Source of the DNA: Micromonospora sp. NBC_00421
GTDB lineage: Bacteria > Actinomycetota > Actinomycetes > Mycobacteriales > Micromonosporaceae
DNA length: 64,000 bases
Reading direction: 5' to 3'
Assembly: GCF_036017915.1 (NCBI RefSeq)
Contig: NZ_CP107929.1
Location: forward strand, 5,212,001-5,276,000
Translations under genes and position numbers: made by a program
Part shown: positions 1-64,000 of the stretch, piece after piece
Layout: each line of letters opens with the position of its first letter
How positions within the stretch are numbered: the first letter of the stretch is position 1
The notes under the pieces: model-generated
Database searches by the model: none
The model's input: only the letters and a program-made list of their open reading frames with translations
Told to the model about the DNA's origin: nothing

Positions 1-2
1 CC

Positions 3-497
3 GACATCCTGTGGCAGGTCGCGCAACGGATGATGTACAACCGTTGGCACTTCGTGCCGGGCAACTTCGACCGGGTCGAGGTGCCCCGCCAACGGCACTA
101 CTTCTTCCCACCGCTGGTGCCCGACATCGGCGAGTGGGGCGACCTGCGCCACGGCGGCCACAGCACCGCCCGCGTCCGTTACACCCTGCGGGCGCCCGGC
201 GCGGCGATGTGGAAGCAACCGCTCACCGTCTCCGGACGGCAGTACCGGGGCGCGTTCGACATCCGGCTGGTACGCATGGACGGACCACCGTTCACCCTGG
301 ACGACCTGCGGATCGCCTGCCGGTACTCGGCGCTTGTGGACGTACTCTGGCGGGAGATCGCCGGCTACGCCGAAGCCCACGACGGCTGGACCCCGACGAT
401 CACCGCGTTCGGCGGCGACTGGTATGCGAAGAGCGCCTGGCACGTGCCCGTCGAGCGGCTGACCGCGACCGCGCAGCCGGTCGGCGGGATGGCGTGA
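3..497 (+). CDS. Unrecognised protein, C-terminal part, next to NRPS
   Basis: The frame is open from base 3, so the gene probably starts before the window; an internal ATG at 30 would give 155 residues. I do not recognise the family. The visible part is rich in Trp, Tyr and Arg with several predicted beta strands, no membrane segment and no signal peptide. The stop overlaps the GTG start of the NRPS by 3 nt, so the two are almost certainly translated together, and the protein probably serves the same biosynthetic cluster. Function is unknown. Confidence 0.7.
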
Positions 498-3400
498 GCC
501 CCCGCCCGCTCCACGTCGTCGTCAACGACGAGGACCAGTACTCGGTGTGGCCGACCGACCGGGCCCTGCCGGGCGGCTGGACGACGGTGTTCACCGGGGC
601 GGTCGAGGCGTGTCTGGCGCACATCGCCGCGCACTGGACCGACCTGCGGCCCGCCTCACTGCGTACCACCGCGGGCGTTCCCGGCCGGGCCGTCACGGCG
701 GCGCCGGCCACGGTGGACGCGGTGCGGTCGGTCGCCACCGGCCCGCGCCGCTCCTTCGGCCAGGCACCGTTGCACGTCCTCGTCGACCGGGCGCTGGCGG
801 CCGATCCCGGGCGCGTCGCGGTGCGCTGTGCGGGGGCCGAGGTCACCGCGGGCGACCTGCTGACCCGGGTCCGGCACACCGCGCGGGTGCTGCGGGCGCA
901 CGGTGCGGGGCCGGAGACGCCGGTCGCGGTGCTGCTGCCCCGGTCGGTGGACGCGGTGGTGGCGATCCTCGCGGTGCTGGCGGCCGGGTCGGCGTACCTG
1001 CCGCTGTCCGTCCAGGATCCGGCGGACCGGCGGGCCCGGATCCTTGCGGACGCGGGCGACCCGGTGCTGCTGGTCGGACCGGGGCAGCGAGGGCTGGTGC
1101 CCGCCGGCTACCCGGCGGCCGTACTCGACGTGACGGACCTGCCCGACCGGCTCGGCGACGACGGCGACGGCGACGGCGGCTGCCGGGTGGAGAACCTGGC
1201 GTTCGTCATGTACACCTCGGGCACCAGCGGGGCACCCAAGGGGGTGCTCGGCACCCACCGGCAACTGGTCAACTACGTGCACTGGTGCGCCGAGGAGTTC
1301 GCCTTCCAGCCGCAGGAGCGGGCCGTGCTGCACGCCCCGCTCTATTTCGTCGGCTCGGTGATGACGCTGTTCACCGCCCTGGTCGCGGGCTGGGAGCTGG
1401 AGGTCGCACCGGAGCCGGTCGCCTTCGACGACCTGATCGCGCTGACCGCCGCCGCGCCGTGCGGCTTCCTGAAGCTCACCCCGTCGCACGTGCGGGCGAT
1501 GACCGCCCTGGGCGGGGTGGACGACGTCGCCCGTCAGGTCATGATCGGCAGCGAGCCGCTGTACCTGACCCCCGAGTTCGACAGGTGGATCAGCAACAGC
1601 CCGAAGTCCGGTTTCGGCAACCACTACGGCATGAGCGAGACCGTCGGCGCCACCTGGTACTGGATCGGCACGGACCGTACGGTCGGTCGGCGGTTGCCGG
1701 TCGGCGCACCCATCCCCAACGCCGAGGTGCACATCCTCGACGAGGAGGGCCAGCCCGTGCCGCTCGGCGAGACCGGCGAGATCTGCCTGGGCGGGGCCGT
1801 CGTCGGCCGTGGCTACCACGGCCAGCCGGTGTTGACCGCCCAGCGGTGGATCCCGCACCCGGCGGGCGGTGGGGCACGCCTGCTGCGCACCGGGGACCTC
1901 GGCCGGTTGGGACCGGACGGGGTGCTCGACGTGCTCGGCCGCGCCGACCGGCAGGTGAAGATCCGTGGTCAGCGCGTCGAACCGCCAGCCGTCGAGGACG
2001 CGCTGCGCCGCTGCCCCGGTGTCGCCGAGGCGGTGGTGATCGCCGAACCCGACGGCCACGACCTGCGCCTGGTCGCCTACCTGCGGTCCGACGACGAGCT
2101 GCCGCCCACCGAGGCGCAGCTGCGGGCGCACGCCGCCGGGCTGCTGCCGGAGGCGTCCGTCCCGAGCCGGTTCCGGTACGTGGCGCAGTACCCGCTCACC
2201 CCGAACGGCAAGGTCGACACCCGCCGGCTGCCCGCCGTACCGACGGTGCGGCCCGCGCTGAGCACCGCGTACGTCGAACCCTGCGGCGAGCTGGAGACGG
2301 CGGTGGCGGGCGTGGTCGCCGGGGTGCTGCGGGTGGACCGGCTCGGCGTCGACGACGACTTCTTCGAACTGGGCGGCGACTCCATGCAGGTCGTCGAGGT
2401 CGTCACCCGGCTCGACGAGGAGCTGGGCCTGCCGGTGGGCATCGCCGACCTGTTCGACCGCCGCACGGTGCGTGCCCTGGCCGCCGTGGTGGACGGCCAC
2501 GACCCGGCGACCGCCGGGGCACCGGAGGTGTCCACCGTGGAGCCCGTGGAGCCGCCGACCCGTACCGACGTCGGCCGGCCGGAGGTGCCCGGGGCGGCGG
2601 TCCAGGCGCGGTTCTCCGGGGCGTCCACCGCCTCCGCGCCGCTGACCTGGGGTCAGGCGGCCATGTACCGGCCCATGCAGTGGTTCGGGGAGGCCAGCCG
2701 GGACTTCAACATCAGGCGGGTGCTGCGGCTGACCGCCCCGGTCCCGGCCGAGCGGGTCACCGCCGCCTGGTCGGAGCTGGTGCTGCGGCACCAGGTGCTG
2801 CGGACCCTGATGACCGACCACGCCGACGGCCCCCGGCAACACCTGCGCGCCGACGGGGCGTACCCGCCGCTGGTGCGCGACACCACCGGCGACGCGCTGC
2901 CGGAGGCGGCCGACGCCGCCGCCGCCGAGCTGGCCGGTACCGCGTTCGCGCTGGACCGGGAGTGGCCGGTCCGGTGGGCGCTGCTGCGCGTCGACGGCCT
3001 CGTCGAGGCCGTCGCCGTGGCCGCGTCGCACGTGGCGTTGGACGGCTGGTCGCTGGAGCTGCTGCTGGCCGACCTACGCACGCTGGTCGACGGTGAGCGG
3101 ACCCTGCCCGCGCCGGGCTGGCAGCCGGTGGACCAGGCCGGCTACGAGGCCTCACCGGCCGGGCAGCGCCGCGCCCACCAGTCGCTTGCCTACTGGCGGG
3201 CCCGCCTGCCCGACGTGCCGCACCGGATCTTCGACGGGCCGGAGCAGGACGGGGAGGCGCTGCCCGTCGTCACCTGGCGGATGGAGTCCACCGCCGTGGC
3301 CACCGCCGCCGCCGCGCTGGCCGAACGCACCGGGGCGTCTTCGTCCACAGTGGTGCTGACCGCCGCGCTGCTGGTCCAGACGGCGCTGACCGGCCGGGAC

Positions 3401-3946
3401 CGGGCCGTGGTGAAGCTGATCGCGGGCAACCGGAACACCCCCCGTCAGCGGGAGTTGGCCACCGGCATCGCGCAGAACGCGCTGCTGGTCTTCGACGTCG
3501 GTGACGGCGACCTCGACGACGCCGTCCGGCGCTGCTACCGCGACTCGACCGAGTCTTACTTCCACGCCACCTACCCGCCGGACGCGTTGGACGACCTGAT
3601 CGCGGCCGAGGGCGCGCAGGCCGACCTGTCGGTCTACTTCAACGACGCCCGGATGGGCCGGGACTTCGACGTGCCGGCCGGCCCGCCCGACCGCGCGACG
3701 CTGACGGAGTTGGCCGCGCACACCACCGTCCGGCAGATCGCCGCCGTCGCCCGCCACGACATGACCTTCTTCCTGGCCATGCCCCACCTGGCCGGCGGCT
3801 GCGCGCTGCACCTGCTGGCCGACACCCGGCGGGTACCCGCGGCCACCTGCCTGCGGGCGCTGCGGGGCATCGAGACGCTGCTGTCCGAGGCGGTGCTGCG
3901 ACCGGTGCAGGTCCGGGACGTCGCCGCACTGCTGGACCTCGGTTGA
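494..3946 (+). CDS. Nonribosomal peptide synthetase, MbtH-A-PCP-C
   Basis: Starts at the GTG overlapping the upstream stop (1150 aa). Residues 1-60 are a complete MbtH-like domain ([10 protein letters not shown] at 11-20, then WTDLRPASL), normally a separate ~70-aa partner of adenylation domains. The A domain follows ([11 protein letters not shown] near 240, [21 protein letters not shown]), then a carrier domain with LGGDSM (phosphopantetheine Ser630), then a condensation domain to the C-terminus. In the A4 motif the Asp that usually binds the substrate alpha-amino group is replaced (LYFVGS, Val near 286), so the substrate may not be an ordinary alpha-amino acid. The condensation motif is SHVALDG (845-851): the first His of HHxxxDG is Ser, the second is kept. 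There is no thioesterase domain, so the product is probably passed on or released by another protein. Confidence 0.93.
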
Positions 3947-3975
3947 CCCTCCCACCCCCACCGCAAGGAGCCTCG

Positions 3976-4950
3976 ATGACCGACCCGTACCCGCTGCTGC
4001 ACCGACTCGCCGCCGACGACGACGCCGCGCTCACCGGCACCCCCCTGCCGCCCGACGGCCGCTACCAGGTCGTCACCACCACTGTCGACGAGGTCACCGC
4101 CCAGATCGTGCGCACCCTGCGGGAGGGGTTCGCCGGTCGGCGCCCGGCCGACTACCCGCTGCTGGTGCTCGGCTGGGGACGCTGCCGGGTCGGCTCGACG
4201 GCGGTGACCAACCTGTTCGGCATGGCGCGGGCAGCCGCCTACTACCAGCCGGTCAAGACCATCGGCCGGTTCGCGCTGACCGGCGGCGAGGGCTCGCCGT
4301 GGAAGCTGCCCGACGGCGAGCCGGTGCTGTTCGCCAAGGAGATGGCCGGGCCGTACGTGCCGTTCGAGGCGCTGTTCAACCCGGCCCGCTGCCTGATCGA
4401 GGCCGGTTGGCCGGTCGACCGGCTGCGCCTGCTGGTGCTGGACCGGCAGCCCCGGGCCTCGCTCGACTCGTGGATGGCCAAGTGGGAGGGGAAGATCGGC
4501 CGTGAGCGGGTGGTGGAGAACTTCGTGCTGAGCACCCTCAACTACGCCCGGATGCGCCGTTACGCCGAGGCCGAGGGGCTGGCGGTGACGCACTTCCCGT
4601 ACGAGTGCAGTCGGCTCCCGGAGGAGACGGTGTCGCGGTTGTTCTCGCGCCTGGGCATCGGCCACCTGTACCGGCCGGAGATGCTCACCGGCTGGGGCGC
4701 GGCCGGCGATCTCAACTCCGACCAGTCGAAGATCCACAACCCGGTCGAGCCGGAGCCGTACGTCGTGCCCGGCCTGCACGGCAACGCCGACGAGTACCGC
4801 TTCCGGGACCGGCAGGTGACCGTCCTCACCGAGCCGGAGCTGGCCGTGGCGGACAGCCCCGAGGTGGTCGGGTCTTACCAGGTCTCGGTGGACAGCTGTG
4901 TCCAGGAGTTGGACCTGCCCGCGCCGCTGCGGGACAGGGTCTTCGGCTGA
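3976..4950 (+). CDS. Sulfotransferase-like P-loop protein
   Basis: 324 aa from the ATG preceded by AAGGAG; the frame extends upstream but without a ribosome site. The motif LGWGRCRVGSTAV (from about residue 64) resembles the 5'-phosphosulfate-binding loop of Stf0-type sulfotransferases (PRSGST). LDRQPRASLDSW (from about 155) resembles the 3'-phosphate-binding strand-helix with conserved Arg and Ser. The likely role is PAPS-dependent sulfation of the product of the adjacent NRPS, or a related group transfer; this is inference from fold motifs. It lies 29 nt after the NRPS and 5 nt before the ABC transporter pair, in one apparent operon. Confidence 0.7.
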   Translation: MTDPYPLLHRLAADDDAALTGTPLPPDGRYQVVTTTVDEVTAQIVRTLREGFAGRRPADYPLLVLGWGRCRVGSTAVTNLFGMARAAAYYQPVKTIGRFALTGGEGSPWKLPDGEPVLFAKEMAGPYVPFEALFNPARCLIEAGWPVDRLRLLVLDRQPRASLDSWMAKWEGKIGRERVVENFVLSTLNYARMRRYAEAEGLAVTHFPYECSRLPEETVSRLFSRLGIGHLYRPEMLTGWGAAGDLNSDQSKIHNPVEPEPYVVPGLHGNADEYRFRDRQVTVLTEPELAVADSPEVVGSYQVSVDSCVQELDLPAPLRDRVFG

Positions 4951-4955
4951 CCCCG

Positions 4956-6833
4956 ATGGCCACCTCCACCGCCGGTACCGGGCAGCTGCGCGAGGCCGCA
5001 CTCGCCCGACTGCGCATCGCCCGGCTGTTCCCCGCCGCCGGGCCGGGCTGGAGTGCCGTCGCGCTCGCGCTCAGCGTGGCCCGGGGGGTGCTGCCTGTCG
5101 GGTTCGCGCTCGCCGTCAGCACCACCGTCGGCCGGATCGGGCCGGTGCTGCACGGCACCGCCGGGCAGGGCGAGGTGTGGTGGCCGCTGGCCGTCGCCGG
5201 TGCGGCGCTGATCGCGCTGCAACTGGCCGAGGCGGCGCAGAAGGCCGTCGCCGAGCAGCTCGCCCGACGGGTCGACGGGCACATGTACCGGCGGCTGATC
5301 GCCGCGTCACTGTCGACGCGGGAGATCACCCCGCTGGAGGACCCGGCGGTCCTGGACGAGCTGGGCGAGGCCGGGCACGAGCTGCGGTTCGCGTTCCGCA
5401 CCCCCGGGGCGGCGTACGCCGGGCTGATCGCGCTGGTCGGGCCGTACACCCAGGTCGTCGGGTTCACGGTGGTGGTCGCGGCGGTGCTCGGGCCGTGGGC
5501 GGCGCTGGCGATGCTGGTGGTGGTGCTGCTGTTCCGTCACGGCCAGCGCGGTGGGCTACGCCGCTACGCCCGGGTGATCCGGGACGTCGCGGACCTGCGC
5601 CGGGAGAGCCGTTACCTGCGCGGGCTGGCGATGGGCCCGGCTGCCGCCAAGGAGCTGCGCGTCTTCGGCCTGACCGGCTGGTTGACCGAGCGCTACCGGC
5701 AGGTCTACCGCCGCGCGCTGGCCCCGGTGTGGGCCGAGCGCCGGCGCATCTACCTGCGGCCCTACCTGGGGTACACGGCCGTCGGGCTGGTCGGGGTGGC
5801 TGCCGTGCTGGCGCTGGCCGGGGCCCGCGCCGCCGACGGGGTGATCGGCCTGGCCGGGCTGGCGCTGGTGCTCCAGGCGGTGATGGCGCTGATCCGGCTT
5901 GGCGAGTTCTATCCGGACTCCGACACCCAGACCCAGTACGGCATGAACGCCGAGACGGCCGTGACGGCGTTCGAACGGGCCATGGACCGCTACGCCGAAC
6001 CGGCCGACACCGGCCGGGCGGCCGGACCGTCCGCCACCGTCGCCCCGGCGATCGACTTCACAGGCGTACGGTTCGGCTACCCCGGGGCGGCCCGGCCGGT
6101 GCTCGACGGCCTGGACCTGCACATCCCCGCCGGCCGGTGCACCGCCCTGGTCGGCGTGAACGGCGCCGGCAAGACCACCCTGGTCAAGCTGCTGGCCCGG
6201 CTCTACTCGCCAGGCGCCGGCACGGTACGCGCCGACGGTGTCGACCTCGCCGACCTGCCCGCCCGGGACTGGCAACGCCGGATCGCCGTGGTGTTCCAGG
6301 ACTTCGTCCGCTACGAACTCTCGGCCGCCGCCAACATCGGCTTCGGCGCGGTCGAACACCTCGACGACCGGGCCGGGATCCTGCGCGCGGCGGAGGCGGC
6401 GGGGCTGCTCGACACCCTCGACGCCCTGCCGGACGGCCTGGACACGGTGCTGTCCCGGGCCTACGAGGGTGGCCTGGACCTGTCCGGCGGGCAGTGGCAG
6501 CGGATCGCCATCGCGCGTGCCCTGTTCGCGCTCTACCACGGCAGCACCGTGCTCGTGCTCGACGAGCCCACCGCCGCGCTGGACGTACGCGCCGAAGCCG
6601 AGTTCTTCGGCCGGTTCGCCGAGCTGACCCGGGGCCGGACGACGATCCTCATCTCGCACCGGCTGTCCAGCGTCCGGCTGGCCGACCGGATCGTCCTGCT
6701 CGACCAGGGGCAGGTGGTCGAGCAGGGCAGCCACGACGAGCTGGTTGCCGCGGGCGGCCGGTACGCCGCCATGTTCGCCCTCCAGGCGGAGCGCTTCGCC
6801 GACGACAGCCCGCTGACACAGGTACCGGGGTGA
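4956..6833 (+). CDS. ABC exporter, fused membrane and ATPase domains (first of pair)
   Basis: 625 aa starting at the ATG 5 nt after the sulfotransferase gene. The N-terminal ~330 residues carry about five to six hydrophobic segments (ABC type IV exporter membrane domain). The C-terminal ATPase has Walker A GVNGAGKTT, signature LSGGQWQRIAIARAL, Walker B VLVLDEPTAALD and H-loop LISHRLSS. It is followed 4 nt later by a second transporter of the same architecture, so the two probably form a heterodimer exporting the cluster product or giving self-resistance. The signature is LSGGQW rather than LSGGQR, which is common in natural-product clusters. Confidence 0.92.
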   Translation: MATSTAGTGQLREAALARLRIARLFPAAGPGWSAVALALSVARGVLPVGFALAVSTTVGRIGPVLHGTAGQGEVWWPLAVAGAALIALQLAEAAQKAVAEQLARRVDGHMYRRLIAASLSTREITPLEDPAVLDELGEAGHELRFAFRTPGAAYAGLIALVGPYTQVVGFTVVVAAVLGPWAALAMLVVVLLFRHGQRGGLRRYARVIRDVADLRRESRYLRGLAMGPAAAKELRVFGLTGWLTERYRQVYRRALAPVWAERRRIYLRPYLGYTAVGLVGVAAVLALAGARAADGVIGLAGLALVLQAVMALIRLGEFYPDSDTQTQYGMNAETAVTAFERAMDRYAEPADTGRAAGPSATVAPAIDFTGVRFGYPGAARPVLDGLDLHIPAGRCTALVGVNGAGKTTLVKLLARLYSPGAGTVRADGVDLADLPARDWQRRIAVVFQDFVRYELSAAANIGFGAVEHLDDRAGILRAAEAAGLLDTLDALPDGLDTVLSRAYEGGLDLSGGQWQRIAIARALFALYHGSTVLVLDEPTAALDVRAEAEFFGRFAELTRGRTTILISHRLSSVRLADRIVLLDQGQVVEQGSHDELVAAGGRYAAMFALQAERFADDSPLTQVPG

Positions 6834-6837
6834 GGCG

Positions 6838-8625
6838 ATGTTGACGGCGATCACCGGGCTGATGCGGCTGTCGTGGCGGCAGGACCGCCGCAAGATGGCA
6901 GTGGCGTTGGCCCTGATGGCGGGCAACGCGGTCGCGCTGCCGCTGGCCGCGGTGGCGCTCCGGCACCTCACCAACGCGGCGGCTGCCGGTCACGCCGGGA
7001 CGGCCGCCTGGTCCGGCCTGGCCGTCGCGGTGGCCGCGATCGCGGCGCTCACCTGCGCGCACTTCGCCCACATCGGCTACTTCGAGGTGTCCGAGCTCAA
7101 CGTGCTCAGCACCGACGAGCAGCTCATCGGGATCAGCAACGACACCCCGTACCTCGACCACCACGAGCGGCCCGACAGCGCCGACCGGATGGCCCTGGCC
7201 CAGGACGAGTTGCAGCGCATCGGCGAGGGGTTGCAGGCGCTGCTGACCGGCGGCTCGCTGGCCGTCAGCCTGCTGCTGACCACAGTGCTGCTCACCCTGG
7301 TCCACCCGGCGCTGGTGCTGCTGCCGCTGCTTGCCGCCCTGCCGGTGCTGGCGGCGCGGCGGGCCCAGGCCGCCGCCGACCGGGCGCGCGAGGAGAGCAT
7401 CGTCGACACCCGGCAGGCCCGGCACCTGTTCGAACTGACCACCGACGCGGCCTCGGCCAAGGAGCTGCGGCTGCTGGGCCTGGTCGGGCACCTGCAACAG
7501 CGTTACGCCGGGCACTGGCGGCGGGCCACCGCCCGGATCTGGCGGGGCGAGCTGGCCGCCGGGTGGTGGCGCGCGGCCGGGCAGGGCGTGTTCGGCCTCG
7601 GGTACGTCGCCGCGCTGGTCCTGGTCGTCCACGACGCGATCAGGGGCCACGCGGACGTCGGCGACGTGGTGCTGGCCATCCTGCTCGCCTCGCAGCTCAA
7701 CCAGCAGGTGGCTGCCGCCGTGACGATCACCCAGCAGCTCGTACGCAGCGGCCGGTCCCTGCGCCGGCTGGACGAGGTGCGTGAGCTGGTGCCGCAGCCG
7801 GTGCCGCCGCCCGACGCGCCGGCCACCCCGCTGCGCCCGCCCGCACGCCTGCTGGAGGGCATCCGCCTGCGGAACGTCACCTTCGGCTATCCCGGCGCGG
7901 CCGGGCCGGTGCTCCGCGACGTCGACCTGCTGCTGCCCGCCGGCTGCACGGTGGCGATCGTGGGCGAGAACGGCGCCGGCAAGACCACGCTGGTCAAGCT
8001 GCTCAACCGGTTCTACGAGCCCGACCGGGGCGCGATCGAGGTCGACGGCGTCGACCTGCGGCACCTCGACCTCGCCGCCTGGCGGGAGCGGACCACCGCC
8101 GCGTTCCAGGACTACGCCCGCCCGGAGCTGACCGCCCGGCTGGCGGTGGGCATCGGCGACCTGCCCCGGGCCACCGACGACGACGCGGTACGCACCGGCC
8201 TGGCCCGCGCGCACAGCGACGTCGTCGACCGGCTGCCGTACGGGCTGGACACCCGGCTGGGGCGCAGCCACGCCGACGGCGGGGTGGACGCCTCCGGCGG
8301 GCAGTGGCAGCAGCTCGCGCTCGGCCGGGCGATGATGCGCGACGCCCCGCTGCTGATGGTGCTCGACGAACCGGCGTCGGCGCTGGACGCCGAGGCCGAG
8401 CACCGGCTGTTCGCCCGGTATGCCGACGGCGCGGCCCGGGTCGCCGCCGACAGCGGCGGGGTCACGGTCTTCGTGTCGCACCGGCTCTCCACAGTCCGCA
8501 GCGCCGACCTGATCATCGTGATCGGCGACGGCGGGGTACGCGAGATGGGCACCCACGACGAACTGATCCGCCTCGACGGGATCTATGCCACCCTCTACGC
8601 CACCCAGGCCACCGCCTACCGCTGA
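6838..8625 (+). CDS. ABC exporter, fused membrane and ATPase domains (second of pair)
   Basis: 595 aa with an N-terminal membrane domain (hydrophobic segments across about residues 15-300) and a C-terminal nucleotide-binding domain: Walker A GENGAGKTT, Walker B MVLDEPASALD, H-loop FVSHRLST. The signature is ASGGQWQQLALGRA, with Ala replacing the usual Leu and QQ for QR, so this half may carry the weaker ATP site of an asymmetric heterodimer. It closes the biosynthetic operon; the stop lies only 2 bp from the stop of the next, convergent gene, leaving no room for a separate terminator. Confidence 0.92.
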   Translation: MLTAITGLMRLSWRQDRRKMAVALALMAGNAVALPLAAVALRHLTNAAAAGHAGTAAWSGLAVAVAAIAALTCAHFAHIGYFEVSELNVLSTDEQLIGISNDTPYLDHHERPDSADRMALAQDELQRIGEGLQALLTGGSLAVSLLLTTVLLTLVHPALVLLPLLAALPVLAARRAQAAADRAREESIVDTRQARHLFELTTDAASAKELRLLGLVGHLQQRYAGHWRRATARIWRGELAAGWWRAAGQGVFGLGYVAALVLVVHDAIRGHADVGDVVLAILLASQLNQQVAAAVTITQQLVRSGRSLRRLDEVRELVPQPVPPPDAPATPLRPPARLLEGIRLRNVTFGYPGAAGPVLRDVDLLLPAGCTVAIVGENGAGKTTLVKLLNRFYEPDRGAIEVDGVDLRHLDLAAWRERTTAAFQDYARPELTARLAVGIGDLPRATDDDAVRTGLARAHSDVVDRLPYGLDTRLGRSHADGGVDASGGQWQQLALGRAMMRDAPLLMVLDEPASALDAEAEHRLFARYADGAARVAADSGGVTVFVSHRLSTVRSADLIIVIGDGGVREMGTHDELIRLDGIYATLYATQATAYR

Positions 8626-8627
8626 GT

Positions 8628-8900
8628 TCATGGCCGCACCTTCGATGCGGGCCGCCGCTGCTGCCCGACCGGCACGGGGGCGGTCCGTCGGTGGACGACC
8701 AACCCCGCCGGCTGTACGAAGATCGACCGTCGGGCCACGGCATCCCCCTTGTCGTTCAGTTGGTAGACGTCGAGCCAGCACCAGCCGTCGTAGGTGATCC
8801 AGTCCAGCACCCGGATGACCCGGCACCGGATGGGCTTGACGAACTGCACGCTGGCCGCTCGCGTCACCTGGATCAGGTCACCCGCGCGGAGCGCCGTCAT
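8628..8900 (-). CDS. Small conserved protein of unknown function
   Basis: 90 aa from the ATG at 8900, which follows GGGGGACC; a longer reading to 8936 lacks a good ribosome site. The protein is basic with repeated short beta strands (AGDLIQVTR, FVQPAGLVV), suggesting a small beta-barrel, but I cannot name a family. It lies 22 nt after the next small gene on the same strand, and the pair diverges from the three helix-turn-helix genes at 9306-9975, so they may form one accessory regulatory module. Confidence 0.65.
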   Translation of the reverse strand: MTALRAGDLIQVTRAASVQFVKPIRCRVIRVLDWITYDGWCWLDVYQLNDKGDAVARRSIFVQPAGLVVHRRTAPVPVGQQRRPASKVRP

Positions 8901-8922
8901 CGCAGGTCCCCCACTTGCTCGG

Positions 8923-9204
8923 TCACGACTCACCACCCGGCCACGGCCTTTGGTTGGTCATGAGTCGGCGGGCCGACCGGTTGGGCTTGGGCAGCCAACC
9001 GAGGAACCGGCGGTGGAGAGCGCCAGCCGGAGCCCAGCCCATGTCCTGCGTGGCTGACACCAGATGCGCGCCCAGGTAGAGGGCGAGGGACACCGGAGCG
9101 TTGTCGTACTCCGCGATCAACTCCCGGCGGCGGGTGGGACATGGCCAGGGCGATTCACACCCGGCACACGTCCAGACAGGCAGAACAGGTCCGTGGCTCG
9201 TCAT
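8923..9204 (-). CDS. Small Cys-containing protein of unknown function
   Basis: 93 aa. The N-terminus has WTCAGCESPWPCPTRR, a CxxC...C cluster that could hold a metal, followed by a helical segment. Small proteins of this appearance are frequent in Micromonosporaceae and are sometimes labelled flavin reductase without structural support, so I give no function. It is the first gene of a two-gene unit and starts 101 bp from the divergent HTH gene at 9306. Confidence 0.6.
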   Translation of the reverse strand: MTSHGPVLPVWTCAGCESPWPCPTRRRELIAEYDNAPVSLALYLGAHLVSATQDMGWAPAGALHRRFLGWLPKPNRSARRLMTNQRPWPGGES

Positions 9205-9305
9205 CGGTCCACCACATCACACGATATTGTACGAGGGCAACCCCCAAGGACGTTGCCTTTCCCGCTACCGTTTGATGCAAGTGCGCCAGACCATAGCGTC
9301 AGGCT
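9205..9305. promoter_or_regulatory. Divergent promoter region with an inverted repeat
   Basis: This 101-bp AT-richer spacer separates the two small minus-strand genes from the tandem HTH genes and must hold promoters for both. It contains GGCAAC (9236-9241) and its complement GTTGCC (9252-9257) with a 10-nt spacer, a plausible operator for one of the HTH proteins. No clear -35/-10 pair can be assigned by eye. Confidence 0.35.
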
Positions 9306-9497
9306 GTGGAGTTGCTCGGGCTGGATGAGATCCGCGACCTGCTCGGCGGGATCAGCAAGCAGCGCGCCACGATCATCGTGGGCCGCAAGGGATTCCCCGA
9401 CCCCTTCGTCACCTTGAAGATGGGCCGCGTCTGGGATGGCAAGGCCGTCCGGGCCTGGATCGCCACGAACCGCCCCAGCCCCGCCGACGAGGACTGA
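9306..9497 (+). CDS. AlpA/MerR-like small helix-turn-helix protein (1 of 3)
   Basis: 63 aa from a GTG start. The pattern is that of excisionase/AlpA-type winged helix proteins: LGLDEIRDLLGGIS (helix-turn-helix), FPDPFVTLKMGRVW (wing) and VRAWIATNRP (last helix). Small proteins of this fold control integrase or phage genes or act as recombination directionality factors. It is the first and most diverged of three paralogues in a row; no integrase is next to it. Confidence 0.75.
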   Translation: MELLGLDEIRDLLGGISKQRATIIVGRKGFPDPFVTLKMGRVWDGKAVRAWIATNRPSPADED

Positions 9498-9514
9498 CCC
9501 CCACCGGGGCATAC

Positions 9515-9742
9515 GTGCGGGACATGGACCGAGGGCCGGGCGACCTGATGGGGCCCTACGAGATCGCCCAACGCCTGGGCGTCTCCCGGTCGCGGTTCCA
9601 GCAGATCGCGAACCGGCCCACCTTCCCGAGGCCCTACCGGGAGCTGCGCGGCATGAAGGTGTGGCTGGCCGAGGACGTCGAGGAGTGGATCAGGGAACAC
9701 CGCCGCCCCACGCCACCATCGGACGAAGATGATCAAAGCTGA
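9515..9742 (+). CDS. AlpA/MerR-like small helix-turn-helix protein (2 of 3)
   Basis: 75 aa from GTG 9515, or 72 aa from ATG 9524. It shares the order EIAQRLGVSRSRFQQI, FPRPYRELRGMKVW, DVEEWIREHRRP and an acidic C-terminus with the next gene, clearly a recent tandem duplicate. The predicted role is DNA binding as a small winged-helix regulator or excisionase-like factor. It begins 17 nt after the first copy. Confidence 0.75.
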   Translation: MRDMDRGPGDLMGPYEIAQRLGVSRSRFQQIANRPTFPRPYRELRGMKVWLAEDVEEWIREHRRPTPPSDEDDQS

Positions 9743-9750
9743 CGGAACGC

Positions 9751-9975
9751 ATGGGTGAGCCTGAGGTCCCGGGACCGCTCGTCGGTCCGGGCGAGATCAT
9801 TGACATGCTCGGCGTGAGCCGGTCGCGGTTCAGGCAGATCATCTTGCAGCCGTACTTCCCGCGCCCTTTCCAGATTTTGCAGGCCGGCGCGATCTGGCTG
9901 CGGTCGGACGTCGAGGCGTACATCCGGGACTACCGCCGTCCCAAGCCGCCAGCCGACGAGGACGAACAGGGCTGA
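9751..9975 (+). CDS. AlpA/MerR-like small helix-turn-helix protein (3 of 3)
   Basis: 74 aa. It contains EIIDMLGVSRSRFRQI, FPRPFQILQAGAIW and DVEAYIRDYRRP, matching the second copy over its whole length, including the VSRSRF recognition-helix core and the Pro/Asp/Glu-rich tail. It starts 8 nt after copy 2, so the three are very likely one transcript. DNA targets are unknown. Confidence 0.75.
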   Translation: MGEPEVPGPLVGPGEIIDMLGVSRSRFRQIILQPYFPRPFQILQAGAIWLRSDVEAYIRDYRRPKPPADEDEQG

Positions 9976-10058
9976 CTCGACCGGGGGCCACCACGAGACC
10001 GGCGGGCGCTGCCGGCACCGGGCGACCGGGGTCGGGCGGGGTCGGGGAGGATGTCGGG

Positions 10059-10715
10059 GTGACTGTGGATGCGGTGGTGTTCGACCTGGACGGCGTGATC
10101 GTGGACTCGGAGCCGGTCTGGGAGGAGGTGCGCCGGGCGTACGTGGCGGCGCGGGGCGGCACCTGGCAGCCCGACACCCAGCGGCGGCTGATGGGGATGA
10201 GCACCGGCGAGTGGGCCGAATACCTCAGCGGTGAGCTGGGCGTCGACCGGAGCGCCGCGCAGGTCGCCGTCGAGGTGGTCGAGGAGATGTCCCGGCGGTA
10301 CGCGGTGCGCGTACCGCTTATCGACGACGCCGACCTGGTGGTGCGCCGGTTGGCCGCGCGGTGGCCGCTGGGGTTGGCCAGTTCCTCGCCGACCCGGCTG
10401 ATCGCGGCGGCGCTGGCCGCCGCGGACCTCACCGCCGACTTCCGGGTGACCCTGTCGACCGAGCAGACCGCCCGGGGCAAGCCCGCACCCGACGTCTACC
10501 TGGCCGTCGCCGAACGGCTCGGGGTGGACCCGGCCCGGTGTGCCGCCGTGGAGGACTCCTCCAACGGGGTCCGCTCGGCCGCCGCCGCCGGGATGCGGGT
10601 GGTCGCGGTGCCGCACGGGTCGTACCCGCTGGACCCGGACGCGGCGGAGCTGGCCGCGGTGGTGCTCTCCTCGGTGCACGACCTCACCCCCGAGGTGGTG
10701 GACCGGCTCGGCTGA
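10059..10715 (+). CDS. HAD-superfamily phosphatase/phosphoglucomutase-like
   Basis: 218 aa from GTG. HAD motif I is VVFDLDGVIVDSEP (nucleophile Asp near 8), motif II is LASSSPT, the Lys motif is RGKPAPDVY and motif IV is VEDSSNGVRSA. The DGVIVDSE signature and the helical cap place it in the subclass IA group with beta-phosphoglucomutases and sugar-phosphate phosphatases. The exact substrate cannot be read from the sequence. It stands alone ahead of the formaldehyde dehydrogenase gene, 42 nt apart. Confidence 0.88.
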   Translation: MTVDAVVFDLDGVIVDSEPVWEEVRRAYVAARGGTWQPDTQRRLMGMSTGEWAEYLSGELGVDRSAAQVAVEVVEEMSRRYAVRVPLIDDADLVVRRLAARWPLGLASSSPTRLIAAALAAADLTADFRVTLSTEQTARGKPAPDVYLAVAERLGVDPARCAAVEDSSNGVRSAAAAGMRVVAVPHGSYPLDPDAAELAAVVLSSVHDLTPEVVDRLG

Positions 10716-10757
10716 AACCGCCTCCGCGACCCGGCCGGGCCGCCTAGCGTCGGGACC

Positions 10758-11894
10758 ATGAGAGCTGTGGTTTACCAGGGGCCGCACGAGGTGGCGGTCA
10801 ACGACGTCGAGGACCCGCGCATCGAGCACCCGGACGACGTGGTCGTGCAGATCACCACGACCGCGATCTGCGGATCCGACCTGCACATGTACGAGGGGCG
10901 CACGCTCGCCGAGCCGGGCATCGTCTTCGGCCACGAGAACATGGGCACGGTGGTCGAGGCCGGGACCGGGGTACGCGGGATCAAGGTCGGCGACCGGGTG
11001 TCGATGCCGTTCAACGTGGCGTGCGGGTTCTGCCGCAACTGCCGGGAGCAGAAGACCGGTTTCTGCCTCACCGTCAACCCCGGCTTCGCCGGTGGCGCGT
11101 ACGGCTACGTGGCGATGGGGCCGTACCGGGGTGGGCAGGCCGAATACCTGCGGGTGCCGTTCGCCGACTTCAACTGTCTGAAGCTGCCGCCCGGCACCGA
11201 GCACGAGAACGACTACGCGATGCTCGCCGACATCTTCCCCACCGGCTACCACGGGGTGGCGATGACCGGGCTGCGGCCGGGCGAGAACATCACCGTGATG
11301 GGTGGCGGGCCGGTCGGGCTGATGGCCGCGTACTCGGCGATCCTGATGGGTGCCGCCGAGGTGTTCCTGGTGGACAAGGTGCCGGACCGGCTGCGGCTGG
11401 CCGGGTCGATAGGCGCGACGCCCATCGACTTCTCGGCCGGGGATCCGGTGGCGCAGATCCTCGACCGGACCGACGGGGTGGGCACCGATCACGGGGTGGA
11501 CGCGGTCGGCTACCAGGCCACCGGGGCGGGCGGCGCGGAGCAGCCGGCGTCGGTGCTGAACAGCCTGGTCGAGGTGGTCCGGGCGACCGGCGCGCTCGGC
11601 GTGGTCGGCCTCTATCTGGCGAACGACCCGGGTGCGCCGGACGAGCACTCCGGCAAGGGCGAGCTGCTGTTCAAGGTGGGCAAGTTCTTCGAGAAGGGCC
11701 TGCGGATGGGGACCGGGCAGGCCAACGTGAAGACCTACAACGAGTACCTGCGGAACCTGATCATGGCGGGTCGGGCCACGCCGAGCTTCGTGGTGAGCAA
11801 GGAGTTGCCGCTGGACGCGGCACCGGACGCGTACCGGCGTTTCGACAGTCGCGAGGAGGGCTACTCGAAGGTGGTGCTCAAACCGGCGGCCTGA
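10758..11894 (+). CDS. fdhA: Zinc alcohol dehydrogenase, glutathione-independent formaldehyde dehydrogenase type
   Basis: 378 aa medium-chain dehydrogenase. Catalytic zinc ligands are recognisable at Cys38 (ICGSDLHMYEGR) and in GHENMG; the structural zinc site is CGFCRNCREQKTGFC. The Rossmann motif is VMGGGPVGLMAA. The insert GFAGGAYGYVAMGPYRGGQ and the C-terminal KELPLDAAPDAYRRF are typical of the FdhA/PFDH group that oxidises formaldehyde with bound NAD(H). It is followed after 10 nt by a second dehydrogenase of the same superfamily, and co-transcription is likely. Confidence 0.85.
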   Translation: MRAVVYQGPHEVAVNDVEDPRIEHPDDVVVQITTTAICGSDLHMYEGRTLAEPGIVFGHENMGTVVEAGTGVRGIKVGDRVSMPFNVACGFCRNCREQKTGFCLTVNPGFAGGAYGYVAMGPYRGGQAEYLRVPFADFNCLKLPPGTEHENDYAMLADIFPTGYHGVAMTGLRPGENITVMGGGPVGLMAAYSAILMGAAEVFLVDKVPDRLRLAGSIGATPIDFSAGDPVAQILDRTDGVGTDHGVDAVGYQATGAGGAEQPASVLNSLVEVVRATGALGVVGLYLANDPGAPDEHSGKGELLFKVGKFFEKGLRMGTGQANVKTYNEYLRNLIMAGRATPSFVVSKELPLDAAPDAYRRFDSREEGYSKVVLKPAA

Positions 11895-11904
11895 GGAGAC
11901 GGCG

Positions 11905-12918
11905 ATGAAGACGATCGTGTACGAGCGCACCGGCGACCCGTCGGTGCTGCAACTGGTCGACCGGCCGGCGCCCGAGCCGGGGCCGGGTGAGGTGCTGGTC
12001 CGGGTGGCGGTGGCCGGGGTGAACCCGACCGACTGGAAGGCGCGGCGGCAGTGGCCGTTGCCGGCCGGCTGGCAGACCCCGGGGCAGGACGGCGCGGGGG
12101 TGGTGGAGGCGGTCGGCGCGGGGGTCGACCAGGCGCTGACAGGTGAGCGGGTGTGGATCTGGGAGGCGGCCTGGCAGCGCCCCTGGGGCACCGCCGCCGA
12201 GTACACGGTGGCGCCGGTCCGGCAGGTGGTGCCGCTCGGGGACGCCTCGTTCGACCTCGGCGCCTGCCTGGGCATTCCGTTCCTCACCGCGCACCGCTGC
12301 CTGACCGCCGGGGAGTACATGCCGGACACGCTGCACGCCGGGGCGCTGAGCGATCACGTGGTGCTGGTGCAGGGCGGAGCGGGCGCGGTCGGCAACGCGG
12401 CGATCCAGTTGGCCCGCTGGGGCGACGCCTGTGTCATCGCGACGGTGAGCAGCCCGGAGAAGGCCCAGCTCGCGGCGGCGGCCGGGGCGTCCTTCGTGAT
12501 CGACTACCGGGAACAGGACGTGGTCGAGGAGGTCCGCAAGATCGCACCCGACGGGGTGCACACGATCGTCGAGGTCTCCGCCGCCCGCAACGCGGCAGCC
12601 GACGTACACCTGCTGCGTCCCGGCGGGGCGGTCTGCGTCTACGCCGACGACGGCGGCGACGAGCTGACCCTGCCGATCCGGCCGCTGATGGCGCCGAACG
12701 CCCGCTGGCAGTTCGTGCTTGTCTACACGGAGCCCAAGGCGGCCAAGGCGCAGGCGGTGACCGACGTGGCGGCGGCGGTCGCCCAGGGGGCGGTACGGGT
12801 GGGCGAGAAGGCCGGCCTGCCGCTGCACCGCTATCCGCTGGCGCAGACCACCGCCGCCCACCAGGCAGTGGAGGACTCGGTGGTGGGGAAGGTCCTGATC
12901 GACACCGCCGGGCAGTAG
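11905..12918 (+). CDS. NADPH:quinone reductase-like medium-chain dehydrogenase
   Basis: 337 aa with a GGAGACGGCG ribosome site. The N-terminal GroES-like domain has VAVAGVNPTDWKAR and GQDGAGVVEAVG; the cofactor domain has VQGGAGAVGNAAIQLA and a basic patch suiting NADPH. No zinc ligands are seen, as expected for the zeta-crystallin/quinone oxidoreductase branch. It is probably co-transcribed with the upstream formaldehyde dehydrogenase, and a strong stem-loop lies about 80 nt downstream. Confidence 0.85.
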   Translation: MKTIVYERTGDPSVLQLVDRPAPEPGPGEVLVRVAVAGVNPTDWKARRQWPLPAGWQTPGQDGAGVVEAVGAGVDQALTGERVWIWEAAWQRPWGTAAEYTVAPVRQVVPLGDASFDLGACLGIPFLTAHRCLTAGEYMPDTLHAGALSDHVVLVQGGAGAVGNAAIQLARWGDACVIATVSSPEKAQLAAAAGASFVIDYREQDVVEEVRKIAPDGVHTIVEVSAARNAAADVHLLRPGGAVCVYADDGGDELTLPIRPLMAPNARWQFVLVYTEPKAAKAQAVTDVAAAVAQGAVRVGEKAGLPLHRYPLAQTTAAHQAVEDSVVGKVLIDTAGQ

Positions 12919-12998
12919 TTCCGAGGACATTTCGCAATCAGCCGGACAGAGGCGAGCAAGTTTCGCAACAATGACATTGCGGGTCGCCCGCATGGAAA

Positions 12999-13035
12999 GG
13001 GCGGCCCCGGCGCGGTGCGAACGCCGGGGCCGCCC
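12999..13035. terminator. Bidirectional terminator-like stem-loop
   Basis: Perfect 14-bp arms (12999-13012 and 13022-13035) with a 9-nt loop lie between the convergent quinone reductase and acyl-CoA ligase genes. There is no long T-run, as is usual for actinomycete terminators. Confidence 0.8.
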
Positions 13036-13097
13036 CTGGGGAGGGATGTTTCAGGAGTGACGTCCCTACCCCATCGGCGACGGGTCGCCGAAAAGTG

Positions 13098-14747
13098 TTA
13101 CGGCCCCGCCAGCTCCCGCACCTCCAGGTCACCGGCGGCGTACCGCGAACGCACCACCTTCTTGTCGAACTTGCCGACGCTGGTCTTGGGCACCGCGTCG
13201 ATGACCGCCCAACGCTCCGGCACCTGCCAGTGCGCCACCGCGCCGGCGAGGAACGCGCGCAGCTGCTCCACCCCTGTCGACGCACCCTCGCGGACCACCA
13301 CGGTGGCGAGCGGACGCTCACCCCAGCGCTGGTCCGGCACCCCCACCACACAGGCCTCCTGCACGTCCGGGTGGGCCATCAACGCGTTCTCCAGCTCCAC
13401 CGAGGAGATCCACTCCCCACCCGACTTGATCACGTCCTTGGCCCGGTCGGTGAGGGAGAGGAAGCCGTCCGGCGAGAGCATGCCGACATCCCCGGTGCGC
13501 AGCCAGCCGTCGTGGAACTTCTCCGGGTCGGGGGCGTCCTCGCCGACGTACCGGGCGGTCACCCACGGGCCGCGCACCTCCAGCTCGCCCACGGACGTCC
13601 CGTCGGCGGGCAGCGGTTCGCCCAGCGGGCCGACGATCCGGGCCGCCACCCCGGCCGGAATCCGGCCCTGGGTGTAGCGGTACCGCCAGGCCTCGTCGCC
13701 TGTCGCGCCGGCCGGGGCCCGGGACACCGAACCCAGCGGGGACATCTCGGTCATCCCCCAGGCGTGGATCACCTCGATGCCGTGCCGCTCGGCGAACGCG
13801 TGCATCAGCGCGGGCGGGCAGGCCGAACCGCCGACGATCACCTCCTTGAGCGAGGAGGTGTCGACGTCGTTGGCATCCAGGTGGGCCAGCAGGTCGGTCC
13901 AGATGGTCGGCACCGCACCGGCCAGGGTGGGCCGCTCGGCGGCGATCATCTCGGCGATCGGCGCGGCCTGGAGGAACCGGTCCGGCATGATCAGCGACGC
14001 GCCGGAGAGGAACGCCGCGTACGGCAGCCCCCAGGACATCGCGTGGAACATCGGCACGATGGCCAGCTCCCGGTCGCCCGGCCCGAGCCCGAACCCCTCC
14101 GGCAGGCACACCTGCAACGAGTGCAGATAGATCGACCGGTGCGAGTAGGCGACGCCCTTGGGGTTGCCGGTGGTGCCGGAGGTGTAGCAGAGCGCGGCGG
14201 CGTCCCGCTCGTCCAGCTCCGGCCAGTCGAAGTGCTCGGGGCGGCCGGCCAGCAGGGCGTCCCAGTGGTGGAAGGTGACCCGGTCACCGGCGACCGCCCG
14301 CAGCGGCGCGGGGTCACCCCCGCCGACCACCACCACGTGCCGCACGGTGGTCAGCTCGCCGAGCACCCGGGCCAGCAGCGGGATCAGCGTCGAGTCGACG
14401 AGCACCACCCGGTCCTGCGCGTGGTTGGCGATGTAGGCGACCTGGTCGGGAAAGAGCCGCAGGTTGAGCGTGTGCAGCACCGCCCCCATGCTCGGCACCG
14501 CGAAGTACGCCACCAGGTGCTCGTTGTTGTTCCACATGAAGGTGGCGACCCGCTCGTCGCCGGACACCCCGCACTCGTCGCGCAGCGCGTGGGCCAGCCG
14601 GGCCGCCGCCCGCCCCACCTCGGCGTACGACATCCGGCGCGGCTCGGCCCCGGTCCAGGTGACCACCTCGGCCGCGCCGTGCACCGTCGCACCGTGTTCG
14701 AGGATCCGGGAGACCTGGAGCGGGGCGTCCATCATCGTGCTGCGCAT
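13098..14747 (-). CDS. Fatty-acyl-CoA synthetase (AMP-binding)
   Basis: 549 aa from the ATG at 14747; a longer reading to 14804 has no ribosome site and would run into the divergent promoter. Motifs: CYTSGTTGNPKGV (P-loop), HAWGMTEMSP, GWLRTGDVG, DRAKDVIKSGGEW and the catalytic Lys in VGKFDKK. It should activate medium- or long-chain acids to acyl-CoA through an acyl-adenylate, feeding beta-oxidation or lipid synthesis. It is transcribed alone and divergently from the Nudix gene, 84 nt apart. Confidence 0.9.
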   Translation of the reverse strand: MRSTMMDAPLQVSRILEHGATVHGAAEVVTWTGAEPRRMSYAEVGRAAARLAHALRDECGVSGDERVATFMWNNNEHLVAYFAVPSMGAVLHTLNLRLFPDQVAYIANHAQDRVVLVDSTLIPLLARVLGELTTVRHVVVVGGGDPAPLRAVAGDRVTFHHWDALLAGRPEHFDWPELDERDAAALCYTSGTTGNPKGVAYSHRSIYLHSLQVCLPEGFGLGPGDRELAIVPMFHAMSWGLPYAAFLSGASLIMPDRFLQAAPIAEMIAAERPTLAGAVPTIWTDLLAHLDANDVDTSSLKEVIVGGSACPPALMHAFAERHGIEVIHAWGMTEMSPLGSVSRAPAGATGDEAWRYRYTQGRIPAGVAARIVGPLGEPLPADGTSVGELEVRGPWVTARYVGEDAPDPEKFHDGWLRTGDVGMLSPDGFLSLTDRAKDVIKSGGEWISSVELENALMAHPDVQEACVVGVPDQRWGERPLATVVVREGASTGVEQLRAFLAGAVAHWQVPERWAVIDAVPKTSVGKFDKKVVRSRYAAGDLEVRELAGP

Positions 14748-14831
14748 GGGTGACAAGCTAGTGTCGCCGGTCACACGTTGGGAACCCCCGGAACGCCGGA
14801 ACACCCCGGGGATGCTGCGTAGATTGTCCGG

Positions 14832-15323
14832 GTGAGTATCTCCTGGGCCGACTCGTACGTGGGACAGCTACGCGCCCTGGCCGGCGACCGCACACTGATG
14901 TTCGTCGGTGCCCGTGCCGTGGTACGCGACAACGCCGGCCGGGTGCTGCTGATCCGCCGCTCGGACAACGGCCAGTGGGCGCTGCCGGCGGGCGCGATGG
15001 AACTCGGCGAGTCGATAGCCGACTGCGCGGTCCGCGAGGTCCGCGAGGAGACCGGGCTACGCGCCCTGCGGGTCAGCGCCTTCGCCCTCTACACCGGCCC
15101 GGACCGCACCCACACCAACATGTACGGCCACACCTACCAGATCTTCACCACCGCGTTCCGGGTCGACGACTGGGACGGCGAACTCACCCGCGTCACCGAC
15201 GAGACCACCGACGCCGCCTTCCTGCACCCGCACGAGTTCCCCGCCCCGCTCTCCCTCTCGGTCCCGGAAACCCTCGCCGACCTCTCCGTCTTCGACCAGA
15301 CCAACCGCCTAATCCTCAAATAA
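14832..15323 (+). CDS. Nudix hydrolase
   Basis: 163 aa from GTG. The Nudix box is complete: GAMELGESIADCAVREVREE followed by TGL, with the REVREE metal-binding glutamates. Such enzymes hydrolyse nucleoside diphosphates linked to another group; the substrate cannot be read from the box. It is divergent from the acyl-CoA ligase and followed by a repeat-rich convergent intergenic region. Confidence 0.9.
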   Translation: MSISWADSYVGQLRALAGDRTLMFVGARAVVRDNAGRVLLIRRSDNGQWALPAGAMELGESIADCAVREVREETGLRALRVSAFALYTGPDRTHTNMYGHTYQIFTTAFRVDDWDGELTRVTDETTDAAFLHPHEFPAPLSLSVPETLADLSVFDQTNRLILK

Positions 15324-15411
15324 CCCACCCCCACCCCACCAGCCCACCACCCGCCGCCCCACCCACCGCCCGCCCCACCGCCCGTCCCACCGCCCCACCC
15401 GCCGCCCGCCG

Positions 15412-15487
15412 CCCGCCCCGGTGATCAAGAGGTTTGCGTCACCGGGCACGCGATTTCTGACCTAAACCTCTTGATCACCGGGGCGGG
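15412..15487. repeat. Dispersed palindromic element, copy 1
   Basis: Perfect 24-bp inverted arms at 15412-15435 and 15464-15487 flank a 28-nt centre. The inner arm reads GTGATCAAGAGGTTT. A related copy lies at 36473-36532 with the same order of arm, GCGTCA centre and TGACCT...CCTCTTG. It sits between the convergent Nudix and MFS genes and could act as a terminator, but recurrence at a second gene end suggests a genome-wide repeat family. The bases 15324-15411 before it are a pyrimidine-rich CCCACC/CCGCCC tract. Confidence 0.8.
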
Positions 15488-15590
15488 ACGGGGCAGGGCG
15501 GGGCAGGGCGAGGCGGGGCGGGGCGGGGCGGGGCGAGGCGGGGCAGGGCGGGGCAGGGCGGGGCGGGGCAGGGCGGCAGAGGGTTGGGGT
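15488..15590 (+). repeat. G-rich GGGGC(A/G)GGGC simple repeat
   Basis: About 100 bp of reiterated GGGGCGGGGC and GGGGCAGGGC units with many closely spaced G3-4 runs on the plus strand. It could form G-quadruplexes and is prone to slippage. It ends just before the stop codon of the MFS gene. Confidence 0.8.
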
Positions 15591-15597
15591 GGTTGGG

Positions 15598-17271
15598 TCA
15601 GAGCATGGTTTGGGATTTGGCGTTGAGGTCGGCGGCGGCTTCTTCCTTGGACTCCTTGGTCAGGGGCTTGCCGCCGGGGGCGGGGGCCTTGCCGCCGAGC
15701 GGGTCGGCGCCGCCGGCGGCGCCCTGCGGGCCGGCGCCCCGGAGCTGGTCGTTCGGCAGGGCCAGGGTGACCAGCACGGCGACCAGGGCGACCAGGCCGG
15801 TGGTCAGGAAGACCAGGTGCAGCGACTCGACGAAGGACGCCTGGATGGCCGCCCGGACCGGGCCGGGCAGGGCCAGGATCGTCGCCGGGTCGTTGATCGA
15901 GATGTTAGTGCCGCTGCCCGCCACCGCCGCCCGCTGCTCGGCCGGGAGTTGGGCGATCGCGCCGGGCAGCCGGTCGGCGAGCCCGCTGGCGAGCCGCGAG
16001 GAGAGCACCGCGCCCAGGATGGCCACCCCGAACGAGCCACCCAGCGACCGGAAGAACGTCGCCGAGGAGGTCGCCGCGCCCAGGTTCCGGACGTCCACCG
16101 CGTTCTGCACGCCGAGGATCAGCGACTGCATGCACAGGCCCAGCCCGACGCCGATCACCACCATGTAGCCGAACGCCGCCCAGAGCGAGCTGTCCACCTG
16201 GAGCCGGGTGAACAGCAGCATGCCGACGACCAGCACCACCGAACCGGCCACCGGGAACCACTTGTACCGGCCGATCCGGCTCATCGCCCGGCCGGTGACG
16301 ATCGAGGTGACGATGATGCCGGCCATCATCGGCAGCATCAGCAGGCCGCTGCGGGTGGGCGAGGCGCCCTTGACGATCTGCAGGTAGAGCGGGATGAAGA
16401 TGATCGACCCGAACATCACCAGACCGAGTACGAAGCCGGCCGCGTTGGCCAGGGCGAACGTGGCCGACCGGAACAGCCCCAACGGCAGGATCGGCTCGGC
16501 GACCCGGGCCTCCTGGAACAGGAACGCCACCCCGAGCACCGCGCCGGCCACGAACAGCCCGATGATCGTCGCGGAGCCCCAGGGGTAGGAGTTGCCGCCC
16601 CAGCTCAGCGCCAGCAGCAGCGCGCTCACCCCGGCTACCAGCAGCCCGGCACCCAGCCAATCGACTGTGTGGTCCCGCCGCTCGAACGGGATCAACCGCA
16701 GCACGTGGTAACAGACCACGATCGCCAGGATCGCCAGCGGCACGTTCAGATAGAAGATCCACCGCCAGTTGGTCTCGGCGAAGTAGCCACCGACCAGCGG
16801 CCCGGCCACCGAGGAGACCCCGAAGACCGCGCCGAACAACCCCTGGTAACGGCCGCGTTCCCGGGGCGAGACCACGTCCGAGATGATGGTGAACGCCAGC
16901 GTCATCAGGCCGCCCGCGCCGATGCCCTGCACCCCCCGGGTGACGATCAGCTGGGTCATGTCCTGCGACAACCCGGCCAGCAGCGAGCCGAGCAGGAACG
17001 TGCCGATCGAGAAGAGGAAGACCGGCCGGCGGCCGTACAGGTCGGCCATCTTGCCGTACAGCGGGGTGGAGGCGGTGGAGGCGAGCAGGTAGGCGGTGAC
17101 CACCCACGAGTAGTGGTCGATCCCGCCCAGCTCGCCGACGATGGTGGGCAACGCCGTACCCACGATGGTCTGGTCCAACGCGGCCAGCAGCATGCCGGTC
17201 ATCAGGCCGAACATCAACAGGCGCAGCTGGCGGGCCCGGAGCACCGGGCGGCCGTGGGTCTGGGCGGTCAT
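15598..17271 (-). CDS. DHA2-family MFS drug exporter (EmrB/QacA type)
   Basis: 557 aa with about 14 hydrophobic helices. Family motifs: LDQTIVGTALPTI in helix 1, GKMADLYGRRPVF in the loop after helix 2, VQGIGAGGL and GPLVGGYFAETNWRWIFYLN. This is the proton-driven 14-helix multidrug efflux group. A hydrophilic region around QLPAEQRAAVAGSG and a C-terminal Gly/Pro/Ala-rich tail of about 60 residues extend beyond the core. It is the only gene of its unit, and no adjacent regulator is present. Confidence 0.9.
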   Translation of the reverse strand: MTAQTHGRPVLRARQLRLLMFGLMTGMLLAALDQTIVGTALPTIVGELGGIDHYSWVVTAYLLASTASTPLYGKMADLYGRRPVFLFSIGTFLLGSLLAGLSQDMTQLIVTRGVQGIGAGGLMTLAFTIISDVVSPRERGRYQGLFGAVFGVSSVAGPLVGGYFAETNWRWIFYLNVPLAILAIVVCYHVLRLIPFERRDHTVDWLGAGLLVAGVSALLLALSWGGNSYPWGSATIIGLFVAGAVLGVAFLFQEARVAEPILPLGLFRSATFALANAAGFVLGLVMFGSIIFIPLYLQIVKGASPTRSGLLMLPMMAGIIVTSIVTGRAMSRIGRYKWFPVAGSVVLVVGMLLFTRLQVDSSLWAAFGYMVVIGVGLGLCMQSLILGVQNAVDVRNLGAATSSATFFRSLGGSFGVAILGAVLSSRLASGLADRLPGAIAQLPAEQRAAVAGSGTNISINDPATILALPGPVRAAIQASFVESLHLVFLTTGLVALVAVLVTLALPNDQLRGAGPQGAAGGADPLGGKAPAPGGKPLTKESKEEAAADLNAKSQTML

Positions 17272-17370
17272 CCCGCCTTCTTTCCCGGTTCTCCCCGAAC
17301 ATGCCTGCCCGCCGGGAAAAACCGCGAGCGGTTCCGTCCCGGGGCGCGATGATCAGGCAGGTCGCGTCGC

Positions 17371-17406
17371 GTCGGCACCCACCGGGGGACCCCGGTGGGT
17401 GCCGAC
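17371..17406 (-). terminator. Terminator stem-loop after DJ-1/PfpI gene
   Basis: Perfect 16-bp arms (17371-17386, 17391-17406) with a 4-nt loop lie 13 nt past the stop of the PfpI-like gene and 100 bp before the MFS start. Confidence 0.85.
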
Positions 17407-17419
17407 ACCCGCCGGGGGA

Positions 17420-17968
17420 TCAGGCGCCGGCGGCGAACCGGTCGACGATCGCCGCGCAGAAGGCCGGAAGGTCGTCGGGGTTGCGGCTGCTGACCAGGCC
17501 GCCGTCGGTCACCACCTGCTCGTCCACCCAGGTCGCGCCGGCGTTGGTGAGGTCGGTACGCAGGCTCGGCCAGCTCGTGATCCGGCGACCGGACACCACG
17601 CCCGCCTCGATCAACGTCCACGGCCCGTGGCAGATCACCCCGACCGGCTTGCCGGCCGCGAAGAACGCCTTGACGAACCGGACCGCGTCCGGGTCGGTGC
17701 GCAGGAAGTCCGGGTTGGCCACTCCGCCGGGCAGCACCAGCGCGTCGTAGCCGTCGGCGTCCGCGTCGGCCGCCGTCACGTCCACGTCGTACGTCTTGCT
17801 CTGGTCAAGGTGGTTGAACGCCTGGATGCTGCCGGGCTTGAGCGACACCAGTTCGGCGGTCGCCCCGGCGTTCTCGACCGCCTCGCGCGGCTGGACGTAC
17901 TCGACCTCCTCCACCCCGTCGGAGGCGAGGAAGGCGATCCGCTTGCCCTGCAATGTGTTCGTTGCCAT
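17420..17968 (-). CDS. DJ-1/PfpI-family protein
   Basis: 182 aa from ATG 17968, which follows GAGAGGAG; longer readings lack a ribosome site. The core has FLASDGVEEVEY (acidic residue of the triad), LVLPGGVANPD and the nucleophile elbow VICHGPWTLIEAG with the reactive Cys followed by His. Related stress proteins (YhbO, general stress protein 18) act as deglycases, chaperones or glyoxalases; which applies here is unknown. It diverges from hldE across a 240-bp GC-rich spacer containing CCGCCCC and GACCCGGCCC repeats. Confidence 0.88.
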   Translation of the reverse strand: MATNTLQGKRIAFLASDGVEEVEYVQPREAVENAGATAELVSLKPGSIQAFNHLDQSKTYDVDVTAADADADGYDALVLPGGVANPDFLRTDPDAVRFVKAFFAAGKPVGVICHGPWTLIEAGVVSGRRITSWPSLRTDLTNAGATWVDEQVVTDGGLVSSRNPDDLPAFCAAIVDRFAAGA

Positions 17969-18208
17969 GTCGATTTCTCCTCTCCGGTTACCTCTGGTCG
18001 GTTCCCGGGGCCGATGGCCCGAAACGTGACGCCCCTCGCCCGGTCGCCGAGCGGGCAGGCCACCCGCGCCACCCACGCCACCGCCCCACCGCCCCACCGC
18101 CCCGCCGCCCCGCCGCCCCCGACCCGACCCGGCCCGGCCCGCCCCCGACCCGGCCCGGCCCGCCTGCGAGCAGGTTTGAGCAGGTCAGGCCGGGGGACGC
18201 CGGTGGGC

Positions 18209-20116
18209 ATGGCAGGAGCAGCAGCGGAACAGCGCCGGCTCGCCACCGTCGTGGAGAGCTGGCGGGAACGGCCCGTCCTCGTCGTCGGCGACGCCATGCT
18301 CGACGAGTGGCGGTTCGCCGAGTCGGAGCGGCTGTGCCGGGAGGCGCCCGCGCCGATTCTCACCCTTCGTCGACGGATCACCGCCGCCGGTGGGGCCGCG
18401 AACACCGCAGTCAACGTCGCCACCCTCGGCGGTCGGGCCCTGCTCGTCGCCCCGGTCGGCGCGGACGTGGCCGGCGACGAACTGCACGACTGCCTGGACC
18501 GGGCCGGAGTCTGGGACCGTACCGTCGGCGAGCCGCACCGGCCGACCCCGGTGAAGCGCCGGATGCTGGCGGGCAACCAGATCCTGCTCCGGGAGGACTC
18601 CGGCGACCCGGACGAACCACTCGACGACGACGGCGTCGCCCGGCTGCTCACCGCCCTGGGCTGCGCCACCGAGGAGCTGCGGGCGGCGGCCGGTGGGGCC
18701 GCGCCCACCCTGGTGGTCTGCGACTACGGCCTGGGCGCACTGCCCACGCCGGTGCGCGCCTGGCTGGTCGCCCACCGGCACCGGTACGCCACAGTCGCCC
18801 TGGACGCCCACGACCTGGCCGACTGGCGGGGGTTGAACCCGACTGTGGTCACCCCCAGCTTCGCCGAGGCGACCCGGCTGCTGGCCAGGGCCGCCGCCGG
18901 CTTCGGCACTCCGCCCGCCCCGACCCGTACCGGCAGCACCGGCCTGCACCTGGACCACCCACCGAACGACCCGGCGGACGGGCCGTCGGAGCTGGTCGTC
19001 GGCACCGCCCCGGGCGGGGTCGGCCAGGCCCCGGTCGGCCCGACCGGTGAACCGACCCCAGGCGAGGGCCGGGTCGCGATGACCGGCGACGGGCTGAGCG
19101 TGACCGGGGCCGGGGTGACCGTCAACGCCACCGTCGGCGAGGGCGTCGACCGGGCCGAGCTGGCCCAGGCGCGGCTGGCCGAGTTGCGTGCGCACACCGG
19201 CGCGGACGTGGTGGCGGTGACCCTGGACACCGAGGGCGCCATCGTCGGCGGCGCGGACGGGGCGCCCCGGCGCAGCCACAGCACCCCTGTCCCGGCCAGT
19301 CACGCCGTCGGCGCGGGGGACGCCTACCTGGCGGCGATGACCCTCGCGCTGGCCGCCGAGGCGTCGCTGCCGACCGCCGCCCAACTGGCCCAACTGGCCG
19401 CCACCATCACCGTCTCCGACACCGGCACCTGTGTATGCCGCCGGGAGGACCTGCTCGACGCGCTCGGCGACACACCCGACGGCACCGCCCACCCGACGCT
19501 TGTCGGCACCGGCGAGCTGGACGCCATCGTCGCCGACCACCGACGGGCCGGCCGGTCGGTGGTCTTCACCAACGGCTGCTTCGACGTGCTGCACCCCGGT
19601 CACGTGCGTTACCTGGAACAGGCCCGGGCCCTCGGCGACCTGCTGGTGGTCGCGGTCAACTCCGACTCCAGCGTCCGCCGGCTCAAGGGACCCGACCGGC
19701 CGGTCAACCCGGTCGAGGACCGGATCACCCTGCTCGCCGCGCTGTCCTGCGTGGACCACGTGGTGGTCTTCGAGGACGACTCTCCGGTCGACCTGATCGA
19801 GGCGGTCCGACCCGACGTGTACGTCAAGGGCGGCGACTACCCGCCGGAGATGGTCCCGGAGGCCCCGTTGGTACGCCGGCTCGGCGGTCAGGTGCGCACC
19901 CTCGGCTACGTGCCGGACCGGTCCACCTCGGCGATCATCGATCGGATCCGCGCCCAGACCACCGGCCCCGCCGCCACCCGGACCACCACCACCGCCGCGC
20001 CGGCCGACCGGGTCGAGGCGACGCGCGGTGCCGCCGATCCCCCGGCGGCACCCGACCCGGGTACGACGACGGCGCACCCGACCCCGACCGCGCAGAGCTC
20101 GGGTAGGCCCCGGTGA
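18209..20116 (+). CDS. hldE: Bifunctional heptose-7-phosphate kinase / heptose-1-phosphate adenylyltransferase
   Basis: 635 aa from ATG 18209; a GTG at 18203 is better spaced from GGGGGA and is equally possible. The N-terminal half is a PfkB kinase (AGGAANTAVNVATLGG; catalytic GAGDAYLAAMTLA). The C-terminal ~180 residues are a nucleotidyltransferase with TNGCFDVLHPGHVRYL carrying the HxGH site. Together they make ADP-heptose from sedoheptulose-derived heptose 7-phosphate. An unusual ~90-residue Gly/Pro/Thr-rich insert (about 230-320) splits the kinase, and a Thr/Pro-rich tail ends the protein. The stop overlaps the GT2 start by 4 nt, implying use in glycan assembly. Confidence 0.9.
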   Translation: MAGAAAEQRRLATVVESWRERPVLVVGDAMLDEWRFAESERLCREAPAPILTLRRRITAAGGAANTAVNVATLGGRALLVAPVGADVAGDELHDCLDRAGVWDRTVGEPHRPTPVKRRMLAGNQILLREDSGDPDEPLDDDGVARLLTALGCATEELRAAAGGAAPTLVVCDYGLGALPTPVRAWLVAHRHRYATVALDAHDLADWRGLNPTVVTPSFAEATRLLARAAAGFGTPPAPTRTGSTGLHLDHPPNDPADGPSELVVGTAPGGVGQAPVGPTGEPTPGEGRVAMTGDGLSVTGAGVTVNATVGEGVDRAELAQARLAELRAHTGADVVAVTLDTEGAIVGGADGAPRRSHSTPVPASHAVGAGDAYLAAMTLALAAEASLPTAAQLAQLAATITVSDTGTCVCRREDLLDALGDTPDGTAHPTLVGTGELDAIVADHRRAGRSVVFTNGCFDVLHPGHVRYLEQARALGDLLVVAVNSDSSVRRLKGPDRPVNPVEDRITLLAALSCVDHVVVFEDDSPVDLIEAVRPDVYVKGGDYPPEMVPEAPLVRRLGGQVRTLGYVPDRSTSAIIDRIRAQTTGPAATRTTTTAAPADRVEATRGAADPPAAPDPGTTTAHPTPTAQSSGRPR

Positions 20117-20985
20117 ACCGACCGCTCGACCCCGGCACGACCGGGGAGTTCCGCCGACCCCGCCGGCTCGACGTGCTGATCCCCACCCGCAACCGGCCGG
20201 CCGAGCTGGCGGTCACCCTGGCCGGGCTGGCCGCCCAGGCCGGGGTGCCCGACTTCGGGGTGGTGGTCAGCGACCAGTCCGACGGCGACCCGGCATACGC
20301 GCACCCGGCGGTGGCCACCATGGTCCGGGCGTTACGCCACCAGGGGCACCCGGTGCTGCTCACCCGCCGGCTGCCCCGACGCGGGCTGGCCGAACACCGG
20401 GCGTACCTGCTGGACCGGTCGGTGGCCCGGTACGTGCTCTGCCTCGACGACGACGTCTGGCTGGAACCGGGCACCCTAAGCCGGCTGGTGACCGCGATCG
20501 GGGAGCTGGGCTGCGGGTTCGTCGGCAACGCGGTGCACGGCCTGTCCTACGTCGACGACGTCCGCCCCGAGACGCACGGGCACTACGAGGAGTGGGACGG
20601 GCCGGTCGTCCCGGAACTGGTCCGCCCGGACACCCCGCAGTGGGACCGGGCGGCCATCCACCCGGCCGCGAACCTGCTGCACGTACAGCGGAAGCTGGAC
20701 CTGCCGCCAGGAGCGTGGCGGGCGTACAAGGTCTCCTGGATCGGCGGGTGTGTGCTCTACGACCGGGCGGCGCTTGTCGATTCGGGCGGCTTCGAGTTCT
20801 GGCGGCGGGTGCCGGCGGACCACCAGGGCGAGGACGTCGCCGCCCAGCTCGCCGTGCTGGCCCGGTACGGCGGCGCGGGCGTGCTGCCCAGCGGCGCGTA
20901 CCACCTGGAGTCGCCGACCACTGTCACCGAGCGTGCCGTCGAGGCGTGGGAGGTAGTCGCCGCCGACACCCCCCAGCCGGCCTGA
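20113..20985 (+). CDS. Family 2 glycosyltransferase
   Basis: 290 aa from GTG overlapping the hldE stop. GT-A fold signs: LDVLIPTRNRPAELAVTL at the N-terminus, VVSDQSDGDP, the metal-binding YVLCLDDDVWLEP, and GEDVAAQLAVLARYGG near the end. There is no membrane helix, so it is cytosolic. The translational coupling to HldE suggests it works on a heptose-containing glycan, with the heptosyltransferase encoded on the opposite strand nearby; acceptor and donor are not deducible. Confidence 0.85.
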   Translation: MNRPLDPGTTGEFRRPRRLDVLIPTRNRPAELAVTLAGLAAQAGVPDFGVVVSDQSDGDPAYAHPAVATMVRALRHQGHPVLLTRRLPRRGLAEHRAYLLDRSVARYVLCLDDDVWLEPGTLSRLVTAIGELGCGFVGNAVHGLSYVDDVRPETHGHYEEWDGPVVPELVRPDTPQWDRAAIHPAANLLHVQRKLDLPPGAWRAYKVSWIGGCVLYDRAALVDSGGFEFWRRVPADHQGEDVAAQLAVLARYGGAGVLPSGAYHLESPTTVTERAVEAWEVVAADTPQPA

Positions 20986-21039
20986 GCCGCGCCAGCCCGC
21001 TGCCGGGCGGGCCGTCCACCGGGACGGTGCGCTCGACCG

Positions 21040-22248
21040 TCAGCCGGTGCCGGCAGCGCCCGGCCCGGGGCGGAGCAGGTCGGTGGCGGCTTCCAGCACC
21101 TCCGCCACCGGCACGTCGGCGACGAACGAGTCCCGGTGCGGGCAGTTGCCGTCGCCGGGTCGGTGCGGATAGATCCCCGGCGTGCAGTCGACCCCGCAGA
21201 CCGGGCAGTGCGTCGTCCAGGCGGCGATCGGCCGGTGCCGGGCGCGCAGCGGCGTCGCCCCGTTGATCATGTTGCCGACCCAGTAGACGCCCACCGTCGG
21301 GGTGCCCACCGCCCCGGCCAGGTGCAACGGGCCGGTGTCGTTGGAGACCACCAGACCGCAGCCGGCGTACGCGGCGGCCAGCCCGCCGAGGCCGAGCGTG
21401 CCGACCTGCGGCCGGACCGGCACCCCGGCCGCCGCGACCACCTCGTCCACCACCTCCCGCTCGGCGGGGGTGCCGGTGACCAGCACCTCGTACCCGTCGC
21501 CGTGCAGGGCCCTGGCCACCTCGGCGAACCGGCGCGCCGGCCAGCGCCGCCGGGTGTCGCTCGCCCCGGGGTGCAGCGCCACCCGGGGCCGCGCCGGCTC
21601 GCCCAGCACTGCCCGCGCCTGCGCCCGGTCCGCGTCGGTCACCGCAAGCGTCGGTACGACGGTGACGGCGGCCGCCCCGACCAGGGCCACCACCTCCAGG
21701 TAGCGGATCACCTCGGGCTGGTAGTAGACGTAGCGGAGCCAGCGGTCCAGCGGTGGGGCGTCCTCGGCGCGCAGCCCGGCGGTGACCCGGGCCCCCAGCC
21801 TGCTCATGATCGGGTTCGAGTTGGCCCCGCCCCCGTGCATCTGCAATGCCAGGTCGTAGCCCTCCCGGGCGGCGTCGGCGAGGAAGTCGTCGAGCGACCC
21901 CGTTGTCTCGTCGGGGCCGGGCTCGCGGATGCCGGGGGCCGGCGGGACGACGAGCACCCGGTCGACCGGGCCGGGCCGGCCCTGCCACAGCGCCGCGTGC
22001 CAGGGCGCCCCGAACAGCACGATCTCCGCCGTCGGGTAGGCCGCCCGCAGCGACTCCAGGGCGGGCAGCAGGAAGACGAGGTCGCCGAGCGCGTTGGCCC
22101 GCAGCACCGCGATCCGGGCCACGTCGGGCACCCGCTCACCCACCGGTCCGCCCAGGGCGGGGCTGGCCACCGGTCGGCTCAGGACCGGGCTCACCACCGG
22201 GCCGCCCGGGATCGGGCTCACCACGGACTCGGTCGGGGTCGGGCTCAC
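21040..22248 (-). CDS. Family 9 glycosyltransferase (heptosyltransferase-like)
   Basis: About 402 aa if started at GTG 22248; several in-frame GTGs lie in a repeat so the start is uncertain. The core begins RIAVLRANALGDLVFLLPAL, continues with LHPGASDTRRRWP and ends with VSNDTGPLHLAGAVGTP, all hallmarks of ADP-heptose:glycan heptosyltransferases. The C-terminal region has a CPVCGVDC cluster. It follows the Hsp20 gene on the same strand and converges on the HldE/GT2 operon. The first ~36 residues are four 9-residue repeats of low complexity. Confidence 0.85.
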   Translation of the reverse strand: MSPTPTESVVSPIPGGPVVSPVLSRPVASPALGGPVGERVPDVARIAVLRANALGDLVFLLPALESLRAAYPTAEIVLFGAPWHAALWQGRPGPVDRVLVVPPAPGIREPGPDETTGSLDDFLADAAREGYDLALQMHGGGANSNPIMSRLGARVTAGLRAEDAPPLDRWLRYVYYQPEVIRYLEVVALVGAAAVTVVPTLAVTDADRAQARAVLGEPARPRVALHPGASDTRRRWPARRFAEVARALHGDGYEVLVTGTPAEREVVDEVVAAAGVPVRPQVGTLGLGGLAAAYAGCGLVVSNDTGPLHLAGAVGTPTVGVYWVGNMINGATPLRARHRPIAAWTTHCPVCGVDCTPGIYPHRPGDGNCPHRDSFVADVPVAEVLEAATDLLRPGPGAAGTG

Positions 22249-22251
22249 CAC
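22144..22251 (-). repeat. Four 27-bp tandem repeats at the GT9 start
   Basis: Read on the minus strand, four in-frame 27-bp units encode VVSPTPTES, VVSPIPGGP, VVSPVLSRP and VASPALGGP. Each offers a possible GTG start, so repeat number could change both protein length and the start context. Confidence 0.8.
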
Positions 22252-22259
22252 CGGGCCAC

Positions 22260-22799
22260 CTACGGCTGGTCGAGGGGGTCGACGGTGGTGCCGGGGTGGT
22301 GCAGCTCCCGGTCGGCCGCCGGGTCCACGCCGCTGGGCGTACCGCTGCGGGTCGGGCCGGGCGGGTAGCCGGTGCGGCCGACGGTGATGGTGCGGGGCGT
22401 GGGCCGGGCCGCCCGGGGCAGGTGGACCCGGAGCAGGCCGTGGTCCATCACCGCGTCGATGGCCCCGGGGTCCACCCGGGACGGCAGGTCCACCCGGTAC
22501 TCGAAGCCACGGGTCTCGACACCGCCGGGAATGCCCTGGTCGGCGTTGACCTCGGCCTCCGACCGGGCCCGGACGCAGAGCTCCCGGTCGGCCAACTCGA
22601 CGGCGACCTCCTCCGGTGCCACCCCGGGCAGCCGGACGACCACCTCCCAGCCGTCGGCGACCTCGGTCAACTCGACGTCCGGCGAGGCGCCCCGGCCACC
22701 GACCAGACGGCTCAACTCGGCACGCAACGACTGGAGCTCGCCCATCGGGTCCCAGCCCTGCTGGCGGCTGCGCCACCCCCGGCCCGGCTGATCGGTCAT
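22260..22799 (-). CDS. Hsp20/alpha-crystallin family small heat-shock protein
   Basis: 179 aa. The alpha-crystallin domain spans about residues 37-130, with VELTEVADGWEVVVRLPGV at its start and the closing HGLLRVHLPRA, the GxLxxxxP-type end motif. The C-terminal tail is long and Pro/Gly-rich rather than a short IXI tail. The start ATG overlaps the stop of the upstream DUF2231 gene (ATGA), so both are co-translated. Small Hsps hold unfolding proteins under stress. Confidence 0.88.
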   Translation of the reverse strand: MTDQPGRGWRSRQQGWDPMGELQSLRAELSRLVGGRGASPDVELTEVADGWEVVVRLPGVAPEEVAVELADRELCVRARSEAEVNADQGIPGGVETRGFEYRVDLPSRVDPGAIDAVMDHGLLRVHLPRAARPTPRTITVGRTGYPPGPTRSGTPSGVDPAADRELHHPGTTVDPLDQP

Positions 22800-23302
22800 C
22801 GCACCTCTCCCACCGGTCGGCGGGCCGCAACGGGCCGCAGTGAGCTGGGGGCGTCCAGGCCGGCATCCCGGTCGACCCCGACGCCCAGCCGGTCGACAAG
22901 TTCCCCACCGAGCCAGGCGCTGATGCCGAGAATCGCCACGCCGACCACCTCGATGGCGATCAGCGCGCCGCCGGCCGCCCGGGAGTCGGCGTTCAACCGG
23001 ACCGCCCAGACGGCGGCGAAGAGCAGGATCACCGCGACGTTCGCCGCCGCGTGGGTCAGCGCCACCCGCTTGGCCCGGGTGCCGGACGGGATGGCCAGCA
23101 GGTCGAACGCGCCGGCCGCCGCGGCCAACAGGCCACCGACCAGACCGACGGTGATGTTCCAGTACGCCACCTCGGCGAGGAAGTCGGGGCCGCCGACGGT
23201 GTCCACGACGTCGAAGAGGGTGCCGGTGACAAGCAGCGCGACCGGGAACATCACAAGCATCGGGTGTACCGGGTGCCCGAGCACCTTCAGTCGGCTCTCC
23301 AT
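22796..23302 (-). CDS. DUF2231 membrane protein
   Basis: 168 aa from ATG 23302; the longer reading to 23377 is rejected because it lacks a ribosome site. The N-terminal LKVLGHPVHPMLVMFPVAL is the DUF2231 signature, followed by about four hydrophobic helices (to residue 135). The biochemical role of the family is not established. It overlaps the Hsp20 gene by 4 nt and diverges from the PPOX flavoprotein gene. Confidence 0.85.
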   Translation of the reverse strand: MESRLKVLGHPVHPMLVMFPVALLVTGTLFDVVDTVGGPDFLAEVAYWNITVGLVGGLLAAAAGAFDLLAIPSGTRAKRVALTHAAANVAVILLFAAVWAVRLNADSRAAGGALIAIEVVGVAILGISAWLGGELVDRLGVGVDRDAGLDAPSSLRPVAARRPVGEVR

Positions 23303-23451
23303 GACGGCCCTCCACTGCTTCGTCCGGGGGCAGGGTGAGCCGCACCCGCCGTCGCCGGGGGCAAACCCGCTCGCCACGCCCGCCTAGGCTGACGGACGGC
23401 GGTCGGTGTGCCACCGTCCGCCACCGGGACCAACGGACGGGGGAGGCGGAC

Positions 23452-24072
23452 GTGACGGTGGAGATCACCTCGCACGAGGAGTTACGCGCCCTGCTGGGGG
23501 CGCCGATGCCCCGGGCAGCGGTCAAGGAACGTGCCGTGCTGCACGAGCGGGACCGGCAGTGGTTGGCCGCCTCGCCGTTCTGCCTGGTCGCCACGGCCGG
23601 TGCGGACGGTAGCTGCGACGTGTCCCCCAAGGGCGACCCGGCCGGCTTCGCGCTGGTGCTGGACGACCGGACGATCGCCATCCCGGAGCGGCCGGGCAAC
23701 CGGCGGGCCGACGGCTACCGCAACATCCTCGACAACCCGCACGTCGGGCTGATCTTCCTGATCCCGGGCCGGACCGACACCCTGCGCATCAACGGCCGGG
23801 CGAAGCTGGTCCGCGACGCGCCCTACTTCGACGACATGCTGGTCCAGGGGCACCGGCCGGTGCTCGCCGTCGAGGTGGTCGTCGCGCAGGTCTTCTACCA
23901 CTGCGCGAAGGCGTTCCTCCGCTCCGAGCTGTGGCGACCGGAGACCTGGCAGCCGGACGTGCTGCCGTCCCGGGCCCGGCTGATCAAGGAGGTGGAGGCA
24001 CCACCGGAGAGCCTGACCGACCTGGAGCACTACTACGGCCCGGCGTACGCGGACAAGCTCTACCGGGGCTGA
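23452..24072 (+). CDS. FMN-dependent PPOX-type flavoprotein (pyridoxamine 5'-phosphate oxidase-like)
   Basis: 206 aa from GTG 23452 following GGGAGGCGGA; the upstream in-frame extension is not coding. The split-barrel region has FCLVATAGADGSCDVSPKGD, IAIPERPGNRRADGYRNIL and VGLIFLIPGRTDTLRINGRA, as in the MSMEG_1061-like subgroup that binds FMN or F420. The substrate is unknown. It is monocistronic and converges with the HAD gene 30 nt away. Confidence 0.85.
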   Translation: MTVEITSHEELRALLGAPMPRAAVKERAVLHERDRQWLAASPFCLVATAGADGSCDVSPKGDPAGFALVLDDRTIAIPERPGNRRADGYRNILDNPHVGLIFLIPGRTDTLRINGRAKLVRDAPYFDDMLVQGHRPVLAVEVVVAQVFYHCAKAFLRSELWRPETWQPDVLPSRARLIKEVEAPPESLTDLEHYYGPAYADKLYRG

Positions 24073-24102
24073 CCGCCGGGGCGGCCCGGCCCGGTCGGCG
24101 GG

Positions 24103-24690
24103 TCAGCGGTCCCAGGGCGGCGGTACGCGGACCGAGGCCATGCCCGCCGCCGTCGCCGCCGCGACACCCAGGTCGGTGTCCTCGAAGACCAGGCAGTGCT
24201 CCGGCGGTACGTCGAGCAGCCGGGCCGCCATCAGGTAGCACTCCGGGTCCGGCTTGGCCCGCGCGTAGTCCTCGGCGCAGACCAGCACGTCGAACCGGTC
24301 GAGCAGGCCGAGCGCGGTGAGCGAGGCGGTCACCGACTCGCGGGTGCTGCCGGAGACCACGGCGAACGGCACCTGCCGGTGCGCCTGCTCGATGTGCGCC
24401 AGCACCCCGGGTACGGCGGTGAGCTGCGGCAGGAAACTCTGGTAGGCGTCCTCCCGGCGACGGGCCACCACGTCGACCGGCATGGCCAGCCCGTGCCGCG
24501 CGTTGAGGTCGACGACGATGTCGGCCACCGGGCGGCCACCCCAGGCGTAGAAGAGGTCCTCGGGCAGGTCGCAGCCCCACTCGTCGAGCGCCGCCCGCCA
24601 GGCCAGATGGTGCACCGGCATGGAGTCGACGATGGTGCCGTCGCAGTCGAACAGGTAGGCCCGGAAGTCACCGGGCGGCAGGGGCAGCAC
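24103..24690 (-). CDS. HAD-superfamily hydrolase, beta-phosphoglucomutase-like
   Basis: 195 aa from GTG. Motif I is YLFDCDGTIVDSMPVHHLAW, motif II VVSGSTRESV, the Lys motif RAKPDPECY and motif IV FEDTDLGVAAA. The HHLAW after motif I and the cap resemble YqaB/fructose-1-phosphatase and beta-phosphoglucomutase proteins. It lies 42 nt downstream of a TetR stump on the same strand. Confidence 0.85.
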   Translation of the reverse strand: MLPLPPGDFRAYLFDCDGTIVDSMPVHHLAWRAALDEWGCDLPEDLFYAWGGRPVADIVVDLNARHGLAMPVDVVARRREDAYQSFLPQLTAVPGVLAHIEQAHRQVPFAVVSGSTRESVTASLTALGLLDRFDVLVCAEDYARAKPDPECYLMAARLLDVPPEHCLVFEDTDLGVAAATAAGMASVRVPPPWDR

Positions 24691-24732
24691 CGGCCCAGGA
24701 TAGCCACGCTCGCCGGTCCCCGGGTGTGGTGG

Positions 24733-25032
24733 TCAGCGGCCGAGGAGGTCGTCGAGTTCGTCGTCGAACAGCAGGCCGGGATCGAACCCCATCCCGGTGA
24801 AGTGGCCGGCGAACTCCAGCGACAGGATGCCGTGCACCCGCGTCCAGAAGGCCAGCGCCTGGCGCAGCGCCGCGGCCGGCACCGTCGGGTCCGCGACCCA
24901 GTCGCGATGCTCGTCGAGATGGGCCTCGAACCGTCGCCCTGAGGGCACGACGTCGCGCCGACGGTACGCATCGACCACCGTCGCCATGATCTCGGCCGAG
25001 ATGGCGGTGGTGTCGTCGGGGGCACGAGGTCG
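24733..25032 (-). pseudogene. TetR regulator remnant, C-terminal ligand domain only
   Basis: The open part reads IMATVVDAYRRR at its start and ALAFWTRVHGILSLEFAGHF, then GLLFDDELDDLL at its end, typical of the C-terminal dimer/ligand domain of TetR regulators. The N-terminal helix-turn-helix (~100 residues) is absent: in frame upstream a TGA occurs at 25035-25033, and the sequence there belongs to a different gene read on the other strand. A translation from ATG 24987 (84 aa) is possible but could not bind DNA. Confidence 0.7.
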
Positions 25033-25103
25033 TCATCGTCGTCCTCGGCATCGCCCTCGCGGTCGCCTACCACGCCCTGCGCAGCCGCCGCAGCGTCCGG
25101 TAG
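25023..25103 (+). pseudogene. C-terminal stump of a membrane protein
   Basis: From 25023 the plus strand reads HEVVIVVLGIALAVAYHAL then RSRRSVR and a TAG stop at 25101. This is one hydrophobic helix followed by a basic tail, as at the end of an integral membrane protein. There is no start or upstream coding; it abuts the TetR remnant, so the two stumps mark a deletion or rearrangement junction near 25020. Confidence 0.45.
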
Positions 25104-25203
25104 CCGACGAGAGGCGAGAGGCCCTGGTCGGGGTGGGCGACCGGCAGCTCGCCGTAACGGGAAACCCGGCGACACCGATCCGCCGTTCCGGAATGCTGCC
25201 GCC

Positions 25204-25614
25204 ATGACCATCACCCGCGCCAACCCCGAAGGCCTGCACTCCACCCCGGGGTACCACCACGTCACAGTCGTTCCGGCCGGGCGTACCGCCCACCTCGCCG
25301 GACAGTGTCCGCTGGATGCCGACGGCACCCTGGTAGGGGCCGACGACGTCGACGCCCAGGTCGACCAGATCGCCAGGAACGCACTGGCCGCCCTCCGATC
25401 GGTGGGTGCCGGCCCGGAGCACGTCGTCCGTACCGTGATCTACGTGGTCAGCACCGATCAGGCCGTACTCGCCCAGGTCTGGCGACGCCTGCTGGCCTCG
25501 CCCCTCGCCGCCGCGTTCACGACCGCCAGCACCCTTCTCGGGGTGGCACAACTCGGCTTCACCGGGCAACTGGTCGAGGTGGACGTGACCGCGGCCCTTC
25601 CCGAGGTGCCCTGA
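25204..25614 (+). CDS. RidA-family protein (YjgF/UK114)
   Basis: 136 aa from ATG. It has the trimeric chorismate-mutase-like fold signs: AHLAGQCPLDADGTLVGADD, then QIARNALAALRSVGAGPEHV, VIYVVSTD and a C-terminal LVEVDVTAAL. Canonical RidA enzymes deaminate reactive enamine/imine intermediates; here the usual catalytic Arg region is changed (TGQLVEVDV where many RidAs have ALVEIEA preceded by an Arg), so it may be a Rid paralogue with a different role. A terminator follows. Confidence 0.85.
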   Translation: MTITRANPEGLHSTPGYHHVTVVPAGRTAHLAGQCPLDADGTLVGADDVDAQVDQIARNALAALRSVGAGPEHVVRTVIYVVSTDQAVLAQVWRRLLASPLAAAFTTASTLLGVAQLGFTGQLVEVDVTAALPEVP

Positions 25615-25655
25615 CGCACACCGCCGGCACCGCTGGTGGCGTGGCCTCGGAAACG

Positions 25656-25686
25656 GCGAAGCCCAGGCCGGTGACCTGGGCTTCGC
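25656..25686. terminator. Terminator between convergent genes
   Basis: 12-bp perfect arms (25656-25667, 25675-25686) with a 7-nt loop lie between the RidA-like gene and the minus-strand sigma-factor operon. Confidence 0.8.
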
Positions 25687-25693
25687 TACCGAT

Positions 25694-26191
25694 TCAGGAG
25701 GTGCAGAACGGTGCCGGCCGGGTGAGGCCAAGCTCCTTGCACTCCCATCCGGTGCCCTGTTCGTAGTACCGCCAACCTGTATCGATCGTGTAGTGGAACA
25801 GGTAGCGGACGTTGCCGCCGGCCGGGCGCTTCACGTCGGCTGCCGCCCAGGTCTCCGCGCACTGCACGGTGGTGGACGCGAACGACCAGTCCTGCGGCAG
25901 TTCGACCAGGTCCCCGAGGGTCTGGATCGATGGACAGTCGGGTGTTTCGGGACCGGTGGTGCCGGGGGCGGCCGCGGGTGGCGCCGACAGGTCGGACCGG
26001 TGGCTCACGGCGAAGGCGACGGTGCCGCCGATGGCGAACACCGCCGCTGCGGCTGCGGCACCGGTGGCGAGAGTCGCCCGCCGTTGCGACTGCCGCGACT
26101 TACGCAGGGACCGCTCGTACAGGTCGGCGCTGCCGCCGTACTCGCTCAGATCGGACATGGCCTGACGCAGCGGCCCGAGGTCGTCGGTCAT
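25694..26191 (-). CDS. Membrane partner of the ECF sigma factor with extracytoplasmic Cys domain
   Basis: 165 aa from the ATG overlapping the sigma-factor stop (ATGA). Residues 1-38 are a charged cytoplasmic segment, about 39-62 one membrane helix (ATLATGAAAAAAVFAIGG), then a Pro-rich linker and an outside domain (~85-165) with four cysteines in CPSIQTL, VQCAETW, WECKELG and PAPFC. The same domain occurs twice in the lipoprotein encoded just downstream of the sigma promoter side (26840-27541). Position and topology suggest an anti-sigma or sensor protein, although no zinc anti-sigma motif is present; this role is inference. Confidence 0.75.
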   Translation of the reverse strand: MTDDLGPLRQAMSDLSEYGGSADLYERSLRKSRQSQRRATLATGAAAAAAVFAIGGTVAFAVSHRSDLSAPPAAAPGTTGPETPDCPSIQTLGDLVELPQDWSFASTTVQCAETWAAADVKRPAGGNVRYLFHYTIDTGWRYYEQGTGWECKELGLTRPAPFCTS

Positions 26192-26709
26192 CAGGCCTCC
26201 TCCATCACGGCCGAGAGCAGCTCCGGCGCTATCTGCCGCATACGGGCCAGCGCCTTGCTGGTCTGACTCTTGATCGTGCCGACCGAACACTGCAACAGAA
26301 TCGCGGCCTCGGCCTCGCTGCGGTCCTCGAAGAAGCGGATCACCAGCACCGCGCGCTGCCGCTGGGTGAGTTGGGCGAGAGCCTGGTGCAGGGCGAGCTT
26401 GAGATCGGTACGGCGGGCGTGGTCACTGCCGGGCTGCGCCACGTCGGCCAACTCCCCGGGCAGGGACTCGGCCACCCTGCGACGCCGCCACCAGCTCACA
26501 TGCTGGTGGTACATCGCAGTACGGGTGTACGCCTCGAAGTGCCCCGGATCGTCCAGCCGCCGCCGGCCCCGATGGGTGCGGGCCAGCGCGTCCTGCACCA
26601 GGTCCTCGGCGAGGTGGCGGTCGCCGGTCAGCAGGAACGCCGTCCGGAGCAACGCCGGCGAGCGGGTCCGGACGAACTCCCGGAACTGATCGTCGATCGA
26701 CTCCGCCAT
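26191..26709 (-). CDS. ECF RNA polymerase sigma factor, SigE family
   Basis: 172 aa from ATG 26709. Region 2 contains LLRTAFLLTGDRHLAEDLVQDAL and region 4 LTQRQRAVLVIRFFEDRSEA followed by the helix-turn-helix VGTIKSQTSKALARMR. These are the marks of the SigE70 group common in Actinobacteria. It is translationally coupled to a one-helix membrane protein, the usual arrangement for a sigma factor held by a membrane sensor. The signal is not known; the shared cysteine domain points to something sensed outside the membrane. Confidence 0.9.
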   Translation of the reverse strand: MAESIDDQFREFVRTRSPALLRTAFLLTGDRHLAEDLVQDALARTHRGRRRLDDPGHFEAYTRTAMYHQHVSWWRRRRVAESLPGELADVAQPGSDHARRTDLKLALHQALAQLTQRQRAVLVIRFFEDRSEAEAAILLQCSVGTIKSQTSKALARMRQIAPELLSAVMEEA

Positions 26710-26778
26710 ACCCCGCTCGTGCCCCCCACCTAACGCACAGGTCGTCAGGGCGCGGCGACGTCGGTGCGCGGCCGGCTG

Positions 26779-26814
26779 ACTGTGGTGCACACCGTAACTG
26801 GTGTGCACCACAGT
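26779..26814 (-). terminator. Terminator after the repeat-domain lipoprotein gene
   Basis: Perfect 15-bp arms (26779-26793, 26800-26814) with a 6-nt loop lie 25 nt past the stop of the lipoprotein gene and upstream of the sigma-factor gene. It should separate the two units; an operator role is also possible because of its position before the sigma gene. Confidence 0.75.
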
Positions 26815-26839
26815 GCGCGACCGCGGTCGATCCGACCGG

Positions 26840-27541
26840 TCAGGAGATACAGAACGGCGCCGGCTCGGTCAGGCCGAGGTCCTTGCAGTCGTATCCGCTG
26901 CCCTCGCCGTAGTACTTCCAGCCCGTACCGGCCGTGTAGTGGAACAGGTAGACGCCGTCACCGGCCTTCGGGCCCTGCGGGTCGGCTCCCGCCCAGTCCT
27001 TCACACACTCGACACCGCCGAAGGTCATGCCCTTCGGCAGCTCGACCAGGGATTCCAGCGCCTTCGCCGAAGGACACTTGGGACTCGTGGTCGCCGGCTT
27101 CGTCGCCGCCGGCTTCGTCGCAGGCTTCGTCGCCGTGGTCGCCGGGTCCGAGACGCAGAACGGCGCCGGCTCGGTCAGGCCGAGCTCCTTGCACTCTTGT
27201 CCGCTGCCCTCGCCGTAGTACTTCCAGCCCGTCCCCGCCGTGTAGTGGAACAGGTAGACGCCGTCACCGACGCCCGGACCCTGCGGGTCGGCCCCCGCCC
27301 AGTCCTTCACACACTCGACACCGCCGAAGGTCACGCCCTTCGGCAGCTCGACCAGCTTCTGCAGGTTGGTCCCCGAGGGACAGTCGGCACTGTTGACATC
27401 CCCGGGTGCCTGGGTGGTCGCCGTGGGCGTGGCACCGGGGGCGCCTGCGGTGGAGCCGGAACTGGGTGCCTCCGTGGCGTTGCAGGCGGTAAGTGCGAAC
27501 AGAACGGCGGCAGCGGGCAGCAGCAGACGACGTGCAGACAT
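26840..27541 (-). CDS. Lipoprotein with two copies of a four-Cys domain
   Basis: 233 aa. A signal peptide ends in the lipobox ALTAC (Cys20). After a Thr/Ala/Pro linker come two near-identical ~80-residue domains (about 54-131 and 153-233) joined by a Lys/Pro/Thr-rich stretch. Each holds CPS, LVELPKG, VECVKDWAGADPQGP, GVYLFHYTAGTGWKYYGEGS, ECKELGLTEPAPFC or a close variant; the four Cys probably form disulfides. The domain matches the outside part of the sigma-factor partner at 25694-26191. I know no function for it. It is transcribed from the far side of the locus in the same direction. Confidence 0.8.
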   Translation of the reverse strand: MSARRLLLPAAAVLFALTACNATEAPSSGSTAGAPGATPTATTQAPGDVNSADCPSGTNLQKLVELPKGVTFGGVECVKDWAGADPQGPGVGDGVYLFHYTAGTGWKYYGEGSGQECKELGLTEPAPFCVSDPATTATKPATKPAATKPATTSPKCPSAKALESLVELPKGMTFGGVECVKDWAGADPQGPKAGDGVYLFHYTAGTGWKYYGEGSGYDCKDLGLTEPAPFCIS

Positions 27542-27863
27542 TTCCGGACCCCTATGGATCGTGGCGATCGTTGCTTACACCCGGGTACATGCGATCCACC
27601 GCCCGCAGGTTGCCGCCGGCCGGAACTTTTCTCGAATCTCTCGGCGACCGTGCGCCACGAGCCCACCGCACGGAGGCTTCCACCCCGGCGTCAGACGACG
27701 GCGGGCAGGACAGGCGGGCGCTCGTCGGTCAGCAGATCGGGCAGCGCGGAACTCACAGCAACAGCACCTTGGACCGCCCGGCCCGCGACCGTCGCGGTTA
27801 TGTACAGATTTACTCACTTTCATCCGTTTGATGTAGATAATCTACGGGCGAAGTGTTTAGGGC
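27542..27863. other. Intergenic region, AT-richer at its right end
   Basis: Upstream of the lipoprotein gene, so it should hold its promoter. I see no convincing gene. Near 27800-27845 the sequence becomes AT-rich for this genome and contains the palindrome GTAGATAATCTAC (27833-27845), possibly the old control region of the decayed surface-protein gene that follows. Confidence 0.4.
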
Positions 27864-28318
27864 GTGTTGGCCGGTCAGGCGGTTACCGACGTCCCGCCCC
27901 CGGTCGGTCCTTCGACCATCAACGGGGACCTGGGGGTTGGCCGGGCCGGCCTGGGGGTGGCCACTCCCAACGGTCTGACCGGGGCCTGCGGTGGCGGCAC
28001 GATCTCGGCGACCGCCGGTGGCGGGAGCATCAGTCTGACCGGAGCGACATCGCCGGCTGGCGGGAATTGCACCCTCTCGGTGAACGTCACCGGCACCACA
28101 AGCGGAACGAAGGTCAACACCAGCGGCCCGGTGGACTCGACCGAGAGCGGCCCGGGTGCCCCGCCTCGGCAAGACTCATGGTCGGTAAAGGCATCCTGCC
28201 CGTCACCGGAAGCGCCAGCGCGAGCTACGCCGCCGTCGCCCTGACCATGATCGGCCTCGGTGCGGTGCCGGTCGCAATGCACTACCGGTCGGTCCGGCGT
28301 CGGCGCCACGCAGCCTAG
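27864..28318 (+). pseudogene. Decayed sortase-anchored surface protein (LPVTG)
   Basis: Three blocks of one former gene are visible. At 27864 the frame reads [10 protein letters not shown] then STINGDLGV, resembling the start of DUF3494 ice-binding-like adhesin domains. It jumps to [17 protein letters not shown] and [14 protein letters not shown], resembling DUF11/DUF7933-like surface repeats. A frame change near 28165 leads to [18 protein letters not shown], a hydrophobic helix and RRRR, a textbook LPXTG cell-wall sorting signal ending at TAG 28316-28318. A TAG at 27856 precedes the first block and no signal peptide remains. Internal deletions and at least one frameshift make it a pseudogene. 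Confidence 0.7.
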
Positions 28319-28405
28319 CCTCGTCCACCTCAAGGGCAAGGGCTTCTTCCGGAAGACCGACGCCTGCCTCAAATGAACTATCCCGCTCACATTCTTGTGG
28401 GGGAC

Positions 28406-28513
28406 AGGGGGCGATTCACAACTGCATCGATGAAAATGAGGCCCTGACCAGCGCTGGCGCTGGTCAGGGCCTCCCTCTGAGCCGCCTGACGGAATCGAAC
28501 CGTCGACCTACGC
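28406..28513. repeat. Attachment-like direct repeat A (tRNA-Thr 3' end plus terminator)
   Basis: A 108-bp copy of the sequence at 34315-34422. It has a GGGGCGATTCA block, CATCGATGAAAATGAG, a stem-loop (28441-28470) and the last 34 nt of tRNA-Thr within a 37-bp exact match (28477-28513). The 5' half of the tRNA is absent. It marks the distal end of the island array and, by the usual logic of tRNA integration, retains the original chromosomal 3' end. Confidence 0.85.
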
Positions 28514-28651
28514 CTACCGAACGTCACGAGCCAGAGCTTGCTACTGATCGTCGGCGTCCATCACCGACCTGCACAGACACGATCGCAAGCTCATCAACGC
28601 CGGTCACCGATAGCTGTCCATAAGCAGCGGTTTTCGGGGGGTGAGCGGGGG
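28514..28651. repeat. Conserved island arm next to repeat A
   Basis: The bases inside repeat A share TACCGAAC at the start and a TTTCGGGGGGTGAGCGGGGG-type block (from 28632, 119 nt from the repeat) with the corresponding arm inside repeat B (32307-32444, block from 32424, 118 nt). No gene is present from 28514 to 28692. Spacing conservation suggests recombinase-arm or accessory-protein binding sites. Confidence 0.5.
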
Positions 28652-28692
28652 CACCGCTGACCCCTTGCCGGACAGGCACGACCCCGGCCGGT

Positions 28693-29454
28693 TCAGGCGA
28701 TCTTGCGGCGGTAGGCAGCCATCGCAAACGCGTAGGCGATGACCAGGATTCCGGCGCACCAGGCGAGTGCGATCCAGATGTCGTTGCCAACGGGCTGTTG
28801 CTCGAACAGTGCTCGGATGGCGTTGACGATCGCGGTGACCGGCTGGTTCTCGGCAAAGGCTCGCACTGGGCCGGGCATCGTCTCGGTGGGGACGAACGCC
28901 GAACTGATGAACGGCAGAAAGATGAGTGGATACGAGAAGGCGGACGCCCCGTCCGGGGTGGATGCGGTCAAGCCGGGGATCACTGCGAGCCAGGTCAGGG
29001 CGAGGGTGAACAGCGTGAGCATGCCCGCCACGGCGAGCCAGGCCAGCAGCCCGGCGGAGGAGCGGAAGCCGATCACCAGCCCGACTCCGATGATGACCAC
29101 CACGGAGATGCCGTTGGACACCAGAGAGGTCAGCACATGGCCCCACAGCACCGATGACCGGACGATCGGCATCGAGTGGAACCGTTCGAAGATGCCGCTC
29201 TTCATGTCCGTGAACAGCCGGAATCCCGTGTATGAGATGCCGCTGGCGATCGCGATCAGCAGGATGCCCGGCATCAGATAGTTGACGTAGTTGTCGGTGT
29301 CGGCCTGGATCGCGCCGCCGAAGACGTATCGGAACAACAGCAGGAACGCGATGGGCATGATCGTCACCGTGATGATGGTGTCGAGGCTACGGGTCACGTG
29401 CTTGATCGAGCGGTCGAGCATCACGCCGGTGTCACTGAGGACGTGAGTGGTCAT
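28693..29454 (-). CDS. ABC-2 type transporter permease (DrrB-like)
   Basis: 253 aa from ATG 29454, two nt after the ATPase stop. It has six hydrophobic helices with the ABC-2 pattern: TVTIMPIAFLLLFRYVFGGA, MPGILLIAIASG, then a late FLPFISSAFVPTETMPG loop typical of daunorubicin-type permeases. With the adjoining ATPase it should form a drug or lipid exporter. It is the last gene of the PadR-DUF1048-EXLDI-ABC operon in island 1. Confidence 0.9.
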   Translation of the reverse strand: MTTHVLSDTGVMLDRSIKHVTRSLDTIITVTIMPIAFLLLFRYVFGGAIQADTDNYVNYLMPGILLIAIASGISYTGFRLFTDMKSGIFERFHSMPIVRSSVLWGHVLTSLVSNGISVVVIIGVGLVIGFRSSAGLLAWLAVAGMLTLFTLALTWLAVIPGLTASTPDGASAFSYPLIFLPFISSAFVPTETMPGPVRAFAENQPVTAIVNAIRALFEQQPVGNDIWIALAWCAGILVIAYAFAMAAYRRKIA

Positions 29455-29456
29455 GA

Positions 29457-30218
29457 TCAGGCCTGCTTTCCGACGACGGCGAGGAACACTTCCTCGAGGG
29501 TGGGCTGCCGTTCCACGTACTCGACCTTGGCTGGCGGCAGCAGTTTCCGCAGGTCGGCCAGGGTGCCGGAGACGATGATCGTGCCCCCGTGCAGGATCGC
29601 GATCCGGTCGGCGAGCTTCTCCGCCTCTTCCAGGTATTGCGTGGTCAACAGCACCGTCGTCCCATCGCCGGCGAGCTTCTGGATCTCGTTCCATACCTCG
29701 ATGCGGCCCTCCGGATCGAGGCCGGTGGTCGGCTCGTCGAGGAAGATGACCGGAGGGTCACCGATGAGGCTCATCGCGATATCGAGCCGGCGGCGCATGC
29801 CTCCCGAGTACGTCCCGACGCGGCGCCCGCCGGCGTCGGCCAGCCCGAACCGGTCGAGCAGTTCATCAGCGATCTGGCGGGGGTTGCCGACCCGGCGCAG
29901 CCGGCCAACCATGACCAGGTTCTCGCGGCCGGTGAGGATCTCGTCGACGGCGGCGAACTGCCCGGTCAGGCTGATCGATTCGCGCACCCGCACCGGCTCG
30001 GACCCGACATCGAACCCCTGGACGCTTGCCGTGCCGCCGTCCGGCTTGAGCAGGGTGGACAGGATGCGCACGACAGTGGTCTTGCCTGCGCCGTTCGAGC
30101 CGAGCAGCGCGAAGATGCTGCCGCGCGCCACTTCGAAATCGACGCCCTTGAGGACGGGTAGTTCCTTGTAGGACTTGCGCAATCCGTTGACCCGAATCGC
30201 CGGGCTGGCTGTTGCCAT
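29457..30218 (-). CDS. ABC transporter ATPase (DrrA-like)
   Basis: 253 aa from ATG 30218 preceded by AGGAGG; a GTG/ATG further up is rejected. Walker A is GSNGAGKTT, signature TYSGGMRRRLDIAMSLI, Walker B PVIFLDEPTTGLDP, and the C-terminus has the DrrA-type PTLEEVFLAV. It couples ATP hydrolysis to the permease encoded 2 nt downstream. The neighbouring PadR regulator suggests drug-inducible expression. Confidence 0.92.
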   Translation of the reverse strand: MATASPAIRVNGLRKSYKELPVLKGVDFEVARGSIFALLGSNGAGKTTVVRILSTLLKPDGGTASVQGFDVGSEPVRVRESISLTGQFAAVDEILTGRENLVMVGRLRRVGNPRQIADELLDRFGLADAGGRRVGTYSGGMRRRLDIAMSLIGDPPVIFLDEPTTGLDPEGRIEVWNEIQKLAGDGTTVLLTTQYLEEAEKLADRIAILHGGTIIVSGTLADLRKLLPPAKVEYVERQPTLEEVFLAVVGKQA

Positions 30219-30341
30219 GTGCCGCCTCCTGTGCTTGGGCATGGGTCATCGCCGGCGGTCGCCGTTGGCTCCGTCCGTGATGTGGGGACGTGTGTGATCG
30301 ACGGGCGAGCCGACGCTCGTCCGTGGTTGGTCAGGCGCGGA

Positions 30342-30872
30342 TCAGATGTCGAGGTCCTCGATCGTCGGTTCGTGAACGGCGTCGAGAACCAGCTTGTAGA
30401 GCTCGGACGGGACGATCTCGCGCAGCGCGTCGAGGTCGTCGGCGATGCGCAGGCTGGAGTCGGCGGGAATGCGTGTCCAGGATTGGTTGGCGCTCCAGTC
30501 GCCGACCCAGGCGCGCCAGCCAGTGCGGTACTTCTCGGCGTTCGGCCCGATGTTCACATGCGCCTCGGACCGCTCGAGGTGGGCGACGTACTTTCCGCTG
30601 CGGGTGCGGTAGACCTGGTAGGTCTCGTCGCGCTCGTTGCCGGTCCGCTCCATCTCGGCCAGCAGCACGCCGGAGAACCGCTGTTTGCGGCCGAGCCCCG
30701 GCCCGACGCGCACGACGACATCGTCGTACCCCTGCTGCCGGCCCTCCTCGACCTCGACGTAGCGGCGCAGCGCGGCGGCGATGGCCGCCGACAGGGTGCC
30801 GCCGGCAAGCTCCTGGGCGCGCTGAAAGAGCGGCAGGTCGTCGTCGGACACGTAGATGGTCTTGTTGGGCAC
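30342..30872 (-). CDS. EXLDI-family protein
   Basis: 176 aa from GTG. The protein begins with a short ribbon-helix-helix-like segment (KTIYVSDDDLPLFQRAQEL) followed by GTLSAAIAAALRRYVEVEEG and ends with PTIEDLDI, close to the ExLDI C-terminus that gives the family its name. EXLDI proteins are typically encoded between PadR/DUF1048 genes and an ABC transporter, as here. Their function is not established; the N-terminus suggests DNA or protein binding. About 120 nt separate it from the ATPase gene. Confidence 0.82.
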   Translation of the reverse strand: MPNKTIYVSDDDLPLFQRAQELAGGTLSAAIAAALRRYVEVEEGRQQGYDDVVVRVGPGLGRKQRFSGVLLAEMERTGNERDETYQVYRTRSGKYVAHLERSEAHVNIGPNAEKYRTGWRAWVGDWSANQSWTRIPADSSLRIADDLDALREIVPSELYKLVLDAVHEPTIEDLDI

Positions 30873-30915
30873 GACCTGACTACACGTACGCCTATACGTA
30901 CACGCGACGCCGGCG

Positions 30916-31221
30916 CTATCGGGTCACGGACTCCTGATAGACGTCGGCATAAGTGCGCGAGTCCTTGATCAGGTCATCGCAGAAGGCGGCGACGTCGGCG
31001 CCCGTGACTTCCAGAACGCCCTTGCCGGCCACGACGCCCTCCTCGAAGAAGTCGACGATCCCAGGGAGCAGACCCTCGTCGAGCAGATCGGTCGGCCCGA
31101 CCTTGAACAGGTAGCGCTGCATCTCCTCGTAGACGATCCGATAGTCGGGCGGGAGAGCCTTGACCCGAGCGACGTGCGCCCGCCACTGCTTCTTGCCCTC
31201 GATGATGTCCTGGATGCTCAC
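30916..31221 (-). CDS. DUF1048 protein (second of pair)
   Basis: 101 aa from GTG, one nt after the stop of the first DUF1048 gene. Family features: EGKKQWRAHVARVKALPPDY, VYEEMQRYLFKVGPTD, then GVLEVTGADVAAFCDDL near the end. DUF1048 proteins are small helical proteins that accompany PadR regulators of ABC exporters; they probably bind the regulator or sense ligand, but this is not proven. It shares about a third of residues by eye with its neighbour. Confidence 0.82.
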   Translation of the reverse strand: MSIQDIIEGKKQWRAHVARVKALPPDYRIVYEEMQRYLFKVGPTDLLDEGLLPGIVDFFEEGVVAGKGVLEVTGADVAAFCDDLIKDSRTYADVYQESVTR

Positions 31222-31222
31222 G

Positions 31223-31579
31223 TCAGTCTCCTAGCCGGGCCAGTTTGCGTGCGACGTTCCGGTTCAGCTGCCTCCGCCACCGGTCGCGGTAACTGCGGGC
31301 GCCCGCGCCGCCGGCCAGCGCCGACGTGAAGCCGGCAATGTCGTCGCCGAGCACCTCGTCGATGCGCTGCCCATCGGCTGCGGCTTCCTCGAGCAACCCG
31401 AGAGCGGCGTCGGCGATAGGGGTCAGGTTGCGGCCCGTGAAGCTCCCGTACGGGGAGAGGTGAGCCACTATCTGCCCCCACGCGGCCCGATAGTCGGCCG
31501 GCAACGCCTGCGCCCGGCCTTCGAACGCTTTCCACTCTCGGGTCAGATCGCTGCCCGTGATGGTCTCCCAGAAGCTCAT
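31223..31579 (-). CDS. DUF1048 protein (first of pair)
   Basis: 118 aa whose ATG overlaps the PadR stop (ATGA). The protein reads REWKAFEGRAQALPADYRAA, then NLTPIADAALGLLEEAAADG and VLGDDIAGFTSAL, matching DUF1048, with an extra basic C-terminal tail (WRRQLNRNVARKLARL). Two tandem DUF1048 genes behind a PadR gene are a recurrent actinobacterial arrangement. Its direct role is unknown. Confidence 0.82.
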   Translation of the reverse strand: MSFWETITGSDLTREWKAFEGRAQALPADYRAAWGQIVAHLSPYGSFTGRNLTPIADAALGLLEEAAADGQRIDEVLGDDIAGFTSALAGGAGARSYRDRWRRQLNRNVARKLARLGD

Positions 31580-31902
31580 GCCCCGGCCTCCTTGAGTTTG
31601 TCGATCCGCGAGGAGACGTACTGCCACTTCGCCCAGAACGTCGCGAGCTCCCTGCGCCCGGTGTCGTTGAGCGTGTAGAACTTGCGCGGCGGACCCACTT
31701 CGGACGGCCGCTTCGCAACCTGGACAAACTTGTTGCGCTCCAGACGCAGCAGGATGGTGTACACCGTGCCGTCGATGACGTCGGTGAAACCGAGCTCGTT
31801 CAGGCGACGCGTGATGGCGTAGCCGTAGGTCTCCTCACGGCCGATGATTTCGAGCACGCACCCCTCGAGCGTGCCCTTCAACATCTCGGTCAGATCCTCC
31901 AC
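31576..31902 (-). CDS. PadR-family transcriptional regulator
   Basis: 108 aa from GTG 31902, chosen because GGAGG lies 5 nt upstream; a TTG at 31914 is the alternative. The winged helix has LKGTLEGCVLEIIGREETYG, ITRRLNELGF and the wing GTVYTILLRLERNKFV followed by GPPRKFYTLNDTGRREL, all classic PadR. It is the first gene of the operon ending in the ABC exporter and should repress it until a drug or signal binds. Confidence 0.9.
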   Translation of the reverse strand: MEDLTEMLKGTLEGCVLEIIGREETYGYAITRRLNELGFTDVIDGTVYTILLRLERNKFVQVAKRPSEVGPPRKFYTLNDTGRRELATFWAKWQYVSSRIDKLKEAGA

Positions 31903-31920
31903 ATCAACCTCCAATCCGCT

Positions 31921-31990
31921 ATCTGGTACGACGGGGTACTGGTATACGGTATCACCGAGTACCGCTAGTCGGTAGTACCGAGTACTGGAA
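31921..31990 (-). promoter_or_regulatory. Candidate PadR operator/promoter with repeated GTAC motifs
   Basis: Just upstream of padR the sequence is AT-richer and carries many GTAC/GGTA words. ACCGAGTAC occurs twice in direct orientation (31954-31962 and 31977-31985), two helical turns apart, with GGTACTGGTATAC nearby. This is a plausible autoregulatory site. The stretch 31991-32200 up to repeat B holds no recognisable gene. Confidence 0.45.
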
Positions 31991-32200
31991 ACTTCTGCCG
32001 GTCAGGAGTGGAAGCGGTAGCCCAAGCGAGGCTCGACGAGAAGGCGGGTCCAACCGCGCAGCCCGGTGGAAACCGGGCGGGCCCATCCCCCCGCCAGCAG
32101 AACCCGCCAGCCGGCGCGGCGCAGCGGGTCCTCGCAAGCTCCCGTCGCACCAGGGTCCTGTCAGACCATCGGCGACGCCAAGCCGCAGGGCGGAGTCTTC

Positions 32201-32306
32201 GGGGGCGACTCAAATCTTCATCGATACAAGAGATGCCCTGACCTGCGTCTCCGCTGGTCAGGGCATCATCCGAGCCGCCTGACGGAATCGAACCGTCGAC
32301 CTACGC
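32201..32306. repeat. Attachment-like direct repeat B (tRNA-Thr 3' end plus terminator)
   Basis: The 106-bp middle copy. GGGGGCGACTCA, a stem (32234-32243 with 32256-32265) and the tRNA-Thr 3' end (exact from 32272 to 32306) match copies A and C, with more drift in the terminator loop. It separates the two islands. Confidence 0.85.
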
Positions 32307-32444
32307 GTACCGAACCCAGTGGTCCTGCATCGTCGTCGACTGTCAGGACTTGGCGCTGAGCCGTACAAACGACCCGGCAGAATACTCATCGTTGGTCACC
32401 ACTGGTCTGCCGATGGCAGGGACTTTCGAGGGGTGAACGGGGGC
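32307..32444. repeat. Conserved island arm next to repeat B
   Basis: Counterpart of 28514-28651: GTACCGAAC directly after the tRNA fragment, GGTCACC near 32396, and TTTCGAGGGGTGAACGGGGG from 32424. No gene is seen between 32307 and 32553. Confidence 0.5.
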
Positions 32445-32553
32445 GGCCACCAGGCGCGGCGCGTTGCTGTCGCCGGGAAGGTGTCAGGCATCCTCGTCGC
32501 GGGTCGCCCCCGCTGTGTCCTGCCGAGGGGCGTACCCGGCTCAGTGATGTGTG

Positions 32554-33237
32554 TCAGGCTGCGGGTTGCTCGTTGGGGAAGAAGACCTTCTCGACCTGAT
32601 CGTGGTTGGTGTGCAGCTCCCAGTAGAGCGGCGCGATCTCCTCCGGCGCGGTGGCGCCCGGCTGGCGGGCGAGCCACGTGCCGATTGCGACGTGGCCGAC
32701 CTGCACTCCCCGGGGAGCGGCAGCGGCGTGCAGGCCGTGGGCCCAGTTGCGGAGCCATGCCGCAGCCGGGCCGACGTTGCCGAATATCTCGTGACCCATC
32801 TCCGGACGCACGGAGGTGGCGCCGGTGGTGAACAGGATCGTGCCCGAGCCTCGGGCGAGCATCTCCGGCAGCACCTCGCTGACGGCAGCAACGGCTCCGT
32901 GTACGAGGAAATCGAGATGGACCTGCACGTTTTCGTGGGTCAGCTCGGTGGAGGGAGCCATCGGCAGCGCCGGGTTGGACGGCGAATACTCGAAGACGTC
33001 GATCTGCCCGAATCGCTGCCTGACCGCAGCGAGGCCGGCGACGATCGACGGCCGGTCGGTCACGTCGGCTGCGAAGGCCGCCGCTTCGATGCCCTGACCG
33101 ATCAGTTCGGCCACGACCGGCTCCAGCTTGGCCGGGGTCCGCGACAGCAGCGCGACCTGGTGGCCTTCCTTGCCGAAGGTCTGAGCGATGGCGAGTCCCA
33201 TTCCGGGACCGGCACCCATGATGGCGATGGTGGGCAT
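32554..33237 (-). CDS. Atypical short-chain dehydrogenase/reductase
   Basis: 227 aa from ATG 33237 after AAGGAG. The Rossmann start is IAIMGAGPGMGLAIAQTFG, the NN-type strand and ILFTTGATSV follow. At the place of the catalytic YxxxK it reads IFGNVGP, so both Tyr and Lys appear to be replaced. It may therefore bind NAD(P) without classical dehydrogenase chemistry. It is transcribed away from a TetR gene with tandem operators 300 nt upstream, an arrangement that suggests TetR control. Confidence 0.8.
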   Translation of the reverse strand: MPTIAIMGAGPGMGLAIAQTFGKEGHQVALLSRTPAKLEPVVAELIGQGIEAAAFAADVTDRPSIVAGLAAVRQRFGQIDVFEYSPSNPALPMAPSTELTHENVQVHLDFLVHGAVAAVSEVLPEMLARGSGTILFTTGATSVRPEMGHEIFGNVGPAAAWLRNWAHGLHAAAAPRGVQVGHVAIGTWLARQPGATAPEEIAPLYWELHTNHDQVEKVFFPNEQPAA

Positions 33238-33607
33238 GACTTTCTCCTTAGATCACGTGGTGAACAGTGGGATGGAACAACGGACCGACTGCCGCCGGGG
33301 CTGGCGCGGCGGGCAGGGTCGGCGTCAGTTGCTGATCTGCAGTTCCTGCCGTACGTATCGCAGATTCTCGGCATGAGCGAGCATGAATTGCGCGAGCTCG
33401 GCCCGGGAAGTGTGTGAGCCGACCCGGTCCCCGGATCCGGTCCCGGTGCGCACTTCGACCCTCCCGATCCAGTTTCATCAGGTCTCCTGAGCCTGGTCTG
33501 AGCCGGATCACCGAGGGGCTCATGGCACAAAATGAGGACACCCTCAGCTTGTGCTGCCACCATAGCACGCAAGTTGAGGAGCACCTCAAGTTGATAGGCT
33601 GTGCGGC
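33238..33607. promoter_or_regulatory. Divergent SDR/TetR region with two palindromic operators
   Basis: Two related palindromes lie before tetR: TGAGG-ACAC-CCTCA (33533-33546) and TTGAGG-AGCA-CCTCAA (33574-33589). Both have the core TGAGG-N4-CCTCA and their centres are 42 bp apart, four helical turns. The second ends 18 nt before the tetR start and should overlap its promoter. The rest of the 370 bp shows no convincing gene. Confidence 0.65.
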
Positions 33608-34342
33608 ATGTCCCCCGAACCCGCACCTGCCGCGACCACGGCCCCCGCCCGGCCGCTGCGTCGCGACGCGCAGCGCAACCGCGACTCGCTACTCGCGGCC
33701 GCTCAGGCCGTGTTCGCCGAACAGGGGATGGAGGCGTCGCTGGAGCAGGTCGCCAAGCGGGCTGGAGTGGCCATCGGCACGCTCTACAACCACTTCCCCG
33801 CCCGGCTGGACCTGGTGCAGGAGGCCTTCGCCGGCAAGCTCGCGATCTGGGTCACCGCCGCCGAGCAGGCCCTGACCATGGACGACGCGTGGGAAGGACT
33901 GTGCCTGTTCCTGGAAACCATGTGCGAACTCCAGGCCCGCGACCGGGGCTTCAACGACTTCGCCTCGATCCGGCTACCGGAAAACGCCTGCCTGGCCGGC
34001 CAGCAGACCCGGATCCACGACCTCGGCATACGCATCGTCAAACGGGCCCAACAACAAGGCCACCTCCGGCCCGACCTGGCCCCCGAGGACCTCGCCTTCG
34101 TCATCTGGTCCCACAGCCGGATCATCGAGGCGACCGACGGCATCGCCCCGCACGCCTGGCGTCGTCACCTGCACCTGATGCTCGACGGATTCCGCGCCGA
34201 GCGCGCCCACCCACTGCCCGAACCGCCCCTGACCCCCGAACAGCTCTACCGAGCCATGCTGCGCCTCGGCGGCACCGACACCCTCCGTCCAGCCACGTCC
34301 ACGGAGGAGTTCTCGGGGGGCGATTCAAAACCGCATCGATGA
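33608..34342 (+). CDS. TetR-family regulator
   Basis: 244 aa. The helix-turn-helix is ASLEQVAKRAGVAIGTLYNH, followed by F-PARLDLVQEAF, standard for TetR. The ligand domain is helical with FNDFASIRLPENA. The last residues (EFSGGDSKPHR) and the stop lie inside direct repeat C, so the gene's natural 3' end may have been replaced when the repeat was formed. It likely represses itself and the divergent SDR gene through the paired palindromes upstream. Confidence 0.88.
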   Translation: MSPEPAPAATTAPARPLRRDAQRNRDSLLAAAQAVFAEQGMEASLEQVAKRAGVAIGTLYNHFPARLDLVQEAFAGKLAIWVTAAEQALTMDDAWEGLCLFLETMCELQARDRGFNDFASIRLPENACLAGQQTRIHDLGIRIVKRAQQQGHLRPDLAPEDLAFVIWSHSRIIEATDGIAPHAWRRHLHLMLDGFRAERAHPLPEPPLTPEQLYRAMLRLGGTDTLRPATSTEEFSGGDSKPHR

Positions 34343-34422
34343 AAATGAGGCCCTGACCAGCGAACCCGCTGGTCAGGGCCTCACACTGAGCCGCCTGACG
34401 GAATCGAACCGTCGACCTACGC
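34315..34422. repeat. Attachment-like direct repeat C (proximal, joined to intact tRNA)
   Basis: The 108-bp copy contiguous with the complete tRNA-Thr gene. It includes the tetR stop codon, CATCGATGAAAATGAG, the tRNA terminator and the tRNA 3' half. Copies A and B repeat all of this but not the tRNA 5' half (34423-34462). Confidence 0.85.
34349..34380 (-). terminator. Rho-independent terminator of tRNA-Thr
   Basis: 14-bp perfect arms (34349-34362, 34367-34380) with a 4-nt loop are followed on the minus strand by CTCATTTTC. It lies 8 nt past the tRNA 3' end and is duplicated in repeats A and B. Confidence 0.85.
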
Positions 34423-34462
34423 ATTACGAGTGCGTCGCTCTAGCCGACTGAGCTAAGGCGGC
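34389..34462 (-). tRNA. tRNA-Thr (anticodon CGU)
   Basis: A full cloverleaf can be folded: acceptor GCCGCCT paired with AGGCGGC, D-arm with AGCTCAGTCGGCTAGAGC, anticodon stem ACGCA/TGCGT around loop CTCGTAA (anticodon CGT, reading ACG codons), and T-arm GACGGTTCGATTCCGTC. Discriminator is U and CCA is not encoded. The 3' half is the repeated integration site of the islands to its left. Confidence 0.95.
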
Positions 34463-34573
34463 AACGATCGTTGAGTGTACGGCACGAGCCCACCCGGGAT
34501 CGACCGGGCTCCCGGCCGACCGACCCGGACATCAAGGGACATCGGCGGACAGTGCGACGGCTAGGCTGCCCGG

Positions 34574-36421
34574 GTGAGCGACGACCACGCCACCCCCGAC
34601 CACCACGCCACCCCCGACCACCACGCCACCCCCGACCACCACGCCACCCCCGACCACCACGCCACCCCCGCCGACCCCGCCACCCCTGCCGATCCTGGCG
34701 ACACCGCCACGCCGGACCCGGATGCCGAGCACGCCCCCGGTGAGCGGGCGGTCCGTCGGCCGCGCGGCACCGATCCGGTGGAGCTGGGCTTCACGCCCCG
34801 CAGACCGGTCCCCTGGCTCGCGCCGTTCCTGTTGATCAGCACCGGCATCCGTACCCTGCTGGCGATGCTGTTCGGGGCGTACCTGGACAAGCGGGAGTTG
34901 CAAAACGCGCTCGACGCGCGGATCGGCGAGCAGGTCGGGCCGGACGGCGGGCTCTGGCTGGACTACGTGGCCGACCTGGGCGACGGTTTCGACGCCACGT
35001 ACTCGGTGGCCTACCTGCTGGCCCAGCCGGAGCTGACTGTCGACGGGCACCGGCTGCCCCGGGCGCAGACCCTGGTGATGGGGGGCGACCAGGTCTACCC
35101 GTCGGCGGCCTACGAGGCGTACGAGGACCGGTGCAAGGGGCCTTACCAGGCGGCGCTGCCGGTGGCCCCGCCGGAGCGGCCGACGCTGTTCGCGGTGCCC
35201 GGCAACCACGACTGGTACGACGGGCTGACCGCGTTCCTGCGGCTCTTCGTCCGCTCCCGGGACCGGAACTTCGGCGGCTGGGGCACCGGCCAGTCCCGGT
35301 CGTACTTCGCGGTGCAACTGCCGGCGGGGTGGTGGCTGCTCGGCCTGGACGACCAGTCGGGGTCCTACCTGGACGATCCGCAACTCGCCTACTTCGACGA
35401 GGTGGCCCGCCGGCTCGGCCCGGACTCCCGGGTGATCCTGGCGGTGCCGGCACCGACCTGGGTGAAGTCCGTCGACCACCCCACCGCGTACGACTCGATC
35501 GACTACTTCGTCCGGACGATCATCGCGCCCACCGGCGCGCACGTCCGGCTGCTGGTCTCCGGCGACCTGCACCACTACGCCCGGTACGCCGGCCCGGGAC
35601 GACAGTTGATCACCTGCGGCGGGGGCGGCGCATACCTGTACCCGACGCACACCCTGCCCGAGCGGATCGAGGTGCCACCGAAGGACACCCTGTCCCGCCG
35701 GGCCAGTCGCACCCGCGCGTACGACCTGGTGGCCCGTTTCCCGGACGCGGCCCGCTCCCGCCGGTACGGCTGGGGGATCTTCCACCGGCTGCCCCGACGC
35801 AACCCGGGCTTCGGCACCCTGCTCGGCACCCTGCACACGCTGCTGATGCTCGCCATGGCGGGTGTCGCGGCCAACCGCACCGGCACCGAGCAGCGGTTGT
35901 TCAGCGTCCCGTTGGTGATCATGTTGGCGGTGACGCTGCTCGGCGCGGCCTTCTTCGCCAAGCCGCCCAGTGCCGGCGGAAAACGGCACGTCCGGCACTG
36001 GCTGCTCGGCGTCGGTCACGGGCTCGCGCACGTGGTGCTCGCCGTCGCCGGCACCTGGGCCTGGCTGCACCTGCCGTTCTACGACTGGCCGTGGCCGCTG
36101 CCGGCGGTCGCCGCCGCCGTGCTCTACGGCCCGGTGATCGGGCTGGTGGCCACCCAACTGGTGGCCGGTTACCTGCTGGTGGCGGGGGCGTTCGGGGTCA
36201 ACGTCAACGAACTCTTCGCCGGCCAGGGCATCGAGGACTCGAAGTCGTTCCTGCGGATGCGCTTCGACCCGGACGGCACGCTCACCGTCTATCCGATCGC
36301 CGTCGACCGCGTCTGCCACGACTGGCAGCTCAACCCCGACCAGTCCCCCACCGCCTCCTGGCTGACCCCCCACACCCCCCTAACCCCCCACCTAGCCGAA
36401 CCCCCCATAACCCTCACCTAA
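34574..36421 (+). CDS. Membrane metallophosphoesterase
   Basis: 615 aa from GTG. The calcineurin-like core shows LGDGFDATY, MGGDQVYPS, VPGNHDWYDG and SGDLHHYARY, giving the metal ligands of the binuclear centre. One hydrophobic helix lies near residues 78-100 and about five in the C-terminal third (from ~415 to 545), so it is a membrane enzyme with the catalytic domain between helices. The substrate is unknown. The first 32 residues are His/Asp/Thr/Pro repeats from a DNA tandem repeat. Confidence 0.88.
   Translation: MSDDHATPDHHATPDHHATPDHHATPDHHATPADPATPADPGDTATPDPDAEHAPGERAVRRPRGTDPVELGFTPRRPVPWLAPFLLISTGIRTLLAMLFGAYLDKRELQNALDARIGEQVGPDGGLWLDYVADLGDGFDATYSVAYLLAQPELTVDGHRLPRAQTLVMGGDQVYPSAAYEAYEDRCKGPYQAALPVAPPERPTLFAVPGNHDWYDGLTAFLRLFVRSRDRNFGGWGTGQSRSYFAVQLPAGWWLLGLDDQSGSYLDDPQLAYFDEVARRLGPDSRVILAVPAPTWVKSVDHPTAYDSIDYFVRTIIAPTGAHVRLLVSGDLHHYARYAGPGRQLITCGGGGAYLYPTHTLPERIEVPPKDTLSRRASRTRAYDLVARFPDAARSRRYGWGIFHRLPRRNPGFGTLLGTLHTLLMLAMAGVAANRTGTEQRLFSVPLVIMLAVTLLGAAFFAKPPSAGGKRHVRHWLLGVGHGLAHVVLAVAGTWAWLHLPFYDWPWPLPAVAAAVLYGPVIGLVATQLVAGYLLVAGAFGVNVNELFAGQGIEDSKSFLRMRFDPDGTLTVYPIAVDRVCHDWQLNPDQSPTASWLTPHTPLTPHLAEPPITLT
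34580..34669 (+). repeat. Five 18-bp tandem repeats in coding sequence
   Basis: Units of GACCACCACGCCACCCCC encode DHHATP five times (first unit DDHATP) at the N-terminus of the metallophosphoesterase. The near-perfect identity suggests recent expansion; unit number can vary without breaking the frame. The His-rich stretch could bind metal. Confidence 0.9.
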
Positions 36422-36815
36422 CCCCACCCCCACCCCCACCCCCACTCCCCACCCACCCACCCACCCCCAGAGGTTGATCAAGAAGTTTGCGTCATCGGGG
36501 ACGACTTTCCTGACCTGAACCTCTTGGTCAACTGGGCGGGACGGGTGGGCGAGGCTCGTAGGGAGTGGATCATGCTTTTCAGGGCACGGAACCAGCGTCG
36601 ACGAGGAGTGCGCGAGCAGGGCCCGTCCGGTCTGCCGAGCGATGAGCAGGGGCCGGCCTCCCCGAGTGGGGGCCGGGCCCTTCTGTCGTCACGGGGCCAG
36701 GTCAGGGCGATTGGCGCGCAGCCAGGCCAGCACCTCGGTGCGCCCGGCCGAGCTGTTCGATCGGTTCATCGCCTGGACGAAGCCACGCCGCACGCGCAGC
36801 CTGCCCACCTGAGCA
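36422..36815. other. Convergent intergenic region: C-rich tract, palindrome copy 2, stem-loop
   Basis: After a CCCCCA tract (36422-36470) comes an imperfect inverted repeat (36473-36488 with 36517-36532) clearly related to the element at 15412-15487. A further stem (36648-36658 with 36671-36681) could terminate psp1 transcription. On the minus strand 36689-36766 reads RTEVLAWLRANRPDLAP before a stop, perhaps the tail of a lost gene. No complete gene is supported. Confidence 0.6.
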
Positions 36816-37685
36816 CTACTCCGCCCGAGGGGAGAGGCTCGGCTCTGCGGGGTGGGGCCTCTCCTCGTATGCCTGGCGGGAGCCGCACACCTCGGACAGG
36901 GAGCACCGCTTGGTCTCGCCCCCGGTGAGCTGGCGGACGACGACGGTTTCGCTCGGCGGGTGCCGGGACACCACCTTGGCCTGGCCATCCGCGGTCTCGA
37001 CCCGCTGGCCCGGGCTCGGGTAGGAGGTGCCGCCTTCGGCATAGAGCGGGTGCTCGTACTTCAGGCAGCACATCAGCCGGCCGCAGGCCCCGGAGATCCG
37101 CAGCGGGTTCAGCGGGAGGTCCTGATCCTTGGCCATCCGGATGGTCACCGGCTCGAAGTCGTTGAGGAAGGTGGCGCAGCACAGGTCCCGGCCGCAGGAG
37201 CCGATGCCGCCCTGCACCCGGGCCGAGTCCCGGGCGGAGAGCTGTCGCAGCTCCACCCGGCAGTGCAGGGTCGCGCCCAGGTCCCGGACCAGGGAGCGGA
37301 AGTCCACCCGGTGCGGGGCGGTGAAGTAGACGGTCGTCCGGTCCCCGGTGCCTTCGGCGGCGGCGAGGACATGGTCGACCGCCACCACCTTCATCGGCAG
37401 GCCGTGCTCCCGGATCAGCCGCTTCGCGGCCACCTTCGCCTCGGCCTTGCGCCGCCGCAGCAGCTCGTCGCGGCGCAGGTCGTCGTCGTCGGCCAGCCCG
37501 GCCAGCTTCGGGAAGCCGGCGGTCTCCTCGGTGACCCACTGGGCGGCCCAGACGCACTCCGCCACCTCGGGACCGTCGTCGGTGGGGACGAGCACCCGGT
37601 CGCCGACCTGCGGACGGAACTCCCCCGGGTCGAGGTAGTAGAGCCGCCCGTACCGGTTGAAGCTGACCGCGCAGAGCATGCCCAT
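36816..37685 (-). CDS. PSP1-domain protein, RicT/YaaT-like
   Basis: 289 aa. The PSP1 domain has VYFTAPHRVDFRSLVRDL, the cysteine motif IGSCGRDLCCATFL and a second one SGACGRLMCCLKYEHPLY, as in Bacillus RicT, part of a complex that binds Fe-S clusters and affects RNA processing. The C-terminal ~60 residues are polar and probably disordered. It is located downstream of the delta'/YbaB region; psp1 next to holB is a common bacterial linkage. Confidence 0.88.
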   Translation of the reverse strand: MGMLCAVSFNRYGRLYYLDPGEFRPQVGDRVLVPTDDGPEVAECVWAAQWVTEETAGFPKLAGLADDDDLRRDELLRRRKAEAKVAAKRLIREHGLPMKVVAVDHVLAAAEGTGDRTTVYFTAPHRVDFRSLVRDLGATLHCRVELRQLSARDSARVQGGIGSCGRDLCCATFLNDFEPVTIRMAKDQDLPLNPLRISGACGRLMCCLKYEHPLYAEGGTSYPSPGQRVETADGQAKVVSRHPPSETVVVRQLTGGETKRCSLSEVCGSRQAYEERPHPAEPSLSPRAE

Positions 37686-37766
37686 GCCTTCAGCCTACGA
37701 CGGATCGACCGAACCCGGCCGGACGCTGCCGCCGGGCACCCCGCCGGGAGCCGGAGCGGGTCACGG

Positions 37767-38426
37767 TCAGCCGATCCGCAACGGGCCACCGTGGTACGAC
37801 GGACCGCCCGTCGACCGCCAGGTCGACTCGGCCAGACTGGGCGACCACTGGCGCAGCAGCGTCTCCGCCCCGTCGTATGCCACGCCGAGCACCGAGAGCA
37901 CCCGGGTGGCGATCTCGGCCGCCGCACCGGCCCCGGCGGCGGGCCCGGCACCGGGGGCGGTCGCCGCCCGGACCCGGACCGCCTCGGTGGAGCCGAGCAC
38001 CTCGGCCAGCACCCGGGCCACCGCCAGCCGGCTGCCCTCCACCCAGTCGGCCAGCGCGTCGGCGTAACCGGCTGTCGACTCCAACCTGCCGACCAGGCTC
38101 TCCGGCCCCTCGTCCAGATGGCGCAGCAGGGCGGTGCGGGCCTCGTCGTAGGACGCCCCGGCCGGACCGGACCAGACGCCCGGGTCGGTGAGGGCGGCGC
38201 AGGCGTCGTCGTACCCCCGGACGAGGCGGCGCACGGCGTGCCCGGCGGTCGCCAGCGGCGCGGGATGCAGGTCGAGGAAGGCGCGCAGGGCCTCGCCCGG
38301 CAGCAGTTGCATCCGGCGCAGCAGCGGCCAGACCGGATGCGCCTCGGGGGCACCTGCGGCGAGCAGCGTGTCGACCCGGGCGAGCAGGTCGAGGCCGGGC
38401 TCGGCGAGCCGGTCCAGCGGGTCCAT
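37767..38426 (-). CDS. Unknown Ala-rich helical protein of the YbaB/ESX-like operon
   Basis: 219 aa from ATG 38426, which overlaps the upstream stop (ATGA). It is predicted mostly helical with a flexible Ala/Gly/Pro stretch around 170-185 and no signal peptide or membrane segment. I do not recognise a domain. Its coupling to a small ESX/EspC-like protein and a YbaB-like protein suggests a partner or effector of the same system, but nothing shows a catalytic motif. Confidence 0.7.
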   Translation of the reverse strand: MDPLDRLAEPGLDLLARVDTLLAAGAPEAHPVWPLLRRMQLLPGEALRAFLDLHPAPLATAGHAVRRLVRGYDDACAALTDPGVWSGPAGASYDEARTALLRHLDEGPESLVGRLESTAGYADALADWVEGSRLAVARVLAEVLGSTEAVRVRAATAPGAGPAAGAGAAAEIATRVLSVLGVAYDGAETLLRQWSPSLAESTWRSTGGPSYHGGPLRIG

Positions 38427-38731
38427 CACGCCTCCCCGGCCAACCGGCGGCGGGCGTCGTCGTCGGTGGTGGCGTAGCGGTCGGCGGCGCTGCGGACGGC
38501 CGACGCGGCGGCGGCCAGCCGGGCGGCGGCGGCACCCGCCTCGCGGGACCGCCCGTCGGTGGCGGTGGCCCACTGCCGATGCAGGGCGCGGCCGACCTCG
38601 CCGGGACGGCCGGCGGAGTGCGCGCCGAACGCCGGGTGCGGCGGATCACTGACGGTGACCGTCCGGGACAGGGTGGCGAGGGTGGCGCTGGCCTCGTCGA
38701 GGCGGTCGGCGAGGGCGCGCAGGGCGTCCAC
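38426..38731 (-). CDS. ESX/EspC-like small helical protein
   Basis: 101 aa from GTG 38731, one nt past the YbaB-like stop. It is a helix-turn-helix hairpin (LRALADRLDEASATLATLSR, a loop with HPAFGAHSAGRP, then AAARLAAAASAVRSAADRY), resembling type VII secretion targets of the EspC/DUF2580 group, about 100 residues long. No ESX secretion genes are within the window, so secretion is inferred from the family only. Confidence 0.65.
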   Translation of the reverse strand: MDALRALADRLDEASATLATLSRTVTVSDPPHPAFGAHSAGRPGEVGRALHRQWATATDGRSREAGAAAARLAAAASAVRSAADRYATTDDDARRRLAGEA

Positions 38732-38732
38732 C

Positions 38733-39062
38733 TCAGGCCCCCGCGAGCGGACGGTAGGCGGTGAAGGTCTCGTTGTGCAGTTTCTCCCGGGCCCACTGGG
38801 CGGCATCGGCGGCGGCCGTGACGGCGGCCTGCACCGAACCGGCGACGTCCCGTGGGTGCCGGTTGTGCAGCGGGCCGAGGAAGCGCACGTCGGTGATCCG
38901 GCCGCCGGCGGTCACCACCACCTCGACCAGCCCGTCGGGCGAGCGGACGGTCACCTCGACGGTGTCGACCGCCCGGTCGAACTCGGCCTGGAGGGATTCG
39001 ATCCGGCGGTACCGCCGCACCGCCTCCTCGATCCACGCCTCGTCGATCTCGCCGCGCGGCAT
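38733..39062 (-). CDS. YbaB/EbfC-family protein
   Basis: 109 aa from ATG. The middle reads VEVTVRSPDGLVEVVVTAGGRI then a helix VAGSVQAAVTAAADAAQWA, the YbaB/EbfC fold. Classical YbaB is a nucleoid-associated DNA-binding dimer encoded beside dnaX; Actinobacteria also have many diverged YbaB-like proteins paired with ESX-like genes, which fits here better. It heads a three-gene operon, 108 bp downstream of the delta' stop. Confidence 0.8.
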   Translation of the reverse strand: MPRGEIDEAWIEEAVRRYRRIESLQAEFDRAVDTVEVTVRSPDGLVEVVVTAGGRITDVRFLGPLHNRHPRDVAGSVQAAVTAAADAAQWAREKLHNETFTAYRPLAGA

Positions 39063-39170
39063 CCGATCTCCCCCCAGGTCGACCTCACCCTGCGTACCAC
39101 CACGATCACCGCGGCCCCCTCGGGACCGTACCGCACGCCGTCAACGCGTGTCGATGGGCGGAAACGGGCG

Positions 39171-40532
39171 TCAGCCCCGCCAGAGGGAGAGCATCATCGC
39201 CTCCACGGCGATGCGCGGTTTGACGTTCGCCTCGATCGCCGCCCGGCACGCCAGCACCGCCTCCAGCCGACGCAGCGCGCCCTCGGGGGCCCACTTCTGC
39301 CCGCCCGCCTCGGCCAGCGCGGCGGTGTCGGTGTGCACCGGGGCGACCGGCGCGCGCCACGCCGAGGTGAGCGCGTCCCGGTAGAACCCGGCCAGGTCCA
39401 CCAGGGCCCGGTCCAGGGCGTCCCGCTGCGCCCGGGTGGCCCGGGACTTCTGCCGCTTCTCCAGCTCCTTGAGCTGGCCGGCGGAGCCGCGGGTCGCGCC
39501 CGCCGCGCCCCGGCCGGTGCCGCCCGCGCCCAGCGCGGTCTGCAACGCGGCCCGCTCGGCCGCATCGGTCTCCGACACCGACGCCTCGGCCTCCGCCTCG
39601 GCCGCCGCGATCAGCGCCGACGCCGCGTCCAGCGCGGTGCCCACCCCGGTCAGCCGGCGCGGCACCGCCAGCACCGCGTCCCGGCGCTGGCGCGCCTCCG
39701 GGTCGCGGGCCAGCCGCCGGGCCCGCCCGACGTGTCCCTGCGCGGCGGCGGCCACCCACTGCGCCACGTCGGGCGCGACACCGTCCCGCCGGACCAGCAC
39801 CTCGGCGACCGCCGCCGCCGAGGGCTGCCGCAGCGGTACGACCCGACACCGCGACCGGATCGTCACCGAGATGTCCTCCGGGTGGGTGGACGGGGCGCAG
39901 AGCAGGAAGACCGTCCGGGGCGGTGGCTCCTCGACGGCCTTGAGCAGCGCGTTGCCGGCCGCCTCGGTGAGCCGGTCGGCATCCTCGATGATCACCACCT
40001 GCCAGCGTCCGCCGGACGGGGTGCTGGCCGCCCGGAGCACCAGGGCGCGCATCTCGCCGACGCCGATGGAGAGCCCCTCGGGGGCCACCAGCCGGACGTC
40101 GGCGTGGGTGCCGGTGAGCGTGGTGTGGCAACCGGGGCAGGCCCCGCAGCCGGTGCCGTGCACGCACTGGAGGGCGGCGGCGAAGGCACGGGCGGCCACC
40201 GAACGACCGGAGCCGGGTGGGCCGGTGAAGATCCAGGCGTGGGTCATCCCGGCGGTCGGGTCGACGGCTGGCACGTCCGGGCCGGCCGTCGCGTCCGGGG
40301 CGGCAGAGGCCTCGACCACGCCGGGGGCGGCTGCCGGGGCACCGCCGGAGGCGGCGGGAACAACGGCGTCGGCGGCGGCCAGCGCGTCCAGGTCGTCGTA
40401 CTCCTGGTCGGCGGCGGTGTCGGCGGCTGGGAGGTGGGCGGCGCGGAACACGGCGGCGGCCGACGCGGCGGCCCGGCGCAGCGTGTCGACCGCGTCGGTC
40501 TGCCCGACCAGGTCGGCGAAGACGTCCGGCAT
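39171..40532 (-). CDS. holB: DNA polymerase III delta' subunit
   Basis: 453 aa. The clamp-loader core has THAWIFTGPPGSGRSVAARA, where the Walker A Lys is Arg as expected for the non-hydrolysing delta' subunit, the zinc module CVHGTGCGACPGC, VVIIEDADRLTEAAGNALLK and LEEPPPRTVFLL. An Ala/Pro/Asp-rich linker of about 65 residues is inserted between LVGQTDAVDTLRRA and the P-loop, longer than usual. Its ATG overlaps the tmk stop (ATGA). It loads the beta sliding clamp with DnaX and delta. Confidence 0.92.
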   Translation of the reverse strand: MPDVFADLVGQTDAVDTLRRAAASAAAVFRAAHLPAADTAADQEYDDLDALAAADAVVPAASGGAPAAAPGVVEASAAPDATAGPDVPAVDPTAGMTHAWIFTGPPGSGRSVAARAFAAALQCVHGTGCGACPGCHTTLTGTHADVRLVAPEGLSIGVGEMRALVLRAASTPSGGRWQVVIIEDADRLTEAAGNALLKAVEEPPPRTVFLLCAPSTHPEDISVTIRSRCRVVPLRQPSAAAVAEVLVRRDGVAPDVAQWVAAAAQGHVGRARRLARDPEARQRRDAVLAVPRRLTGVGTALDAASALIAAAEAEAEASVSETDAAERAALQTALGAGGTGRGAAGATRGSAGQLKELEKRQKSRATRAQRDALDRALVDLAGFYRDALTSAWRAPVAPVHTDTAALAEAGGQKWAPEGALRRLEAVLACRAAIEANVKPRIAVEAMMLSLWRG

Positions 40533-42679
40533 CAGGTGCGGTGCTCCACGCCCACCAGCTCCGTGTCGGATAACTCGGGCTGGACCGAGGTGTCCGGCCC
40601 GTGCGCCGGGCGGGGGTGCACGATGCCGGCCGGGTCCACCAGGACCTCCTCGACCCGGCGGCCGACCAGGCCGGCGATCTCCTCGACCGGTCGGGCGGCG
40701 TCGAGCACCAGGTAGCGCTTCGGGTCGTTGGCCGCGAGGTCGAGGAAGGCGTAACGGACCCGCTCGTGGAAGGCGACGGACTCGGCCTCCAGCCGGTCGG
40801 CCCCCTGGTTGCGGGCGGCCACCCGGGACAGGCCGGTACGCGGGTCGACGTCGAGCAGCACCACCAGGTCGGGCTTGAGCCCGCCGGTGGCCCACGAGGA
40901 GAGCCAGGAGACCTCCTCGACCGGCAGCGTACGGCCGGCGCCCTGGTAGGCCAGGGACGAGTCGACGTACCGGTCGCTGATCACCACCGCGCCCCGGATC
41001 AGGGCGGGGCGGACCACGGTGGCGACGTGGTGGGCCCGGTCGGCGGCGTACAGCAGCGCCTCGGCGCGCGGGGACGGCGCGTCGGCACCGGAATCCTCAA
41101 GCACCAGGGCACGGATCCGCTCCCCCACCACTGTGGCACCCGGTTCACGGGTCACCACCACGTCCCGGGCCTGCGCGCGCAGGCGGGCGGCGAGCGCCTC
41201 CAACTGGGTGGACTTGCCGGCCCCCTCGCCGCCCTCGAAGACCACGAAGAGCCCGTTGGAGACGAACGGCTCGGCCGGCAGCAGTGGCCGGCCCCGCATC
41301 GAACCCCACAGGTCGGCCAGGACCGGCACGCCCTTCTTGTCGTCCATCTGACCGAACGCGCTGATCCCGGCGAAGATGCCGGCCAGACCGGCGGCGAGCA
41401 GCAGCAGGCGGGTGGAGGAGACCGAGATGCCGAGGTCGGCGATGGTGAGCTGGCGCGAGCCGCCGACCCCGACCAGCAGGCTGCTCAGCGCGATGGCCAG
41501 GATCAGCACCAGCCGGGTGCCGATCTGCACCACGGCGAAGACCCGGCCGCGCACCTCGTCGGCGACCTCGCCACCGAGCAGCGTGGTGCCGGCGAGGAAG
41601 GCCATCCCGGCGCCCGCGCCTACCATGATCGCGCCGAGGATGGCCATCGACAGGTGGATGGCGAAGGCCAGCACCAGCACGGAGGCGCTGGCCAGCACGA
41701 TGCTCATGCCGAACCAGCGGCGGCGGGACATGTCCCGGACGATCATCGGCCCGAGCCCGATGCCGATCGCCAGGCCGATGAAGATCGCGCCGAACAGCAT
41801 GTAGAAGGCGGCGTCACCGGCGCCCAGGGAGGCGGCGAAGAACTTGGCGGTGCCGATCACGATGCCGCCACCGGCGAACGCGCCGAAGATGCCCAGCACC
41901 AGGCCCCGGACCAGCGGGGTCTGGCCGATGAACTTCCAGCCCTCGGTGAACTGGCTGAACATGCCCTGCTCGGCGCGCTCACCCCGCTCCCGGGCCTGGG
42001 CCTGGCTGATCTCCTTGATGCCGAAGGCCACCACCAGCGCGGTGGCCAGCCGGGAGAGGGCGTTGAACCAGAGGGCGAGCTGCGCCGGCTCGGCCCAGCC
42101 GGGCATCTCCCCGCCGGTGACCCCGCGCACGCTGCGGTCCAGCACCGCCAGGCCGATCGCGGCGGCGACCGGGGTCAGGCCGTACGTGGTGATCAGGGTG
42201 AGCTGGTTGGCCGTCTCCAGCCGGGCGCGCGGGATGAGGTTGGGGACCGCGGCCTCCTTGGCCGGAATCCAGAGCAGGGTGATCGACTCGATCAGGAAGG
42301 TGGCGATCGCCGCCCAGGTGACCACCACTCCGCCGCGGACGCCGAGCAGCGCGACAAGCGGGATCGAGGCGAAGAGCAGGAAGCGGAGCAGGTCGCAGAT
42401 GACCATCGTCCAGCGCCTGTCGAAGCGGTCGGCGAGCACGCCGGCCACCGGCCCCAGCACCAGCGCCGGGAGCAGCCGGATCGCGATCACCCCACCGAAC
42501 ACCGCACCCTGTGCGGTGCTGCCGGACACCTGGGCGGCGGCGAAGACCGAGGTGGCGAGCAGGCCCAGCCAGTCGCCGAAGGACGCCGCGCCGAGCACGA
42601 TCCAGAGCCGTCGGAACGGCCGGATGCGCAGCACCGAGCGGATCGCCGCCGCACCGGACCGGTCGGTCTGGGCGGTCAC
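40532..42679 (-). CDS. tmk: MFS transporter fused to thymidylate kinase
   Basis: 715 aa from GTG 42679; a good GGAGG lies further up (near 42748) without a standard start codon after it, so the N-terminus is uncertain. Residues ~20-470 are an MFS-type membrane domain of about 12 helices (RPFRRLWIVLGAASFGDWLG, GPVAGVLADRFDRRWTM). From ~478 comes a complete dTMP kinase: FVVFEGGEGAGKSTQ (Lys489), TREPGAT, SDRYVDSSLAYQGAGR. The fusion ties an essential dTDP-synthesis enzyme to the membrane; similar fusions are known in Actinobacteria, but the transported substrate is not. Confidence 0.9.
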   Translation of the reverse strand: MTAQTDRSGAAAIRSVLRIRPFRRLWIVLGAASFGDWLGLLATSVFAAAQVSGSTAQGAVFGGVIAIRLLPALVLGPVAGVLADRFDRRWTMVICDLLRFLLFASIPLVALLGVRGGVVVTWAAIATFLIESITLLWIPAKEAAVPNLIPRARLETANQLTLITTYGLTPVAAAIGLAVLDRSVRGVTGGEMPGWAEPAQLALWFNALSRLATALVVAFGIKEISQAQARERGERAEQGMFSQFTEGWKFIGQTPLVRGLVLGIFGAFAGGGIVIGTAKFFAASLGAGDAAFYMLFGAIFIGLAIGIGLGPMIVRDMSRRRWFGMSIVLASASVLVLAFAIHLSMAILGAIMVGAGAGMAFLAGTTLLGGEVADEVRGRVFAVVQIGTRLVLILAIALSSLLVGVGGSRQLTIADLGISVSSTRLLLLAAGLAGIFAGISAFGQMDDKKGVPVLADLWGSMRGRPLLPAEPFVSNGLFVVFEGGEGAGKSTQLEALAARLRAQARDVVVTREPGATVVGERIRALVLEDSGADAPSPRAEALLYAADRAHHVATVVRPALIRGAVVISDRYVDSSLAYQGAGRTLPVEEVSWLSSWATGGLKPDLVVLLDVDPRTGLSRVAARNQGADRLEAESVAFHERVRYAFLDLAANDPKRYLVLDAARPVEEIAGLVGRRVEEVLVDPAGIVHPRPAHGPDTSVQPELSDTELVGVEHRT

Positions 42680-42926
42680 GCCGCCGGGCGGTGTCCCGGA
42701 CGACGACGCGCCGGACGACTCGCCGTTCTGCTGGCTTTCGATGGCCGTACCTCCACGTGCCGGCCCAACACTGGGCAGTCCCGGTGGAACACTCTAGACC
42801 CGGTGGGAGCCTCCCCACCGGCGACATTCTCCTGCTCGCCGAGCCTAGGCCGCGAACACCACCGACCGCAGCCCGGTAGGACGTGAGGGTATTTCGCATT
42901 GCCGTCCCGACAGTTAGCGTGCATTC

Positions 42927-44135
42927 GTGGTCATCGACAGCGACACCCTGCGCGAACGCCTCGACAAGGCGACCGCCCACCTCGACCCGCCCTACGCCGT
43001 GGTGGACCTCACCGCCTACGACGCCAACGCCGCCGCGCTGGCCGCCCGTAGCGCCGGCAAACCGGTCCGCGCCGCCAGCAAGTCCATCCGGGCGCGCGAG
43101 CTGCTCACCCGGGCGCTCGGGCAGCCCGGCTGGGCCGGCGTGATGGCCTTCACCCTGGCCGAGGCGAACTGGCTGGTCCGCTCCGGCGCGACCGACGACG
43201 CGCTGGTGGCGTACCCGACCGCCGATCGGGGAGCGCTCGCCGAGCTGGCCGCCGACCCGCAGCTCGCCGCGGCGGTCACCCTCATGATCGACAGCACCGG
43301 GCAACTGGACCTGATCGACACGGTGTGCCCCCCGGGCCGCCGCCCCGAGCTGCGGGTCTGCCTCGACCTGGACGCCTCCTGGCGACCCCTGCGCGGGCGG
43401 GTGCACGTCGGGGTGCGCCGCTCGCCGGTGCACAGTGCCCGGGCCGCCGGCGCGCTGGCCGCCGCCGTCGGCCGTCGGGCCGGCTTCCGGCTGGTCGGTC
43501 TGATGTCGTACGAGGCACAGATCGCCGGTCTCGGGGACGCCCCGCCCGGACAGGCCGTGCTCAGCGCCGCGATCCGGATCGCCCAGCGCGGGTCGTACCG
43601 GGAACTGCTGGCCCGCCGGGGGGCGGCGGTCACCGCCGTCCGCGAACACGCCGACCTGGAGTTCGTCAACGGCGGCGGCACCGGCAGCGTGGCCGCCACC
43701 AGCGCCGACCCCTCAGTCACCGAGGTCACCGCCGGCTCGGGCCTGTACGGGCCGACGCTGTTCGACGCGTACCGGGCCTGGCGGCCGGCCCCGGCGGCGT
43801 TCTTCGCCTGCGCGGTGGTCCGCCGGCCGACCCCGCAGATCGCGACGGTGCTCGGCGGCGGCTGGATCGCCTCCGGCCCGGCGGCGAAGAGCCGGCTGCC
43901 CCGACCCTGGCTGCCGGCCGGGTTGGCACTGGTCGGCAGCGAGGGCGCGGGCGAGGTGCAGACCCCGCTCACCGGTGCCGCCGCAGCGGACCTGCGGATC
44001 GGCGACCGGGTGTGGTTCCGGCACGCCAAGGCCGGCGAACTCTGCGAACGGGTCAACGAACTGCACCTGGTCGACGGCGACACGGTCGTCGCCACGGTGC
44101 CCACCTACCGGGGCGAGGGCCGCGCCTTCCTCTGA
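42927..44135 (+). CDS. Fold-type III PLP enzyme, amino-acid deaminase/aldolase type
   Basis: 402 aa from GTG. The alanine-racemase-like barrel has PLP Lys52 in VRAASKSIR, MIDSTGQLDLID, LRVCLDLDASWRP and the C-terminal metal-binding-like LGGGWIASGP and NELHLV, as in D-threonine aldolase/D-serine dehydratase relatives. The activity is probably deamination or retro-aldol cleavage of a D-amino acid. It stands alone, divergent from tmk across 247 bp. Confidence 0.85.
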   Translation: MVIDSDTLRERLDKATAHLDPPYAVVDLTAYDANAAALAARSAGKPVRAASKSIRARELLTRALGQPGWAGVMAFTLAEANWLVRSGATDDALVAYPTADRGALAELAADPQLAAAVTLMIDSTGQLDLIDTVCPPGRRPELRVCLDLDASWRPLRGRVHVGVRRSPVHSARAAGALAAAVGRRAGFRLVGLMSYEAQIAGLGDAPPGQAVLSAAIRIAQRGSYRELLARRGAAVTAVREHADLEFVNGGGTGSVAATSADPSVTEVTAGSGLYGPTLFDAYRAWRPAPAAFFACAVVRRPTPQIATVLGGGWIASGPAAKSRLPRPWLPAGLALVGSEGAGEVQTPLTGAAAADLRIGDRVWFRHAKAGELCERVNELHLVDGDTVVATVPTYRGEGRAFL

Positions 44136-44182
44136 CGGCGTCCCACGCCCAGGGCCGGGCGCGGCTCAGGGCTGGGCGCGGC

Positions 44183-44836
44183 CTAAGGCTGGGCGACGGG
44201 CCCGGCCGGGGCCTCGACGTGCCGGTGCAGGTATTCGCGGATGAGCGCCTTGGCCTCGGCGAGGACCCGCTCGTCGCCCTCCGGCTTGCGGCGGAACGCC
44301 AGCTTGATCAGGGCGTCGGCGGCCTCGACGGCGATCTCCAGGCAGAACCGTAGGCGCGGCTCGTCGATCATGCCGAACCGTTCGGTGAGCACCCGGGCCA
44401 ACTGGTCGGCGATCACGCCGTTGTTGTCCCGCTGCTCGTCGAGCAGGTGCAGGTCGACCACGTCGCCGAAGTGCAGGGTCCGGAAGCCCGGGACGGTGCG
44501 GTGCATGGAGATGTACTCGTCGATCCCGGCGTCGACACCGTCCCACCAGTGGGTCAGGTCGTCCGAGGCGAACCGCTCGTCGAGGCGCTGGAGGTAGGAC
44601 TCCATGGTGCGCAGGGTCAACGCCTGCACGATCGCCCGTTTGTCCGGGAAGAACTGGTAGACCGACCCGATCGCCACCTCGGCCCGCTCGGCGAGCAGCG
44701 TGGTGGTCAACCCCTCGTAGCCCACCTCGTCGACGAGCTCGGCACAGGCGTCCAACATCCGTTGGACGCGCGCGACACTTCGACCCTGCACCGGAACGCG
44801 GCGCAGCGGTCCGGTCGTGGCGGCTGGTGTGGACAC
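44183..44836 (-). CDS. TetR-family regulator
   Basis: 217 aa from GTG 44836. The N-terminal domain has MLDACAELVDEVGYEGLTTT, then LLAERAEVAIGSVYQFFPDK, the helix-turn-helix with the YQFFP end. The C-terminal domain includes EISMHRTVPGFRTLHFG-like sequence (true order EYISMHRTVPGFRTLHFGD) seen in a broad actinobacterial TetR group. It diverges from the lactone-oxidase gene across 147 bp and may control it; converges on the PLP-enzyme gene. Confidence 0.88.
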   Translation of the reverse strand: MSTPAATTGPLRRVPVQGRSVARVQRMLDACAELVDEVGYEGLTTTLLAERAEVAIGSVYQFFPDKRAIVQALTLRTMESYLQRLDERFASDDLTHWWDGVDAGIDEYISMHRTVPGFRTLHFGDVVDLHLLDEQRDNNGVIADQLARVLTERFGMIDEPRLRFCLEIAVEAADALIKLAFRRKPEGDERVLAEAKALIREYLHRHVEAPAGPVAQP

Positions 44837-44983
44837 TCGGCGCCACCCCCCTTCGACGAAAGAACATATCCACATGTCACGAGGCCGTGACTACCGGTAC
44901 AACGAGCGGACCTCGATTGCGGTATTTACCAGGCACAACGTTCCTGATATGAAGGCAGTTCACATTCATGTCGAGGAGCGCCG

Positions 44984-46291
44984 ATGGCCGGTACCGCCAC
45001 CGCTTGGTCCAACTGGGCCGGCAACCAGCACAGCGTCGCCACCGCCATCCTGCGCCCTACCACCGTCGAGGACATAGCCGAGGCGGTCCTGGACGTGGCG
45101 GGCGCGGGTGAGCGGATCCGGGTGGTCGGCAGCGGCCACTCGTTCACCCCCATCGCCCTGTCGGACGGGCGGCGGATGGAGTTGTCCGCGCTGCGGACCG
45201 AGGTCCGGGTGGACCGCGACGCCCGGCTGGTCACCGTGCCCGCCGGGACGACCCTGCGGGCGCTCAACGCGCTGCTCGCCGGGCACGGCCTGGCCATGCC
45301 CAACCTGGGCGACATCGACGCGCAGACCATCGCCGGGGCGATCTCCACAGGCACCCACGGCACCGGCGCCGCGTACGGCTGCCTGTCCACCTTCGTCGAG
45401 GCGCTCACCATGGTCACCGGCACCGGTGAGGTGCTGCACTGCTCGGCCCGGGAGCACCCGGAGATCTTCGCCGCCGCCCGGGTCGGGCTGGGGGCGCTCG
45501 GGGTGCTGGTGGACGTCACGCTGCGCTGCGTGGACGCCTTCACCCTGCGCGCGCACGAACGGCCCGCCCCGCTGGACGAGGTGCTGGGCGACCTGCCCGG
45601 ACTCGTCGGCCGACACGACCACGTCGAGTTCTACTGGTTCCCGTACACCGACCGGGTTCAGGTCAAGACCAACGACCGGGTGCCGGCCGACGACCGGCCG
45701 CTGCCCCGCTGGCGGGGCTGGCTGGACGACGACTTCCTCGCCAACACGGTCTTCGCCGGGGCCTGCCGGCTGGGCCGCGCCGTGCCGGCGCTGGCCCCCG
45801 CCATCAGCGCGGTGTCCGCCCGGGCGCTCACCGAGCGCACCTACACCGGGCGCTCCGACACCGTCTTCTGCACCCCGCGCCGGGTCCGCTTCGTGGAGAT
45901 GGAGTACGGCATCCCGCGCGCCGCCCTGCCGCAGGCGCTGGCGGAGCTGCGGCGCATCGTCGACCGGCTGCCGTTCAAGGTGCTCTTCCCGGTCGAGGTG
46001 CGGTTCACCGCCGCCGACGACATCTGGCTGTCCCACGGCTACGGACGCGACTCGGCCTACCTCGCCGTGCACCAGTACGTCGGCATGCCGCACGAACCGT
46101 ACTTCCGGGCCTTCGAGGAGGTCGCCGCCGGGCTGGGTGGCCGCCCCCACTGGGGAAAGCTGCACTACCGGGACGCGGCCTCCCTGGCGACCGCGTACCC
46201 GAGGTTCGCCGACTTCCAGGACCTCCGCGCCCGCCTCGACCCCGGCCGGGTCCTCACCAACCCGCACCTGGACCACATCCTCGGCCCCTAA
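44984..46291 (+). CDS. FAD-linked sugar-1,4-lactone oxidase
   Basis: 435 aa. The VAO-type FAD domain has VVGSGHSFTP with His52 placed for covalent FAD attachment, then AGAISTGTHGTG. The C-terminal ALO domain ends with RPHWGKLHYR, the HWGK motif of D-arabinono/L-gulono-1,4-lactone oxidases and alditol oxidases. It should oxidise a sugar lactone or alditol with O2. Divergent from a TetR gene that may regulate it. Confidence 0.9.
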   Translation: MAGTATAWSNWAGNQHSVATAILRPTTVEDIAEAVLDVAGAGERIRVVGSGHSFTPIALSDGRRMELSALRTEVRVDRDARLVTVPAGTTLRALNALLAGHGLAMPNLGDIDAQTIAGAISTGTHGTGAAYGCLSTFVEALTMVTGTGEVLHCSAREHPEIFAAARVGLGALGVLVDVTLRCVDAFTLRAHERPAPLDEVLGDLPGLVGRHDHVEFYWFPYTDRVQVKTNDRVPADDRPLPRWRGWLDDDFLANTVFAGACRLGRAVPALAPAISAVSARALTERTYTGRSDTVFCTPRRVRFVEMEYGIPRAALPQALAELRRIVDRLPFKVLFPVEVRFTAADDIWLSHGYGRDSAYLAVHQYVGMPHEPYFRAFEEVAAGLGGRPHWGKLHYRDAASLATAYPRFADFQDLRARLDPGRVLTNPHLDHILGP

Positions 46292-46312
46292 CTCACCCCC
46301 ACCACCGCGAGC

Positions 46313-46351
46313 TTGGCAGGAAGTGGCCCTCCTGGGGCCGTTTCCTACCAA
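46313..46351. terminator. Bidirectional terminator between lactone oxidase and topA
   Basis: 17-nt arms (46313-46329, 46335-46351) pair with three mismatches around a 5-nt loop. Confidence 0.7.
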
Positions 46352-46369
46352 GATCCCGACGGACCTGCC

Positions 46370-46400
46370 GGGTGGGTGGGTGGGTGGGTGGGTGGGTGGG
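46370..46400 (+). repeat. (GGGT)n repeat abutting the topA stop codon
   Basis: Eight consecutive GGG triplets spaced by single T lie directly next to the topA TAA. This is an ideal intramolecular G-quadruplex motif on the plus strand and a slippage-prone microsatellite. Confidence 0.9.
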
Positions 46401-49253
46401 TTACTCGGCGGCGGTGGTGGCCTTGCGGGGGGTGGCCTTCTTGGCGGGGGCCTTCTTGGCCGTGGTGGCCTTGGCGGTGGCGGTCTTCTTGGCGACCGTG
46501 GACTTCGCGGCGGCGGTCTTCTTCGCCGCCGTCGCCTTGGTCGCCGTCGTCTTCTTGGCGGGGGCCTTCTTGGCTGCGGTCTTCTTCGCCGCCGCCTTCT
46601 TCGGCGCGGGACCCTTGGCCCGCTTCTCGGCCAGCATCTCGGACGCCTGCGCGATGGTCAGCTCCTCCGGGGTCTGCCCGCGCCGCAGCGACGCGTTGAA
46701 CTCCCCGTCGGTGACGTACGGCCCGAACCGCCCGTCCTTGATCACCAGTGGCTTCTCGGTCAGCGGGTCGACGCCCATCTCGCGCAGCGGGGGCGCGGCG
46801 GCCCGACGCTGGCGGGTCTTCGGGGCGGCCAGCAGGGCCAGCGCCTCGTCGAGGGTGACGGTGAACATCTTGTCTTCCGAGTCCAGCGAGCGGAACTCGT
46901 CACCACGCTTGACGTACGGGCCGTAGCGGCCGTTGTTGGCGACCACTTCGCCGCCGTCCGGGGCAACACCGAGCACCCGGGGCAGGCTGAGCAGCTTCAA
47001 CGCCTCGTCGAGGGTGAGCGAGTCGGGCGTCTGCGTCCGCAGCAGGGACGACTTCCGCTCGCCGCTGGCGACGTACGGGCCGAACCGGCCGGACTTGAGC
47101 AGGATCGGTTCCCCGGTGGCCGGGTCGTCGCCGAGCTTGCGCTCGCCGCCACCGCCGAGGAACAGCTCGTGCACCTTCTCCGGGGTCAGCTCGTCGGGGG
47201 CCAGCCCCTCCGGGATAGGTGCCCGGTCGCCCTGGCTGCCGCCCTCCTCGCCGTCGACCTTCGGTGCCGGCTGCTCGCCGGGGACCGACCGCTGCAGGTA
47301 CGGCCCGAACCGGCCGACCCGGACGACGACCTCACGCCCCTCGTCGTCGGTGTGCAGCGGGATCGAGTTGACGCTGCGCGCGTCGATCTCGCTGATGTCC
47401 TCGGTGACCAGCTTCTTCAGCCCGCCCGCGTGGGCGATGGCCTGGTCACCGGTGCCGTTGCTGCTGCCGAAGTAGAACGCGGTGAGGAAGTCGACGGCGG
47501 CGTGGTCGCCCCCGGCGATCTCGTCCAGCTCGTTTTCCATGCTGGCGGTGAAGTCGTAGTCGATCAGGCGCGGGTAGTGCCGTTCCATCAGCCCGATCAC
47601 CGCGAACGCCAGGAACGTCGGGATCATCGCCTGGCCGCGCTTGGTGACGTAGCCCCGGTCCTGGATCGTCTGCATGATCGACGCGTACGTCGACGGGCGG
47701 CCGATGCCCAGTTCCTCCAGCGACTTCACCAGCGACGCCTCGGTGTACCGCGACGGCGGCTGGGTGTGGTGGCCCTGCGCGGCCAGCTCGTCGGCGGTCA
47801 GCGGCTGGTCCTTGACCAGGGTGGGCAGTCGACGCTCGGCGTCCTCCGCCTCGGCGTTCTCGTCGTCGCTGGACTCGACGTACGCGCGCAGGAAGCCCGG
47901 GTCGGTGATGGTCTTGCCGGTCGCGCCGAAGTCCGCCTCCTCCTGGGCGGCGGAGACCGCCCGGATGCGCACCGAGACGCTGGAGCCGACCGCGTCGGTC
48001 ATCTGCGAGGCGATGGTGCGCCGCCAGATCAGCTCGTAGAGCTTGAACTCCTCGCCGGACAGCTCCTTGGCCACGTCGCCCGGGGTGCGGAAGTTGTCCC
48101 CCGCCGGGCGGATCGCCTCGTGCGCCTCCTGGGCGTTCTTCACCTTGCCGGTGTAGCGGCGCGGCTCCGGCGGCACGCTGCGCTCGCCGTACAGCTCGAC
48201 GATCTGCCGGCGGGCCGCCGCGATGGCGGTCTCCGACAGGTTCACCGAGTCGGTACGCATGTAGGTGATGTAGCCGTTCTCGTAGAGCCGCTGCGCGGTG
48301 CGCATCGTCTGCTGCGACGAGAACCGCATCTTGCGGGCCGCCTCCTGCTGCAGGGTGGAGGTGATGAACGGCGCGTACGGGCGACGACGGTAGGGCTTCT
48401 CCTCGACCCGGGTGACGGTGAACGGCCGCCCGTCGAGCCGGGCCGCCAGCCCACGGGCCCCGCTCTCGTCGAGGTGCACCACGCCCGCGCCGGGCCGTAC
48501 CTTGCCGGTGGTCGGCTCGAAGTCCTTGCCGGTGGCGATCCGGTCGCCGTTCAGGGCGACCAGGGTGGCGTTGAAGTGGCGTGGGCCCTCGCCCGGCTTC
48601 GCCACCGCCAGGGTGGCGAGGATGTCCCAGTACTCCGCGGTGCGGAACGCCATCCGCTGGCGTTCCCGCTCGACCACGATCCGGGTCGCCACGGACTGCA
48701 CCCGGCCCGCCGAGAGCCTCGGCATGACTTTCTTCCACAGCACCGGGGAGACCTCGTAGCCGTACAACCGGTCGAGGATGCGGCGGGCCTCCTGGGCGTC
48801 GACCAGATCCCTGTCGATCTCCCGGGGGTTGGCCACCGCGGCCTGGATGGCCGGCTTGGTGATCTCGTGGAAGACCATCCGCTTGACCGGCACCTTGGGC
48901 TTGAGGGTCTCCACCAGGTGCCAGGCGATTGCCTCGCCCTCGCGGTCCTCGTCGGTGGCCAGGAAGATCTCGTCGACCTCCTTGGCCAGCTTCACCAGCT
49001 TGTTGATCTGTTGCCTGCGGTCGGCAGAGACCACGTAGAGGGCGTGGAAGCCGTTGTCGACGTCCACCCCGAGCCGGGCCCACGGCTCGCCCTTGTACTT
49101 GGCCGGCACGTCGGCGGCGTTGCGGGGGAGGTCCCGGACGTGGCCGAAGCTGGCCTCCACGACGTACCCCGGGCCGAGGTAGCCCGAGATCGTCTTGGCC
49201 TTCGCCGGTGACTCGACGATGACCAGACGGGTGGTTCCAGCTCTGCTCGGCAC
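46401..49253 (-). CDS. topA: DNA topoisomerase I
   Basis: 950 aa from GTG 49253 after GGGGAGAG. The Toprim domain has LVIVESPAKAKTI and DEDREGEAIAWH; the catalytic Tyr331 is in YITYMRTDS. The C-terminus lacks Cys4 zinc fingers and instead has four Toprim_Crpt-type GR(F/Y)GPY repeats followed by a ~70-residue Lys/Ala/Thr-rich tail, the actinobacterial form in which the tail supports processive DNA relaxation. It removes negative supercoils. Flanking genes are in the order found in many Actinobacteria. Confidence 0.97.
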   Translation of the reverse strand: MPSRAGTTRLVIVESPAKAKTISGYLGPGYVVEASFGHVRDLPRNAADVPAKYKGEPWARLGVDVDNGFHALYVVSADRRQQINKLVKLAKEVDEIFLATDEDREGEAIAWHLVETLKPKVPVKRMVFHEITKPAIQAAVANPREIDRDLVDAQEARRILDRLYGYEVSPVLWKKVMPRLSAGRVQSVATRIVVERERQRMAFRTAEYWDILATLAVAKPGEGPRHFNATLVALNGDRIATGKDFEPTTGKVRPGAGVVHLDESGARGLAARLDGRPFTVTRVEEKPYRRRPYAPFITSTLQQEAARKMRFSSQQTMRTAQRLYENGYITYMRTDSVNLSETAIAAARRQIVELYGERSVPPEPRRYTGKVKNAQEAHEAIRPAGDNFRTPGDVAKELSGEEFKLYELIWRRTIASQMTDAVGSSVSVRIRAVSAAQEEADFGATGKTITDPGFLRAYVESSDDENAEAEDAERRLPTLVKDQPLTADELAAQGHHTQPPSRYTEASLVKSLEELGIGRPSTYASIMQTIQDRGYVTKRGQAMIPTFLAFAVIGLMERHYPRLIDYDFTASMENELDEIAGGDHAAVDFLTAFYFGSSNGTGDQAIAHAGGLKKLVTEDISEIDARSVNSIPLHTDDEGREVVVRVGRFGPYLQRSVPGEQPAPKVDGEEGGSQGDRAPIPEGLAPDELTPEKVHELFLGGGGERKLGDDPATGEPILLKSGRFGPYVASGERKSSLLRTQTPDSLTLDEALKLLSLPRVLGVAPDGGEVVANNGRYGPYVKRGDEFRSLDSEDKMFTVTLDEALALLAAPKTRQRRAAAPPLREMGVDPLTEKPLVIKDGRFGPYVTDGEFNASLRRGQTPEELTIAQASEMLAEKRAKGPAPKKAAAKKTAAKKAPAKKTTATKATAAKKTAAAKSTVAKKTATAKATTAKKAPAKKATPRKATTAAE

Positions 49254-49596
49254 GTCTCTCCCCGACCTCACTCCTGCTCCGGGCCCGATTCGGGCCGTGT
49301 TGCGCCCGCCGGACCATCGTCGGTCCGGATGTCCAACGTAACGCGCCGTCCGGGTTCCGGGTCCCGGGGGCGGCAAACAGCGTTCGCGCGGCGGCACCAC
49401 CGACGCCGCACGGGCCTCAGCGGCCGGACGGCGCCACCGTACACCGTGGGTAGGGCCCGAAGTGGGCCACGGTGACGATGACAGCCCCCCGACCTGGGCG
49501 AATCCCGCTGTTCACAGAGTGAGACGGTAGCCCTACCGTCCGCGATACTGTCCTTGATCGGACAGTAGACCCGCGCACGGTCACGGTCCGGCCGGG
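49254..49596. promoter_or_regulatory. topA upstream region with two perfect palindromes
   Basis: 343 bp without a gene. GACGGTAG-CC-CTACCGTC (49523-49540) and TACTGTCC-TTGATC-GGACAGTA (49546-49567) have fully complementary 8-bp arms. They are 30-75 nt past the stop of the 49597-50202 gene, so one may be its terminator, and 270-310 nt before topA, so they may also be operators. A third stem with GGCCC-GAAGT-GGGCC lies near 49458-49472. The topA promoter should be within this region. Confidence 0.5.
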
Positions 49597-50202
49597 TCAC
49601 GGCCAGAGGTCGGCGGGGGCGGCCGGTGGGCGGTCGCCGACCAGCTCGGCCAGCCGGGCCAGCCGCCGGACGCCGATCCGGTACGCCGGTCCGCCCGCCT
49701 CCGCCTCCTCCAGCAGCGCCGCCGGCAGGCCCACCACCGCGAGCGCCGCCCGCACCACCGGCCACCACGGCTCGTCGCGGGGATCCAGGCGCAGCAGCAG
49801 GCCGGCGTCGTCGGCGGCGCCGGCAGCGGCCAGCCAGAGGCGCAGCCGCCGACCGTGGAGATGGAAGTGGGCGGGTGGGCGCTTGACCCCGCCGGCCAGC
49901 CAGGCAGTCGCCAGCGGGGCCAGGGTGGTCAGGTACGAGGTACGCACGACGTAACGCTGCTCGCCGGTCGCCTCCCAGCCCGCCGCGAGCCCCCGGCGGG
50001 CCAGCTCGGCGACGAGCACGTGCACCCGCCAGGCCGAGTCCACCTCGACGGACAGCCTGGCGGTACGCCCCATCCGGTGCACCTCCGCCGGGCCGGCCAG
50101 CAGCCCGGCCAGGTCGGCGACGGACGGATCGGCGGCCTCGGTGCCGAACAGCGACAGTTGGCGCACCGGCTCTCCGGGCGGGTCGGCACGACTCAGCGAC
50201 AC
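49597..50202 (-). CDS. Conserved protein of unknown function
   Basis: 201 aa from GTG 50202, overlapping the upstream lipoprotein gene by 10 nt. It reads RQLSLFGTEAADPSVADLAG near the start, then VEVDSAWRVHVLVAELARRG and RTSYLTTLAPLATAWLAGG. It has no signal peptide or membrane helix and contains two possible alpha/beta segments with a LxxLxxxxW pattern. Similar proteins occur next to topA in other actinomycetes to my knowledge, but I cannot give a function. Confidence 0.75.
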   Translation of the reverse strand: MSLSRADPPGEPVRQLSLFGTEAADPSVADLAGLLAGPAEVHRMGRTARLSVEVDSAWRVHVLVAELARRGLAAGWEATGEQRYVVRTSYLTTLAPLATAWLAGGVKRPPAHFHLHGRRLRLWLAAAGAADDAGLLLRLDPRDEPWWPVVRAALAVVGLPAALLEEAEAGGPAYRIGVRRLARLAELVGDRPPAAPADLWP

Positions 50203-50735
50203 TCCGGGACCTCGTCGAAGGCCTGTTTGAGCTCTTCCGAGTTGAGCCGCCCGGTGTCCAACGCGCTCGCGTCGTACTCCTTGTTGAGCTTGTCCACCGC
50301 GGCCTGGACCCCGTCGTAGAACGCGGTGGCCTGCCCGGTGTCCAGGGCGTCGATGGTGTCCCCGGCGCGCCCGTAGGCGTCCCTGATCTTCTCCAGGGAG
50401 GCGCGGAAACCCTTCGACACCTCGTCGCCGTGGTCGGTCTCCGGGATGCCCGCGTCGGCGATCCGGCGGCGGGCCGTCTCGCTCGCCTGCTCGGCACCGG
50501 CGAAGAGCCGCACCAGGTTCTCCTTCGCCTGCGCCGGGGTGGTCTGCGCGGTCATCTGCTGGTGGGTGCTGCTGGTGAGCTTGCTGATCTCGGCCCGCCA
50601 CGGGGTGAGCGCCTCGCAGACCGAGGCCGCCCAGGCCCGGGGGGTGGGCCCCCCACCGCAGCCGGCGACGACGAGTACGAACGTGGCGAGGACCACCGTG
50701 AGCTTTCCGGCGGCACTCGCCCGACACGTACGCAT
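50193..50735 (-). CDS. Lipoprotein of unknown function
   Basis: 180 aa. A basic N-terminus and hydrophobic core lead to the lipobox LVVAGC (Cys26). The mature part is helical (AQAKENLVRLFAGAEQASE, GFRASLEKIRDAYGRAGDTI) and has two Cys (VCEAL and the C-terminal PECR) that may pair. It is exported and lipid-anchored. It shares a transcript with the 49597-50202 gene. Confidence 0.85.
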   Translation of the reverse strand: MRTCRASAAGKLTVVLATFVLVVAGCGGGPTPRAWAASVCEALTPWRAEISKLTSSTHQQMTAQTTPAQAKENLVRLFAGAEQASETARRRIADAGIPETDHGDEVSKGFRASLEKIRDAYGRAGDTIDALDTGQATAFYDGVQAAVDKLNKEYDASALDTGRLNSEELKQAFDEVPECR

Positions 50736-50797
50736 GCGATGCAGCGTACGGCCTCCGGGTGATTGCGCCAGCGGTCAGGTTTCCCGCCGGCCGGCCG

Positions 50798-50836
50798 GCG
50801 CAGCGGGCCCCCGGGGCGGCCGGGGACCCGCTGCGC
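50798..50836 (-). terminator. Terminator after hppA
   Basis: Arms 50798-50814 and 50820-50836 (17 bp with one mismatch) form a hairpin 7 nt past the hppA stop. Confidence 0.8.
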
Positions 50837-50842
50837 CGTCAC

Positions 50843-53203
50843 TCAGACCTTGGCCGTTTCGACCCGTTTCGGGTCGTTGCCCCCAGCGGTGCCGCCACCG
50901 TCCGGGGTGGAGTCCATCGCCACGCCCTTGCGCTTGCTGAACACCACCGCCGCCACCACGATCAGGGTGGCGACCAGCGCGATCGTCAGGCGCAGCGGGG
51001 TGTTCCGGTCGTCGCCGACGCTCCAGGCCACCACGGCCGGCGCGATCAGCAGCGAGACCAGGTTCATCACCTTGATCAGCGGGTTGATCGCCGGGCCTGC
51101 GGTGTCCTTGAACGGGTCACCGACGGTGTCGCCGATGACAGTCGCCGCGTGCGACTCGGAGCCCTTGCCGCCGTAGGCGCCGTCCTCGACCAGCTTCTTG
51201 GCGTTGTCCCAGGCGCCACCGGAGTTGGACAGGAAGACCGCCATCAGGGTGCCCGCCCCGATCGCCCCGGCCAGGTACGAGGCCAGCGCGCCCGGCCCGA
51301 GGCCGAAGCCGACCGCGATCGGAGCGAGGATGGCCAGCAGGCCGGGGGTCATCAGCTCGCGCTGCGCGTCCCGGGTGCAGATGTCGACGACCTTGCCGTA
51401 CTCGGGGCGCTGGGTGCCGTCCATGATCCCGGGCAGCTCGCGGAACTGCCGACGGACCTCCATCACCACCGCGCCGGCCGAGCGGGACACCGCGTTGATG
51501 GCCAGCCCGGAGAAGAGGAAGACCACCGCCGCGCCGATGATCAGACCGACCAGGTTGCGCGGGTTGGCGACGTTGAGCGCGTTGAGGATCTCGGTGCCGA
51601 CGTCTCCCACGCCCGCGTCGGAGTACGCGGTGCGCAGCGTGTCGGTGTACGAGCCGAACAGCGCGGTGGCCGCGAGCACGGCGGTGGCGATCGCGATGCC
51701 CTTGGTGATCGCCTTGGTGGTGTTGCCGACCGCGTCCAGCTCGGTGAGGATCCGCGCGCCGTTCTCGTCGATGTCACCGGACATCTCGGCCACGCCCTGC
51801 GCGTTGTCGGAGATCGGGCCGAAGGTGTCCATCGCGACGATCACGCCGACGGTGGTGAGCAGGCCGGTGCCGGCCAGCGCCACCGCGAACAGCGACAGGG
51901 TGATGGAGCTGCCGCCGAGCAGGAACGCGCCGAAGACACCGGCGCCGATCAGCAGCGCCGAGTAGACCGCCGACTCCAGGCCGATGCTGATGCCGGCGAG
52001 GATGACGGTGGCCGCCCCGGTCTGCGAGCTCTTGCCGATGTCCTGCACCGGGCGGCGGTTGGTCTCGGTGAAGTAGCCGGTCAGCGCCTGGATGGCGGCG
52101 GCCAGCACGATGCCGATGACGACCGCGCCGATGGCCACCACCCGGGGGTTCTGGTCGACGTCGGTGAGGCCGCCCTCCAGCTCGCCGAAGGTGGCCGGGA
52201 GGTAGAGGAAGGCGGCGACCGCGACGAGCACCGCGGAGAGCACCGCGGAGAGGTAGAAGGCCCGGTTGATGGCGGTCAAGCCGTTGCGGTCGGAGGTGCG
52301 CAGCCGGGTGATGAAGACCCCGACGATGGCGATCAGCACCCCGATGGTCGAGATGATCAGCGGGAAGACCAGGCCGTCCTCGCCGAACGCGGCCCTGCCG
52401 AGGATCAGCGCGGCGACAAGCGTCACCGCGTACGACTCGAAGAGGTCGGCGGCCATGCCGGCGCAGTCGCCGACGTTGTCGCCCACGTTGTCGGCGATGG
52501 TGGCGGCGTTGCGCGGGTCGTCCTCGGGGATGCCCTGCTCGACCTTGCCGACCAGGTCGGCGCCGACGTCGGCGGCCTTGGTGAAGATGCCGCCGCCGAC
52601 CCGCATGAACATGGCGAGCAGGGCGGCGCCGAAGCCGAAGCCCTCCAGCACGGTCGGGGCGTCGCCCTTGAACAGGGCGACCACCAGCGCCGCGCCGAAC
52701 AGGCCGAGGCCGACGGTGAGGAAGCCGACCACGCCACCGGTCCGGAAGGCGATCTTCATGGCGGCTTCCCGGCCGCCGGCCGCCTCCCGGGCGGCGGCGG
52801 CGACCCGCAGGTTGGCCCGGGTGGCCAGCCACATGCCGGCACCGCCGATGAACGCGCTGAACAGGGCGCCGACCACGAAGAACGTCGATCGGCCGATCTT
52901 CACCGCCAGTTCACTGCCGTCGGTGTCGTGCACCGGCAGCAGGAAGAGCAGCACGACGGCGACGACCACGAAGATCGCCAACGTCCTGAACTGCCGGAGC
53001 AGGTAGGCCGAGGCGCCCTCCTGCACCGCGCCGGAGATCTCCTGCATTTTGATGGTGCCCTTACCGGCTGCCAGCACGGCCTTGGTCAAGGCGGCGGCGA
53101 AGACGAGTGCCACCAGCGCGATGACCGCGGCGATGACGACGTACGTCAGGTTTTCTCCGGAAAGGGACAGCGCGCCGCTATCGGCGGCCAAGGTCCCGGA
53201 CAT
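50843..53203 (-). CDS. hppA: Proton-pumping membrane pyrophosphatase, K+-independent type
   Basis: 786 aa from ATG 53203 after AGGAGG, with about 16 hydrophobic helices. Substrate-site motifs: DVGADLVGKVEQGIPEDDPR, DNVGDNVGDCAGMAADLFES and GDTVGDPFKDTAGPAINPL. The cation motif is GNTTKAITKG with Lys497 where K+-dependent enzymes have Ala, so it is predicted K+-independent and H+-pumping. It converts PPi hydrolysis to a proton gradient. The gene is monocistronic with its own terminator. Confidence 0.95.
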   Translation of the reverse strand: MSGTLAADSGALSLSGENLTYVVIAAVIALVALVFAAALTKAVLAAGKGTIKMQEISGAVQEGASAYLLRQFRTLAIFVVVAVVLLFLLPVHDTDGSELAVKIGRSTFFVVGALFSAFIGGAGMWLATRANLRVAAAAREAAGGREAAMKIAFRTGGVVGFLTVGLGLFGAALVVALFKGDAPTVLEGFGFGAALLAMFMRVGGGIFTKAADVGADLVGKVEQGIPEDDPRNAATIADNVGDNVGDCAGMAADLFESYAVTLVAALILGRAAFGEDGLVFPLIISTIGVLIAIVGVFITRLRTSDRNGLTAINRAFYLSAVLSAVLVAVAAFLYLPATFGELEGGLTDVDQNPRVVAIGAVVIGIVLAAAIQALTGYFTETNRRPVQDIGKSSQTGAATVILAGISIGLESAVYSALLIGAGVFGAFLLGGSSITLSLFAVALAGTGLLTTVGVIVAMDTFGPISDNAQGVAEMSGDIDENGARILTELDAVGNTTKAITKGIAIATAVLAATALFGSYTDTLRTAYSDAGVGDVGTEILNALNVANPRNLVGLIIGAAVVFLFSGLAINAVSRSAGAVVMEVRRQFRELPGIMDGTQRPEYGKVVDICTRDAQRELMTPGLLAILAPIAVGFGLGPGALASYLAGAIGAGTLMAVFLSNSGGAWDNAKKLVEDGAYGGKGSESHAATVIGDTVGDPFKDTAGPAINPLIKVMNLVSLLIAPAVVAWSVGDDRNTPLRLTIALVATLIVVAAVVFSKRKGVAMDSTPDGGGTAGGNDPKRVETAKV

Positions 53204-53518
53204 CTGTGTCCTCCTGTACCGAACACTGTCGCGCCGGTCAGTGGACGCATGACCGACGCCTGGATGCGGTGGCGCACGCGCTCCGACCCGCCCCGGGACA
53301 AAGATGATCAACGTCCATATTCGCTGGCCGCGGGAAGGATCACGTGCTGACAACCCACAGACTGTAGCCCTGGCCAGTGTTGGAGGTCACATGCGGGGGA
53401 CACCGTGTCCGGATGATCTCTGTAACTGTGTTATGAGGAAAAATCTGATATAGGAGGCCATCGACACCACGAGGCCGCGACCCACCAGGGGTCACGGCCT
53501 CGTCGACAGAACGTGAGG
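53204..53518. other. Intergenic region: hppA promoter side and upstream terminator
   Basis: The left part should hold the hppA promoter (minus strand). A hairpin (53471-53483 with 53489-53501) follows the RsbW-like gene and probably ends the STAS operon. Between them the sequence is AT-richer (about 53400-53460); I see no gene. Confidence 0.5.
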
Positions 53519-53953
53519 TCAGCGGCCGACCGGCCACACCATCCGGACCTCGGTCCCGATGCCCTCGGCCACCGGGCGAACCTGGAGATCCTCCACGAAA
53601 CCGGCGAGCAGCGCGAAGCCCACGCCGGTCGTCAGCGCCTCGTCGGTAAGCGTCTCGTTGGCCAACTCGTCGGCGTTCAACGCGGCCAGGCCCAGCCCCG
53701 CCTCGATCGGCGCCCGGTCCACCACCCGCACCGCGTACGCCCCGGAATCCGACATCTCCACAAGCACCGGGTCGGCGAGGCCGTACTGGTGGTGCAGGGC
53801 GACCGCCCGGGTGCACGCCTCACCGATGGCCAACCGCACCTCGTCGAGCAGGTCCTCCCGGACCCCGGCCCGGCGGGCCACCGCGACACCGACCAGACGG
53901 GCGGTGCGCACGTGCACCGGCGCCGGTGAGAAGGAGAGCCGGACCGTCGCCAT
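53519..53953 (-). CDS. RsbW-like ATP-binding anti-sigma/serine kinase
   Basis: 144 aa from ATG 53953, overlapping the STAS stop by one nt (TGATG); GTG 53956 is possible. The HATPase_c-like fold shows DEVRLAIGEACTRAVALHHQ, where many members have the N-box Glu/Asn, and VGFALLAGFVEDLQV near the end. The N-box Asn is replaced by Thr/Arg, so ATP binding may be weak. With the STAS protein it should form a partner-switching module controlling an alternative sigma factor not encoded here. Confidence 0.8.
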   Translation of the reverse strand: MATVRLSFSPAPVHVRTARLVGVAVARRAGVREDLLDEVRLAIGEACTRAVALHHQYGLADPVLVEMSDSGAYAVRVVDRAPIEAGLGLAALNADELANETLTDEALTTGVGFALLAGFVEDLQVRPVAEGIGTEVRMVWPVGR

Positions 53954-54309
53954 CACGCGCCGGAGCCGGCGGGGTCGGCGGCGACCGCCGCGTCCACCGT
54001 CGGGTGCAGGGGAAAGACCTGGTCCAGGGCGGTGATCCGGAAGATCTTCAGCAGCGGCTCCTTGCCGCAGACCAGGGCGAAGGAGCCCCCGGCCGAGCGC
54101 AGCCGCTTCAGGGCGCCGACCAGCACGCCCAGGCCGGTGGAATCGAGGAAGTCCACCCGACCCAGGTCGACGACCACCCGCCGGGCGCCGCCGTCGATCA
54201 ACTCCAGGAGCCGTTCGCGCAGTCGGGGTGCGGTGTAGACGTCCACCTCACCGCCGACCTCGAGCACCGTGTGCTCCCCCACGGTGCGGGTCGCCAGCGA
54301 CAGCTCCAT
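53953..54309 (-). CDS. STAS-domain anti-sigma factor antagonist
   Basis: 118 aa from ATG 54309 after GAGGAGG. STAS features: [40 protein letters not shown] with the phosphorylatable Ser in DSTGLG, and [20 protein letters not shown]. The unphosphorylated antagonist would bind the RsbW-like kinase encoded next, freeing a sigma factor. The pair is divergent from the helicase gene. Confidence 0.9.
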
Positions 54310-54441
54310 CAGTCCTCCTCCGAGAGCCGTAAACTCTCCTGGGCATCTAACCATCCCCGCCGGACGGCCCGACGAGGTCACCGGTGAGGGCTCCCCCATA
54401 CCCACCGGCCCGGTTGTTCAGCACCGAACACCAGTGCGAGA

Positions 54442-56850
54442 GTGCAGGACGTGAACCCCGCAGCCACCGCGACCGCAGGCCCCGGCACCGGGCGAGGCCC
54501 GGCCGAGCTGCTGGGCAGGCTGCGCGCCCGGCACCGGGCCGACCCGGTCACCCACGTCGAGCGGGTGCCGGCCCGTGCCGGGCAGCAGACGCCCTGGCCG
54601 CAGTGGGCCCCCGAGGAGCTACGGGCGGCCTTCGCCCGACGCGGGGTGGTCGCCCCCTGGCGGCACCAGGCCGAGGCCGCCGAACTGGCGTACGCCGGGC
54701 AGCACGTCGTGGTGGCCACCGGCACCGCGTCCGGCAAGTCCCTGGCGTACCAGCTCCCGTCGCTTGCCACCCTGCTCGCCGACCCCCGGGCCACGGTGCT
54801 CTACCTGGCCCCCACCAAGGCGCTCGCCGCCGACCAGCTCCGCGCCGTCGCCGGCCTGGCCCTCGACGGGGTACGCCCCGCCTGCTACGACGGGGACACC
54901 CCGCGCACCGAACGGGAGTGGATCCGCAGGCACTCCCGGTTCGTGCTCACCAACCCGGACATGCTTCACCACGGCATCCTCCCCGGGCACGCGCACTGGT
55001 CGGGGTTCCTGCGCCGGTTGACGTACGTGGTCGTCGACGAGTGCCACACCTACCGGGGCGTCTTCGGCTCGCACGTGGCGCACGTGCTGCGGCGGCTGCG
55101 GCGGCGGTGCGCGCAGTTCGGGCGTACCCCCGTCTTCCTGCTGGCCTCGGCGACCTCGGGTGACCCGGCGGTGACCGCCGGGCGGCTCACCGGCCTGCCC
55201 GTCACCGCCGTCACCGAGGACACCTCGCCGCGCGGCGGGGTCACCTTCGCGCTCTGGGAACCGCCGCTGCTGCCGCCCCCGGCCGACGCCGTGGCAGTCG
55301 CGGACGACCTGACCCAGGTCCGCCGGTCGGCGCTGCGGGAGACCGCCGACCTGCTCGCCGACACCGTCGCGGCGGGGGTACGCACGCTCGCCTTCGTCCG
55401 GTCCCGTCGCGGCGCGGAGGTGGTCGCCGCGAACGCCCGCCGGGCACTGGACGAGGCGGTGCCCGGCCTCGGCGAGCGGGTGGCCGCCTACCGGGCCGGC
55501 TACCTGCGTGAGGAGCGGCGGGAACTGGAACGGGCCGTGCTCCACGGCGACCTGCTCGGGTTGGCCTCCACCAACGCGCTGGAGCTCGGCGTCGACCTGG
55601 TCGGGCTGGACGCGGTGCTGATCTGCGGTTGGCCGGGCACCCGGGCGTCGCTCTGGCAGCAGGCCGGCCGGGCCGGACGCTCCGGCGACGAGGCGCTCGC
55701 GGTGCTGGTGGCCCGGGACGACCCGCTCGACACCTACCTGGTGCACCACCCGGAGGCGCTGTTCGGCCGCCCGGTCGAGGCGACCGTGCTCGACCCGGCC
55801 AACCCGTACGTGCTCGCCCCGCAGCTCGCCTGCGCCGCCGCCGAGTCCCCGCTCACCCCGGCCGACCTGGAGCTCTTCGGCGACGGGGCGAAGGAGGCCG
55901 TCGACCGCCTGGTCCAGGCCGGCGACCTGCGGCAGCGCCCCACCGGCTGGTACTGGCGGCACCGGGAGCGGCCCGAGGTCGACCTGCGGGGCGAGGGCGG
56001 GTCGCCGATCTGCGTGGTGGAGGCGTCCACCGGGCGGCTGCTCGGCACCGTGGACGGCGGCTCGGCGCACTTCCTCGTCCACCCCGGCGCGGTCTACCTG
56101 CACCAGGGCGTCTCGTACGTGGTCGACGCGCTGGACCTCGACGACGGGTGCGCACTGGTGCACGCCGAGGAGCCGGACTGGTCCACCCACGCCCGGGACG
56201 TCACCTCGCTGTCCGTGGTGTCGGTCCGCTCCTACCTGGACGCCGGGCCGGTCGGGCTCTTCCTCGGCGAGGTGGACGTGACCAGCCAGGTGGTCTCGTA
56301 CCAGCGCCGCCGGATCGCCTCCGGCGAGGTGATCGACACCCGGCCGCTCGACCTGCCGGCCCGCGAGCTACGGACCGTCGCGGTCTGGTTCACGCTCTCC
56401 CCGCAGTCCCTGGCGGCGGCCGGCGTCGACCCGGCGGACGTGCCGGGGGCCCTGCACGCGGCCGAGCACGCCGCGATCGGACTGTTGCCGCTGATGGCCA
56501 CCTGCGACCGGTGGGACATCGGCGGGCTGTCCACCGCCCTGCACCCGGACACCGAGGCGCCCACCGTGTTCGTCTACGACGGCCACCCCGGCGGGGCCGG
56601 CTTCGCCGAGCGGGCCTACCGGACGGCGGCGGCCTGGCTGGGCGCCACCCGGGACGCCGTCGTCGAGTGCGGCTGCGAATCGGGCTGCCCCTCCTGCGTG
56701 CAGTCCCCGAAGTGCGGCAACGGCAACAATCCGCTGTCCAAGGCGGCTGCCGTCCGGGTCCTCGGCGTGGTCCTCGGCAACCTCCCCGCCGAGGTTTCCG
56801 CACCACCCAGACAGGCAGTTCACAAGTCCCGGCTTCCGGATCGCGCTTGA
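54442..56850 (+). CDS. DEAD/DEAH-box helicase with DUF1998 C-terminus (MrfA/YprA-like)
   Basis: 802 aa from GTG (a second GTG at 54451). Walker A ATGTASGKSLAYQ (Lys99), DECH box at about 199-202, SAT motif LASATSGDPA, QQAGRAGRSG motif VI, and a C-terminal cysteine cluster CGCESGCPSCVQSPKCGNGN typical of DUF1998 repair helicases such as MrfA. It sits upstream of the Tad pilus operon, an association conserved in Actinobacteria and called the helicase/secretion neighbourhood. DNA repair is the likely role. Confidence 0.92.
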   Translation: MQDVNPAATATAGPGTGRGPAELLGRLRARHRADPVTHVERVPARAGQQTPWPQWAPEELRAAFARRGVVAPWRHQAEAAELAYAGQHVVVATGTASGKSLAYQLPSLATLLADPRATVLYLAPTKALAADQLRAVAGLALDGVRPACYDGDTPRTEREWIRRHSRFVLTNPDMLHHGILPGHAHWSGFLRRLTYVVVDECHTYRGVFGSHVAHVLRRLRRRCAQFGRTPVFLLASATSGDPAVTAGRLTGLPVTAVTEDTSPRGGVTFALWEPPLLPPPADAVAVADDLTQVRRSALRETADLLADTVAAGVRTLAFVRSRRGAEVVAANARRALDEAVPGLGERVAAYRAGYLREERRELERAVLHGDLLGLASTNALELGVDLVGLDAVLICGWPGTRASLWQQAGRAGRSGDEALAVLVARDDPLDTYLVHHPEALFGRPVEATVLDPANPYVLAPQLACAAAESPLTPADLELFGDGAKEAVDRLVQAGDLRQRPTGWYWRHRERPEVDLRGEGGSPICVVEASTGRLLGTVDGGSAHFLVHPGAVYLHQGVSYVVDALDLDDGCALVHAEEPDWSTHARDVTSLSVVSVRSYLDAGPVGLFLGEVDVTSQVVSYQRRRIASGEVIDTRPLDLPARELRTVAVWFTLSPQSLAAAGVDPADVPGALHAAEHAAIGLLPLMATCDRWDIGGLSTALHPDTEAPTVFVYDGHPGGAGFAERAYRTAAAWLGATRDAVVECGCESGCPSCVQSPKCGNGNNPLSKAAAVRVLGVVLGNLPAEVSAPPRQAVHKSRLPDRA

Positions 56851-56954
56851 GTCGGGGAACATGTGGGCATTGATGCATGGGAGCGCTTCCATCGATGTTC
56901 GGAAGTGCTCCCTACCGCCGACCCTGCCGTTCTTCCCGACCCGGAGGAGAAGCC

Positions 56955-57161
56955 GTGGCCGACACCATTGCCGAGACCGTCGACCTGCTCTACACCATCG
57001 ACCAGGACAATCTCACCCCCGACCAGCTGATCGCGCTGGGTGCCGCACTGGCCAGCCTGGCCCAGGCGGAACGCCTGGAGCAGATCAACGAACGACTGCG
57101 CGGCATCCACCAGGTGCTCAACACCTGGGCGCTCAAGGCGACCACCGACGTCGGACGCTGA
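56955..57161 (+). CDS. Small acidic protein of unknown function
   Basis: 68 aa from GTG after GGAGGAG. A single amphipathic helical protein (DLLYTIDQDNLTPDQLIALG, LEQINERLRGIHQVLNTWAL) without cysteines or signal peptide. The ribosome site and codon use support it; I do not know a function. It follows the helicase by 104 nt. Confidence 0.7.
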   Translation: MADTIAETVDLLYTIDQDNLTPDQLIALGAALASLAQAERLEQINERLRGIHQVLNTWALKATTDVGR

Positions 57162-57411
57162 CGGCCGGACATCGACCGGCGGGCACTGACGGTCTGGCGC
57201 TGACAGTTGGGCGCTGGCGGGCGGACCGGCTATCGGGCGAACGCTGGCCGGCAGACGCTGACCGTCGGGCTCTGGTCGGTGGGCGCTGGCCGGCGGGCGG
57301 TTGGGCGCTGGCGAGCGGGCGCTGGCCGGCGGGCGGTTGGGCGCTGGCTGGCTGGTGGGCGCTGGCCGGCGGGCTGTGCGAGACTCCGGCGCACCCTTCG
57401 GAGGAGTTCTC
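57162..57411 (+). repeat. Degenerate GGGCGCTGGCCGGCGGGC tandem repeats
   Basis: From about 57172 to 57375 the spacer is built of imperfect units such as GGGCGCTGGCCGGCGGGCGG and TTGGGCGCTGGC. It has no coding sense, and lies directly before the LURP-one-like gene whose GGAGG ribosome site is at 57400-57405. Confidence 0.8.
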
Positions 57412-57990
57412 ATGCAGCTAGACAGTTTGCAGGCACAGCGCCAGTTCCATATCCGGCAGCGGCTTCGGATGATGGTGAACCAGTACGAGGTCCGGGCCGT
57501 GGCGGCGGACGGCACCGAGGGTGAACTCCTGGCGTTCGCGCAGCAGAAGCGGCTCGCTTTCAAGGAGCAGGTCACCATCTACACAGACGACTCCAAGCAG
57601 CAGCCGTTACTCGGGTTCAAGGCCCGCCAGCGGCTCGACCTCGGTGCCACGTACGACGTGACCGACCACGCCGGCACGCCGATCGGGCTGTTCCGCAAGG
57701 ACTTCGCCCAGTCGCTGCTCCGCTCGACCTGGCACGTCGAGCAGGCCGGTCTGCCGCAGATCACCGGCCAGGAACGCAGCATGCCGGTGGCGCTGCTGCG
57801 CCGGTTCGTCGACTCGTTGTCGTGGCTGCCGTACCACTTCGACTTCACCGCCGCAGGCCAGCCGGTCTTCTCCGTGATCAAGAAGTGGGGCCTGCGGGAC
57901 CGCTACGTCGTCGAGGTGCCGCACCCGCAGATCGACCGACGCCTGGTGATCGCCATGGCGATCGGCCTGGACGCGCTCCAGGGCCGCTGA
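57412..57990 (+). CDS. LURP-one-related/DUF567-like protein
   Basis: 192 aa. It reads RQFHIRQRLRMMVNQYEVRA, then KEQVTIYTDD, VTDHAGTPIGLFRKDFAQSL and FSVIKKWGLRDRYVVEV, the beta-barrel repeat pattern of LURP-one-related and scramblase-like (Tubby C-terminal) proteins. There is no signal peptide. Such bacterial proteins are uncharacterised; membrane phosphoinositide or nucleic-acid binding has been suggested for relatives. It converges on the Tad operon. Confidence 0.82.
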   Translation: MQLDSLQAQRQFHIRQRLRMMVNQYEVRAVAADGTEGELLAFAQQKRLAFKEQVTIYTDDSKQQPLLGFKARQRLDLGATYDVTDHAGTPIGLFRKDFAQSLLRSTWHVEQAGLPQITGQERSMPVALLRRFVDSLSWLPYHFDFTAAGQPVFSVIKKWGLRDRYVVEVPHPQIDRRLVIAMAIGLDALQGR

Positions 57991-58189
57991 GCCACCGGCC
58001 GTCCCGGGGTGCGTGGCCCCTGGCCACCCGCCCCGGACGGCGGCCGGCCCGGCCCGGTATGCACCACCGGCACCGCCTTGTTCCCCTCGGCCTGCTTGTT
58101 CACCTCGGCCTGCTTGTTCACCTCGGCCGGTTCGCGCCGCCACTTCGGCACCGCCGTTCTCCGCCTCCGGACCGGTGCCGTACCCGCGC

Positions 58190-58699
58190 TCAACCACGAA
58201 CCGGTCCGGCGCGGGCGGTGGCGGTGGCGAACCGCCGCAGTCCCGGCAGCGGGGTGACCGCCACCTCGACCGTCACCACCACGTCGAACCCGTCCACCTG
58301 GCAGGCGACCAGCCGGGCGGCGTTGGCGCGGACGAACTCGTCGGCGGTCGCGCAGGCCGGTTCGGCACCCCGCCACACCTGGCCGGCCCCGGCCAGGGCA
58401 CCGAAGTCGGCGCCGACCCGGGCCTGGTGCCGGGCCAGCCGAGCTGCGCCGATCGCCGCCCCGAATCCGCCGACCAGCACGAAGACCATGCCGATGGCGA
58501 GCAGCAGAACGGTCGCCCCGCCCCGGTCCGACGCGCGGCCCGGCTGGCGATCACGGCGGGGCCGGACCGGACCGTCTCGCCTCCTTCCCTCACTGTGGGT
58601 GCCGCCCGGTCCGCCCGTGGAGCGCTCGGGTCGGCCGTCGGTGCGGTTGCCGGGCGGGGTTCCGGCGCCACTGCCGGACCGGGTCGCGGCGGGGGTCAC
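58190..58699 (-). CDS. TadE-like secreted protein (Rv3654c-like position)
   Basis: 169 aa from GTG overlapping the upstream stop. The basic N-terminus carries DRGGATVLLLAIGMVFVLVG, a prepilin-like segment of RGGAT plus hydrophobic helix, as in TadE-like small proteins that end the actinobacterial Tad operons. Cys in PACAT and ACQV may form a disulfide outside. Downstream 57991-58189 contains an 18-bp repeat CTCGGCCTGCTTGTTCAC (58086-58121) and no gene. Confidence 0.8.
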   Translation of the reverse strand: MTPAATRSGSGAGTPPGNRTDGRPERSTGGPGGTHSEGRRRDGPVRPRRDRQPGRASDRGGATVLLLAIGMVFVLVGGFGAAIGAARLARHQARVGADFGALAGAGQVWRGAEPACATADEFVRANAARLVACQVDGFDVVVTVEVAVTPLPGLRRFATATARAGPVRG

Positions 58700-59064
58700 C
58701 GGCCGGGCTCCGGTGCACCGGGCTCGACGGCGGCGACCGTGCCGGCCTCGACCGTGAGCCGGGGCAACCGCGCCCCGAGTGCCCGGACGGGGGCGCGGAC
58801 CGTCACGGTGACCCGCTTCTCGTCCGCCGAGATCGAGACGACCGCCGCCTCCGGCGCGATCCCGGCACCCGCGCCGGTGCCGTCCCCGCCCCGGGAGGCG
58901 GCCAGCGCCGCCTCCCGGGCCGCGTCCAGGCAGGCCGCCTTCGTGGTGACCGCGTCGACGGCGGTGAGCCCGGCGAGCAGGAGCAGGAGCAGCGCCGGCA
59001 GGCCGGCTGCCAGTTCGGCGGTGAACGAACCCCGGTCCCGACCGGCCGGCCGGCGCGGTCTCAC
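58696..59064 (-). CDS. TadE-family minor pilin
   Basis: 122 aa from GTG overlapping the pilin stop. DRGSFTAELAAGLPALLLLL is the TadE motif (GSFTAE, with Glu at position 5 after the cleavage-like site) followed by a membrane helix; the rest is a soluble beta-rich part (VTVTVRAPVRALG). It should be processed and assembled at the pilus base. Confidence 0.85.
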   Translation of the reverse strand: MRPRRPAGRDRGSFTAELAAGLPALLLLLLAGLTAVDAVTTKAACLDAAREAALAASRGGDGTGAGAGIAPEAAVVSISADEKRVTVTVRAPVRALGARLPRLTVEAGTVAAVEPGAPEPGR

Positions 59065-59228
59065 TTCAACGCCCGGTCGATGACGGCGGTCAGCGCCGAC
59101 TGCACGTTGCCCGAGGTGAGCACCTTGAGCAGGATGCCGGCGAAGGCGACGGCGGCGAGGGTGCCCACGGCGTACTCGGCGGTGTTCATCCCCGCGTCCC
59201 CGCGTAGCCGCGTGAGGAGTTTGCGCAT
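59061..59228 (-). CDS. Flp-type pilin (DUF4244)
   Basis: 55 aa from ATG 59228. LRGDAGMNTAEYAVGTLAAV contains the Flp-like GxxxxEY processing signal and is followed by a hydrophobic helix and a short tail. This is the major pilin candidate of the Tad system. Its stop overlaps the TadE start (GTGA) and it follows the TadC gene after 26 nt. Confidence 0.9.
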   Translation of the reverse strand: MRKLLTRLRGDAGMNTAEYAVGTLAAVAFAGILLKVLTSGNVQSALTAVIDRALK

Positions 59229-59254
59229 CTGTCGTTCCCCTTCTCGATGATGGT

Positions 59255-59980
59255 TCACAGCACGTCGCCGAGGACGGCGACGATCACCGGCACCAGGCCG
59301 GCAAGAATGAAGGCCGGCAGGAAGCACAGGCCCAGCGGCAGCACTATCAGCACGCCGGCCCGCCGGGCGGACGCCTCCGCCGCCGTGGACCGGTCGGCCC
59401 GCAGGTCGTCGGCGACCCGGGCGAGGGCCCCGGCGAGTGCCGCGCCGCTGCGGGAGGAGCGCAGTGCGGCACCGACCACCCGGTCCGCCCCGGGCACCGT
59501 GGCGAGGTGCGCCCAGGCCTCCTGCGGCTCACCGCCGAGCAGCAGCGTCCGCCCGATCCGGCCGAGCCGGACCGCCAACGGACCGTCCAACGCGTCGGCC
59601 ACCGCGAGCACCGCCCGGTCGACCGGGGCGCCCGCTCGCATGGCCGCCGCCAGCAGGTCGGCGGCGAGCGGCAGGTCGGCCGCCTCCCGTAGTCGGCTCT
59701 CCCGGACGGCGGGTGGTTCGATCCGCCGCAGCAACCGGTCCGCCACCGGCGCGGTAAGCACTCCTCCCAGGACACCGGGCCAACCCCCGACCAGGATCAG
59801 GACCGCCAGCCCGGCCAGCGCAGCACCGAGTCGCACCCGGTCCGGCCACCAGCCCGGCCGACGTCGGCCGGAGCCTCTACCGGTGAGTACGTCCCACCGC
59901 CGGCCGACCCGGTTGCCGCGTACGGCGACCAGCAGCGCGGCCACCACCAGGCAACCGGCCGACCACACCGGCGGGGACAT
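59255..59980 (-). CDS. tadC: TadC-like type II secretion F protein
   Basis: 241 aa. Hydrophobic N-terminus, cytosolic region with LRRIEPPAVRESRLREAADL and ALAGALARVADDLRADRS, then two C-terminal helices (VLIVLPLGLCFLPAFILAGL), the T2SSF/TadC pattern. It forms the inner-membrane platform with TadB. Its ATG overlaps the TadB stop (ATGA). Confidence 0.88.
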   Translation of the reverse strand: MSPPVWSAGCLVVAALLVAVRGNRVGRRWDVLTGRGSGRRRPGWWPDRVRLGAALAGLAVLILVGGWPGVLGGVLTAPVADRLLRRIEPPAVRESRLREAADLPLAADLLAAAMRAGAPVDRAVLAVADALDGPLAVRLGRIGRTLLLGGEPQEAWAHLATVPGADRVVGAALRSSRSGAALAGALARVADDLRADRSTAAEASARRAGVLIVLPLGLCFLPAFILAGLVPVIVAVLGDVL

Positions 59981-60825
59981 CAGCCGCTCCCGCCCGGTAT
60001 GGTGCCCAACCGTTCGGCCCAGAGCAGTCCGCCGGCTTGTAACCCCATCGCGGCCAAGGCGCACCCGGCACCGATCGGGGTGTGCAGCAGCACCGCCAGC
60101 GGGTCGACGCCGATGCCGTAGCCGAGCGCGATGCCGCCCAGCGGCAGCGCGGCCAACAGCAGCGCGGTGGCGTTGGCACCCGCTGCCTGGGCGGCGGCCC
60201 CGGCCAGTCCCCGGTCGAACGCCCGAGCGTCGGCCTCGACCCGTTCGAGGAGTTCGGCAAGCGGCGCTCCCGTCCGGTCCGCGAGCCGGACCGCCGACCG
60301 GGCCAGTCGGGCGAGCCGGTCCGTCCCGGCCGGGTCGCCACCCGCGGCACCTGAACCGTCACCCGTGCTCGGGTCCACGTCGCCGGACGGGGTTGCGGGT
60401 AGACCGGCGCGCAGGTCGGCGGCGAACGCGCCGAGCCGGTCCAACTGGCGGCGGCGCTCCCGGCCGACCTGCCCCGCCACCCGCCGTCGATGCACGGCGC
60501 GGGCACCGAGCATGCCGTATCCGGCCAGCAGGGCGGCGGCGACCGGCCCGCCCACCAGGCCACCCGCACCGGTGCCCACCAGCCCGACCAGCAGCAGAAC
60601 CCGGCGCGGACGAACTGATGCCCTCCACCGCGGCGACCGCCGTCCGGCTGCCGGCCGGCTGGCGGACTGTGCGTCCCGGCCCGTGTGCGCATCGACGGCA
60701 CCGATGCGGCCCGGCGGTGGACCGAACACGCTGCGGCGACGACGGCGGCTATTGCGTGCCGGCCAGGCGACCACCACGGCCGCACCGGTCAGCAGGAGCG
60801 TGACCAGCCACGACGTGGACGTCAT
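59980..60825 (-). CDS. tadB: TadB-like type II secretion F protein
   Basis: 281 aa from ATG 60825. Helices occur at the N-terminus, near 75-105 and at the C-terminus (ATALLLAALPLGGIALGYGI), with the cytosolic T2SSF domain between them (LGAFAADLRAGLPA, LLERVEADARAFDRGL). It is paired with TadC and overlaps the TadA gene stop. Confidence 0.88.
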   Translation of the reverse strand: MTSTSWLVTLLLTGAAVVVAWPARNSRRRRRSVFGPPPGRIGAVDAHTGRDAQSASRPAAGRRSPRWRASVRPRRVLLLVGLVGTGAGGLVGGPVAAALLAGYGMLGARAVHRRRVAGQVGRERRRQLDRLGAFAADLRAGLPATPSGDVDPSTGDGSGAAGGDPAGTDRLARLARSAVRLADRTGAPLAELLERVEADARAFDRGLAGAAAQAAGANATALLLAALPLGGIALGYGIGVDPLAVLLHTPIGAGCALAAMGLQAGGLLWAERLGTIPGGSG

Positions 60826-62027
60826 GCCGGCCCTGCCGCACCGGCCGGGGATTCGTGGAGCAGGGGCGGTACGGGCACTCCCCGGTCCCGCAACAGGGTG
60901 GCCAGCGAGTGTCCGGCGGGCCCGATCCCCTGCCCCCGCACCCAGGCCGGTACCGCGGTGACCAGCCGGTCGGGCCCCTGCGCCGGCAGCAGACAGATCG
61001 ACTCCACCAACCGGCCGTGCGGGCCTCGACGCACCTGGACCAGCACCTGGAGCGCGGCGGCGACCTGGGCGTGCAGCGCCGCCCGGGGTAGGCCGCCGAG
61101 CATGCCGAGGGCCTCCAGCCGGGCCGGCACGTCGGCCGGGGTGTTGGCGTGCAGGGTGCCCGCCCCGCCGTCGTGGCCGGTGTTGAGCGCGGCCAGCAGA
61201 TCGACCACCTCCGCGCCCCGGCACTCTCCGACGACCAGCCGGTCGGGGCGCATCCGCAACGCCTGCCGGACCAGTTCGCTCAGCCCGACCACGCCCGCGC
61301 CCTCCACGTTGGCCGTCCGGGCCTGGAGACCGACCACGTGCGGATGCACCGGATGCAGCTCGGCGGCGTCCTCGACCAGCACGATGCGTTCCGTCCCCGG
61401 CACCAGGCCCAGCATCGTGTTGAGCAGGGTCGTCTTTCCCGAACCGGTGCCACCGATGACCAGGTACGCCAGCCGGGCGGCGACCACCGCGGCGAGCACC
61501 GACGCCACCGCACGCGGCACGGTGCCCTGTTGGACCAGCTCGTCGAGGGTGAACGGGCGGTGCCGGAAGGTACGCAGGGACAGGTACGGGCCGTCGGTCG
61601 CCACCGGTGGCAGTACGGCGTGCAACCGGGTGCCGTCGGGCAGCCGCGCGTCCGCGTAGGGGGAGCCGTCGTCGAGTCGACGTCCTGCGGCGGCGGTGAG
61701 CCGTTGGGCCAGCCGGCGTACGTCGTCGACCGAGCCGAGCGGCACCGCCACCTGGTGCAGCCCGGCACCCCGGTCGACCCAGACCCGGACCCCGTTCACG
61801 AGCACGTCGGTGACCTGTGGATCCCCGATCAGCGGAGCGAGTGGCCCGGCACCCACCAGGTCGTCGTGCACCCGGTCGGCGATCCGCAGCACTGCGGTGT
61901 CGCCGAGGACGGCGGCGGACGGGTCGGCGCGGACGGCGGAGACGATCGCCGCCGGGGTGACCGGGGTGGCCGCGTCGGCCATCCGCTGCCGCACCCGGGC
62001 CGCGAGTTCGTCGGGCCGGCCGGTCAT
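60822..62027 (-). CDS. tadA: TadA/CpaF ATPase
   Basis: 401 aa from ATG 62027. VirB11-like secretion ATPase with VIGGTGSGKTTLLNTML (Walker A, Lys198), IVLVEDAAELHPVHPHV, RPDRLVVGECRGAEVVDLL and the N-terminal LIGDPQVTDVLVNG. It hydrolyses ATP to drive Flp pilus assembly. It overlaps both neighbours by 4 nt. Confidence 0.95.
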   Translation of the reverse strand: MTGRPDELAARVRQRMADAATPVTPAAIVSAVRADPSAAVLGDTAVLRIADRVHDDLVGAGPLAPLIGDPQVTDVLVNGVRVWVDRGAGLHQVAVPLGSVDDVRRLAQRLTAAAGRRLDDGSPYADARLPDGTRLHAVLPPVATDGPYLSLRTFRHRPFTLDELVQQGTVPRAVASVLAAVVAARLAYLVIGGTGSGKTTLLNTMLGLVPGTERIVLVEDAAELHPVHPHVVGLQARTANVEGAGVVGLSELVRQALRMRPDRLVVGECRGAEVVDLLAALNTGHDGGAGTLHANTPADVPARLEALGMLGGLPRAALHAQVAAALQVLVQVRRGPHGRLVESICLLPAQGPDRLVTAVPAWVRGQGIGPAGHSLATLLRDRGVPVPPLLHESPAGAAGPA

Positions 62028-63127
62028 GCCGCACCCGGCACGGGGAGCCCGGTCAGCTCGGTGACGAGCCGACGGCAGAGCGCGGCGAGCGGTCCACGGC
62101 CGGCGGCGGTCGGCGCCTCGCCGCGTTCCAGCCCGCGGCACAGCGCCGGTTCGGGGCGCAGCGTCCCGGCGAGCGGGAGCCCCAGGGCCCGAGCCACCTC
62201 GGTCGCTTTCAACCGGCCGGGGGCGGGGCCCCGGACGATCGCCCCCAGGGCGGCACAGTGCGGGGCGGCGGCGGCGACCACCCGGGCCGCCGCCGCGGTG
62301 GCCCGCAGCTCGGCCGGCACCACCACGTATGCCTGGTCGGCGGCCTGCAACGCGATCACGGCGGCATCGTCGAGTTGGCGTGGCAGGTCGACCACCACGA
62401 AGTCCCGGCCACGCCGCGCGGCGTCCAGCGTGGCGGCCATGGCCTGTGCGGGCAGGGCCAGCGGCTCGCCCCGGTCCCAGGAGAGGACGACCAGGTCGCC
62501 CCGGTTCGGCAGGGCGCGGACCAGGCTCGGCGCGTCGACCCGGCCGTCGGCGTCGGTGAGCGAGGGCCACCGCAGCCCGTCCAGCTCCTCCCAGCCGAGC
62601 ACCAGGTCGAGCCCACCGCCGAGCGGGTCCGCGTCGACCAGCAGGGTCCGCAGGTGGGCGCGGGCGGCGGTGACCGCCAGGCCACCGGCGAGGACGCTCG
62701 CACCGGCACCACCCCTACCCCCGAGCACCGCGACCGTACGGGCGGGCCCGGCCGAGTCGCCGCCCGGCACGCACTCGGTGAACCGGTCCACCAGCCACGG
62801 TTCGGCGGCCGGCAGGACGGCGACGTGTTCGGCACCGATCAGCTCGGCGATCTCCCAGCCCGGGTCGAGCTCGCCCGAGCGCCCGACCAGCACCGTCCGT
62901 GGCCGTCGGGGCAGTCGGGCCCGCAGGCAGGCCTGCGCCTGGTCGCTGCCGACCAGGACCAGCGGGCTGGGAACCCAACGGGACCGGGCGGCAGCCGGGT
63001 CGGCGGCCACCTCCACCTCGCTGCCGCCCGCTGCGGCGAGCCGCAGGAGTTCGTCGAGGAGGTCACCGTCGGCGGTGACGAGCAACGGAAGTCGTCGGTG
63101 CGGTGAGAGGGAGGTACGGGGTGGCAT
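62024..63127 (-). CDS. ssd: CpaE/Ssd-like septum-site protein
   Basis: 367 aa from ATG 63127. A MinD/ParA-like domain starts at VAVLGGRGGAGASVLAGGLA; the Walker A lacks the usual Lys (GGRGGAGAS), as in mycobacterial Ssd/CpaE-like proteins. LLVDADPLGGGLDLVLGW and FVVVDLPRQLDDAAV follow. The first ~110 residues are a response-regulator-like part. In Mycobacterium tuberculosis the homologue (Rv3660c) at the head of the Tad operon affects septum formation. Confidence 0.88.
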   Translation of the reverse strand: MPPRTSLSPHRRLPLLVTADGDLLDELLRLAAAGGSEVEVAADPAAARSRWVPSPLVLVGSDQAQACLRARLPRRPRTVLVGRSGELDPGWEIAELIGAEHVAVLPAAEPWLVDRFTECVPGGDSAGPARTVAVLGGRGGAGASVLAGGLAVTAARAHLRTLLVDADPLGGGLDLVLGWEELDGLRWPSLTDADGRVDAPSLVRALPNRGDLVVLSWDRGEPLALPAQAMAATLDAARRGRDFVVVDLPRQLDDAAVIALQAADQAYVVVPAELRATAAAARVVAAAAPHCAALGAIVRGPAPGRLKATEVARALGLPLAGTLRPEPALCRGLERGEAPTAAGRGPLAALCRRLVTELTGLPVPGAA

Positions 63128-63392
63128 CACGGCCTCCAGCGGTCGGGGGTGCTGGGACAGACCCTGCGCCGGGTGACCCGGTTCGCGACGCCCGAAGCCG
63201 CTCGCCTGTGGACAACCCGGCGGGCTGTGGACAACCTCCGTTGCGGCCGGTGATCTGCTATGCAGGTGGGGAACGCGAAAAAAAGCCGTGTTATCTCCAG
63301 CCGGCTCATTGACGACATACCGCGTCGTACGTCGATAATCGTGACCGCACGCCACCGCGAAGGTGGCATCCGCCGCTCTCGGAAACGGGGCC
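63128..63392. promoter_or_regulatory. Divergent promoter region of the Tad operon
   Basis: 265 bp between ssd and the partial plus-strand gene. An AT-richer block at about 63275-63345 (with AAAAAAA at 63279-63285 and near-palindromic ACGACATACCGCGTCGTACGTCG) probably holds promoters for both directions. No gene is seen. Confidence 0.4.
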
Positions 63393-64000
63393 ATGGCCGA
63401 CTCACCCGACGAAACACCCCCCACCCTGCGCATCGGTGGCTGGCTACCCGAGGCCCGGCACCACCAGGCGCTGCCGCCGTACCTCGTTCCCCCGGCGGGC
63501 CGGCACCTGATCGACGTCCCCCCGCCCGGGTCAGCGACCACCCCCCTGCCGTCGCCCGTCCACACCGTCGAATCCGACGGCATCGGCCGGACCCTGCTGC
63601 TGGCCGGGGTGGCCTGTGGTCTGGTCACCGGTCTCGTCTTCGCACTGTCGCCGCTGTGGTCCGGGCCGGAGCGCCGGGGCGCCGCCCTCCCGGTGACGCC
63701 GTCGGGGGTCGTGGGCGGGCCGAACCTCGCCGCCGCGGAGAGCCCCACGCCGATCGACGACTACTCGCCCGCGCCTGTCTCGCTCGCCACCCGCGCCGTC
63801 TCCCCGGCACCTGTCGCGCCGCCAGCGCAGGCACCGGCCCGTCCGCCGAGCCGACCCGGCGCCGGTACGACCCCCCGCCCCACCACGACCACCACCCCGC
63901 CCCGGCCGGCCCCGACCACCACCCCGCCCCGGCCCACGCCGAAGCCGCCGGCGAACCAGCCCGGACCGGGCGAGTTGACGGCGCTGCCGGCGTCCCAGGA
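63393..64000 (+). CDS. Membrane-anchored Pro-rich protein, N-terminal part
   Basis: Open from ATG 63393 to the window edge (203 residues). The cytoplasmic part (~1-65) contains GGWLPEARHHQALPPYLVPP; one helix follows (LLLAGVACGLVTGLVFAL); the outer part is a Thr/Pro-rich linker (TTTTTPPRPAP) likely leading to a folded exported domain outside the window. It is divergent from the Tad operon. Function cannot be assigned. Confidence 0.75.
   Translation, partial: MADSPDETPPTLRIGGWLPEARHHQALPPYLVPPAGRHLIDVPPPGSATTPLPSPVHTVESDGIGRTLLLAGVACGLVTGLVFALSPLWSGPERRGAALPVTPSGVVGGPNLAAAESPTPIDDYSPAPVSLATRAVSPAPVAPPAQAPARPPSRPGAGTTPRPTTTTTPPRPAPTTTPPRPTPKPPANQPGPGELTALPASQ

Follow-up and report, generated by a model that had tools for sequence, protein, structure and literature searches.

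A probable array of CIME-like elements accreted at the tRNA-Thr(CGT) 3′ end in Micromonospora sp. NBC_00421

How did three copies of the 3′ end of one tRNA gene come to stand in a row in the genome of Micromonospora sp. NBC_00421, with unrelated cargo genes between them? We examined this question in a 64-kb window, by which we mean the whole stretch of DNA analyzed (contig NZ_CP107929.1, positions 5,212,001 to 5,276,000; coordinates below are window positions), and at the same locus in related genomes. The array is probably a CIME-like accretion at the 3′ end of tRNA-Thr(CGT), formed by insertion of the type mediated by family-A integrases. CIME accretion at tRNA 3′ ends is already known, and this array is a further case of it.

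The target, tRNA-Thr(CGT) (34388 to 34462, minus strand), is the sole tRNA that ARAGORN found in the window. Its last 35 nt (34388 to 34422) form the copy 1 att core, and core comparison located two displaced cores with 0 mismatches at 32272 to 32306 and 28479 to 28513, at distances of 2116 and 5909 bp downstream as the tRNA strand is read. Each core is followed by a hairpin and an arm, giving whole repeats of ∼107 bp. The three direct repeats of 106 to 108 bp in the preliminary description were thus recovered with coordinates agreeing to a few bases, as was its observation, here from ARAGORN and core comparison, that the right-hand copy alone continues into the tRNA 5′ half. In a whole-genome search, the displaced copies matched a 152-nt tRNA-plus-arm query with E values of 3e-39 (93%) and 1e-25 (84%). 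The 7.23-Mb single-contig genome holds three core sites (32-nt pattern, ≤3 mismatches), and the reversed-pattern control returned 0 under the same settings.

Copy 1 provides element 1 with its class-A hairpin and proximal arm (34311 to 34387, minus strand), which align with 20 other class-A proximal arms. Copy 2 (32196 to 32306, minus strand) consists of its core, a hairpin, and the proximal arm of element 2, and copy 3 (28406 to 28513, minus strand) of its core, a class-A hairpin, and an arm. Part of the copy 1 hairpin and copy 3 scored as terminator-like and the copy 2 hairpin received no call, in a scan whose sites were no more numerous than in shuffled sequence (4 versus a mean of 3.0).

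Element 1 (2116 bp core to core) encodes a TetR-family regulator (33608 to 34342, plus strand; Pfam PF00440), the end of whose open reading frame (ORF) extends into the arm, and a short-chain dehydrogenase (SDR; 32554 to 33237, minus strand; PF00106). Its distal arm (32307 to 32420, minus strand) aligns with other class-A distal arms, and related ends occur in three genomes (G014, G101, and G114); as a unit, element 1 was found in no other of the 160 genomes searched. Element 2 (3793 bp core to core) carries six genes, all on the minus strand: a PadR-family regulator (31576 to 31914; PF03551), two DUF1048 proteins (31223 to 31627 and 30916 to 31221; both PF06304), an EXLDI protein (30342 to 30872; NCBIfam TIGR04342, with no Pfam family), an ABC exporter ATPase (29457 to 30242; PF00005, DrrA-like at a score below the curated cutoff), and an ABC-2 exporter membrane protein (28693 to 29694; PF01061 over residues 90 to 296). 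The last ORF is given from its first start, and the true start probably lies further in. Alignment of arms placed the distal arm of element 2 at 28514 to 28630 (minus strand).

Neither element encodes recognizable mobility functions. The eight main ORFs matched no recombinase, relaxase, replication, conjugation, or mobilization family in Pfam or NCBIfam, and no open frame of at least 40 codons in the two elements matched our own integrase hidden Markov model (HMM), built from 8 self-chosen sequences. These scans bear out the earlier statement that the segments are without recombinase, relaxase, and replication genes. Both elements have an attL and an attR, with the common 35-nt core exact at each boundary, and their arms align with those of integrase-bearing relatives. 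They have neither the integrase and conjugation machinery of an ICE or AICE nor the integrase, usually accompanied by a relaxase, of an IME. Based on the retention of both att ends and the lack of a recognizable integrase or transfer protein, we consider elements 1 and 2 CIME-like. Because no integrase remnant was detected in either, their descent from an ICE or IME can only be inferred.

Copy 3 has an element-type arm like the other copies and is therefore the start of a third element, or of what remains of one, and not the native 3′ flank. This left-hand element is decayed and spans copy 3 down to about 27663. The preliminary description of two islands bounded by repeats holds for the segments of 2116 and 3793 bp and falls short in that there are three element ends. 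Beside copy 3, on the plus strand expected for int, are 13 residues (28317 to 28355) that are probably the remnant of a family-A integrase. Its E value is 0.15 in a search where unrelated chance matches reach E 0.01, and none of 1486 random stretches and none of 1500 shuffles attained its score of 53. Further left are a lipoprotein/ECF sigma factor region (25693 to 27663, minus strand) and a class-B hairpin (25648 to 25686, minus strand), which stands 8.7 kb from the tRNA and has no core here; in many relatives, similar class-B hairpins immediately follow the tRNA. We considered this hairpin as the far end of a 2.8-kb third element and rejected it, since the lipoprotein/sigma region lies near the tRNA in Micromonospora matsumotoense and strain NBS 11-29, which limits the third element to the interval from copy 3 to about 27663.

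Occupancy of the locus varies widely among relatives. In M. matsumotoense and NBS 11-29, neither segment is present within the roughly 9.8 kb examined at the tRNA, and in another genome (G007) the 3.8-kb segment is the single occupant. The conserved backbone, in those relatives in which it was reached, begins between 0.76 kb (G005) and 17.2 kb (G019) from the tRNA. Gene content beside tRNA-Thr is therefore not constant, contrary to the uniform content and order that would have counted against the insertion reading. At least two cores occur in 64 of 160 genus genomes, a count from a core search whose matches were listed for part of the genomes and in which 21 further genomes with at least two cores were searched again. 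In related genomes such blocks stand singly, in other combinations, or adjoining a mobile element that is complete and encodes a matching integrase; genes outside the window were called with a simple script of our own.

Element 2 provides the closest comparison. In G007 it lies core to core directly at the tRNA, without element 1 and with other neighbors on both sides. Its identity to the window copy is 93.8% there, versus 83.0% for the tRNA 5′ flank, and 94.3% versus 87.4% in G161; in the nearer relative G186, element 2 is only 89.5% identical, versus 92.7% for the flank (the comparison leaves out the G007-G161 pair, for which whole loci were entered on both sides). The relatedness of element 2 is thus incongruent with that of its flanks. 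G186 and G161 also have element-2 genes without element 1, with one or both ends lost.

We also compared the ends of segments across genomes, where arms recur on both sides of the cores. In 47 of 62 core-to-core segments, the proximal and distal ends were of one family, a value reached in 0 of 20000 shuffles, with end classes defined by eye after viewing the same data and two proximal classes reassigned before the count. The other 15 segments had ends of different or unassigned families. Excluded from the 62 were L078 (2752 bp, class A), pairs of cores that were widely separated or split between contigs, and named loci repeating genomes already used. Distal arms are loosely conserved, with a mean ungapped pairwise identity of 0.37 to 0.55 within 150 nt of the core and 0.29 at 150 to 200 nt. 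Integrase remnants were found in 3 of 14 in the set of other class-A segments (L113, L119, and G093).

A full-length tyrosine integrase stands beside the same tRNA and a class-A arm at six loci: two outside the genus, in Asanoa siamensis and Actinoplanes sp. TFC3, and four among the 160 genus genomes. We examined two of these integrase-bearing elements in detail, those of G059 and A. siamensis. The former is a 70.7-kb ICE-like element encoding an integrase and TrbL, TraG-type, and Replic_Relax proteins; a class-A segment of 3313 bp, which has no integrase match, lies in tandem with it. We rejected an FtsK-type AICE origin of the class-A family because both elements encode type IV secretion system (T4SS)-type proteins. 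A whole-genome search of the window genome found 15 other PF00589 matches and no family-A integrase; the proposed search for an integrase using the same att repeat was positive in relatives and negative in this genome. The tRNA-plus-arm query matched 83 records in a plasmid collection and 740 in a phage collection, none covering more than 80% of the query in one place, and thus no free form was found in those collections. The exact core occurred in twelve viral-contig stretches, 7 with an integrase HMM match and one (L318) with a class-A arm after the core.

These comparisons support the suggestion that CIME-like segments accreted one after another; we infer the recombination reaction, the helper role, and the present mobility of elements 1 and 2, including excision and transfer. 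In the proposed mechanism, each incoming element would supply a new 3′ end for the tRNA, together with a hairpin arm of its own, and would displace the resident 3′ end to its far side. In relatives, this tRNA is used by a family of elements with tyrosine integrases, including some T4SS ICEs, and the arms of elements 1 and 2 belong to that family. An integrase of this kind, supplied by a co-resident ICE in cis from a tandem position and possibly also in trans, most likely inserted the elements successively and could excise them.

Other origins fit parts of this picture. The variable island may have been swapped by homologous recombination between conserved flanks (the tRNA side and the HAD side), leaving the repeats as relics of old insertions with no present role. 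The backbone is indeed conserved on both sides in many relatives, and the loss of ends around element-2 genes in G186 and G161 would be in keeping with such exchange. We nevertheless judge it unlikely, because flank exchange would carry neighbors along, whereas in G007 element 2 is bounded exactly by cores amid different neighbors, and because end families match within segments. It is far less probable that elements 1 and 2 were one larger ICE or IME, split later, such that the middle repeat is no inter-element junction: their adjacency in the window and common class-A end family would agree with this, but the middle repeat has a complete core and both arms, and the three genomes with element 2 but not element 1 (G007, G161, and G186) largely contradict it. 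We give almost no credence to the idea that the tRNA 3′ region was duplicated as a segment, with no site-specific insertion. It would explain three similar copies in a row; we rejected it on the basis of the different cargo between copies, the recurring arms, and the relatives without the segments, and the recurrence of element 2 beside other neighbors in G007 contradicts it as well. The preliminary description had named such duplication, with empty sites nowhere, as one outcome that would speak against insertion.

Successive CIME-like accretion thus remains our preferred reading, and a broader, rather doubtful extension of it would be a genus-wide cassette system. Blocks that lack mobility genes and comprise one or two transcription units would be inserted and removed singly, in trans, by the integrases of passing ICEs, with the tRNA-Thr(CGT) 3′ end serving like an integron platform across Micromonospora species; the ends would fall into at least three largely separate families. 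The locus is a naturally replicated instance of CIME accretion among actinomycetes: in related genomes it is found unoccupied, singly occupied, occupied in tandem, and linked to an ICE. It makes testable whether att-flanked, integrase-less blocks move only in cis with an ICE or also in trans, and it points to a way in which gene sets that pair a regulator with an exporter or with an oxidoreductase may spread among actinomycetes.

The array resembles the CIMEs that a Streptococcus study describes (PMC7563491), in tandem in Streptococcus salivarius (1.2 to 13 kb) and in large numbers at tRNA-Lys(CTT) of Streptococcus agalactiae: small cargo blocks that retain att sites, have no recombination or transfer genes, and lie stacked at a gene's 3′ end. 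As described there, those CIMEs often adjoin an ICE or IME, whereas the window array has neither beside it; host (Micromonospora), target (tRNA-Thr(CGT)), and related ICEs (T4SS with a Replic_Relax protein) also differ. Actinobacterial CIMEs include XSAM1 (42 kb), beside pSAM2 in Streptomyces ambofaciens (PMC4891641), and, in the account of PMC8369830, TR1 (20 kb) of Streptomyces scabiei. Both are presented as lacking transfer functions of their own, adjoining an ICE, and sharing its att sites; the window segments are alike in kind, comprise one or two transcription units, and are much smaller, at 2.1 and 3.8 kb. The array also recalls CALINs, described as integron cassette arrays without an integrase (PMC11389934), in that small cargo units rely on an integrase from elsewhere. 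Unlike in CALINs as characterized there, the repeated unit here is the 3′ end of a tRNA together with two arms, the integrase that matches it is an ICE-type enzyme, and the tRNA would be renewed with each insertion.

The direct repeats at tRNA-Thr(CGT) delimit two units, elements 1 and 2, each with two att ends, and such units combine variously at this one tRNA. The Micromonospora genome is a single contig of 7.23 Mb, and the gene (34388-34462, minus strand) is the sole tRNA of the window. Exact repeats of its last 35 nt, hereafter the core, lie 2116 and 5909 bp downstream (copies 1 to 3 at 34388-34422, 32272-32306, and 28479-28513); the whole tRNA is present only at the first copy, the other two lacking its remainder. 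A pattern search of the whole genome, allowing up to 3 mismatches, detected no fourth core. Arm alignment placed a hairpin and arm of one end family, class A, after all three cores; the hairpin reads GAGGCCCTGACCAGC-loop-GCTGGTCAGGGCCTC or a variant, followed by TTTTGAATCGCCCCCCGA or a variant. We call these hairpins terminators from their shape, because a terminator scan called that of copy 1 in part and that of copy 3, made no call at copy 2, and did not exceed shuffles in the number of sites in the region. The 615-aa protein adjoining the tRNA (34574-36421) matched no Pfam family, appears phosphoesterase-like by eye, and, across the 80 named loci compared, has its closest counterpart in M. 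matsumotoense (93%); its start contains an 18-bp tandem repeat (34579-34686) encoding DHATPDH-like repeats.

The cargo of element 1 (2116 bp from core to core) is a regulator of the TetR family with a short-chain dehydrogenase; that of element 2 (3793 bp) is a PadR-family regulator and two DUF1048 proteins, together with an EXLDI protein and an ABC-2 exporter pair. The preliminary description had proposed an array of integrase-less islands resembling cis-mobilizable elements (CIMEs), and searches with Pfam, NCBIfam, and an integrase HMM detected no integrase, relaxase, replication, or transfer family in either. Cargo sets are alike in other scanned class-A segments, including MarR and an ABC exporter (locus L105), an FMN oxidoreductase and TetR (L078), and DUF6879 and DUF6082 (L119). 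A 16.4-kb segment of genome G012 contains MFS, transposase, and regulator genes. ARAGORN called a possibly spurious 94-nt tRNA-Ala(ggc) within the latter (L049, 8054-8147) and again elsewhere in G012 (L064, 8485-8578). Two class-A segments, L244 (G166, 8.4 kb) and L213 (G101, 14.2 kb), begin with a long SNF2-helicase-like gene; that of G166 also has a caspase-like/helicase gene, which by eye resembles a defense or conflict system.

With up to 2 mismatches allowed, 157 of 160 genus genomes contain the core, and 64 of the 160 carry at least two copies, in some cases on different contigs. Among 62 core-to-core segments measured, from 52 loci (three outside the genus), we distinguished three end families: class A, with far arms (opposite the tRNA) ending in, e.g., TTCGGTA or TCGAGGA; class B, carrying GATCTCGTAAT; and class C, carrying CGACTCGTAAT. 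The same family occupies both ends of 47 segments (A/a 14, B/b 23, C/c 10), with mismatched ends in 15 (B/c 4, B/a 3, C/a 2, C/b 2, and four single cases). None of 20000 shuffles attained 47, a comparison that is descriptive because the classes had been defined visually from the very data that were counted. Class-A far arms (n = 26) are loosely conserved, with mean ungapped pairwise identity of 0.55 to 0.37 up to 150 nt from the core and 0.29 at 150-200 nt. Integrase HMM matches occur in 36/62 segments, many of them short pieces adjoining the near end, and in 3 of the 14 A/a segments; the HMM found no integrase in the other 11, including the two in the window. Class-B and class-C segments (e.g., L215, L216, L217, L233, L234, and L242), whose end families differ from A at the same tRNA, in many cases have an integrase piece, often short, right at the near end, as if decay had consumed the gene from its 5' end and spared the att end. 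A second core lies 445 kb from the tRNA copy in G168 and ∼5 Mb away on the opposite strand in Actinoplanes sp. TFC3 (G045), which suggests rearrangement or a second site.

The search for a matching integrase in relatives was successful: the class-A end family accompanies a tyrosine integrase (family A), full-length (405-406 aa) beside class-A arms at tRNA-Thr(CGT). The full-length gene occurs in four of the 160 genus genomes (G059, G076, G101, and G168), ∼150-170 bp from the core, and outside the genus in Asanoa siamensis (L116/L196) and Actinoplanes sp. TFC3 (L118/L195); within the genus, 41/160 genomes have some match to it at E 1e-60. Similar arms also lie behind other tRNAs, namely tRNA-Pro(GGG), with related integrases (full in G011, partial in G006 and G018), tRNA-Arg(CCT) in G012, and tRNA-Lys(CTT) in G007, with a broken integrase. 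In G059, the integrase starts a 70.7-kb stretch with TrbL, TraG-type, coupling-protein, Replic_Relax, and M23 matches, followed in tandem by a 3313-bp class-A segment without an integrase match, the arrangement that would be expected for cis-mobilization. The A. siamensis element encodes PrgI, TraG-type, and Replic_Relax proteins; its far core lies on a different contig, with a flank resembling that behind the intact tRNA in A. iriomotensis, and because of this contig break the two cores bound only a candidate single element. In a prophage-like viral contig (L318, IMGVR_UViG_2563366734), a class-A arm follows the core at 8899-8933, and the integrase HMM has matches on both sides of the core; a prophage and a family-A element apparently stand in tandem there, at the same tRNA. 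The remaining core-bearing viral contigs have other hairpin classes.

Vacant and singly occupied sites were both found in relatives, in the comparison that the preliminary description had proposed. Over ∼9.8 kb compared, neither elements 1 and 2 nor copy 3 is present in M. matsumotoense (L128) or strain NBS 11-29 (L076); behind the tRNA, after 217 bp and ∼570 bp, respectively, comes a lipoprotein/sigma region that in the window has its tRNA-proximal edge at 27663, and the M. matsumotoense genome has one core only. In the window, the lipoprotein-like genes at 25694-27541, on either side of an ECF sigma factor gene (26191-26811), contain internal repeats: a 242-nt sequence occurs at 26844 and, 88% alike, at 27150, and a related stretch begins a third time at 25694. 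In G007, element 2 occupies the tRNA by itself, from core to core, at 92.8% over 3838 alignment columns; a class-B hairpin lies on its far side. At this tRNA G161 has it with eroded ends (93.4% over 3564 columns) after a 1.36-kb class-B segment, and G186 has its genes (88-90%) between the tRNA and a HAD-phosphatase gene, without class-A ends. Among the matches listed, most of element 2 at ≥88% is confined to these three and the window genome (4/160), and parts of its operon occur at lower identity in 160/160.

Element 2 and the flank 5' of the tRNA differ in their relationships (93.8% versus 83.0% in G007, 94.3% versus 87.4% in G161, and 89.5% versus 92.7% in G186). By these identities the window copy resembles its counterparts in two relatively distant lineages more than the counterpart in a closer lineage, a pattern pointing to horizontal transfer. 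As a unit, element 1 turned up in the window genome alone among the 160; 24, this one included, have some match at E 1e-20, the longest elsewhere being 72% over 587 nt, and in G014, G101, and G114 the matches are confined to its distal end.

The class-A arm of copy 3 marks the start of a further element. Next to this copy, on the strand expected for an integrase, 13 residues match the family-A integrase (SLVHLKGKGFFRK). The E value of this match in the whole window is 0.15, and chance matches elsewhere reach 0.01; locally, its score of 53 was reached by none of 1486 random stretches (best, 49) and none of 1500 shuffles (best, 50). We consider it a probable integrase remnant. A class-B hairpin without a core farther left (25648-25686) perhaps marks an older event.

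Insertion would be integrase mediated, with crossover within the 35-nt core, perhaps in the T-arm, where GACGG/CCGTC flank a 7-nt loop, a place in keeping with tRNA att sites in general. Every insertion would renew the tRNA 3' end and bring a new hairpin. The window genome has no family-A integrase match at E 1e-20 or 1e-60 and has 15 PF00589 matches, the nearest of the 12 listed being ∼300 kb off; the array is probably stranded there without a family-A helper. Mobilization in cis and in trans would fit the sequences equally well.

A search of the literature on islands in Micromonospora or Salinispora, most subscription journals lying outside it, yielded no report of the tRNA-Thr(CGT) site. 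CIMEs are defined as having lost integration and transfer genes while keeping attL and attR, as described in PMC5704250. One account (PMC7563491) records tandem CIMEs of 1.2-13 kb and, in Streptococcus agalactiae, 215 CIMEs at tRNA-Lys(CTT) across 303 genomes. For actinobacteria, there are an earlier survey for T4SS-based ICEs (PMC3218068) and the CIME cases XSAM1 (PMC4891641) and, as described in PMC8369830, TR1. CIMEs are already known, also in actinobacteria, and the Micromonospora tRNA-Thr(CGT) array is probably a further case.
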